The position numbers and the translations under genes were made by a program. The notes under the pieces are model-generated. The model saw only the letters and a program-made list of their open reading frames with translations. It was not told where the DNA came from and made no database searches. From IMG/VR virus record IMGVR_UViG_3300022413_000038, positions 1 to 24,504 of that record: a stretch of 24,504 nucleotides of DNA. One strand, written 5' to 3'. The stretch comes from a virus. Shown piece by piece: positions 1 through 24,504 of this stretch (its first letter is position 1; the number at the start of each line of letters is the position of its first letter).

Positions 1-603
1 CCGCTCGGCATACCGGAACAGCAGGCCGACATGCTGGCTTTCCAGCACCGGGGCGCTGAAGGTTATGGTAATGGAGCCGGTAAGTGCAGAAGGCGTCATC
101 GTGACGCCGAAATCGGCGAACCGGTAGAACGGAATTCTGGTCTCGCCGCTAAGGCCGATCAGGAACGAAAAATCAGCGATGGACCATGTACCGGCATCGG
201 AATCGTAGGTGATCACCTGCGTCGGCATGGACCGGTGCGTGACGTAGATTTCCTTCTCGTTCAGCTCCCAGTCCAGTTCCGGAAGCATCCCGAGCGTCCA
301 CGGCGCCGCAAGGTCGCTGACCACCGCCCCGGTCAGATCGCGGGCGACGAACCGGTTGGCCTTGAGGGTCACGTCGAATTCGATCTCGGAGACCGGCGAG
401 ACGCGCTCGTTGAGCCCGGTTTCGTAATAGCGGATCCTGCGGCCCTGCCGGCGGGTGATGCCCTTGACGTCCAGCGGGCGCGTATTGAGCGCCTTTTTCA
501 GCCCCGCCTTGTGGATATCGACGTCATCGCGGCGTTCTGCATCGGGATCCAGCTCTCCGGCGGAGAAATCGCGTTGCGGCTCGACTGCCTTTGGGATCGT
601 CAT
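1..603 (-). CDS. Phage tail protein, N-terminal part (tail tubular protein B-like / tail hub family), truncated by window edge
   Basis: An open frame runs from an ATG at 603 to the window edge without a stop, giving 201 residues. The N-terminus reads FSAGELDPDAERRDD followed by GLKKALNTRPLDVKGITRRQGRR. This resembles the 'FSGGELSP...RTDL...GL...NF...GGV.RRPG' opening of large podovirus tail proteins that follow tail tubular protein A. The start overlaps the stop of the upstream gene as ATGA, so translation is probably coupled. Family assignment rests on this opening and on gene order. The remainder of the gene lies outside the window. Confidence 0.6.
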   Translation of the reverse strand, partial: MTIPKAVEPQRDFSAGELDPDAERRDDVDIHKAGLKKALNTRPLDVKGITRRQGRRIRYYETGLNERVSPVSEIEFDVTLKANRFVARDLTGAVVSDLAAPWTLGMLPELDWELNEKEIYVTHRSMPTQVITYDSDAGTWSIADFSFLIGLSGETRIPFYRFADFGVTMTPSALTGSITITFSAPVLESQHVGLLFRYAER

Positions 604-1202
604 CCACGGCGCCTCCGGCGGGCGGCACCGATCGCGGAGCTGAAGCGGTTACGGCCGGGGTTTTCCTGCCCCGTATACGGCCGCGCCTCGGCAAGCCGCG
701 CCTCTGCCATCGCATCGCGGTCCTTGGCCTCGTCGAAATCCTCGTTGAGCGCGCGAAGGATCCCGGCTTCCGTCATCAGCCGCAGCACGGTTTCGGCCTG
801 CGGGTGCCATGCGGCGTCGGGCGGCGCATAGACGAACCGGGCAATCAGCGTTTCGTTGACGTTCGTGCACACATGCCCCGACATGAGCTCGTAATCGGTC
901 AGCGGATATGTCGACGGCAGATTCGTCGTTGTGGCCTGGCGCAGAACGACCCGCAGATGCAGGATTTCGCCGGGCAGGGCGTAGGCAAATTGATGGCTCT
1001 GGCTCGGATTGTTCGCCGCCGGAACCTGGCTGATCACTTCCTCTTTGGTGGCGAACGGCCATTTGTGCCGGCTCTGCAGATCGGCGATGGCGGTTTCGAG
1101 CGCCGTCTCAGCCGCGATCCATTCGTCGGTGCCGTCATCGAGGTTGACTGTCCGGTTCGCCGTCAGCTGCAGCGCCCGATTGATGATGGTGAGCCTGTCC
1201 AT
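600..1202 (-). CDS. Tail tubular protein A-like head-tail adaptor
   Basis: This 200-residue protein opens MDRLTIINRALQL, followed by an acidic linker and a helical segment with DLQSRHKWPFATKEE. That is the pattern of the T7 gp11-like tail tubular protein A family ('IINRAL..lG...I..l......A......'), which forms the adaptor ring between portal and tail. Its length fits the family (about 190-200 residues). No good Shine-Dalgarno precedes the ATG at 1202. A terminator-like hairpin and one copy of the repeated late element lie just upstream (1232-1270). Downstream it overlaps the next tail gene by four bases. The assignment is by pattern and position. Confidence 0.72.
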   Translation of the reverse strand: MDRLTIINRALQLTANRTVNLDDGTDEWIAAETALETAIADLQSRHKWPFATKEEVISQVPAANNPSQSHQFAYALPGEILHLRVVLRQATTTNLPSTYPLTDYELMSGHVCTNVNETLIARFVYAPPDAAWHPQAETVLRLMTEAGILRALNEDFDEAKDRDAMAEARLAEARPYTGQENPGRNRFSSAIGAARRRRRG

Positions 1203-1231
1203 GACGGCACGGTGCGCAGATCAGGAAAATC

Positions 1232-1243
1232 CTGCAACGCACC
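1232..1243 (-). repeat. Late-region 12-bp element, copy 1
   Basis: On the minus strand this reads GGTGCGTTGCAG, 11 of 12 bases identical to the AGTGCGTTGCAG consensus. It lies 29 bp upstream of the tail tubular protein A start, directly after a terminator-like hairpin. One of five copies; see the finding for the comparison. Confidence 0.7.
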
Positions 1244-1270
1244 AAAGAAAAGCCCCGGCGAACCGGGGCT
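1241..1270 (-). terminator. Rho-independent terminator inside the late operon
   Basis: On the minus strand AGCCCCGG, a TTCG tetraloop and CCGGGGCT form a perfect 8-bp stem (1270-1251), followed by TTTTCTTTGG. A UUCG loop on a GC-rich stem with a U-rich tail is a classical intrinsic terminator. It sits between the stop of the 71-residue gene (1296) and the start of tail tubular protein A (1202). It probably sets a lower transcription level for tail genes, or is read through. Confidence 0.7.
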
Positions 1271-1295
1271 GCAATCGCAAGTCAGGGAGGAGACC

Positions 1296-1511
1296 TCAGC
1301 CGGACGTCTCGGCGTCCTTCTTGGCCGGTTCGGTTTTCTTCGCGGCGGGCTTCTTCGCCTCGCCTTCAGCCTCGCCTTCAGCCTCAACGGCAACGGGCGA
1401 CTGCGAGGACCATTCTTTCGGATGCGCCTTCAGCGCGCGGCGCGCGTCCACGGCGTCCATCGTCGCCGGTTCGCCAGTATCGCGATTGTAGATGGTGACT
1501 TGTCTCGGCAT
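1296..1511 (-). CDS. Small Ala/Lys/Glu-rich phage protein, unknown function
   Basis: A 71-residue protein opening MPRQVTIYNRDTGEPATM, with a low-complexity C-terminal half (repeated EGEAEGEAKKPAAKKTEPAKK) that looks disordered and charged. The N-terminal 35 residues could be a small folded strand-rich unit. The ATG at 1511 is preceded by AAGGACAAG, a good ribosome binding site. It sits between the capsid cement gene and the tail adaptor, where small head-completion or decoration proteins are often found. No family is recognised. A terminator follows it. Confidence 0.6.
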   Translation of the reverse strand: MPRQVTIYNRDTGEPATMDAVDARRALKAHPKEWSSQSPVAVEAEGEAEGEAKKPAAKKTEPAKKDAETSG

Positions 1512-1540
1512 CTTGTCCTTCTCCGATCAATCGTTTCCGA

Positions 1541-1972
1541 TCAGTATTTGACGACTGCCCAGGCCGTGAAGTCGATCGACGGCGAAGTGCCGCCAACGTC
1601 GACATAACAGCGGATATATTTGTAGGGCTGATCATCCTGTTCGGTCGGGAACGGCAGCTCGTACCGGCCGATCGTCGAATCCTGCGCGCCACCCTTGCGG
1701 GCGGCCGTCGCGCCGAGGTTCAGCATCGCGAGGTTCTCGATACCCGAGGCAAAGCCGGAATCGTTGGAGCCCTGCACGATGATGTTGTACTCCTCATCGG
1801 CGTTCGCGATATCGATCGCCGTGACGTCGATCAGCATCACCATTTCGGCCCGGCCGGCGCCGACGTCCTTGATGACGTTGGCCGCGGCAACCTGCGTCAC
1901 CCCGTCAGCGGAGATCGCGCCCGCATCCTTGAAGTGAAGTTCCTTGTCGGGCGTGTAGGTTCTCTGGCCCAT
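1541..1972 (-). CDS. Capsid cement/decoration protein (Bbp16-like)
   Basis: A 143-residue protein, mostly predicted beta, with DAGAISADGVTQVAAANVIKDVG near the N-terminus, IIVQGSNDSGFASG in the middle and YKYIRCYVDVGGTSPSIDFTAWAV at the C-terminus. This layout matches Bbp16-family capsid cement proteins of Bordetella phage BPP-1 and relatives ('NVIDLG...', 'Q.SDD..F', 'RYLRL.Y.V.G'). It directly follows the major capsid gene, as in BPP-1. The start at 1972 has AGGGGATTGAAAC upstream, a strong ribosome binding site. Expected to coat the capsid exterior. The family call is from pattern memory, not a search. Confidence 0.62.
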   Translation of the reverse strand: MGQRTYTPDKELHFKDAGAISADGVTQVAAANVIKDVGAGRAEMVMLIDVTAIDIANADEEYNIIVQGSNDSGFASGIENLAMLNLGATAARKGGAQDSTIGRYELPFPTEQDDQPYKYIRCYVDVGGTSPSIDFTAWAVVKY

Positions 1973-2009
1973 GTTTCAATCCCCTTCGTTCAGTGTCTCA
2001 GGCTGCCGC

Positions 2010-2945
2010 TTACTTGACGAAGGCGGCGTCGGTGATCGAGGTCAGCCGCGTCATGCAGAACGGGTGCTCGTCGACAAGGCCCACGTCCCAGGCAAAGTGC
2101 GTCCGGTAGGTGATGCCGTTTTCCAGCAAGCCCTTGTCATCGAAGTCCATCGCCCGGATTTGGATGGCGAAGACGCCATCGTCGCCGAAGCTGACAATGA
2201 AGATCGACGCGGTGACGGCGGCGCCGCCGCCCTGGCCGACTTCGTTGTACGGCAGGATGACGCCGTGCTTGTCGCGCGGATAGCCCCACAGGATCGGCAG
2301 ACCGGCGTAGGACATCTTCACCCCGCCGACCTGATCCCAGGTCTGGATGACGAAGCCGGAAAGCGTCGTGTCGCGCGCCGCCTGGATGAACCGCGGCTGC
2401 ATGTCGCGCGAGGCGATGATGTGCGACGGCTGGTATGTGTTCTTGATGGCGTTGTCGAGATTGTAGAGGGACAATGCCGCGCCGCCGGAGGCGGTCGAAT
2501 TGTGAAGCAGCCGCTCGCCGGTGGCGCGCTGTTTCAGGCCGTTGAATTCCTTGACGTTCGTGGTGTTGTCGCCGGCCAGGAACGTATCGGTCCACAGCTT
2601 GCCGGCCGAGGCCATTGCCAGCCGCTCCTGCTTGGCGCGGCGGCTCTGGCCGTGACGGTCGACGATCGCGCGGTCGACGTCGAGGTCGTGATCGAGGATG
2701 AACGAGCTTTCCTGGAACGGCGAGATCGTGCCTTCGCCCGACGTGCCAGCCTCGTTGATGGCGCGGAAACCGAGCACCGGCAGTTCTTCCTCGCGATACC
2801 CCTCGTAAACGCCGGAGCCGCCAACGCCCTCGAACCGCAATGCGGAAAAGATATCCGAGGATGCCGCAAAGGTCTCGACAAGCGGTCGCTCGATCGAGTC
2901 CTTCTCAAGCCCCTTGGCGTATTCAGGAAGCGTCATCGTGTCCAT
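2010..2945 (-). CDS. Major capsid protein (HK97-fold, Bbp17/podovirus type)
   Basis: A 311-residue protein opening MDTMTLPEYAKGLEKDSIERPLVETF, then SSDIFSALRFEGVGG, LPVLGFRAINEAG, and a long central region with IDDLIA-type helices (LYNLDNAIKNTYQPSHIIASRDM). This is the usual pattern of podovirus major capsid proteins ('T..E.AK......R..iieTF.e.s.il..lpf..i.g'). Length matches the family. It follows the scaffold by 11 bp and has AGGGGATTGAATT upstream of the ATG at 2945, the same ribosome binding site as the cement gene. This fits high and matched expression of the two virion proteins. Confidence 0.85.
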   Translation of the reverse strand: MDTMTLPEYAKGLEKDSIERPLVETFAASSDIFSALRFEGVGGSGVYEGYREEELPVLGFRAINEAGTSGEGTISPFQESSFILDHDLDVDRAIVDRHGQSRRAKQERLAMASAGKLWTDTFLAGDNTTNVKEFNGLKQRATGERLLHNSTASGGAALSLYNLDNAIKNTYQPSHIIASRDMQPRFIQAARDTTLSGFVIQTWDQVGGVKMSYAGLPILWGYPRDKHGVILPYNEVGQGGGAAVTASIFIVSFGDDGVFAIQIRAMDFDDKGLLENGITYRTHFAWDVGLVDEHPFCMTRLTSITDAAFVK

Positions 2946-2956
2946 AATTCAATCCC

Positions 2957-3700
2957 CTATGCCGCTTGTCGCTTCTTCGCCTGGATCTCGCGGGCGCGCA
3001 CCAGGCGCTGATCCGGGCTCATTGCCTCATATTCCTCGTCGGAAATCTCGTCCGTCTTCAAATCGCGGTCGCCGCCCGACGGCTTCGGCGTCCCGCCCTT
3101 GGCGACAGCCATGATCTTTTCGAACGCCTCGACCTGCTTCTGCGTGAACAGTGTTCCGAGAAGCGCGCCGGCATGTTCCGTGCCGACCGTCGCCGCAAGC
3201 CAGGTCTCCACCGCGTCGATCCGCGCGTCGGCCTTGCTGCCGAGCGCCTTCTTTTCTTCCGCCAACCGCTCGTTCAGCTTTTCCGCTTCCGCCGCCTGGA
3301 ATTTGTGATCCAGTTCCAGGAGCTGTTCGAACTGGGCCTGCGACAGATCGTTCTCGTGTGCGAATTCGCGCGCCACGGGCAGGCGCGGGTCATCCGCGTT
3401 GATCTCCACCGGGTTGTCCGGATCGGGCTGCTCGAAGCTGTCCGGCAGCTTCAGTTCGTAGCCGTCGGCATTCTCCGGCACCTGGGCGGCGTGCGAATCG
3501 CGCTCCGCCTTGAAAGCGGCGAGCTCGTTGCGCTGACCGAGAAGGCCTTCGACGTCGACGCCGGTCTCTTCATTCCAGAAATCATCCGGCAGATTGTCCG
3601 GCCGCTGCGGCGTATTATTCTCGCCCTGCTGGCCCTCGGCGCCGGCTCCCTGGTCGCCTTGCTGCTGCTGGTTCTGTTCCTGGCCCGGTTCGTCCGACAT
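2957..3700 (-). CDS. Capsid scaffolding protein
   Basis: A 247-residue, very acidic protein. Residues 1-35 are Gln/Gly/Glu-rich and likely disordered (QEQNQQQQGDQGAGAEGQQ). The middle has PENADGYELKLPDSFE, a motif common in phage scaffolds, followed by a long charged helix (about residues 125-165, EAEKLNERLAEEKKALGSKADAR). The C-terminus is basic (AREIQAKKRQAA), as in scaffolds that bind the capsid with a short positive helix. Position between portal and major capsid genes supports the role. The start at 3700 overlaps 86 bp of the upstream gene in another frame. The ribosome binding site is weak (AGGG). Confidence 0.8.
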   Translation of the reverse strand: MSDEPGQEQNQQQQGDQGAGAEGQQGENNTPQRPDNLPDDFWNEETGVDVEGLLGQRNELAAFKAERDSHAAQVPENADGYELKLPDSFEQPDPDNPVEINADDPRLPVAREFAHENDLSQAQFEQLLELDHKFQAAEAEKLNERLAEEKKALGSKADARIDAVETWLAATVGTEHAGALLGTLFTQKQVEAFEKIMAVAKGGTPKPSGGDRDLKTDEISDEEYEAMSPDQRLVRAREIQAKKRQAA

Positions 3701-3911
3701 CCACTGACCCTGTGTTTTCCGCCAAATTGATCAAAATCAGCGCAAGATTGCGCCGCCCTCGAAACTCCTGCAACGCACTGACTTCCGGACCCTCCTTTTC
3801 GTAGAGGATCGCGTGCAGCGATTCCTGCATCAGGCGGCCTTCAGGCGTGGCGAATGCCCGCCGCCAGGCGTTCTGGACGTCTTCGTCCTTGAGAGAGAGT
3901 TTCGGTTTCAT
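3615..3911 (-). CDS. Bbp19-like small phage protein
   Basis: A 98-residue protein. Residues 13-55 carry AWRRAFATPEGRLMQESLHA and then GRRNLALILINLAE. This matches the Bbp19 family pattern ('vf.TPEGR.vL..Ll...' then 'GRRnvgL.Li'), known as a small gene next to the portal in BPP-1-like phages; its role is unclear. The ATG at 3911 overlaps the portal stop as ATGA. The last ~28 residues (from about GRTGPGTEP) come from DNA that also codes the scaffold N-terminus and look like run-on rather than a conserved domain. One copy of the repeated late element lies inside the coding region. Confidence 0.65.
   Translation of the reverse strand: MKPKLSLKDEDVQNAWRRAFATPEGRLMQESLHAILYEKEGPEVSALQEFRGRRNLALILINLAENTGSVDVGRTGPGTEPAAARRPGSRRRGPAGRE
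3768..3779 (-). repeat. Late-region 12-bp element, copy 2
   Basis: Minus-strand AGTGCGTTGCAG, a perfect copy, preceded by AAGTC as in copy 5. It lies inside the Bbp19-like gene, where it codes Ser-Ala-Leu-Gln, 67 bp upstream of the scaffold start. Confidence 0.75.
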
Positions 3912-5464
3912 TGTTCCCCGCCAGGCTGTTCGGCGCCCGCGGTCGCGGCGCCCTGCAGAATGCCGGCGACCAGCTGCTCGACGCGGTTCGGATCGCGAAG
4001 TTCGACAATCTTGTCGCCGAGTTTCTTCTTGATGTTCTCGATCGTGCGCAGCTCGTCGATCGCCGCCGCGCTGGTCTCCGGCATCAGACCCTTGGCGATC
4101 TCAAGCAGCCGGACCGCGATCTGGACGTCGAGCTGTTCCTGCGCCTGCGCCGCCGGATTGTTCGGCACCAGCGCGATCGCCTTGCCATCGCTCTCGATGT
4201 TGAATTCGTCGAGACGCCCGCGCTTCTCAAGCAGATATTCATAGCGCTTGAAGACGGCCGCCGGCCCTTCGTCGAAAAACTTCTTGCCTGGCGTGCCGAT
4301 GCGGCGCTGCGACAGCACCATTTCGTCGACCCACTGCGTTGCCGTCGGCGGGGTGTCGCCGCGCTGCTGCGGGTAATCGGCATAGAACTGGCGCCGGATC
4401 CTGCGCTCGATATCGGCCAGCGTGTAGAACCCGATATCGGCATCGCCGCTGAAATAGAGCGGTACGAAGTCCCGGCCGGAACCGGGGCGCATCGGATAGG
4501 CCATGCCCGATTCGATGCCCTGCTCGAAGTTCACCACGCCGTCGTCGGGATAGCCGATCGATGGATTGACCGACTGGTCGGCCCGGTCCTGCGTTGCCAT
4601 CGTCAGCGCGTCGAGCACCCGCAGGTTCGGCAGCGAGGCGATCGCCGGGCCGTTCCCCCAGGGCTGCAGCGCGTGCGGCAGGAAGCGCATGACAATATGC
4701 GGGCATGCTGCCTCGCCTTCCAACCGGTCACGCCAGACAACTTCGTCGCATACGGTGATCTCGGCCTGCCAGATGAAATCCTCAGTCACGTTCCAGTCGC
4801 GCCAGTGGCCCCATGCGACCGGGTAGAATTCGTTGGCCTTGGCGCCGATCTTCTTGCGAATTTTCTCCGGAAGATCGATGCCCTTCAGGATGTCGGGGAT
4901 CTGCCGACCTCGAAGATGGCGGACAATGAACCGGTCATCGACGCGGCCGTCAGGCCCGAGATTGATCTCCGTTTCGCGGATCGGATGATGTTGCACATGG
5001 ATCGGATCGAAGCCGTTTGGCTCGTCGACCCACAGCGATACGGTGCCGACGGACAGGTCGGGAACGAGCGCCGTGCCGATCTCGGAATTGAAGTTCGACG
5101 CCCGGATGCCGCGGAAGATCGCGTCGTCGCGCTTTCTCACATCTTCCTCGACCGCCTTGAACCGCTCGTCCGGCACGCCCTCGCCCGCGCCGCTTTTCGC
5201 CCAGTTCAGATGCTCCGGGAAGAACCCGTTGATGACCTCGGTGGCAAAATCGACCGACACTTCCGCGCCGATATCGGTCGCCAGCGTGTCGGCGTCCTTT
5301 TCGACCGTCTGTGAAGGTTTCGTCTGCGAAAGCACCTGACGCGCCAGGCGCGGGTTGGTGAAGAAATAGGCTTCCTGCAGATCGAGCTGGATATCCGACT
5401 TGTGGGCGCGGGCCGCCTGCAACCGCTCCTTGAAGCCGTCATGGTCCTTCTTGTCGAAGGCCAT
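3908..5464 (-). CDS. Portal / head-to-tail connector protein (T7-like family)
   Basis: A 518-residue protein of the podovirus head-tail connector family, the dodecameric ring that forms the DNA entry vertex. Visible marks are an N-terminal helical region, EVSVDFATEVINGFFPEHLNW, SLWVDEPNG, the long PVAWGHWRDWNV strand region, RFLPHALQPWGNGPAIASLPNLRVLD and a C-terminal TPPTATQWVDEMVLSQRRIG stretch. The pattern 'W..G.g.a..alp.i..ln' is typical. The size (usually 500-560) fits. The start at 5464 overlaps the preceding small gene by one base (TGATG), and the stop overlaps the Bbp19-like gene by four. It sits after the terminase, as expected. Confidence 0.9.
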   Translation of the reverse strand: MAFDKKDHDGFKERLQAARAHKSDIQLDLQEAYFFTNPRLARQVLSQTKPSQTVEKDADTLATDIGAEVSVDFATEVINGFFPEHLNWAKSGAGEGVPDERFKAVEEDVRKRDDAIFRGIRASNFNSEIGTALVPDLSVGTVSLWVDEPNGFDPIHVQHHPIRETEINLGPDGRVDDRFIVRHLRGRQIPDILKGIDLPEKIRKKIGAKANEFYPVAWGHWRDWNVTEDFIWQAEITVCDEVVWRDRLEGEAACPHIVMRFLPHALQPWGNGPAIASLPNLRVLDALTMATQDRADQSVNPSIGYPDDGVVNFEQGIESGMAYPMRPGSGRDFVPLYFSGDADIGFYTLADIERRIRRQFYADYPQQRGDTPPTATQWVDEMVLSQRRIGTPGKKFFDEGPAAVFKRYEYLLEKRGRLDEFNIESDGKAIALVPNNPAAQAQEQLDVQIAVRLLEIAKGLMPETSAAAIDELRTIENIKKKLGDKIVELRDPNRVEQLVAGILQGAATAGAEQPGGEQ

Positions 5465-5649
5465 CAGCGTTTCTTGCCTGACAGCGGCGAACCCAGGGAC
5501 GTGCCGGCGAGCGCGTTACGGGCGCCGAACTGGCGCACCAGTGCATCGGTCAGCGACGACACACGGTCCTGTATCGATTCCTGCTTGTCCGCCCGGGCCG
5601 CCTGGCGCTGGCGCTTCACTTCCGGATCCGGCTTCGGCGCGCTGACCAT
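5464..5649 (-). CDS. Small phage protein upstream of portal, unknown function
   Basis: A 61-residue basic, helical protein. It opens MVSAPKPDPEVKRQRQAARAD and ends in SLTDALVRQFGARNALAGTS followed by a Lys/Arg tail. Small proteins of this pattern ('PKPDP.......AA..DK..S....L...T..L...YG.R..LAG') often lie just before the portal in alphaproteobacterial podoviruses. I do not know a function. The ATG at 5649 lies within the 3' end of the preceding frame (134-bp overlap), and the stop forms TGATG with the portal start, so it is probably translationally coupled to the portal. Confidence 0.65.
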   Translation of the reverse strand: MVSAPKPDPEVKRQRQAARADKQESIQDRVSSLTDALVRQFGARNALAGTSLGSPLSGKKR

Positions 5650-6091
5650 GAATATCCCCGCTCACAATGGTTCCACCGTGGGCCAGACAATCGCGGAAAA
5701 ACGCATCGGGACGCAACGCACTGGATTTGACGCCGGTCAGATGCGCCACCTGCGGCACGCACCAGGCGCCCAATTGCAGCCGGCGCTCGAAATGCGCGAA
5801 CGGCGGAATGACGGAGACGATCGTCGACCTGAAGGAAAGCGCTCCGATCAGATCGTCGGCCGCCTCGTCGGGAACGACCAGCACCTGGGATTGCGCATAT
5901 GTCCAGGAATAGAACAGCCAGCCATCGACCGATTCCACGTAGCCGAAGGCCGAGACATGCCGGAACCGCTGCCGCCAGGTCAGCGCCCGCGCCAGCCGGA
6001 GCGGGCTGTCATGATGGAAGACGACGAACCACCGGAGCGGCCGGCACATCACTTCCGGCAGGGGCGGCGCCAGCGATTCAACCCGCAGCAT
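5516..6091 (-). CDS. Conserved phage protein between terminase and portal, unknown function
   Basis: A 191-residue frame. Residues ~18-140 look like a folded domain: RWFVVFHHDSPLRLAR, RQRFRHVSAFGYVE, GWLFYSWTYAQSQVLVVP and RLQLGAWCVPQVAHLTG. Proteins with a '.vF.HD....LA..l...FRH' opening recur at this position in related phages. The last ~45 residues overlap the following 61-residue gene in another frame and are Gly/Pro/Ala-rich, so they are probably run-on after loss of an earlier stop. The start at 6091 overlaps the large terminase stop by 14 bp; Met15 (6049) is an alternative. Function not known. A copy of the repeated late element lies inside it. Confidence 0.6.
   Translation of the reverse strand: MLRVESLAPPLPEVMCRPLRWFVVFHHDSPLRLARALTWRQRFRHVSAFGYVESVDGWLFYSWTYAQSQVLVVPDEAADDLIGALSFRSTIVSVIPPFAHFERRLQLGAWCVPQVAHLTGVKSSALRPDAFFRDCLAHGGTIVSGDIHGQRAEAGSGSEAPAPGGPGGQAGIDTGPCVVADRCTGAPVRRP
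5711..5722 (-). repeat. Late-region 12-bp element, copy 3 (diverged)
   Basis: Minus-strand AGTGCGTTGCGT, matching the first ten of twelve consensus bases. It codes Ser-Ala-Leu-Arg in the gene at 5516-6091 and lies 61 bp upstream of the small gene that precedes the portal. Confidence 0.55.
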
Positions 6092-7631
6092 AGCGGCGCA
6101 GGCCCTTTTTCTTTTTCGCGTACCGCACCGGCTGCGAGCGTCCGCCGACCTCGCCCCGCGTCATCGAACGGCCCTCGCCGGCGCCGAGCATCATGTACTG
6201 CAGCGCATCGCAGACGTCGCTGTACTTGTCCTTGACCGGCTTCGGCTCGCTCATGGCCAGGTTCGCCGTCTTCTGCATGTGGTACCCGCCGGCCATACCC
6301 ACCTTCAGCGTCCGGCAGGCCCAGGGATCCAGCAGGAACCGCGGCAAGCCGTTCGACATGCCGCGCAGCACGAAATCGACGGCATCGATGCGGGTCTGGA
6401 TATTGTTCTGCTTGACCGGCGCCGGATGCACGATCATGCCGTGCGAGCGGTAGACCTCGTAGGCTGTGGTCTCGTCCGTCTGCACGCCGTCCTGGCCCTT
6501 CGGATCGCCGTAAATCTCGATCTCGAACCCGTCATAGTGCTGCGTCAACACCCGCTGCACCTTCGGCGCGAATTCCGAGGCGCCCTCCGCCCGGCCGATC
6601 AGCTCGCGCTGGATCGACCAGCGGCCGTTGATCTCCTGGCCGAACACCGCCGCCGGGTTGCGCCCGAAGTCGAGCCCGACGAACACCTTCCAGCCCGGTA
6701 TCGGCTTCAGCGCCGCCTTCGCCACATGGGTTTCGAGGCTGAAGTTCTTCCAGACCGGATCGCCCTCGACGTAGATCGTGATCCGGTTCATCAGCCGCGA
6801 ATCGATCCACTGCTTCGACTTGCCGAACCGCTTTTCCTGGTAGAAGCCCGGTTTCAGCCAGATCACGTTTTCCGCGTCCGGGTTGACGTCGTAGCCGGCG
6901 ATCGAGCCGTCGGCCGCCTTCTGCTCGATCAGCGCTGGCGGTTGCACAAAATAGGACCAGTTCGGCGGCTGACGGAACGCCTGTCGTTCGTCCTCGCTCC
7001 AATGGTCGGGGAACGGCACCTCGCCCATCATCAGCGGCACCCAGTGATCCTCGTTCGGCGCGTTCATGTCGCCGAGCACGCCGTCCCATCGGCAGCCGCC
7101 GTCTTTCACCGCAGGGAAACGCCCGGTCCGCGATTCCGCCTCGTCGACCAGCGCCTTGTCGATGAACTCCAGCTCGTTGAACCAGAACCCCGTCACCTCG
7201 AGAGAACGCATCTTGCGCACGTCATCGGGCGAATCGAGCGCAATGAACCAGACTTCCATCTCAACGTCGGCGATCTTGACGATATGCCGGAACGGCCGGT
7301 CCCAGTAGAAGCGGCCGTAAACGTCCTCGGGGAACCAGTCGAGCCAGGTCTTGACCGTCGTGCCGCGCAAATCCGGGAACGTGTTGCGCACCACGACCCA
7401 CCTGGTGCGTCGAACCCCGTCGGGCCCGGGATGCTGCGCCATCGCCAGCTTGAAGATCTTCATGCAGCAGGCCGCCGACGTCCCGGACCCGATCGGCCCC
7501 CGGATCAGCGAAACGTGGCTCTCGTCGGCAAGGAAATGCGCCAGAACGCGCCCGGCCGGCCGGTAGATCTTCTGCCCGGTCTTGGCGTCAGTCTCGATCT
7601 TTGGAGGGTCGGCAAGGGCGATTTCGCTCAT
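6078..7631 (-). CDS. terL: Terminase large subunit (DNA-packaging ATPase/nuclease)
   Basis: A 517-residue packaging motor protein. The ATPase part has a P-loop at residues 45-52 (GPIGSGTS) and Walker B within GFWFNELEFI (about 150-160). The C-terminal RNase H-like nuclease shows VGLDFGRNPAA (about 323), IYGDPKGQDG (about 376) and YSDVCDALQYMM (about 480), with acidic residues as expected for metal binding. The P-loop is unusual: the lysine normally before the last Ser/Thr is Thr51 (ACG where AAG would give Lys). Arg44 just before the loop might substitute. No strong ribosome binding site precedes the ATG at 7631. A repeated late element lies 28 bp upstream. Confidence 0.92.
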   Translation of the reverse strand: MSEIALADPPKIETDAKTGQKIYRPAGRVLAHFLADESHVSLIRGPIGSGTSAACCMKIFKLAMAQHPGPDGVRRTRWVVVRNTFPDLRGTTVKTWLDWFPEDVYGRFYWDRPFRHIVKIADVEMEVWFIALDSPDDVRKMRSLEVTGFWFNELEFIDKALVDEAESRTGRFPAVKDGGCRWDGVLGDMNAPNEDHWVPLMMGEVPFPDHWSEDERQAFRQPPNWSYFVQPPALIEQKAADGSIAGYDVNPDAENVIWLKPGFYQEKRFGKSKQWIDSRLMNRITIYVEGDPVWKNFSLETHVAKAALKPIPGWKVFVGLDFGRNPAAVFGQEINGRWSIQRELIGRAEGASEFAPKVQRVLTQHYDGFEIEIYGDPKGQDGVQTDETTAYEVYRSHGMIVHPAPVKQNNIQTRIDAVDFVLRGMSNGLPRFLLDPWACRTLKVGMAGGYHMQKTANLAMSEPKPVKDKYSDVCDALQYMMLGAGEGRSMTRGEVGGRSQPVRYAKKKKGLRRYAAG

Positions 7632-7659
7632 GCCCGCACAATGCCGGACCAGTCAGCTG

Positions 7660-7671
7660 CTGCAACGCACT
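7660..7671 (-). repeat. Late-region 12-bp element, copy 4
   Basis: Perfect minus-strand copy AGTGCGTTGCAG, 28 bp upstream of the large terminase start and outside any coding region. Copy 1 has nearly the same spacing to its gene. Confidence 0.75.
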
Positions 7672-7680
7672 AGGTTGAGC

Positions 7681-7810
7681 CGGTCAATCGTTAACAAATG
7701 ATTAATGTTAATCTGTGGTTAACCATAACGGTGTACAAGTGATATCAGATTTTGATCAGGTATTTAGGATTATCCTGTGGTTAAGTGTGCTATTCGGCGG
7801 TCAATCGGTT
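7681..7810. promoter_or_regulatory. AT-rich palindrome cluster upstream of large terminase
   Basis: This stretch is far more AT-rich than its surroundings and holds several short perfect palindromes: GATTAA-tg-TTAATC (7700-7713), GGTTAACC (7717-7724), TGATATCA (7740-7747), TGATCA (7753-7758) and AGGAT-t-ATCCT (7766-7776). It also has two direct repeats: CTGTGGTTAA at 7713 and 7775, and CGGTCAATCG at 7681 and 7798. It could hold operators, a packaging (pac/cos) site or part of an origin. No coding frame of note is present. The role is inference; the repeats are seen directly. Confidence 0.45.
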
Positions 7811-7848
7811 GTTTCGACAATTATCTGTGCAAAGCTGCTGAAATGAAA

Positions 7849-7873
7849 GGGCGAGTCTGCTGACAGACCGCCC
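7849..7873 (-). terminator. Hairpin, possible terminator of minus-strand transcripts
   Basis: GGGCG-a-GTCTG, loop CTGA, CAGAC-CGCCC gives a 10-bp stem with one bulged A. On the minus strand it is followed by TTTCATTT, a moderately U-rich tail. It could end transcripts coming from the upstream small genes before the large terminase. On the plus strand no T-run follows. Confidence 0.4.
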
Positions 7874-7889
7874 CTCCATCTAACGTCGC

Positions 7890-7978
7890 CACAATGTGGG
7901 GCCTGGCAGGTTCGCCGGATGGGACCCTAGTCAAGTACCGCCGGTCGGTTCGAGTCCGACCAGGTCCACCGCATTGTG
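7890..7978 (+). ncRNA. Structured element with tRNA-like acceptor and T-arm, possible noncoding RNA or tRNA relic
   Basis: On the plus strand GGGCCTG (7899-7905) pairs over 7 bp with CAGGTCC (7961-7967), and GTCGG (7944-7948), loop TTCGAGT, CCGAC (7956-7960) is a perfect tRNA T-arm abutting the acceptor strand. ACC follows at 7968. An outer stem CACAATG/CATTGTG (7890-7896 with 7972-7978) extends the helix. Two wobble pairs (G7901-U7965, U7897-G7971) fit RNA on this strand only. The 38 bases between acceptor and T-arm give no convincing D-arm, nor a 5-bp anticodon stem with a 7-base loop. I therefore call it tRNA-like, not a working tRNA. It lies in the gap between small-terminase-side genes and the large terminase, opposite to the late genes. 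Confidence 0.5.
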
Positions 7979-8043
7979 ACAACGCAAGTGAACAATGTCT
8001 GTATTAGGCACTTTTGTGAAGGCCGATCGTAAACATTACATTA

Positions 8044-8073
8044 ATTATACATTAATTTTTCGCCAATGGTGAA
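8044..8073 (-). promoter_or_regulatory. Possible minus-strand promoter in terminase intergenic region
   Basis: On the minus strand TTCACC, an 18-bp spacer and a perfect TATAAT (8044-8049) lie just downstream of the 88-residue gene. The region has TACATTAAT as an 11-bp-spaced direct repeat (8037-8045 and 8048-8056). It would transcribe toward the hairpin at 7849 and the large terminase. The -35 box matches only 4 of 6 bases. Confidence 0.35.
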
Positions 8074-8076
8074 CAA

Positions 8077-8343
8077 TTACTCGTCCCCGCACCAAGCCCT
8101 TTCCAGCTGGTGAGATCTCAGACGAAGCCCACCGATCGTCTTCGTCACGTCCTCGACGCCTTCCATTCCTGTCGTCACCGAGCCGTCGGCATGGTTGACC
8201 ACAGTCGAGATCCCGCACATCTCACCTGCCTCGGCCATGATCAGCAAATTACGGCAATATTCGACAACCGCCGCGTTCGCCCGCCCAGGGGTCGCGATTG
8301 GCTGCCCGTGCATCCCGATGACATTCGACGTTTCGTCGCTCAT
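8077..8343 (-). CDS. Small conserved phage protein, unknown function
   Basis: An 88-residue protein opening MSDETSNVIGMHGQPI, with a helical centre (NAAVVEYCRNLLIMAEAGEMCGI) followed by a strand-like stretch (STVVNHADGSVTTGMEG). Small phage and rhizobial proteins with 'vve.Le.ll..A..Gei.g.......dG' have this shape. I do not know a function. The ATG at 8343 overlaps the preceding gene's stop as ATGA. It sits between small and large terminase genes. Confidence 0.6.
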   Translation of the reverse strand: MSDETSNVIGMHGQPIATPGRANAAVVEYCRNLLIMAEAGEMCGISTVVNHADGSVTTGMEGVEDVTKTIGGLRLRSHQLERAWCGDE

Positions 8344-8693
8344 GTAGGCCTCGATCCATTTTCCGGCGCCGGCGGTCTCCCAGTGGCTTCATGGGTGAAA
8401 ATATTTCCAGCCCGCAAGTTCCAGCAGCCCGTCGGCGCTATGGACACGACAAAACTCGGCGCACATTCGCCGTCGGGCTGTCGTATCTCGACAATCAATT
8501 GAGCTTGGTTCGTCTCATGCGGCCAATAATACGCCGGCATGTCGACCGCCAATACGTCCTCCGAAATCGCCTCAACAGTGTCACTATAGAGCGACAGAAC
8601 AGCCTTCACCCGCTCCTGCATCGAGTTAACCACTCGGACCTCAACGCGCCTCGTCGGGAGATCCTCAAGTGAAATATTTTCTAGCAGTGACAT
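8340..8693 (-). CDS. Small hypothetical phage protein
   Basis: A 117-residue protein of mixed composition. It has an N-terminal charged part (ISLEDLPTRRVEVRVVNSMQERVKAVLS) and a beta-rich middle (QAQLIVEIRQPDGE, APSFVVSIAPTGCWNLRAG). No family recognised. The ATG at 8693 has AGAGGGA eight bases upstream, a strong ribosome binding site, and its stop overlaps the next gene by four bases, so the two are a translational pair. The 115 bp before it, up to the small terminase stop, hold no gene. Confidence 0.6.
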   Translation of the reverse strand: MSLLENISLEDLPTRRVEVRVVNSMQERVKAVLSLYSDTVEAISEDVLAVDMPAYYWPHETNQAQLIVEIRQPDGECAPSFVVSIAPTGCWNLRAGNIFTHEATGRPPAPENGSRPT

Positions 8694-8808
8694 TCGATGG
8701 TCCCTCTACATTGTGGGGTACGAATTGAGAGGACGCGCCCGGTTTTTCGGGGCCGGGGTACCTCTGCTGCGCTGCCGAACAAGGCCGGGGTGGGGGTGGT
8801 TGCATGCG

Positions 8809-9303
8809 TCACTCTGCAACCTCGTCCGCCTCGCTCAAAGGCTTGGCGTCATGTTCATTCAGGCTTCCTATCTGACCGTCGATCTCGTACCCGCTCAAGT
8901 CGATGACATAGCCAGGCGTTGAGACGTTCACGCCCACACCGACGTTGACAGTCACTCCGCTTTTCTCGTTGCCGTCCAGGTACTTGGCCGCATCCAACCG
9001 CACCTTGTCGCTCTCGCTCTTGTCCCTGAGCTCTATGCCCGTGTGCAGGTTCCGGGCTCGCTCTGAGGTCCGTAACACCTGCAATTGCTCGTTATAGTGC
9101 TGGACCACGGCTGGTTGCCGGAAAGCTTGATACATCGAGTGATCGGTCAACCCGACGCGCTGCGCTGCGGTTTTGCGGTCGCATCCTTCGAAGACCATGC
9201 ATTCGATTGCGGCTTTGACCTTCCGGCTCAGGCGGCTGCCTGGTTGCCGTGCTGGTTTCCGTTTGCGCCCTGGTGCAGCGATTGGGGCTGTTCGTGCCGT
9301 CAT
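8809..9303 (-). CDS. terS: Terminase small subunit-like DNA-binding protein
   Basis: This 164-residue protein starts at ATG 9303 (MTARTAPIAAPGRKRKPARQ). A TTG at 9360 could extend it by 19 residues, but the extra part is poorly protein-like. Residues ~28-65 hold a helix-turn-helix (AAIECMVFEGCDRKTAAQRVGLTDHSMYQAFRQPAV), followed by a helical oligomerisation region (LQVLRTSERARNLHTGIELRDKSESDKVRLDAAKYLDG) and a flexible acidic tail. This is the layout of small terminases, which select packaged DNA. Its place as the first late gene supports this. No strong ribosome binding site is seen. Confidence 0.65.
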   Translation of the reverse strand: MTARTAPIAAPGRKRKPARQPGSRLSRKVKAAIECMVFEGCDRKTAAQRVGLTDHSMYQAFRQPAVVQHYNEQLQVLRTSERARNLHTGIELRDKSESDKVRLDAAKYLDGNEKSGVTVNVGVGVNVSTPGYVIDLSGYEIDGQIGSLNEHDAKPLSEADEVAE

Positions 9304-9365
9304 GTGGGCTTCATCTGCTGATCTCGGGGAGGCTGCGCGCGAGAGTGCGCCGGGCGTCAAATGGT

Positions 9366-9377
9366 CTGCAACGCACT
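9366..9377 (-). repeat. Late-region 12-bp element, copy 5
   Basis: Perfect minus-strand AGTGCGTTGCAG, preceded by AAGTC as in copy 2. It lies 62 bp upstream of the small terminase ATG and is therefore at the head of the late operon. Confidence 0.75.
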
Positions 9378-9433
9378 GACTTGGCTGGGCGCGATTTCAT
9401 GAGCGGCCACAAGGCACTAACCGATTTTCGGCA

Positions 9434-9442
9434 TGTGGATAA
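9434..9442 (-). promoter_or_regulatory. Perfect DnaA box
   Basis: Minus-strand TTATCCACA equals the consensus DnaA box. It sits in the AT-rich divergent region. A single box could serve DnaA-linked transcription control or assist replication initiation. Confidence 0.5.
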
Positions 9443-9579
9443 CTCTTTATTCAGTCGATTAACTGACATTCCAGTGCGGTTGAAGGTTTGGGCTCCGGGA
9501 GCCGATTGCACGGATTACCGCATAGTGTGCATTTCCGCATCTATTGCAGGATTAATTGCCTATTCTTTGCATTCAGTGC

Positions 9580-9608
9580 TTGACAGGCGATATATCATGC
9601 ACTATATG
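9580..9608 (+). promoter_or_regulatory. Near-consensus sigma-70 promoter for the 9659-11449 operon
   Basis: A perfect -35 box TTGACA (9580-9585), a 17-bp spacer and TATATG (9603-9608) lie about 50 bp upstream of the first gene. The -10 box is inside a palindrome, TGCA-CTATA-TGCA (9598-9610), a likely operator. Confidence 0.7.
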
Positions 9609-9658
9609 CAGCATTGTGCAGGTTCCAGCCGCACTGATTGCAACAGGAGACCAAGCAA

Positions 9659-10003
9659 ATGGGTGATAGAGCACTTATCGTTTTCACGAACACCGCACGT
9701 GACGAGGTATCGCCAGTCGTTTACCTGCATTGGGACGGCCACAACGTGCCGGAATGGCTCGCAGAGCTAAAGGCGAAGATGGCCGGCCGTGAAGGTGACG
9801 TGCCCTACAGCGCGGCGCGATTTGTCGGCATCTGCCACGAACACATTGACGGAAACGTGTCTCTCGGCATGTGGAATGCGCCGACCGGCATGCTGGCAAA
9901 CCCGGCAGAGCACAGCCACGGCGATGCCGGCGTGATTGTCGTCAACGCGAACGATTACAGCTGGCAGGCATTTGGTGGCTACCTCGAGAAGCAGGCCGCC
10001 TGA
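9659..10003 (+). CDS. Conserved phage protein, unknown function
   Basis: A 114-residue protein opening MGDRALIVFTN. It continues SPVVYLHWDGHNVPEWLAEL, REGDVPYSAARFVGICHEHI, GNVSLGMWNAP and SHGDAGVIVVNANDYSWQAFGGY. This pattern is recurrent in prophages of alpha- and gammaproteobacteria, but no function is known to me. The ATG at 9659 is chosen over an upstream in-frame ATG (9638) because AGGAGACCAAGC ends three bases before it. It is the first gene of a plus-strand operon driven by the promoter at 9580, with no terminator after it. Confidence 0.75.
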   Translation: MGDRALIVFTNTARDEVSPVVYLHWDGHNVPEWLAELKAKMAGREGDVPYSAARFVGICHEHIDGNVSLGMWNAPTGMLANPAEHSHGDAGVIVVNANDYSWQAFGGYLEKQAA

Positions 10004-10103
10004 CCCATGCCGCAGGCCACTTCATTTTTGACGCCTTCCAGATGGTCGAGAAAGTGAAGTGGCTCCGGGATCGGTCCAGCGATCCGCAACACAGGAGACC
10101 ACG

Positions 10104-10424
10104 ATGACAAGATGCGAGACAACGACCAAATGGCACCAGTCAGCTTTTGACCTATCCCGAGTGATCGAAATCCGGGAAGGCCCAGACGCCGACGGCCATA
10201 ACTATGTTGATGGGCGGCATGAGGTCACGATCGCCCGCTGTGAGACCATAGAACATGCCCGCGTGATCGCCGCTGCGCCTGAAATGCTGGCCGCGTTGCA
10301 TGCCGCCTTGGTTGAGATCGATCAGGAGCTTGAGCAAAGAAAGACAAGCGGCAGCGATGAACATTGCGAAGAGCTGCAGGCGGTTTCTGACCAGATATTG
10401 GCAGCCATAGGCAAGGCAGCCTGA
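10104..10424 (+). CDS. Small phage protein with AAPEMLAAL motif, unknown function
   Basis: A 106-residue protein. The N-terminal half is strand-like (VIEIREGPDADGHNYVDGRHEVTIARC). The C-terminal half is helical with ARVIAAAPEMLAALHAALVEIDQELEQ, a motif ('naR.iAAAPelLeAL') very common in short phage proteins and also present in the gene at 20633-20959. Its function is not established. Start 10104 follows AGGAGACCACG. The in-frame upstream ATG (10059) is rejected because it lacks a binding site. A hairpin with a T-rich tail follows. Confidence 0.65.
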   Translation: MTRCETTTKWHQSAFDLSRVIEIREGPDADGHNYVDGRHEVTIARCETIEHARVIAAAPEMLAALHAALVEIDQELEQRKTSGSDEHCEELQAVSDQILAAIGKAA

Positions 10425-10432
10425 AACAAAGC

Positions 10433-10459
10433 GCCCCGGACGGTTCCAGCGCCCGGGGC
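10433..10459 (+). terminator. Hairpin, possible terminator or attenuator within operon
   Basis: GCCCCGG (10433-10439) and CCGGGGC (10453-10459) form a perfect 7-bp stem with a 13-base loop, followed after a few bases by TCATTTTC. It lies just after the stop at 10424 and may lower transcription of the next genes. Confidence 0.5.
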
Positions 10460-10494
10460 ATGTCATTTTCACTCGATTAGGAGACCAAGCTACT

Positions 10495-10710
10495 ATGACA
10501 CGTCGCATATATCACCGCGAGCCGCGGTTGTTCAACAACGGTCTGAGAATGGCCGTCATCGCGGAATCGCTCACACGCGCCGCCTATTGGCGTCTCAGGG
10601 CGCAAGCCTGCCCGGTGCAGGAGTTGCGCGCCAGTTCCAAGCAACTCGCTCGCATGAGCCTCAGACACGCCCGCGTCATGCGGACCGGCAAGAGGGAGGC
10701 GGTCTCGTGA
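10495..10710 (+). CDS. Small basic protein, unknown function
   Basis: A 71-residue, Arg-rich protein opening MTRRIYHREPRLFNNGLRMAVI. A long helix (TRAAYWRLRAQACPVQELRASSKQLARMSLRHARVM) follows. Basic character suggests nucleic-acid or membrane contact, but no family is recognised. The leader TTAGGAGACCAAGC precedes the ATG at 10495. The stop overlaps the next gene's GTG as GTGA. Confidence 0.55.
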   Translation: MTRRIYHREPRLFNNGLRMAVIAESLTRAAYWRLRAQACPVQELRASSKQLARMSLRHARVMRTGKREAVS

Positions 10711-11015
10711 CCGTCTATTGCCAGAAACCCGGCTGCGATCGATCCTGGCCGCGTGATCCTGCTCTTGAAGTAGCCTGCCCCAGTTGCGGGGCGGGCATCG
10801 GCCAGAAATGCAAACGGCCGTCAGGCCATACAGCCTGGCAAGGCTGGGTGCATGGCGAGCGTGACATCATCGCCGACCGGCAAGGACAGTATGGCGTCTG
10901 CCCGTCCGGCCGATGCGGATTGAAGACAGAACCGACCGACCAGGGCAATCAATACGTCATCCCGGGCTGCGAGAAGGACAAGACCAAGGGCCCGGATCAA
11001 ATGGATCTGTTCTGA
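10707..11015 (+). CDS. Phage zinc-binding protein with CPSCG motif
   Basis: A 102-residue protein from GTG 10707 (VTVYCQKPGCDRSW), with GAGGGAGGC upstream and a GTGA overlap with the preceding gene. It has two Cys clusters: CQKPGC near the N-terminus, and CPSCGAGIGQKCKRPSGHTAWQGWVHGERD at about residues 22-52. The latter fits the 'CP.CGA..G..C..PSG......H..R' zinc-binding module widespread in phage proteins. More Cys follow (CPSGRCG, PGCEKD). Likely a small DNA- or RNA-binding protein; the target is unknown. An earlier in-frame ATG (10587) is rejected because it reads through the preceding gene in another frame. Confidence 0.65.
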   Translation: MTVYCQKPGCDRSWPRDPALEVACPSCGAGIGQKCKRPSGHTAWQGWVHGERDIIADRQGQYGVCPSGRCGLKTEPTDQGNQYVIPGCEKDKTKGPDQMDLF

Positions 11016-11068
11016 CCAGGGCGCGCGGCGAGAACCCGCGCGCTGACTTGACAAAGGAGCAATTTGCA

Positions 11069-11449
11069 ATGACCCATGACGCCGCCACAGCAGAGATCGT
11101 CACCATGCCTGAAACGCCGGCGCCGGATCCGTCAGCACCCGAACACGAGCGTGCCAGGTGGTGGCGCGAGAACATCGTGAAGCTGTCACGTCGGGAGCTC
11201 GCCGAGCGGATCGGCGTTTCGGAATCCACCATCACGAACTTCGAGCTCGGTCACGTGCGCGAGACCGGCAAGCCGATCGACGAAAACGCCATGCTGCGCT
11301 ACCGGCTGGCCTGCGCGGCCATCACCCTGGGCGTCGAGTTTGATTGGCTGACGTGTGCGCTCGAGCCTCGCACACCCGTCAGGATCAGCGTCGAAGGACC
11401 TTCAGAAAACGTTGAGGTTTCGGAGATCAAGTTGCCGCCCAAATACTAG
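11069..11449 (+). CDS. HTH (XRE-like) transcriptional regulator
   Basis: A 126-residue protein from ATG 11069, preceded by AAAGGAGC. Residues ~28-65 carry a helix-turn-helix: RWWRENIVKLSRRELAERIGVSESTITNFELGHVRETGKP, followed by a helical stretch (YRLACAAITLGVEFDW) and a short C-terminal domain. It is a likely DNA-binding regulator at the end of the plus-strand operon, possibly of the divergent late promoter region. A perfect 8-bp hairpin (GCGCGCGG/CCGCGCGC, 11021-11043) precedes it. It converges with the membrane-protein gene at 11453. Confidence 0.7.
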   Translation: MTHDAATAEIVTMPETPAPDPSAPEHERARWWRENIVKLSRRELAERIGVSESTITNFELGHVRETGKPIDENAMLRYRLACAAITLGVEFDWLTCALEPRTPVRISVEGPSENVEVSEIKLPPKY

Positions 11450-11452
11450 CGA

Positions 11453-12091
11453 TCAAGATGGGCACTCAACAATATAATACATCGCAGCATAGGCTGAGAG
11501 CATTTGCGTTGGTTCGGATCTCCACGATAAGTCAATGAATAACGTTTTCGTTGTTGATTCTAAAGATAACCGCAAACAGACACCAGCGGGTATTTGCTCT
11601 GTTAATTTGATTTGGTTGTCAAATCTTAGCACATTCATGGGCTTATTCGTCTTGACGAGATATGATCCAATTCCGTAAGAAGACAACAATTCGAAAGGGT
11701 TGGCGTTCGATTTATCCGCTGCACGATCAGGGTAGGTAACAAATTCCGCCTCGGCACCAATAATCAAACTCATAGAATTCCAGGCGGCATCGATTTTCGG
11801 CGCCCAGTAATGACCGATCGTGAGGGGTGCTTTTACGAGCTGTGATTTCGCCACGTCGGACACCGGAACATCAGAATACTTACTCAAAACGTCGACGGCC
11901 CACTCTCTGGCGCCACTGATCTGGTCGTTCTCCGGTTTCTCACGAAGGATGCCGAGCGCAATTTCAAGCAGTTTGATGTCGAGCTCCCGGTCCTTTGACT
12001 GGAACTCGAGGCCCGCACCGACAATGGTCACGATGCCCCCGACAACGGCAGCGCCCAGCGTCGTGAGCAAGGTTTTCCACATTTCCGGCAT
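11453..12091 (-). CDS. Membrane-anchored phage protein, possible moron
   Basis: A 212-residue protein with a single N-terminal membrane helix (about residues 8-28, TLGAAVVGGIVTIVGAGLEF). A conserved-looking helical unit follows, QSKDRELDIKLLEIALGILREKP then GAREWAVDVLSKYSDVPVS (about 31-80), typical of small phage membrane proteins. The C-terminal ~120 residues look different, beta-rich (LIIGAEAEFVTYPDRA, GVCLRLSLESTTKTLFIDLSW), and their DNA is clearly more AT-rich than the neighbours. No family is known for this part. A foreign C-terminal domain or lysogenic-conversion role is inference. No good ribosome binding site is seen at 12091. Confidence 0.6.
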   Translation of the reverse strand: MPEMWKTLLTTLGAAVVGGIVTIVGAGLEFQSKDRELDIKLLEIALGILREKPENDQISGAREWAVDVLSKYSDVPVSDVAKSQLVKAPLTIGHYWAPKIDAAWNSMSLIIGAEAEFVTYPDRAADKSNANPFELLSSYGIGSYLVKTNKPMNVLRFDNQIKLTEQIPAGVCLRLSLESTTKTLFIDLSWRSEPTQMLSAYAAMYYIVECPS

Positions 12092-12135
12092 GCGCTGAAT
12101 CTAACGTACAATCGCTGACGCAGAAAGCCTGTAAT

Positions 12136-12519
12136 TCACGCAGCATTCCTCCGTTTCACGTCCTCGATCAATCGCTGTCGTGCCGCGCTCTCGCTGATCA
12201 GCGGGTTCATGCCGCCGCCTTCCAGCGGTAGCGCCAGCTGCGCAGGATCCGGCTTGTGCAGACGGCGGATCGACTTGACGGGAACCAGCACGATCGCCAG
12301 GCCGAGCGCGCCGAGCCAAAGCGGCAGCGACACCGGGCCGATGAACCGGCCGGAATTCTCGTGGCTGAAGTTTTCCAGTTTCGCCGTGTACCCAAGCTGC
12401 AGCCCCGATCGATCATCCAATTCGTTCATCGTCAAGCCGAGCCTCTGCCGGCGCCTGCGAAGGGCAAGCGCCAGCTGCTCGTAATCCGTTACAAGGGTGG
12501 CGTGCTCACCGATCAGCAT
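12136..12519 (-). CDS. Small HTH-containing phage protein
   Basis: A 127-residue protein. Residues ~12-50 form an HTH (YEQLALALRRRRQRLGLTMNELDDRSGLQLGYTAKLEN). GPVSLPLWLGALGLAIVLVPVKSIRRL follows, a segment seen in rhizobial proteins with an HTH plus 'lG..SL...LgALGL.l.lv'. It could be a regulator. The hydrophobic stretch is more likely part of the HTH-linked fold than a membrane helix, though this is uncertain. The start at 12519 lies 14 bp inside the preceding gene, so translation is probably coupled. Confidence 0.6.
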   Translation of the reverse strand: MLIGEHATLVTDYEQLALALRRRRQRLGLTMNELDDRSGLQLGYTAKLENFSHENSGRFIGPVSLPLWLGALGLAIVLVPVKSIRRLHKPDPAQLALPLEGGGMNPLISESAARQRLIEDVKRRNAA

Positions 12520-13123
12520 TCATCGCGTTCGCAAGCTCAGCCGAGAGTGCCTCAAATTTTTTCGCAACTCGATCCCGTTCGGCTTTCGGGATAGCGCGGA
12601 TGATCCTTGCATTGCGCACCCTGCGCAGGTTGTGCAGCGCCGCCCACGCCGGGCCCGCATGTTTCTCCGCCAGCTTGACCAGTTGCGGTGGAGACGGCGC
12701 AAATGCGAAATTCTCGTCACCCGTCACGCCGCGGCCCTGCAGCCAGTCGCGGCACGCCAGGGCGATCGCCCATGCCGGAAACATTTCAAGCGCTGACAGA
12801 TAGGCCCGGGAGCGATATTTCGCGCTCTTTTGCTCCAACGCCTGGGAGGGGAATGCCACCATCAGCTGCGTCACGATCACACCGGCATCCGCCGCTGTTG
12901 CCGGGCGCAGCGCCCGTGACAGGACGTCGACCTCCGCGTCGAGCCAGCCGCGCTGATCCGCTGTCGGCGCCCGGTCCGAAACGATCTCGGCCGGCCGCAG
13001 GATACCGTCGCCCTCAATCGCATTCAGACAATGCGTCAGCCATCCCGGCAACGAAGGGATGCGCGGGGCCCTCTCTGCCACGCTGATCGGATCGTCCTGA
13101 TATTTCGCCAGGGCTGTAGTCAT
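12506..13123 (-). CDS. Conserved phage protein next to replication initiator, possible helicase-loader partner
   Basis: A 205-residue protein opening MTTALAKYQDDPIS. It has a helical region (YLSALEMFPAWAIALACRDWLQGRGV) then NFAFAPSPPQLVKLAE and a charged C-terminus (RNARIIRAIPKAERDRVAKKFEAL). The 'P.WA...A...W......FaPSP.eL..la' layout recurs in genes directly after phage initiators and recalls helicase loader/P-type partners. The function is inference from position. The start at 13123 has AAGGA ten bases upstream. It overlaps the initiator's last 110 bp in another frame. Confidence 0.55.
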   Translation of the reverse strand: MTTALAKYQDDPISVAERAPRIPSLPGWLTHCLNAIEGDGILRPAEIVSDRAPTADQRGWLDAEVDVLSRALRPATAADAGVIVTQLMVAFPSQALEQKSAKYRSRAYLSALEMFPAWAIALACRDWLQGRGVTGDENFAFAPSPPQLVKLAEKHAGPAWAALHNLRRVRNARIIRAIPKAERDRVAKKFEALSAELANAMNADR

Positions 13124-13778
13124 CGTTCCATCGTCCTTGATTGAGCCAGGTTATCGCTTGAGCAACGTAGGTCGTGCCGATCTTGCCATCGGCCTCCAGG
13201 CCGGTGCGGTATGCCGCGGCGGCGGCGACGATCCGTGCCGGGTCAACGCCGCTGTTGAGCACGGCAACGAATTTCTTCAGCGCCGGAGCACGCGGATTCG
13301 AACCGGCCCGCCTCGGGTATTCGGACCAGAAGGCCTCGAAGTGTGGAAGGGCGTTCGATTTGGTCCAGTGAATCCCGTCTTTTTTGCCTATAGGTTTTTT
13401 CTTATCTGTATCTGTATCTGTATCTGTATCTGGGGCCGTTTCAGTAACGTTTCTGGAACGTTGCCGATGGCGTTTCACTCGCTCAGTAGAAGTGTCTGAT
13501 TTATATTGCCGTTTCTTCCATGAAACGATTTGAAACGTTTCACCAACCGTTACGATCAGACCGGCCTCAACAAGAGTGTGAAACGCCGATGAAACGGTCT
13601 GTTTTGTTTCACGAAACGCGAATGAAACGTCATCGATCGTTCCAATATTGCCGTCCTTTGAATTGAGATTGCAGGCAAGATACAGGGCATTGTGCCAAGC
13701 CTTGAACGCAGCATCCGGCAACCGCTGGATTTTCGGATCGTTCAGTGTCTCACCATAGGCCCGGAACCATTGGTTCAT
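13014..13778 (-). CDS. Phage replication initiator (O-like) with embedded repeats
   Basis: A 254-residue protein from ATG 13778; the longer frame start at 13925 is rejected. Residues 1-90 form a winged-helix initiator domain (MNQWFRAYGETLNDPKIQRL, KAWHNALYLACNLN, VSFAFRETKQTVSSAFHTLVEAGLI, FQIVSWKKRQ). A basic linker (ERVKRHRQR) and an acidic Asp-Thr repeat (about 117-125) separate a C-terminal domain (HFEAFWSEYPRRAG, IVAAAAAYRTGLE, YVAQAITWLNQGRW). This matches lambda O-type/rhizobial phage initiators that bind repeats in their own gene. The coding DNA holds eleven GAAACG/CGTTTC hexamers. The start overlaps the GcrA stop as ATGA. Confidence 0.75.
   Translation of the reverse strand: MNQWFRAYGETLNDPKIQRLPDAAFKAWHNALYLACNLNSKDGNIGTIDDVSFAFRETKQTVSSAFHTLVEAGLIVTVGETFQIVSWKKRQYKSDTSTERVKRHRQRSRNVTETAPDTDTDTDTDKKKPIGKKDGIHWTKSNALPHFEAFWSEYPRRAGSNPRAPALKKFVAVLNSGVDPARIVAAAAAYRTGLEADGKIGTTYVAQAITWLNQGRWNDDYSPGEISGRSDQRGREGPAHPFVAGMADALSECD
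13376..13629. other. Candidate phage replication origin: hexamer iterons plus AT-rich tract
   Basis: GAAACG or its complement CGTTTC occurs eleven times in 193 bp: CGTTTC at 13437, 13448, 13471, 13510 and 13536; GAAACG at 13522, 13532, 13580, 13591, 13613 and 13624. One pair forms the palindrome GAAACGTTTC (13532-13541). To the left lies a T-rich strand (13378-13404) and 4.8 copies of the hexamer ATCTGT (13404-13432). The combination of initiator-gene iterons next to an easily melted tract resembles lambda-type origins. The repeats are seen; origin function is inferred. Confidence 0.6.
13404..13432 (-). repeat. Tandem 6-bp repeat (4.8 copies) coding Asp-Thr
   Basis: The plus-strand unit ATCTGT is repeated four full times plus five bases. 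On the minus strand it codes the alternating Asp-Thr linker of the replication initiator. Copy-number change would alter linker length without a frameshift. It is too short and lacks the spacer structure of a CRISPR. Confidence 0.8.
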
Positions 13779-14257
13779 GCGGCACGCTCCTGCCTGATCC
13801 AGCCGGAGCCTTCGCTGACCGAAACTGCAGCGTGTGCCTCGCAATAGGGCTGACGGTTGCCCTTCATCACCGGCTGACCGCAGCAGACGGCATTTTTCAT
13901 GTCGTCGTTGATCATCCAGGCGCACTGCTTGTCCCTGCGCGTTAGGAACGGGATGCCGATCCCATGCAGCGGCTCGATCTCCGTGTGCGCCGGCTCAGCC
14001 TTGGCTTTTGGCTTCGTCTTGGCGCGTTTCATCCTGATCGGATGCGATCGCCCGCCTGTTCCGCCCTGCCCATCCCGGTTGACGGCAATGCGCCCTCCGC
14101 CGCCGTTCAGCTGGATCCTGTAACGACTGGCATAGCCGATCACCATGTTCCGCGTTGCCCCGTCGATCTGCATTGCGATCTGGCCTGCCGACAAGCCGGC
14201 CGATGCACCCTGCTCAATAATTTCGATACGCCGCTCCGGCGTCAGGTCACTCCACAT
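13775..14257 (-). CDS. gcrA-like: GcrA family cell-cycle regulator (phage-encoded)
   Basis: A 160-residue protein opening MWSDLTPERRIEIIEQGASAGLSAGQIAMQI, then ATRNMVIGYASRYRI. This is the GcrA DNA-binding signature ('W...rve.L..LW..G.SA.qIA..LG.vTRNAVIGK..R'). A basic linker (KRAKTKPKAKAEP) leads to a C-terminal Cys/His module (QCAWMINDD, AVCCGQPVMKGNRQPYCEAH), as in host GcrA, which binds sigma-70. Host GcrA activates cell-cycle genes at methylated GANTC sites; a phage copy may steer host or phage transcription. The stop overlaps the initiator start. The start overlaps the upstream gene by 11 bp. Confidence 0.82.
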   Translation of the reverse strand: MWSDLTPERRIEIIEQGASAGLSAGQIAMQIDGATRNMVIGYASRYRIQLNGGGGRIAVNRDGQGGTGGRSHPIRMKRAKTKPKAKAEPAHTEIEPLHGIGIPFLTRRDKQCAWMINDDMKNAVCCGQPVMKGNRQPYCEAHAAVSVSEGSGWIRQERAA

Positions 14258-14498
14258 GGCCGCTCTCCGTGATCAGCTTTTCCAATCTGTTTCTTGTGAG
14301 CCTGGCAGCGTGGCCGTTCGACCGCGGCGTGCAGGCGAAGCGGAAATGAATCTCCTCGCCGTTCAATTCGAACTCGACGAATGCGTGTGTCGTCTTGCCC
14401 CATCTGGCATTGCGGATCTTGTGATCTTTCAGGACCGCCGTGACCGCCCGGCCGACTTCGCCGAACTGCCGCCCGTTCGTGTACTTGCGCGGGCTCAT
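14247..14498 (-). CDS. Small conserved phage protein, unknown function
   Basis: An 83-residue basic protein opening MSPRKYTNGRQFGEVGRAV. The centre is RWGKTTHAFVEFELNGEEIHFRFACTPRSN, a strand-rich region. The helical C-terminus is RLTRNRLEKLITESG. Small genes of this pattern lie in early operons of alphaproteobacterial phages; no role is known to me. It overlaps the methyltransferase stop by four bases (ATGA) and the GcrA start by 11. Confidence 0.6.
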   Translation of the reverse strand: MSPRKYTNGRQFGEVGRAVTAVLKDHKIRNARWGKTTHAFVEFELNGEEIHFRFACTPRSNGHAARLTRNRLEKLITESGHVE

Positions 14499-15076
14499 TC
14501 CGGCACCTCGTCGCGCACCAGCCAGCGCACCGACGGCTCGCCGTCATAGCCCCGCAGCCAGACGTACCAGGCGAAATCCTTCTTGCCTCCGCCAGGGCTC
14601 TCGCCGGCCTCGATCACCGGCCCCGGTGGCATCGACGGTCGCGGCGAGATCAGCCAGACCCGATAGAGCCCGGTCCCGCGCAACCATTTGCGCGCATTGA
14701 GCCAGGCCGTGGGCAGGACCAGCGCCACCTTGCGGTTCGCGATATTTAGAGCATGGCGTACGAAACACTCGTCGGGCTTACCCCGCGGGTCGCAGAGGCC
14801 GAAAGGTGGATTGCTGACGATATTGTCTGCAGACGAGTGGCAATCCCGAAAGTCCTTCGTGGCCATGCAATAGAAGGACCGGTTAACAATATCCCTGCCG
14901 ACTACTCGGTAGCCGGCGCTCTGCGCTGCGATTAGGATCCGCCCGAGACCACAGGCAGGATCGACAATGCAGCCGTCGAAGGGCTCATGTTCAAACAGCC
15001 GCTTCGAGACCCATTCAGGCTCGACATACCAGTCCTCCGGATGCCGGTCCCACAGATGCGCATTCTTCTCACGCAT
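14495..15076 (-). CDS. Phage adenine-specific DNA methyltransferase
   Basis: A 193-residue protein from ATG 15076 (MREKNAHLWDRHPEDWYVEPEWV). Motif I for AdoMet binding is IVDPACGLGRIL (about 37-48) and catalytic motif IV is NIVSNPPFG (about 86-94), the NPPF/Y form of N6-adenine methyltransferases. A longer frame to 15169 lacks family likeness. It is small with no obvious target-recognition domain, so it may use a compact Dam-like mode or act on a short site. The specificity cannot be read. It overlaps the resolvase stop by 8 bp and lies in the early operon near GcrA, so it may affect methylation-based regulation. Confidence 0.72.
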   Translation of the reverse strand: MREKNAHLWDRHPEDWYVEPEWVSKRLFEHEPFDGCIVDPACGLGRILIAAQSAGYRVVGRDIVNRSFYCMATKDFRDCHSSADNIVSNPPFGLCDPRGKPDECFVRHALNIANRKVALVLPTAWLNARKWLRGTGLYRVWLISPRPSMPPGPVIEAGESPGGGKKDFAWYVWLRGYDGEPSVRWLVRDEVPE

Positions 15077-15506
15077 CACGGAAGCCCCGCGGCCAGCTGC
15101 TGTCTGACAGAGCGTGCACTTCGACATGCAGCGCCGCGCGGGAGCCGAACAGTTTTGCAAAGTGTACAACCGCCACCCGGGCGTCGTCAGTCCATACGAT
15201 CTGATTGAGACCGTCCTTGACGATCTTCTGGATGTTATCGCCGTCGGGCTTTGTCGCCTTGAAATGGCTGTCGACTTCCACCCGCCGTCTCTTGGTCATC
15301 GACTTTGGCCAGGGGTAAACGGCGATCAGCCGCAACTCGACAGCATGGTCGACAGGATCGCGATCGCCCATGGCATCCGCTGCCAGGGAACGAATGACGG
15401 CCTTATAATCGCGCTGCCGCTTGGGCGTGAACCGGGGCGTGCCCTTGCCGCCGCCGGTCCGCGCCCAGGGCACGATATTGCCCGGCACCTGAAACGAGAC
15501 GATCAT
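15069..15506 (-). CDS. rusA: RusA family Holliday junction resolvase
   Basis: A 145-residue protein opening MIVSFQVPGNIVPWARTGGG, with the RusA signature KPDGDNIQKIVKDGLNQIVWTDDARV at about 86-111. The acidic residues (Asp88, 90, 98, 107, 108) match the metal-binding set of the family. Length is typical (about 120-150). It cuts branched recombination or replication intermediates, probably before packaging. ATGA overlap with the upstream gene and 8-bp overlap with the methyltransferase place it firmly in the operon. Confidence 0.88.
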   Translation of the reverse strand: MIVSFQVPGNIVPWARTGGGKGTPRFTPKRQRDYKAVIRSLAADAMGDRDPVDHAVELRLIAVYPWPKSMTKRRRVEVDSHFKATKPDGDNIQKIVKDGLNQIVWTDDARVAVVHFAKLFGSRAALHVEVHALSDSSWPRGFRDA

Positions 15507-16153
15507 GCAGGTTCCGTTTCGGGCTCCGACGTTTCATCGAACTCGGCGATCGGGGCCGCCTCGGCGTGATCAGCTGGGGATTGATCAGCTTGGTCTCCGT
15601 TATCCGGGGCGGCCCCTTCTTCTCCGGCGGTGTCGCCTGCGCCGGAGGAAGCGGATTTCTCCGCGTTCTTTTTTTCCATCGCCGATTTCAGGTCCTCACC
15701 CATCATCCGCTGGCCTTCGTGCCAGCCGCGCATCCAGGCCTGCCCGGCTTCCGTCGATTCCTCGTGCGGCGGCTTGGGATCCCTGGCCAGCAGACCGGCG
15801 GTCCGCCCGGCCGCGAATGCCGCATCGGTGAGTGGCGTGCGGTCAGGCTCGCTGAACAGGTCAATCTGCTGGCCGACCGGCAGGCCCATCCAGGCGGCAA
15901 TCTGCATCCACTCCTTCATCTCGTCGACAATGATCGAATCGTCCTCGATATCGTTCATGCGCATCGCTTCGTCGATCAGCGCCAGCTTGAAGCCGTCGGC
16001 CTTCGCCAGCTTGCGCAGCCGGTTCAGTTCCTCGCGCTCGCGCTGCACCGCAGCCGCTTGCGCCACGATCGGGTTGAGATGGTGGAAGAACAGCGCCTCG
16101 CGCTCCTCCGGCGTCAGTTCTGTTGTGAAATTCTCGCCGCTTTCGTCCGTCAT
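15503..16153 (-). CDS. Conserved phage protein with RMF-like middle segment
   Basis: A 216-residue protein. Residues ~10-70 are helical (LTPEEREALFFHHLNPI, REELNRLRKLAKADGFKLALIDEAMRMND). Residues ~105-150 contain AAFAAGRTAGLLARDPKPP then STEAGQAWMRGWHEGQ, a repeat-like pair resembling the 'A...G..Ag..g......P......a..W..GW..G' layout of ribosome modulation factor-like phage proteins. The C-terminal ~50 residues are low-complexity acidic. The start at 16153 follows AGGAGACCAGCA. Function not known; an effect on ribosomes or DNA is speculation. Confidence 0.62.
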   Translation of the reverse strand: MTDESGENFTTELTPEEREALFFHHLNPIVAQAAAVQREREELNRLRKLAKADGFKLALIDEAMRMNDIEDDSIIVDEMKEWMQIAAWMGLPVGQQIDLFSEPDRTPLTDAAFAAGRTAGLLARDPKPPHEESTEAGQAWMRGWHEGQRMMGEDLKSAMEKKNAEKSASSGAGDTAGEEGAAPDNGDQADQSPADHAEAAPIAEFDETSEPETEPA

Positions 16154-16163
16154 TGCTGGTCTC

Positions 16164-16499
16164 CTATGCTGCTTCGAGCTCGTGCCGGCCTTGCCATGCC
16201 GCCAACGCCGTTTCGACGGTGGCGGCGGAAAGCCCGGTCAGTTCCGCGATGGTGTTGATGTTCTCGCCTGCGCCTTCCAGGATGATCGCCCGGCGGATCG
16301 CTGTGGTCAGCGCCACGTCGCCGACATTGAAGCCGCAGCGCGTCGAATAGGCGGCCTCCATGAGCAGCCTGGCATAGGACGATGGCATCATGCCGTGCTC
16401 GGCGCCCAGCTTCTTCAGGCCCCTGAACACGCGCTCGTCGATCTGAAAGGCGATGCGCTTCATCTTCACGGTCGGCGGCCGGCCGGCTTTCTTGCGCAT
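16164..16499 (-). CDS. Small DNA-binding-like phage protein
   Basis: A 111-residue protein from ATG 16499 (MRKKAGRPPTVKMKRIAFQI). The 12-residue upstream extension is rejected, since 16499 forms TGATG with the preceding stop. The GRPP hook and following strand (KRIAFQIDERVFRGLKKLGAEHGMMPSSYARLLMEAA) suggest a ribbon-helix-helix-like or AT-hook-like N-terminus. The C-terminal part (INTIAELTGLSAATVETALAAW) looks like a helix-turn-helix. It may be a regulator; the target is unknown. Confidence 0.62.
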   Translation of the reverse strand: MRKKAGRPPTVKMKRIAFQIDERVFRGLKKLGAEHGMMPSSYARLLMEAAYSTRCGFNVGDVALTTAIRRAIILEGAGENINTIAELTGLSAATVETALAAWQGRHELEAA

Positions 16500-16732
16500 C
16501 AGCACCAGCCCCGCCAGATGGCGTAAAGCACCCATTCGTCATAGCCAGTCGGGATCGTGCCGACCGAACGCCAAAACTGGTTATGTCGATCGACTTGCCC
16601 TTCGTGCCACACCGCCCGCAATTGGCGGATCACCGGCAGCCGCAGGATCAGCGGCGCCTTGGGCGGCAGGATCCAGTTGTTCTGCTGGCCGTGCAGGTGC
16701 CAGAGACCGTCACTGTCGGCGCGGGCGCTCAT
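16499..16732 (-). CDS. Conserved small phage protein, unknown function
   Basis: A 77-residue Trp-rich protein: GLWHLHGQQNNWILPPKAPLILRLPVIRQLRAVWHE then IPTGYDEWVLYAIWRGW. The 'P.aP...RlPviRh.RA.w....v..h...w...G.iPtGYDeWVLYgi.rGW' pattern recurs in rhizobial prophages. It is probably membrane-associated or a small binding protein, but no function is known. ATGA overlap with the upstream gene; TGATG with the downstream. Confidence 0.65.
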   Translation of the reverse strand: MSARADSDGLWHLHGQQNNWILPPKAPLILRLPVIRQLRAVWHEGQVDRHNQFWRSVGTIPTGYDEWVLYAIWRGWC

Positions 16733-17169
16733 TCTGCCGGCCCCTGTCCGGATCGACGAGCTCCGGCGCGATACATTCCGCCAATGACGCCGCGCCGCGC
16801 CTCAATCTCCGGGCGATAGAAAGCCTCGTCCCGAGCGGTACAAGCCGCCGCCAGCCTCTCGGTCTCGGCAATGAAGTCGTAGTGTTCACGTCTGGCCTCC
16901 TGCAGGGCATGGCGCTCCGCGATCGCCCGCTCCATTTCCTTGATCTCACGGTGCTCGATACGCGCCGCCTCACTGCCCCAAAGCGCTCTCACCCGCCGCA
17001 GGGTCCAGCGCTCGTTGATCCTTGAAAGCCTTTGGTGGGCCTTGAACCAGAGAGCCTTTTTCGGCTCGTCCGGGCCGCGCGGTCCGGCAACATCGCGGAT
17101 CAGTTCCGCTGCCAGGCTCGCGTCAGACATTTCCGTATTCCTGGGTAAAACAGCCATGCGCTCGCTCAC
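16729..17169 (-). CDS. Conserved helical phage protein, unknown function
   Basis: A 146-residue protein. Residues ~14-65 (MSDASLAAELIRDVAGPRG, PKKALWFKAHQRLSRIN, WTLRRVRALWGSEAARI) look like a folded helical domain. Residues ~72-110 form a likely coiled coil (EIKEMERAIAERHALQEARREHYDFIAETERL). Met14 is an alternative start. It is the first gene after a 213-bp leader with strong hairpins downstream of the Cro-like gene. No function is recognised. Confidence 0.6.
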   Translation of the reverse strand: MSERMAVLPRNTEMSDASLAAELIRDVAGPRGPDEPKKALWFKAHQRLSRINERWTLRRVRALWGSEAARIEHREIKEMERAIAERHALQEARREHYDFIAETERLAAACTARDEAFYRPEIEARRGVIGGMYRAGARRSGQGPAE

Positions 17170-17297
17170 TCCGCTTGGTATCTCTCAACGCATGGACAGC
17201 GGAGAGATTGCGGAACAGGGAGAACGAGACAGCCTTCAGTCGAAAATCATGGAAGTCGCGCGGTGCACATGCCCCTCCGTCTGCCGCGTGAAGGAAG

Positions 17298-17361
17298 CCG
17301 GGACGCGGCCTGTGCCTGAACCGCGTCCCGGTCCTCCGGGCAAAGCCCCCTGTGGGCCCGG
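17298..17361 (-). promoter_or_regulatory. Strong double hairpin in the early leftward leader
   Basis: CCGGGACGCGG (17298-17308) pairs perfectly over 11 bp with CCGCGTCCCGG (17321-17331). A second stem CCGGGC/GCCCGG is at 17336-17341 and 17356-17361. They lie between the Cro-like gene and the next early gene, on the leftward transcript. No T-run follows, so this may be an attenuator, antitermination site or processing site rather than a plain terminator. Confidence 0.55.
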
Positions 17362-17382
17362 AAAGGGATAGACGCCCCGGAA

Positions 17383-17619
17383 TCATTCCGCCGCCTCGGT
17401 GGCGACCGGCGCATCGAACATGTCCGGTCGAAGCTCGTGCTTGCCGACCTGGCCGTCCGTGGCGCGGTGAATGGCTACAGCCAGTTCTGCGCTGCATTGC
17501 TTTGATTCGTTCAGTGCGAACGAAATGCCCTGCTGGCTGACACCCCCAAGCTCTGCCAGCTTTGCCTGCGATCCGGCGATTTCGATCGCCTTCCGCACCA
17601 GTCCTCTCCAATCAGTCAT
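17383..17619 (-). CDS. Cro/YdaS-like repressor
   Basis: A 78-residue protein opening MTDWRGLVRKAIEIAGSQAKLAELGGVSQQGISFALNESKQCSAELAVAIHRATDG, followed by HELRPDMFD. This is the YdaS/Cro-like helix-turn-helix family ('aGsqa.LA..lGVsq..is.w.......ae.A..ie.atgG.v...eLRPD.F'). It is divergent from CI and the first gene of the leftward operon, the usual Cro position. No ribosome binding site is seen. The promoter at 17627-17655 would start RNA at about 17620, so the message may be leaderless. Confidence 0.8.
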   Translation of the reverse strand: MTDWRGLVRKAIEIAGSQAKLAELGGVSQQGISFALNESKQCSAELAVAIHRATDGQVGKHELRPDMFDAPVATEAAE

Positions 17620-17626
17620 GATTGCC

Positions 17627-17655
17627 CGTTACCAGCAAACCGGTCAAATTGTCAA
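17627..17655 (-). promoter_or_regulatory. Leftward promoter (PL-like) with CI operator half-sites
   Basis: On the minus strand TTGACA (17655-17650), a 17-bp spacer and GTAACG form the promoter of the Cro-like gene. Half-sites ACCGGT (17639-17644) and ACCAG (17631-17635, 17655-17659) overlap it. The block TTGACAATTTGACCGGTTTG matches the rightward promoter closely (see the right promoter). A start near 17620 would make the transcript nearly leaderless. Confidence 0.6.
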
Positions 17656-17671
17656 CCAGATATCTGTTAAG

Positions 17672-17697
17672 ACTGGTTACAAGCTTGCTGGTATGAT
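17672..17697 (+). promoter_or_regulatory. CI promoter (PRM-like) with extended -10
   Basis: TATGAT (17692-17697) is preceded by TGG, giving an extended -10 (TGGTATGAT), about 7 bp before the CI ATG at 17704. The -35 is poor, as usual with extended -10 promoters. Half-sites ACTGGT (17672-17677) and GCTGGT (17687-17692) overlap it, so CI may regulate itself. The transcript would begin at or next to the ATG. Confidence 0.55.
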
Positions 17698-17703
17698 GCC
17701 TTG

Positions 17704-18396
17704 ATGAGTGAACTGGCAGAAAATTTAAAAAGCAGGTGCAAGGCCTTAGGCTGGAGCCAGGCAAGGCTGTCAAAAGAGATATTATCTGTGACCGGCGATC
17801 GCGTTTCGCAGCAAACGATCGCCGGAATTGAAACTGGTGAGCATTTGCACACGAGATATTTGCCGCAGATCGCCAGAGCACTCGGTGTGAAGGCGGACGA
17901 TCTCGATCCGGCCTATTCCGGAACCACGAGCGACCAAGGAATGTCAGACGTTCGTCAGGCAGACATTGTGCCGCCCCGTTTGACTGAAATGGAACGTGAC
18001 GTCCCGGTCATGGGTACAGCTGCCGGTTCGGAGCAGGGTTCATTTCATTTTGAGGGTGGTGTCGTCGATTATGTCCGCCGACCGCCGGCCCTGATCGCGG
18101 CCCGGGACGCCTATGCAATCTTCGTCACTGGCGATTCCATGGAGCCCGTTCATCCACAGGGCGAGCTCAGATTCGTTCACCCGGGGCGCCAGCCGCGGTC
18201 CGGCGATTCGGTGCTGATCCAGTTACAAGAACAGGATGACGGCTCGGTCGAGTGCTTTATCAAGATCCTGAAGAAGCGGGCCGGCGGCCAAATCGTGACC
18301 GAGCAGTTGAACCCAGCCAAGGATCTGAAGTTCGATGACGCCAAGGTGCTTTACATACACAAGGTGCTGACGATGAACGAGCTGTTTGGTGTTTGA
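17704..18396 (+). CDS. cI: CI/LexA-type phage repressor with S24 peptidase domain
   Basis: A 230-residue repressor. Residues 1-65 are an XRE helix-turn-helix (ENLKSRCKALGWSQARLSKEI, SQQTIAGIETGEHLHTRYLPQIARAL). The linker carries the likely self-cleavage site Ala107-Gly108 (VMGTAAGSEQ). The C-terminal S24 domain has the catalytic Ser145 in GDSMEP and Lys187 in FIKILKK, with spacing as in lambda CI. RecA-stimulated self-cleavage would trigger induction. The start is ATG 17704; TTG 17701 is possible. No ribosome binding site, so a leaderless message is likely. The gene lies between two promoters that share its probable operators. Confidence 0.9.
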   Translation: MSELAENLKSRCKALGWSQARLSKEILSVTGDRVSQQTIAGIETGEHLHTRYLPQIARALGVKADDLDPAYSGTTSDQGMSDVRQADIVPPRLTEMERDVPVMGTAAGSEQGSFHFEGGVVDYVRRPPALIAARDAYAIFVTGDSMEPVHPQGELRFVHPGRQPRSGDSVLIQLQEQDDGSVECFIKILKKRAGGQIVTEQLNPAKDLKFDDAKVLYIHKVLTMNELFGV

Positions 18397-18799
18397 ACAC
18401 GACGATTCAGAGGGTCCGGAATCTATTGTTCTGCCGGTTATCGTACTTGGCGCATCAGCTGGATTGCTAGCAATTGGACTGCTTGCAGGTGTTGCTTGGA
18501 TCGGCGGGCTATTTGGATCAATGGTCGGCACTGCAGCCGACCTACTATTCGTAGCGTTCGTGTTCTTTGGTGTCTTCGCGATCCGATACAAATACTGGGT
18601 CCCGGTGGTAGCTGTTTCATTGGCCAACTCATCACTGATTTGGGTCGGAAATCTGGATATTGAACACCGGATAAGCGGCGATTTCCCCAGGTTCTTCGAT
18701 CCGCTTCTTCTGTCCGCATGGGCGGCGGCAATCATTATCGGATCGTCACGCATATTGACCAGGATCTTCTGGCTGGTTGTCAAAGAACGATCAGAATAA
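18389..18799 (+). CDS. Four-helix membrane protein coupled to CI, possible superinfection-exclusion/moron
   Basis: A 136-residue protein from GTG 18389 (TTG 18386 possible), overlapping the CI stop by 8 bp. No own ribosome binding site is visible, so it is likely coupled to CI translation and made in lysogens. Four predicted membrane segments: residues ~15-42 (LPVIVLGASAGLLAIGLLAG), 47-66 (TAADLLFVAFVFFGVFAI), 70-88 (YWVPVVAVSLANSSLIWVG) and 105-130. No family recognised. Expression with the repressor suggests a role that protects the lysogen, such as blocking infection by related phages; that is inference. Confidence 0.6.
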   Translation: MFEHDDSEGPESIVLPVIVLGASAGLLAIGLLAGVAWIGGLFGSMVGTAADLLFVAFVFFGVFAIRYKYWVPVVAVSLANSSLIWVGNLDIEHRISGDFPRFFDPLLLSAWAAAIIIGSSRILTRIFWLVVKERSE

Positions 18800-18841
18800 C
18801 CAGAAAACCGGTTGACAATTTAACTGGTAAACTGGTAATCG
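18799..18841 (+). promoter_or_regulatory. Rightward promoter with CI operator half-sites, twin of the leftward promoter
   Basis: TTGACA (18812-18817), spacer 17-18 bp, then GTAATC/TAATCG. Half-sites: ACCAG 18799-18803, ACCGGT 18807-18812, ACTGGT 18823-18828 and ACTGGT 18831-18836. Measured from TTGACA, two half-sites lie at +11 and +19 bases, exactly as on the leftward promoter. It drives the operon from 18869. Confidence 0.65.
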
Positions 18842-18868
18842 TCTCTCCATCGATAACGGAGAGGCGCG

Positions 18869-19069
18869 ATGGCACAGGTTCACGAACGCTTTGGCAATGA
18901 GCGGGTCGACGTGACGATCACGGCGGCAACGCTTGCGGACGCCGAGGCCGAGCGGGACCGCTACAAGGTCAGCTATTCGCCATTGGGTTACGGCACTTTT
19001 TTCGAACAGGGCCGGGTCAGTGACGATCGGGCCGTGATCTCCGGATATCGCTACTACTCATGCGATTAG
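18869..19069 (+). CDS. Small phage protein, first gene of the rightward operon
   Basis: A 66-residue protein opening MAQVHERFGNERVDVTITAATLADAEAERDRYKV. A C-terminal beta-like stretch follows (GYGTFFEQGRVSDDRAVISGYRYYSCD). Ribosome binding site GGAGAGG lies six bases before the ATG at 18869. First gene behind the CI-controlled right promoter, hence early. No family or function is recognised. Confidence 0.6.
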   Translation: MAQVHERFGNERVDVTITAATLADAEAERDRYKVSYSPLGYGTFFEQGRVSDDRAVISGYRYYSCD

Positions 19070-19079
19070 GAGACCAGGC

Positions 19080-19349
19080 ATGTTCACACAGATCGACCGG
19101 ACGGACCGGGCGGCCAAGAAGCTGATCGACGCCCTTGACGACTTCAAGGCGCAGGTCGCAGACCTGTCCGCGCTGGCGCAGGAAATGGCGCAGATGACAA
19201 CCAACCTGACGGCTGGCGCCATACCCGAGGGCGTGAAGCCCGACGCCAAGCGGCCGGAGAACGCCGCTGCCGGCGCGCTGGCCAGCCTGCAGGACAACGT
19301 GTCCAAAGCCGTCGGCGCCGGCCGCGGCAAGGTCGAAGTCGCGAAATGA
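19080..19349 (+). CDS. Small helical phage protein, unknown function
   Basis: An 89-residue protein with a long helix (residues ~4-40, IDRTDRAAKKLIDALDDFKAQVADLSALAQEMAQMTTNL). An Ala/Gly-rich tail ends in VEVAK. The leader GATTAGGAGACCAGGC stands before the ATG at 19080. The stop overlaps the nuclease start by four bases (ATGA), so it may be a small partner of the recombination genes. No function known. Confidence 0.62.
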   Translation: MFTQIDRTDRAAKKLIDALDDFKAQVADLSALAQEMAQMTTNLTAGAIPEGVKPDAKRPENAAAGALASLQDNVSKAVGAGRGKVEVAK

Positions 19350-20317
19350 ACCTGACAGAAACCGACCGCATCACGGAACCGGGTTTCTACCGGATCCCCG
19401 AGCCGGTCTATCACGCCGACCCGTGCCCGGCACCCAGCCTGTCGTCGTCGATCGCCCGCAAGCTGATCAACGATTCGCCGCGCCACGCATGGACGGATCA
19501 CCCGATGCTCAATCCTGACTGGGAGCCCGACGAGCCGTCGAACCGGCTGGAATATGGCAGCGCCTGCCATCGCATCCTGCTCGGCAAGGGCTCGGAGATC
19601 GATGTGCTGCCGTTCAAGACCTACCAGAGCAACGCCGCGAAGGAGGCGCGCGCCGAGGCCATCGACGTCGGGCTCACACCGATCAAGGAGGATAGCTACC
19701 ATCAGGCGCTTGAAATGGTCGAGGCCTTCAAGGCGCAGATCAATCTCTTCCCTGATTATGTCTCGACACTGTTCGGCGCCGGCACGTCCGAGGCGGTCAT
19801 CGCCTGGCAGGAGTCCGGCTTCTGGTGCCGGTCGATGATCGACAAGCTCTATATCGGCGACGATCGCGTCGTGATGTTCGATTACAAGACGACCGAGGCC
19901 AGCGCTTCGCCCTATGCGGTCGGCAAGCGGCTGTTCGACATGGGCTACGACGTGCAGTCGGCGTTCTATCGCCGCGGACTGGAGGCGCTGCTCGGCGCAG
20001 ACAGAACGTTTTCGTCCTACATCGTCAGCCAGGAAGTAAAGCCGCCCTATGCCGTGAGCGTCGTCGAGCTCTCGCACGAGGCCTGGCAGCTCGCCGGCAA
20101 GAAGGTTCTGGCGGCGCTGGCGCTGTGGGAGCGCTGCATCAAGGGCGATGCCTGGCCGTCGTACCCGCCGATCGTCGCCACGGCCACGCTTCCGTCATGG
20201 CACGAGCAGATGTGGCTTGAGCGCGAGGTCAATGATGACCTGCTGAAATCCGTCGATATCGCCGGCTTTGCCAAACCGCTGGAATTGCCGGCGAAACCGA
20301 TCGCGGGGCCGTGCTGA
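19346..20317 (+). CDS. PD-(D/E)XK exonuclease, RecE/lambda-exo-like (DUF3799 type)
   Basis: A 323-residue nuclease. Early motifs are PGFYRIPEPVYHADPCPAPSLS and LEYGSACHRILLG (His75 of the 'g...H..ll' motif). Glu149 is in AGTSEAVIAW, Asp166 in CRSMIDKLYI, then the core Asp179-Tyr-Lys181 in VVMFDYKTTEAS and YDVQSAFYRRGLEALLG. This is the RecB-fold set of DUF3799/RecE-type exonucleases. It probably degrades one strand of double-stranded ends to feed annealing. A Sak4-like ATPase lies three genes downstream. The start at 19346 is coupled to the preceding gene. Confidence 0.82.
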   Translation: MNLTETDRITEPGFYRIPEPVYHADPCPAPSLSSSIARKLINDSPRHAWTDHPMLNPDWEPDEPSNRLEYGSACHRILLGKGSEIDVLPFKTYQSNAAKEARAEAIDVGLTPIKEDSYHQALEMVEAFKAQINLFPDYVSTLFGAGTSEAVIAWQESGFWCRSMIDKLYIGDDRVVMFDYKTTEASASPYAVGKRLFDMGYDVQSAFYRRGLEALLGADRTFSSYIVSQEVKPPYAVSVVELSHEAWQLAGKKVLAALALWERCIKGDAWPSYPPIVATATLPSWHEQMWLEREVNDDLLKSVDIAGFAKPLELPAKPIAGPC

Positions 20318-20640
20318 TGAGCCCTCGTTATTCAATCCGTCGTCAGGACACTATCGAATTCAGCTTCCATCTGGTGTTCGAAAGTCGAGGCAATATGCGC
20401 TTCTCTCGCGGCGCACCGGCTCTTGAGAGCAACGAACGGAGCATGTCGATTACGGCAACCTTGCCGATATCACTGTTCAAGACGCCGCAACTTCGCGGCA
20501 CGATCAAGTTCGACGACCCCGAGGCGGCAGACCGCCTGTTTCACGACATTGATGTTGCCGAAGCATCAGATGCGCTTTCCGGCGCATTGGGCGTGGACAT
20601 TGATCTCGTCGTGAACAAGCCGGAGCAAGACAGTGGCTGA
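20317..20640 (+). CDS. Conserved small phage protein, unknown function
   Basis: A 107-residue protein from ATG 20317, forming TGATG with the nuclease stop; the GTG at 20311 is less likely. Reads IRRQDTIEFSFHLVFESRGNMRFSRGAPALESNERSM, TATLPISLFKTPQLRGTIKF and LGVDIDLVVNK. It is strand-rich and could be a small binding protein in the recombination operon. No function is established. Confidence 0.6.
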   Translation: MSPRYSIRRQDTIEFSFHLVFESRGNMRFSRGAPALESNERSMSITATLPISLFKTPQLRGTIKFDDPEAADRLFHDIDVAEASDALSGALGVDIDLVVNKPEQDSG

Positions 20641-20959
20641 GACGAAGTGGCCGGAAGGGCCTTGGTGGGTTGAGCCAGATGACCGAATGGACTGGAACAA
20701 TCATATTGTTTCTGAAAGCGGGCGCATCTGTTTCATGGCGCACAGTGGCACAGATGACAATTCCAAACTTGAAGCTGCCGCCCACCTGATCGCCGCCGCT
20801 CCTGCGCTTTATGAGGCGCTGAAGGCAGCAGAGCGTCTGCTTGATGAATCCGAAAAGGCATTTGAGGAGGAGTTCGGAAACATCAACCCTTGGCAGGAAT
20901 TGCCAGACGGAGAATTGATCGTTGCCGGTCTCGCCAGTGCAAGGGGAGAGAGCGAATGA
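20633..20959 (+). CDS. Small phage protein with AAPALYEAL motif
   Basis: A 108-residue protein from GTG 20633, overlapping the previous gene by 8 bp. N-terminal PEGPWWVEPDDRMDWNNHIVSESGRICFM is followed by LEAAAHLIAAAPALYEALKAAERLLDE. It belongs to the common small phage proteins with 'p...n..lIaaAP.l.eALk'. No role known. Its stop overlaps the ATPase start as ATGA. Confidence 0.65.
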   Translation: MAETKWPEGPWWVEPDDRMDWNNHIVSESGRICFMAHSGTDDNSKLEAAAHLIAAAPALYEALKAAERLLDESEKAFEEEFGNINPWQELPDGELIVAGLASARGESE

Positions 20960-21927
20960 CCATCACCTTCCGCCCAGCAGTCCGACAGGACAGTCAGATC
21001 CTCCTCGGCCTGGCCGGCCCGTCCGGCTCGGGCAAGACCTTTTCCGCGCTGGCGGTTGCATCTGGAATCCAGTCTGTTACCGGCGGCGAAATCTTCGGCA
21101 TCGACACCGAGAACGGCCGCATGACGCACTATGTCGGCGAGTTTCAGTTTCAGCATGGAGCGCTCGATGCACCCTTCACGCCAGAAGCCTACATGGACGG
21201 CATCAGGACGGCCAAGAGCGCCGGTGCCCGGATCATCATCATCGACTCCATGAGCCACGAGCACGAGGGTCCTGGCGGGATCCTCGAGCAGCACGAGGCC
21301 GAGCTTAACCGTATGGCGGGCAACGACTGGAAGAAGCGCGAGCGCGTCAAGTTCGCCTGCTGGATCAAACCAAAAAAGGCGCACGGACTGTTCGTCAACG
21401 AGGTCCTGCAGGTCGATGCGCATTTCATCTTCTGTTTCCGCGCCAAGGACAAACTGGCGATGGTGAAGAACGCTGAGGGCAAGCAGGAGCCTGTCTCCAT
21501 CGGCTGGACACCGATCTGCGCGGACCGGTTCGAATACGAAATGACGTCAAACCTCATCCTGCCGCCGGGCTCGGAAGGCCGGCCGGATTTCACCGCTCAG
21601 TCGACGAAGCTGCCGGCGCCGCTGCGGCACATCTTCAGCCAGGGCATGCAGTTGTCGCGCGAGACGGGCAGGGCGCTGGCGGAATGGTCGCGGGGAAGCG
21701 CGCTGGCAGACAAACCTGCCGCGGATGCGAATCCGCAACCCGTTGATCCTGACATTCAGGCCAAGGCGCGGGCGATTGCCGAGCAGGGCGGTCTGGATAA
21801 ATACCGCTACTGGTTCCAGGGATTGACCAAGGAAGAACGGCAAGCGGTCCTGCCTGTCCATGACGAATGCAAGCGCGTTGCCGAGGAAAACACGTTCCCG
21901 GGCGACAGGCCGATGGAGCCGGCATGA
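20956..21927 (+). CDS. Phage AAA ATPase, AAA_24/Sak4-like recombination protein
   Basis: A 323-residue ATPase from ATG 20956. Walker A GPSGSGKT (residues 21-28) and Walker B RIIIIDSMSHE (about 92-102) are clear. FIFCFRAKDKLAMVKNAEG, then GWTPICADRFEYEMTSNLILPPGSEG follow, as in the AAA_24 phage family. Many such proteins are Sak4-like, Rad51-related strand-annealing factors. The RecE-like nuclease in the same operon supports a recombination role. A helical C-terminal segment (DIQAKARAIAEQGGLDKYRYWFQGLTKEER) may be a partner-binding part. Confidence 0.78.
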   Translation: MTITFRPAVRQDSQILLGLAGPSGSGKTFSALAVASGIQSVTGGEIFGIDTENGRMTHYVGEFQFQHGALDAPFTPEAYMDGIRTAKSAGARIIIIDSMSHEHEGPGGILEQHEAELNRMAGNDWKKRERVKFACWIKPKKAHGLFVNEVLQVDAHFIFCFRAKDKLAMVKNAEGKQEPVSIGWTPICADRFEYEMTSNLILPPGSEGRPDFTAQSTKLPAPLRHIFSQGMQLSRETGRALAEWSRGSALADKPAADANPQPVDPDIQAKARAIAEQGGLDKYRYWFQGLTKEERQAVLPVHDECKRVAEENTFPGDRPMEPA

Positions 21928-22037
21928 TCAAAGCTGTCCTGTTCGCCGCATTCATCGTCCTGTCGGTTTGGGTCTTCGTGCAGATCTTTTCCGACCGCGC
22001 CTTCATTCCCGTGCAGACTGTCAGCGAGGGGCTGTGA
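21924..22037 (+). CDS. Very small single-span membrane protein
   Basis: A 37-residue frame from ATG 21924, overlapping the ATPase stop as ATGA and the next gene's ATG as TGATG. It reads MIKAVLFAAFIVLSVWVFVQ, then IFSDRAFIPVQTVSEGL. One hydrophobic span (residues ~4-20) with a short charged tail. The tight coupling on both sides supports a real gene. It may be a membrane tether or a small regulator. No family known. Confidence 0.55.
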   Translation: MIKAVLFAAFIVLSVWVFVQIFSDRAFIPVQTVSEGL

Positions 22038-22234
22038 TGATCACCGATGCCGACAAACTCCGCTCACTTGAGCGCGAGATCAAGATGCGCAGGCGGGTCT
22101 ATCCGCGATGGGTCGAGGCTGGTCGGATGACGCAGCAACATGCTGACCACGAGATCGCTTGCATGGAAACGATCGCGGAAGACTACCGCCGGCTGGTCAG
22201 GCCGCAGCTGTTTGAAGAAGGAGACCAAGCATGA
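22037..22234 (+). CDS. Small conserved phage protein
   Basis: A 65-residue protein from ATG 22037 (MITDADKLRSLEREIKMRRR). It continues VYPRWVEAGRMTQQHADHEIACMETIAEDYR. The 'EikMRrrvyp..v..g.m....Ad.eia.meaIa.DYr' pattern is common in small phage genes. It is helical, of unknown role. A one-base overlap with the small membrane protein and a four-base overlap with the next gene place it in a translational chain. Confidence 0.68.
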   Translation: MITDADKLRSLEREIKMRRRVYPRWVEAGRMTQQHADHEIACMETIAEDYRRLVRPQLFEEGDQA

Positions 22235-22740
22235 CGAACAAGAACGGCATCGAAGTTGTTATCCCACATTGGGACGTCGACCAATTCGCGCGGGCAATCG
22301 CAAATGCAGCCTATGACGGCGATGACATCGAGACACGCTTGACGCGGAAATTCGAGACGCTCCTGTCGGAGAAAATCGAGGAAGCAATAAACGCGCTGAT
22401 TGACACCAGGTTGGAGGCAATTGTCGACGACGTATTCGACAAGGGAATTATCGTCTCCGAAGACTGGGAAGACAAAGTACAGCGCAAACCAATTTCAGAA
22501 ATCGTGGCTCAAGCCGCCTCTGAATGGGCGACGAAGAAGCAGAACGACGGGTACGGGTCCAAGGGCAAGACTCATATCGAACTGATTGCTGAAAAACACA
22601 TCAGCGCCGGACTGAGTACGGAGGCTGAGAAAATCATGAAGGAGGTTCGCAACGACGCCATTGCAACGGCCCGCAAGAGAATCTCCGATACCGTGGCCCA
22701 GAGGTTATTCCCAGGCAAAGACAGCAAGCTTCCATTCTGA
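22231..22740 (+). CDS. Helical phage protein, unknown function
   Basis: A 169-residue protein opening MTNKNGIEVVIPHWDVDQFARAIANAA. Long helical stretches follow (SEKIEEAINALIDTRLEAIVDDVFDKG, EIVAQAASEWATKKQN, TEAEKIMKEVRNDAIATARKRISDTVAQ). The leader AAGGAGACCAAGC ends directly at the ATG at 22231. More acidic and Lys-rich, with a lower GC content than its neighbours. No family recognised. Confidence 0.6.
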   Translation: MTNKNGIEVVIPHWDVDQFARAIANAAYDGDDIETRLTRKFETLLSEKIEEAINALIDTRLEAIVDDVFDKGIIVSEDWEDKVQRKPISEIVAQAASEWATKKQNDGYGSKGKTHIELIAEKHISAGLSTEAEKIMKEVRNDAIATARKRISDTVAQRLFPGKDSKLPF

Positions 22741-22753
22741 CGGGGAGAATTTG

Positions 22754-23059
22754 ATGACCGATATCGCATTTGAAGGTTGGGCCATTGTCGAATTGATGGG
22801 GCACAGGGTCCGCCCGGGTTACGCGAAAGACGTTGAACTGGCCGGCGGCAAGATGCTCCGAATCGACATACCGCTGGAAAGTGGCGACATCACCGAGTTT
22901 TATGGCTGCTCGGCCATCTACTCCATTCGACCCGCTTCTGAAGAAATCGTTCGCGACGCGGCAAACCGGCATGGAGATCCGCGCCCGGTGCGGCCGGTCA
23001 GCTACCGCGAACCCGAGCAGCTACCCGACGACTCTTACCCGGAAGAGGATCACTTCTGA
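22754..23059 (+). CDS. Conserved phage protein (EGWAIVELMGHR family), unknown function
   Basis: A 101-residue protein from ATG 22754, with GGGGAG upstream; a longer upstream frame is rejected. It reads FEGWAIVELMGHRVRPGYAKDVELAGGKMLRIDIP, then FYGCSAIYSIRPASEEIVRDAA. This is a widespread short phage/prophage family ('eGWaIvELMGHrr.aG.v.e..iaG..mlRiDvP...ayyg..aIY...p.teE') with no known biochemical role. It has an acidic, proline-rich tail. Confidence 0.75.
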   Translation: MTDIAFEGWAIVELMGHRVRPGYAKDVELAGGKMLRIDIPLESGDITEFYGCSAIYSIRPASEEIVRDAANRHGDPRPVRPVSYREPEQLPDDSYPEEDHF

Positions 23060-23061
23060 GC

Positions 23062-23442
23062 ATGCCCCGACTAGGACCAGCCACAAACAAGCGCGCCGTG
23101 CGGCCCATGCCGAACACAGACGGCCGCCCGCTGCTTGAGCGTGCCGTTGGGATAGCTGAGAAACGCGGGTTGATGACGTGCAGCCAGAAATGGTTCGAGG
23201 TATGCGACTTCGGCCTGATCCAGTTGATCTACTCGCATCAGGACGGCCAGGCACGCGGTCTGAAGCGCCTTGATGACATGCTGGAAAGCCTCATCCTGCC
23301 GCCGGAGGGCAGGCCGTCGAAAGAGGATATCGCCCGCGACGAGACGCTGCAGGCGGTGCGCAACGCGATCCATGCGCTGATAGCCGAACCCGAACTGCCG
23401 GAACCAGGTCCGCCGGATGATGCAACTTTTCGTCTTCGATAA
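23062..23442 (+). CDS. Phage protein before excisionase, unknown function
   Basis: A 126-residue protein opening MPRLGPATNKRAVRPMPNTDGR, with a helical body (LLERAVGIAEKRGLMTCSQKWFEVCDFGLIQLIYS, LKRLDDMLESLILPPEGRPSKEDIA) and an acidic Pro-rich end. The start is two bases after the preceding stop. The last 26 bp overlap the excisionase-like gene. No family recognised. Confidence 0.55.
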   Translation: MPRLGPATNKRAVRPMPNTDGRPLLERAVGIAEKRGLMTCSQKWFEVCDFGLIQLIYSHQDGQARGLKRLDDMLESLILPPEGRPSKEDIARDETLQAVRNAIHALIAEPELPEPGPPDDATFRLR

Positions 23443-23656
23443 CGAGATCGCCGAGCTGCTCGGCATGGGCGAGGACAGTTTTCGCACGACCGTCAAGGTA
23501 CTGGAGCGAAGCGGGTTCCCGCAGAAAGACCCGCAGTTCGGTGGCCGCCGCTACTGGCCGGCCGTCAAGGCGTGGCTGGACAAGCGTTATGGTATCGGCA
23601 CACAATCGAACCCGATCAGGATCGACGGCGAGGAGCAATGGGATGAAAAGGTCTGA
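23417..23656 (+). CDS. Excisionase-like winged-helix protein
   Basis: A 79-residue protein starting at ATG 23417 or 23420. It reads IAELLGMGEDSFRTTVKVLERSGFPQKDPQFGGRRYWPAVKAWLDKRYGI. A short DNA-binding fold with 'R.FP..d...g.ryW....aWLd' directly upstream of an integrase is typical of excisionase/AlpA-like recombination directionality factors in rhizobial prophages. It overlaps the integrase start by 14 bp, coupling the two. The assignment is by position and motif. Confidence 0.65.
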   Translation: MMQLFVFDNEIAELLGMGEDSFRTTVKVLERSGFPQKDPQFGGRRYWPAVKAWLDKRYGIGTQSNPIRIDGEEQWDEKV

Positions 23657-24504
23657 CGCCCCCGGTTTGATGGAAAAGAAACGCCGCGGTCGCATCGTCG
23701 GCTATTACTGGGTTGCCAGGCGCGCCAGCAGCAAGGCCGCCGGCTATGAGCCGAAGACGGTTCGCCTCCACTACGACACGCCGGAAGAACGCGCCAGCCG
23801 CTGCCGGATCCTGACGGCCGAGCTCCTGGAATGGCTGGCCCGCACCGATGCGCCGGACGAAATCAACTATGACGGCACCATCAGGAGCCTGATCCGGGCC
23901 TATCAGACGGATCCCGACAGCCCCTATCAGGAGGTCAAGGAGTCGACGCGCCAGCGCGATTACGACCCGAGCCTTCGAATTGTCGAGGCCGCGGTCGGCA
24001 CTCGCCGTGTCGACGCGCTTACGATGAAGGATTTCAAGCGCTGGCACCGGAAATTCGCGGAGCCGGCGGAGGAGGGCGGGGAACGGCGCCCCAGGCGCGC
24101 GCATGGCGCGATCACTGCGCTGCGGATGATCTTCAAATACGGCTCGACAATGAACTGGCAGGACTGCCGGATCGCAAGGAGCATCCTGTCCGATATGCGC
24201 TTCAAGCGGCCAGAGCGGCGCAGGGAGGCGTTGAACCGCGATCAGGCGGCAGCGGTCATCGAGGAAGCGATCGCGCGCGGGCAATTGTCTTTGGCGTTGG
24301 CACAGGCGCTTCAGTTCGAATTGTCGCTCCGCCAGATCGACGTCATCGGCGAGTGGCTGAAGACAAACGAGCGGTCGGGCATCGTCTACAACGGCCGGCG
24401 CTGGACGAACGGGCTCACCTGGTCGAACGTCTCGCCCGATCTGATCCTGATCAAGCGGACATCGAAGACTGACGCCCGGGGCGAATGGAACCTGAGACTG
24501 TTCC
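23643..24504 (+). CDS. int: Tyrosine integrase, N-terminal and part of catalytic domain (truncated by window edge)
   Basis: An open frame from ATG 23643 continues to the end, 287 codons. The N-terminal arm-binding region (residues ~15-45, RGRIVGYYWVARRASSKAAG) and core-binding domain (STRQRDYDPSLRIVEAAVG, ALTMKDFKRWHRKFAE, ITALRMIFKYGSTMNW) precede the catalytic domain. The first catalytic Arg is probably Arg230 in FELSLRQIDVIGEW. The remaining His-x-x-Arg and Tyr lie outside. It would integrate the phage at an attachment site beyond the right edge. It overlaps the excisionase-like gene by 14 bp. Confidence 0.82.
   Translation, partial: MKRSDAPGLMEKKRRGRIVGYYWVARRASSKAAGYEPKTVRLHYDTPEERASRCRILTAELLEWLARTDAPDEINYDGTIRSLIRAYQTDPDSPYQEVKESTRQRDYDPSLRIVEAAVGTRRVDALTMKDFKRWHRKFAEPAEEGGERRPRRAHGAITALRMIFKYGSTMNWQDCRIARSILSDMRFKRPERRREALNRDQAAAVIEEAIARGQLSLALAQALQFELSLRQIDVIGEWLKTNERSGIVYNGRRWTNGLTWSNVSPDLILIKRTSKTDARGEWNLRLF

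Follow-up and report, generated by a model that had tools for sequence, protein, structure and literature searches.

A repeated 12-bp element as the probable upstream half of late promoters in a family of apparently temperate phages

The window analysed here, a 24.5 kb virus fragment from IMG/VR (24,504 nucleotides in all), carries a late operon on its minus strand, in the order small terminase, large terminase, portal, scaffold-position gene, major capsid and tail protein. The phage looks temperate, with a conserved repressor-like gene at 17.7-18.4 kb that is present in its relatives too. Along the operon a 12-bp element recurs in a single orientation, and the question it raises is what such an element is for. 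An initial annotation had offered a phage-specific late promoter dependent on an additional late factor, or else an antitermination or RNA-processing site; its proposals did not extend to a -10 half, leaderless geometry or a candidate factor. Comparative evidence supports the promoter: with a probability of roughly 85%, the 12-mer would be the upstream half of a phage late promoter that is read by host RNA polymerase carrying the main sigma factor, with an XRE-type helix-turn-helix protein recruiting the polymerase. No prior description of the motif was found in the open-access literature.

The five copies already reported are all present on the minus strand: those at 9366, 7660 and 3768 are perfect, that at 1232 has one mismatch and that at 5711 has two. 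Also confirmed are the two classes of distance between the end of the element and the start codon, 28-29 bp (1232 and 7660) and 61-67 bp (3768, 5711 and 9366), the AAGTC common to the copies at 3768 and 9366, and the terminator at 1251-1270 just ahead of the copy at 1232. The further statement that the window holds no other copy is true of the 9-mer core, GTGCGTTGC, but not of the 12-mer, which at up to two mismatches also matches at 4333 and 21872 on the plus strand. At this tolerance the seven matches in the window are only mildly above chance, seven being reached in 2 of 100 shuffles. Of the core there are exactly five copies, none of them off the late strand, against an expectation of 0.33 for both strands together, and no such count was reached in 100 shuffles. 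A simple mismatch k-mer count missed the motif even where it was present, so a bipartite blind search was used instead, for 8-mers confined to the late strand with a -10 box downstream. The top word that it returned for the window was GTGCGTTG, found in 5/5 copies; five were reached in none of 300 Markov shuffles. The core count and the shuffles of the blind search rule out a chance repeat. Transposon or att repeats are likewise ruled out, the copies being short, in one orientation and syntenic. The elements, the -10 boxes predicted for them and the proposed activator gene are as follows.

9366..9377, minus strand: putative late promoter element (-35-like half) before the small terminase gene; exact 12-mer, with a syntenic copy in relatives.
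9342..9347, minus strand: predicted -10 box CACTCT of the small-terminase promoter, from the family profile; predicted start about 9335, leader about 33 nt to ATG 9303.
7660..7671, minus strand: putative late promoter element before the large terminase gene; exact 12-mer.
7638..7643, minus strand: predicted -10 box CATTGT, 6 nt before ATG 7631; predicted leaderless TerL mRNA.
5711..5722, minus strand: putative late promoter element within gene 5516-6091, where it is read as the codons AGT GCG TTG, with genes 5464-5649 and portal downstream; core exact, syntenic and codon-constrained in relatives.
5687..5692, minus strand: predicted -10 box GATTGT of the portal-side promoter; predicted start about 5680.
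3768..3779, minus strand: putative late promoter element within gene 3615-3911, where it is read as the codons AGT GCG TTG CAG, with the scaffold-position gene 2957-3700 downstream; exact 12-mer.
3745..3750, minus strand: predicted -10 box CAATCT; predicted start 3738, leader 38 nt to ATG 3700.
1232..1243, minus strand: putative late promoter element right after the terminator, before the tail protein gene 600-1202; 11 of 12 bases, core exact.
1209..1214, minus strand: predicted -10 box CACCGT, 6 nt before ATG 1202; predicted leaderless mRNA.
12136..12519, minus strand: gene for an XRE-type helix-turn-helix protein, the proposed late activator, on the basis of co-occurrence with element sets and a predicted XRE fold.

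A search with the portal protein identified ten viral contigs, one bacterial contig and the deposited Microcystis phage Mwe-JY08, with portals about 40-53% identical to that of the window; a capsid query found no viral contigs. A portal-alignment search added 72 loci, of which 69 were not used to define the pattern and serve as a held-out set. The element is conserved in relatives, and its places correspond: ahead of the small terminase, ahead of or near the large terminase, in the pre-portal gene, in the small gene preceding the scaffold-position gene, and immediately ahead of the tail protein. Relatives have extra copies before tail-end genes that lie beyond the window fragment.

The word itself differs between lineages, and it is altered in unison at all copies in a relative, giving TGTGCTTTGC, GTGCGGTGC, GTGCAGTGC or GTGCGTTGA. 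Ten relatives use TGTGCTTTGC at the syntenic places, while the word of Mwe-JY08 is CGTGCGTTGA, with seven copies and none on the other strand. Among the 69 held-out loci, whose copies are not fully independent as the phages are related, GTGC[GT]TTGC has 156 late-strand occurrences and 9 on the opposite strand, and GTGCGGTGC has 43 and 5; other central dinucleotides show no comparable late-strand excess in these loci. Confinement to one strand holds in 23 whole records as well (about 162 versus 14), and there the elements cluster in the late half. One locus, L009, has none of the known words, and alignment of its two coding copies yielded GGTGCAGTG, which has six late-strand copies and none on the opposite strand, one copy standing exactly before an ATG. 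No clear element is seen in the distant relatives L080, L089 and L016. The restriction to one strand and to late genes, and the coordinated change of the word, are established by sequence comparison. A single word per lineage, used at all sites and changed everywhere together, is the signature of a shared trans-acting reader. For L074 and L088 the blind search suggested two more dialects, GTGCGTCG and GGGCGTTG, again where copies would be expected. In the one host genome examined (4.5 Mb) the element is not enriched, with 47 matches against 50 for a reversed control, which rules out a host-wide motif.

The phage family is common in metagenomes and prophages, with one member among about 50,000 deposited phages. 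This only deposited member, Mwe-JY08 (PP395640.1), is labelled as infecting a cyanobacterium, and a relative with a named host is in Bradyrhizobium; the host label of Mwe-JY08 may deserve checking. The Bradyrhizobium relative is NZ_CP094518.1, a 46.6 kb plasmid of Bradyrhizobium sp. ISRA432 deposited as non-mobilizable. It carries the portal, the capsid, the XRE gene and an element set of seven copies on one strand, and is likely a phage-plasmid or circular prophage.

When all elements are aligned on their first base, a second conserved block appears downstream. In a set of 119 elements dereplicated by downstream sequence,.A...T is found at offset 29 in 62, compared with a mean of 4.8 at other offsets, and 89 of the 119 have [CGT]A...T within one base of that offset. 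The comparison thereby establishes a bipartite architecture, with a gap of about 17-19 nt between the element and a -10 box that is degenerate (consensus cAynnT, with A-11 and T-7). Transcription is predicted to start some 6 nt past the box; the six bases in between are C/G-rich and the predicted first transcribed base is often A. A-11 and T-7 are the -10 bases that sigma70-class factors read most strictly, and here A at -11 and T at -7 occur together at one offset. The element spans about -41 to -32 and would thus replace or overlap a -35 box. At the -35 position itself, where sigma70 promoters have a hexamer close to TTGACA, the GTGCKTTGC dialects have TTGCnn, which is absent from GTGCGGTGC and GTGCAGTGC. 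The -10 boxes have C in place of T at -12 and are weak, and a consensus scan recovered none of these promoters. We infer from this arrangement a promoter function and a reading of the -10 box by sigma70. A phage RNA polymerase would not be needed, because the -10 box carries the sigma70 hallmarks, and no gene for one is seen among the annotated genes of Mwe-JY08 or of the Bradyrhizobium plasmid. A sigma54 promoter is ruled out: its spacing is absent, and its required GG has no match upstream of TTGC in the window copies.

The position of the predicted start accounts for the distances to the start codons. Counting from the element's first base, the tail-gene ATG comes at 41-42 nt in 34 of 42 phages, and the -10 box precedes this ATG by six or seven bases. 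The predicted start falls exactly on the start codon at two genes of the window, the large terminase (ATG 7631) and the tail protein (ATG 1202); the mRNAs of both genes are therefore predicted to be leaderless, starting at the A of the ATG. In a related set, L061-L065, the tail ATG is 17 bases further down, the -10 box CATCGT holds its distance to the element and a GGGAGA Shine-Dalgarno sequence appears. The constant distance is thus that from the element to the predicted transcription start, not that from the element to the start codon. This fixed distance explains the two distance classes, the window copies of the longer class having predicted leaders of some 31-38 nt. In L004, L005 and L008, phages with the word GTGCTTTGC, the mRNA leader ahead of the large terminase contains a conserved CATCTCAAGCGATGGAG and a GGAG ribosome site, and CCATC/GATGG can pair in some phages. 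This leader has no counterpart in the window, where the terminase gene looks leaderless.

Two of the window copies, 3768 and 5711, lie within genes. Ala is always GCT and Leu always TTG in the coding copies of the GTGCTTTGC phages (33/33 and 30/30 phages), a test that is partly circular, as the matches were picked by flanking bases, a selection that fixes some bases but not the two variable ones. Elsewhere in those genes CTG or CTC is the usual Leu codon, and the codons of neighbouring conserved residues vary. The comparison thus shows a constraint acting at the DNA level inside coding sequence. A shared coding motif (SALQ/CALR) is ruled out as the cause, since the same word stands at non-coding places and synonymous positions are fixed. 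Promoter-like elements are maintained within coding sequence.

The candidate for the reader is encoded at 12136-12519, at the end of the early region and just before the late genes. It is the only gene at the end of the early region that is conserved in all relatives covering that region, where the protein is often fused to an N-terminal HTH_17 domain. Wherever a record with an element set extends over this region, the protein is found, the Bradyrhizobium plasmid included. Among 42 loci with enough upstream sequence, the element is present in 41 and the XRE gene in 39; two of the three loci missing the gene have it elsewhere in the record, and the third has neither gene nor element. L080 encodes the XRE protein despite its having no clear element. 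The profile of 12136-12519 matches 434 repressor/Cro and HipB, and its predicted structure matches HipB and the restriction controller protein C.BclI with a TM-score to the target of 0.66-0.86, at Foldseek E-values above 0.01; Pfam helix-turn-helix matches fall below the cut-off. A code linking the recognition helix to the dialects was sought, and no simple one-to-one correspondence was found. The assignment as late activator therefore rests on co-occurrence and position, from which we propose that the XRE protein binds the element and recruits polymerase.

If the element is a promoter half, another phage protein might activate it. A second XRE-type protein, ORF 10913-11449 on the plus strand between the early and late genes, is common in the GTGCTTTGC phages, and the window encodes a GcrA-like protein at 13775-14257; GcrA is a known sigma70 partner in Alphaproteobacteria, which counts in its favour. 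The family of ORF 10913-11449 is, however, found only in the window and the GTGCTTTGC-dialect relatives and in no other dialect, and a GcrA homologue occurs in only two of the relatives compared, making either protein an unlikely activator. The element could also be the -35 region of a promoter that a host alternative sigma factor reads unaided by any phage factor. Its position at -41 to -32 would suit sigma region 4, and some dialects have TTG at -35. This explanation is nonetheless improbable, as related phages differ by coordinated changes of the word, the single host genome examined shows no enrichment, and the -10 box has the A-11/T-7 of the housekeeping sigma class.

That the element acts in RNA instead, marking a site of antitermination or processing within a single long late transcript, would agree with its presence on the transcribed strand only, with the copy right after a terminator and with the copies inside genes. 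Against it speak the constant distances to an A-11/T-7 box and to leaderless ATGs, and a signal that needs no structure; no Rfam match (antiterminator, riboswitch or ribozyme) was found in the window, and a structured RNA is ruled out on that ground. The RNA options of the initial annotation are thus disfavoured and we regard them as very improbable. Equally slight is the chance that the copies are stoperators, repressor operators that silence the late genes in the lysogen. The stoperators of mycobacteriophage L5 are asymmetric, in one orientation and near gene starts, and so are the copies here; whole records, however, show the copies concentrated in the late half, and they sit at a constant -35 position relative to a -10 box. 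Repression by the same protein in the lysogen may occur in addition.

The window has several further features. GANTC, the site that CcrM methylates in Alphaproteobacteria, shows a strong depletion across the window (43 versus 135 expected). Control of the promoters by GANTC and GcrA is ruled out by this depletion and by the lack of any GANTC inside the promoters, the nearest being about 40 bp upstream of the copy at 3768. Two adjoining TTAA-N7-TTAA boxes at 7691-7722 on the plus strand closely precede the large-terminase promoter, and 8041-8055 holds a third, where 0.01 would be expected; such boxes are of the type bound by CtrA, an alphaproteobacterial cell-cycle regulator. In the spacer before the terminase promoter, 7905-7985 on the plus strand resembles a tRNA T-arm and 3' end. 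Neither ARAGORN nor Rfam made a call there, and it is possibly a tRNA relic or an attachment site. A ribosome modulation factor (RMF) domain is found within a longer phage protein at 15503-16153 on the minus strand.

According to the preferred reading, a late promoter with a phage activator, the early genes would make the XRE protein, which would bind the element and recruit host sigma70 polymerase to the weak -10 boxes. Five to ten late promoters would then fire together, and only after early expression; the five in the window would feed the small terminase, the large terminase, the pre-portal gene, the scaffold-position gene and the tail protein. A more detailed version is tentative, and we think it possible rather than probable: an XRE monomer would bind the asymmetric site on the -35 and take over -35 recognition from sigma region 4, steering host polymerase to private late promoters, with at least five mutually exclusive dialects isolating related phages and some mRNAs leaderless by design. 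The promoter reading would provide a readable code of late-gene control for a little-studied temperate phage family, with transcription starts predicted to the base and one small protein named as the likely switch. About five naturally matched pairs of site and protein could allow the specificity of an XRE activator to be decoded. It is also suggested that a temperate phage uses leaderless mRNAs for its terminase and tail genes.

The element is real and falls in the known class of activator-dependent phage late promoters, as a variant of it. In P2 (Ogr) and Mu (Mor/C), several late promoters with poor core elements are activated by a small early phage DNA-binding protein and read by host sigma70 polymerase. 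The window phage resembles them in having several weak-core late promoters, a candidate small early phage protein and a probable dependence on host sigma70 polymerase. It differs in that its site is asymmetric and on the -35 itself, its mRNAs often appear leaderless and two of its promoters are inside genes. The candidate factor is moreover of XRE type, not a zinc finger (Ogr) or of Mor/C type: neither the zinc-binding cysteine motif of Ogr/Delta nor a dyad site near -55 is found, and the XRE protein of the window has no cysteines. At the middle promoters of phage T4, a MotA box near -30 replaces the -35 before a sigma70 -10 box, and AsiA is also needed. The likeness lies in a phage site standing in place of the -35 ahead of a sigma70 -10; sequence, protein fold and timing are unrelated, and the need for AsiA is T4's own. 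In the Caulobacter gene transfer agent, GafY and GafZ turn on a prophage-like late cluster in an alphaproteobacterium through direct contact between activator and RpoD; there GafY, along with IHF, occupies a site far upstream at the cluster promoter, and GafZ acts as an antiterminator (PMC11150451). The resemblance, the use of the housekeeping sigma for a late cluster, is one of mechanism, and the window phage differs in having many promoters with the site at -35. As to the protein, RtrA/B, CdxA/B and TgrL are small XRE regulators of Caulobacter and phage phiCbK, with a site that is described as one strong and one weak half-site (PMC10688885). The XRE protein of the window is likened to them by type, as a small single-domain XRE protein of alphaproteobacteria or their phages, and not by sequence relation. 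These regulators act mainly as repressors of host genes (PMC10688885), whereas the protein described here is proposed to be a late activator.

Follow-up and report, generated by a model that had tools for sequence, protein, structure and literature searches.

An intergenic tRNA-like element of a temperate phage, a possible copy of a mobile family of noncanonical RNAs with alanine identity

What is a structure resembling the acceptor stem and T-arm of a tRNA doing beside the large terminase gene, terL, of a phage, on the strand opposite to that gene? The question was raised by a reading of the sequence alone, which saw no D or anticodon arm in this element and proposed a tRNA mimic, a decoy for tRNA-modifying or charging enzymes, a packaging-linked RNA or a decayed tRNA. 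The whole stretch of DNA analysed, called here the window, is an IMG/VR record of 24,504 bases from a temperate phage with alphaproteobacterial relatives, which also encodes an exonuclease VIII-like gene and, cut at the right contig end, an integrase-like ORF whose relatives adjoin tRNA genes like integrases. The features of the phage used in the following are:

2010-2945, minus strand: major head protein
3908-5464, minus strand: head-tail connector gene
6078-7631, minus strand: terL
7632-8076, no gene assigned: interval of 445 nt from terL to the next late-strand ORF, holding the element
7708-7722 and 7770-7784: direct repeats TTAATCTGTGGTTAA / TTATCCTGTGGTTAA, in the same interval
7849-7873, plus strand: hairpin GGGCGAGTCTG-CTGA-CAGACCGCCC just 5' of the element, with comparable hairpins upstream of other members
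8809-9360, minus strand: terS-like gene
17701-18396, plus strand: repressor

The gene nearest to the element is terL, 268 nt away on the opposite strand. Within the 445-nt interval the flanks of the element are AT-rich, and the direct repeats are presumably DnaA-box-like. Two minus-strand genes noticed elsewhere in the phage encode a GcrA-like cell-cycle regulator (13775-14257) and a protein with a ribosome modulation factor domain (15503-16153). The phage relatives gathered via TerL, at 5 viral and 17 genome loci, had different content in the interval corresponding to 7632-8076, and no tRNA-like match was found between their terS and terL; viral scans with the neighbouring 88-aa ORF and with the integrase gave no relatives. 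The parts of the element, all on the plus strand, are listed below with the evidence for each:

7890-7898: outer stem, 5' strand, pairing with 7970-7978 (sequence, folds)
7899-7905: acceptor stem, 5' strand GGGCCTG, G3 at 7901 (sequence, family pairing)
7906-7915: minimal D hairpin GCAGGTTCGC, 2 bp, loop AGGTTC (comparative folds, pair counts)
7916-7918: outer anticodon-arm stem, 5' strand CGG, pairing with 7941-7943 (two-sided changes at 3/3 pairs)
7921-7939: cryptic anticodon-like hairpin GGGAC-CCTAGTCAA-GTACC, 4/5 pairs (fold of the homologue L169, alignment)
7927-7933: 7-nt loop reading CTAGTCA, with the triplet AGT (AGU) at 7929-7931 (alignment)
7941-7943: outer anticodon-arm stem, 3' strand CCG, directly abutting the T stem, without a variable region
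7944-7960: T-arm GTCGG-TTCGAGT-CCGAC (sequence, family pairing)
7961-7967: acceptor stem, 3' strand CAGGTCC, U70 at 7965 (sequence, family pairing)
7968-7971: discriminator A73 (7968) followed by CCG; CCA not encoded (sequence)
7970-7978: outer stem, 3' strand (sequence, folds)

The acceptor stem described by the sequence-only reading is indeed complete, with 7/7 pairs, one of them G.U, and abuts a perfect T-arm of 5/5 Watson-Crick pairs, the middle between the acceptor 5' strand and the T-arm being 38 nt long. The outer stem that it reported is present, but its length is 9 bp (7890-7898 with 7970-7978) and not 7, and it was not seen as a feature of the family described below.

Could such a structure arise by chance? 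A search for TTCRANT loops on a T stem of 5 bp, preceded at 25-61 nt by a 7-bp acceptor, was made in simulated sequence (100 Mb, one strand, Markov, with the dinucleotides of the window) and gave 15 loose matches and none as strict as that of the window; against 0.007 loose matches expected per window, the window has one. Related phage loci totalling 404 kb gave only one other match, which is a true tRNA-Thr (L016). A chance origin, already doubted on reading the sequence, is not supported. ARAGORN and Rfam gave no confident tRNA call. ARAGORN found 0 genes in the window, Rfam at curated cut-offs called nothing, and the models RF00005 and RF00023, run on the entire window with E values up to 10, had no match; an ordinary tRNA was ruled out on the lack of ARAGORN and RF00005 calls. 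The low-threshold mitochondrial mode of ARAGORN reads the triplet AGT at 7929-7931, which is not significant by itself, and at lowered thresholds one of 272 calls in the window coincides with 7899-7970 and is, for that number of calls, meaningless alone. Of the parts of a canonical tRNA, the window has the 7/5 acceptor-T branch with its T-loop; the D-arm with a U8-N9 linker, the 5-bp anticodon stem and the variable loop were not found.

A covariance model built from the window element only (R1) was applied to 150 genomes from the order to which a relative's host belongs, and its output consisted mostly of tRNA-Met genes (7/10 fetched loci) plus one odd locus, L100, with the same layout as the window element and the common unpaired motifs GCAGGT and ACCCTANNCAAGT. 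The two-sequence model R2 added L108, L109 and L111 from 397 genomes, and the five-sequence model R3, over 385 alphaproteobacterial genomes, found L127 and L128 at 66 and 65 bits; below 64.8 bits its next scores come at 39 bits, the level at which tRNA-Ala genes set in and at or below which the tRNA genes crowd. By blastn the window matched L123 (the L108 locus) over 77 nt at 80.5% identity (E 2e-14) and L124 (the L109 locus) over 80 nt at 75% (E 1e-9), while annotated phages and plasmids gave T-arm or other partial matches, or none. Among viral contigs of IMG/VR, a first exact 28-mer and a first gapped pattern found 0 contigs; a further pattern search yielded L169 (89 bits), L166, L161, L177, L171, L176 and L164, and a second round of viral contigs L182, L183, L186, L196, L200 and L202. 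Phages and IS1595-family transposons thus both carry these RNA-shaped homologues, which are 70-76 nt long. The models or patterns that brought in most members had been seeded by the window, a procedure favouring similar sequences, and the survey, covering a few hundred genomes and narrow DNA patterns, is a lower bound.

For comparative analysis, 14 of 30 matches, those above 45 bits, were aligned; a 21-member alignment added 6/24 new viral loci (50.8 bits and above) and L158, which at 39 bits was included because of its shape and its IS1595 neighbour. L197 and L203, whose elements duplicate those of L182 and L200, were dropped, and L159, L162, L180, L189 and L195 were excluded. Chance looks the likely source of L110, L112, L114 and most matches below 30 bits. 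A second group of elements in viral contigs, 62-64 nt long (L160, L163, L167, L168, L172-L175) and most of them beginning GGAGTGGCAGGTTTGCC, and L170 were not assigned to the family: their fitted 3-70 pair is A-U and the acceptor pairing is incomplete. Two further observations were made in passing. Two viral contigs (L179:218-286 and L181:4637-4705) hold a tRNA-like element that is shorter still, having a T-arm and only about 21 nt in its middle; the acceptor in L179 reads, by eye, GGGCGCT/AGCGCCC. At L159:9942-10088, a tRNA-like element lacking G3.U70 is followed directly by a gene that ARAGORN calls tRNA-Val, at a locus with an IS1-like transposase and two small ORFs, toxin-antitoxin-like by eye, neither of which Pfam names.

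In the 14-member alignment, 96.2% of 210 cells pair, two-sided changes occur at 10/15 pairs, and the covariation score is 0.611, against 0.167 for shuffled alignments and at most 0.109 when the partner strand is slid. With 21 distinct members, 94.4% of cells are paired, two-sided changes occur at 10/17 pairs, and the score is 0.519 against 0.152 shuffled and at most 0.126 slid. The acceptor, T and middle stems all covary across members, showing a fold conserved by selection at the RNA level. The proposal of a decayed tRNA fares badly here, since the stems covary, the acceptor and T-arm are intact and homologues lie in unrelated elements. Decay or chance would account for CCG in place of CCA, for the mismatches in the anticodon-like stem and for the silence of ARAGORN; with a perfect acceptor and T-arm, an odd shape common to the homologues and 0 strict matches in 100 Mb, we find either origin barely credible.

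The same homologues bear on the strand. The sequence-only reading placed the element on the plus strand, opposite to the late genes, because two pairs (7897.7971 and 7901.7965) wobble only there. Those wobbles are real, but three pairs further out (7883/7985, 7887/7981 and 7889/7979) wobble only on the minus strand, so that the argument does not settle the matter by itself; moreover, the single-sequence fold z is better for the minus strand (-4.21) than for the plus strand (-2.75). It is instead the 21-member covariation analysis that supports the plus strand. A scan of 7500-8200 for promoters and terminators was uninformative: it revealed no sigma-70-like promoter on the plus strand. A single promoter-like site lies in the interval, at 8073-8044 on the minus strand, and reads toward terL through the antisense of the element.

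The relatives also revise the view that the 38-nt middle has no D or anticodon arm. Constrained folds of the relatives show a D hairpin of 2-3 bp, GC(A)GGTT(Y)GC, directly after the acceptor, and a two-part anticodon-like arm with a loop of 7-9 nt; in L169, whose sequence is closest to that of the window, the fold consists of GCA-GGTT-TGC followed by CGG, GGGAC-CCTCATCAA-GTTCC and CCG. The D hairpin is paired in 85.7% of cells in the 21-member counts, with little variation, and by folds and alignment the element has this mini hairpin, no linker and no variable region. The anticodon-like arm cannot be seen in the window alone, because its stem has mismatches there, and single-sequence folds of the window, L108, L161, L171, L182 and L202 favour different pairings. 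Regular 7-nt loops occur in L127 (CTTACAA) and L196 (CTTGCAC), and the aligned loop has C32 in 16, U33 in 15 and A38 in 18 of the 21 members, counts that the aligner may flatter. Judged from these comparisons, the anticodon arm is cryptic, not absent. Its triplet is hypervariable, with 16 different triplets in 21 members.

The end of the acceptor behaves quite differently. G1-C72, G2-C71, G3.U70 and A73 are each invariant in 21/21 members, and G4-C69 is present in 19/21, the window being one of the two exceptions, with C4-G69. The bacterial alanine identity set is given as A73, G2-C71, G3.U70 and G4-C69, in a table that lists no anticodon position (PMC9976931); the window thus has the first three and lacks the fourth. 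The count of 21/21 for G3.U70 is not unbiased, because search patterns fixed bases in 13 viral members: U70 in seven, and G3, G4, C69 and U70 in L182, L183, L186, L196, L200 and L202. The window, L100, L108, L109, L111, L127, L128 and L158 were not forced in this way, although the covariance models carried the G.U pair. In the least forced test, with U70 fixed and base 3 free, G3 was found in 7/7 viral members above 45 bits and A3 in none. When the scan was relaxed to leave base 70 free, no further member above 45 bits appeared; the one likely relative among its matches, L180 at 34 bits, has G3-C70. With the triplets variable and the alanine set fixed, amino-acid identity looks fixed and codon identity free across the family, and the idea of a tRNA mimic or a substrate of charging enzymes gains support from the covariation and the alanine identity set of the 21 members.

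Where do these elements reside? An IS1595-family transposase lies near each of the four members first examined and also near L157 (the L128 locus) and L158. The seven bacterial genomes hold one PF12762 copy in five cases, two in G201 and three in G324, and in 6/7 of them no more than 1.7 kb separates the element from an IS1595-family transposase (5/6 without L158, from G133); by our own estimate, for one copy in 3-5 Mb, roughly 0.1% per genome would be expected. In L122, L123, L124 and L157, inverted repeats enclose the transposase, passenger genes and the element, the passengers including nucleotidyltransferase/HEPN and SocA-like genes. Two viral contigs, L164 and L182, carry an IS1595 transposase; none was found in the DNA fetched around the other phage members. 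The window has no transposase nearby and no recognisable IS end, that is, neither the transposase nor the terminal inverted repeats that would make the element part of an IS1595 unit, and its strong match to L123 and L124 is confined to the element itself. Homologous flanking DNA was seen beside the elements of L122 (6996-7215) and L125 (3715-3934), perhaps the same insertion target.

The neighbours in phages are various. The element is upstream of terL and on the same strand in L176 and L177, beside an antiterminator gene in L161, beside HNH genes in L169 and L177, and in L166 at a locus with a TnpB-kind transposase and two tRNAs; terL is within 0.3-2 kb in 4/14 distinct viral members, the fourth through L203, which shares its element with L200. 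A packaging-linked RNA, as had been suggested, is weakly supported, the bacterial members being in or by transposons and the window element opposite terL.

The setting of some members would fit a function in cis, in which the tRNA-like fold would end or process the transcript of the upstream gene, with an RNase P cut at the acceptor and trimming at A73, and so stabilise or regulate the mRNA, like the tRNA-like structures at the 3' ends of viral RNAs. In L122, L125, L159, L164 and L166 (5/16 loci), a same-strand ORF of 200 aa or more ends 6-180 nt before the element, and the upstream hairpins are collectively strong, with a mean rank of about 0.21 over 16 loci. These hairpins are a trend across members and not special in the window, where the hairpin is no stronger than random 65-mers (rank 0.51). 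We consider this function unlikely: no such ORF is present in the window, L123, L124 or most phage members, and the kept alanine identity with its free triplet would be left unexplained.

The palindrome of the T-arm, the AT-rich flanks with the direct repeats at 7708/7770 and the integrase-like ORF cut at the contig end could instead indicate a site acting as DNA, either a transposon end or, derived from the 3' end of a tRNA, a phage attP core or recombination site. That appears highly improbable, since the relatives of the integrase have a tRNA gene close by (10/14 loci) while 15.6 kb separates the element from the integrase, the acceptor has both of its strands and these covary, no IS1595 end was found in the interval, and no tRNA 3' end within 3 mismatches was found in 12 genomes of the relatives' hosts, which may not be the host of this phage. 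An attP was rejected on position and covariation. A copy of a host tRNA was rejected as well: 3'-end matches with 1-3 mismatches were found in 16/385 alphaproteobacterial genomes, the seven checked loci holding tRNA-Leu, Ala and Met, plus one His neighbour.

The explanation that we prefer, and to which we give slightly more credence than doubt, is that the element belongs to a mobile family of noncanonical RNAs that resemble tRNAs and bear alanine identity, predicted alanyl-RNAs carried as cargo by selfish elements; in the window phage it would stand alone, upstream of terL and on the other strand. The RNA would be released by the usual tRNA-end enzymes, and CCA would mostly be added, as it is encoded in only 6/21 members; the host AlaRS would charge it with alanine, reading G3.U70 and not the anticodon, and the charged RNA would be bound by EF-Tu. 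The comparison of sequences shows a conserved fold, alanine identity elements, a variable triplet and mobile carriers; from these we infer the further steps, namely expression, maturation, CCA addition, charging, EF-Tu binding and an effect on host translation. AlaRS does not need the anticodon, so that a free triplet with a fixed alanine end fits the misreading of varied codons or a charged decoy. Since the alanine end is kept and the triplet is not, the use of the RNA should depend on its being an alanyl-RNA and not on one codon; it may compete in translation or ribosome rescue, or act as a donor inserting alanine at other codons. Against this explanation stand the C4-G69 pair, the CCG end and the anticodon-like stem mismatch of the window, its better minus-strand z, the negative scan for a plus-strand promoter, the G3-C70 of L180, and the bias of searches that were seeded by the window and partly fixed at G3 or U70. 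A bolder extension, which we hold only tentatively and think rather doubtful, is that phages and IS1595-family transposons spread alanine-charged, free-triplet RNAs which would place alanine at other codons, or jam ribosomes as a charged mimic, and so poison or steer host translation, perhaps as an addiction or anti-defence device. If the explanation is true, mobile elements carry a recurrent RNA that escapes both Rfam and a standard tRNA finder and whose amino-acid identity is fixed while its codon assignment is free, and the selfish use of misreading tRNAs or tRNA decoys against hosts becomes directly testable.

No description of the family was found by title and abstract in searches of an open-access library, and it may be in print elsewhere. 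Among known RNAs, it shares with tRNA-Ala the 7-bp acceptor with G3.U70, A73 and the T-arm, but has no U8-N9 linker, normal D-arm or variable loop, its triplet is mostly not that of alanine, and ARAGORN does not call it. Likeness to the tRNA-like domain of tmRNA (RF00023) extends to the alanine identity, the D-region without a proper stem and the T-arm; tmRNA, which accepts only alanine, is described with a reduced D-loop lacking a stem (PMC3968760). A decoy derived from tmRNA, namely its tRNA-like domain without the messenger part, could bind SmpB and AlaRS and blunt trans-translation, and RF00023 is the best tRNA-clan match of the excised element, on the whole model, in the window (E 3.7e-4), L100 (3.6e-6) and L169 (1.3e-5). 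These matches, however, score 13.5-18.6 bits (13.5 for the window) against a gathering score of 47, L157 has none, and, as noted above, the scan of the whole window gave none. Moreover, the tmRNAs of these hosts are permuted and have a different T-arm, the middle of the element resembles an anticodon arm and, at only 38 nt, holds neither a messenger-like reading frame nor pseudoknots. We regard such a decoy as quite improbable.

IS1595-family transposons with passenger genes are a further known system close to the proposed alanyl-RNA family, with the element inside or beside them in 6/7 bacterial genomes, whereas the phage copy has neither transposase nor IS end. Short-D viral tRNA-Ala(UGC) genes (L185, L187, L188, L191-L193, L199 and L201) share GCAG directly after the acceptor, G3.U70 and the CTTGCAA loop, but differ in their regular 7-nt anticodon loop, alanine triplet, 4-bp D stem and ARAGORN calls; they are possible ancestors of the family. 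Genes of this kind, including L190, have a 4-nt D loop and a D stem that starts immediately after the acceptor, and ARAGORN calls all of them except L190. Similar in idea are the allo-tRNAs, which are likewise noncanonical and come from bacteria and soil metagenomes (Mukai et al. 2017, as reviewed in PMC7609411), and whose amino acid is set by acceptor elements, in some G3:U70, and not by the highly diverse anticodon; one allo-tRNA-like sequence is linked to a transposon ORF, and an association of such sequences with mobile elements or toxin-antitoxin systems has been proposed (PMC7609411). The present family likewise appears to combine diverse anticodons (16 triplets in 21 members) with identity by acceptor elements (G3.U70 in all). 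Allo-tRNAs have a 12-bp acceptor branch of 8/4 or 9/3 and a longer variable arm (PMC7609411), while the family has a 7/5 branch, no variable region, a D hairpin of 2-3 bp and an extended, interrupted anticodon arm. On the 7/5 branch without a variable region, we do not count it among the allo-tRNAs, similar as the idea is; if our explanation holds, it would form a natural scaffold class beside them.
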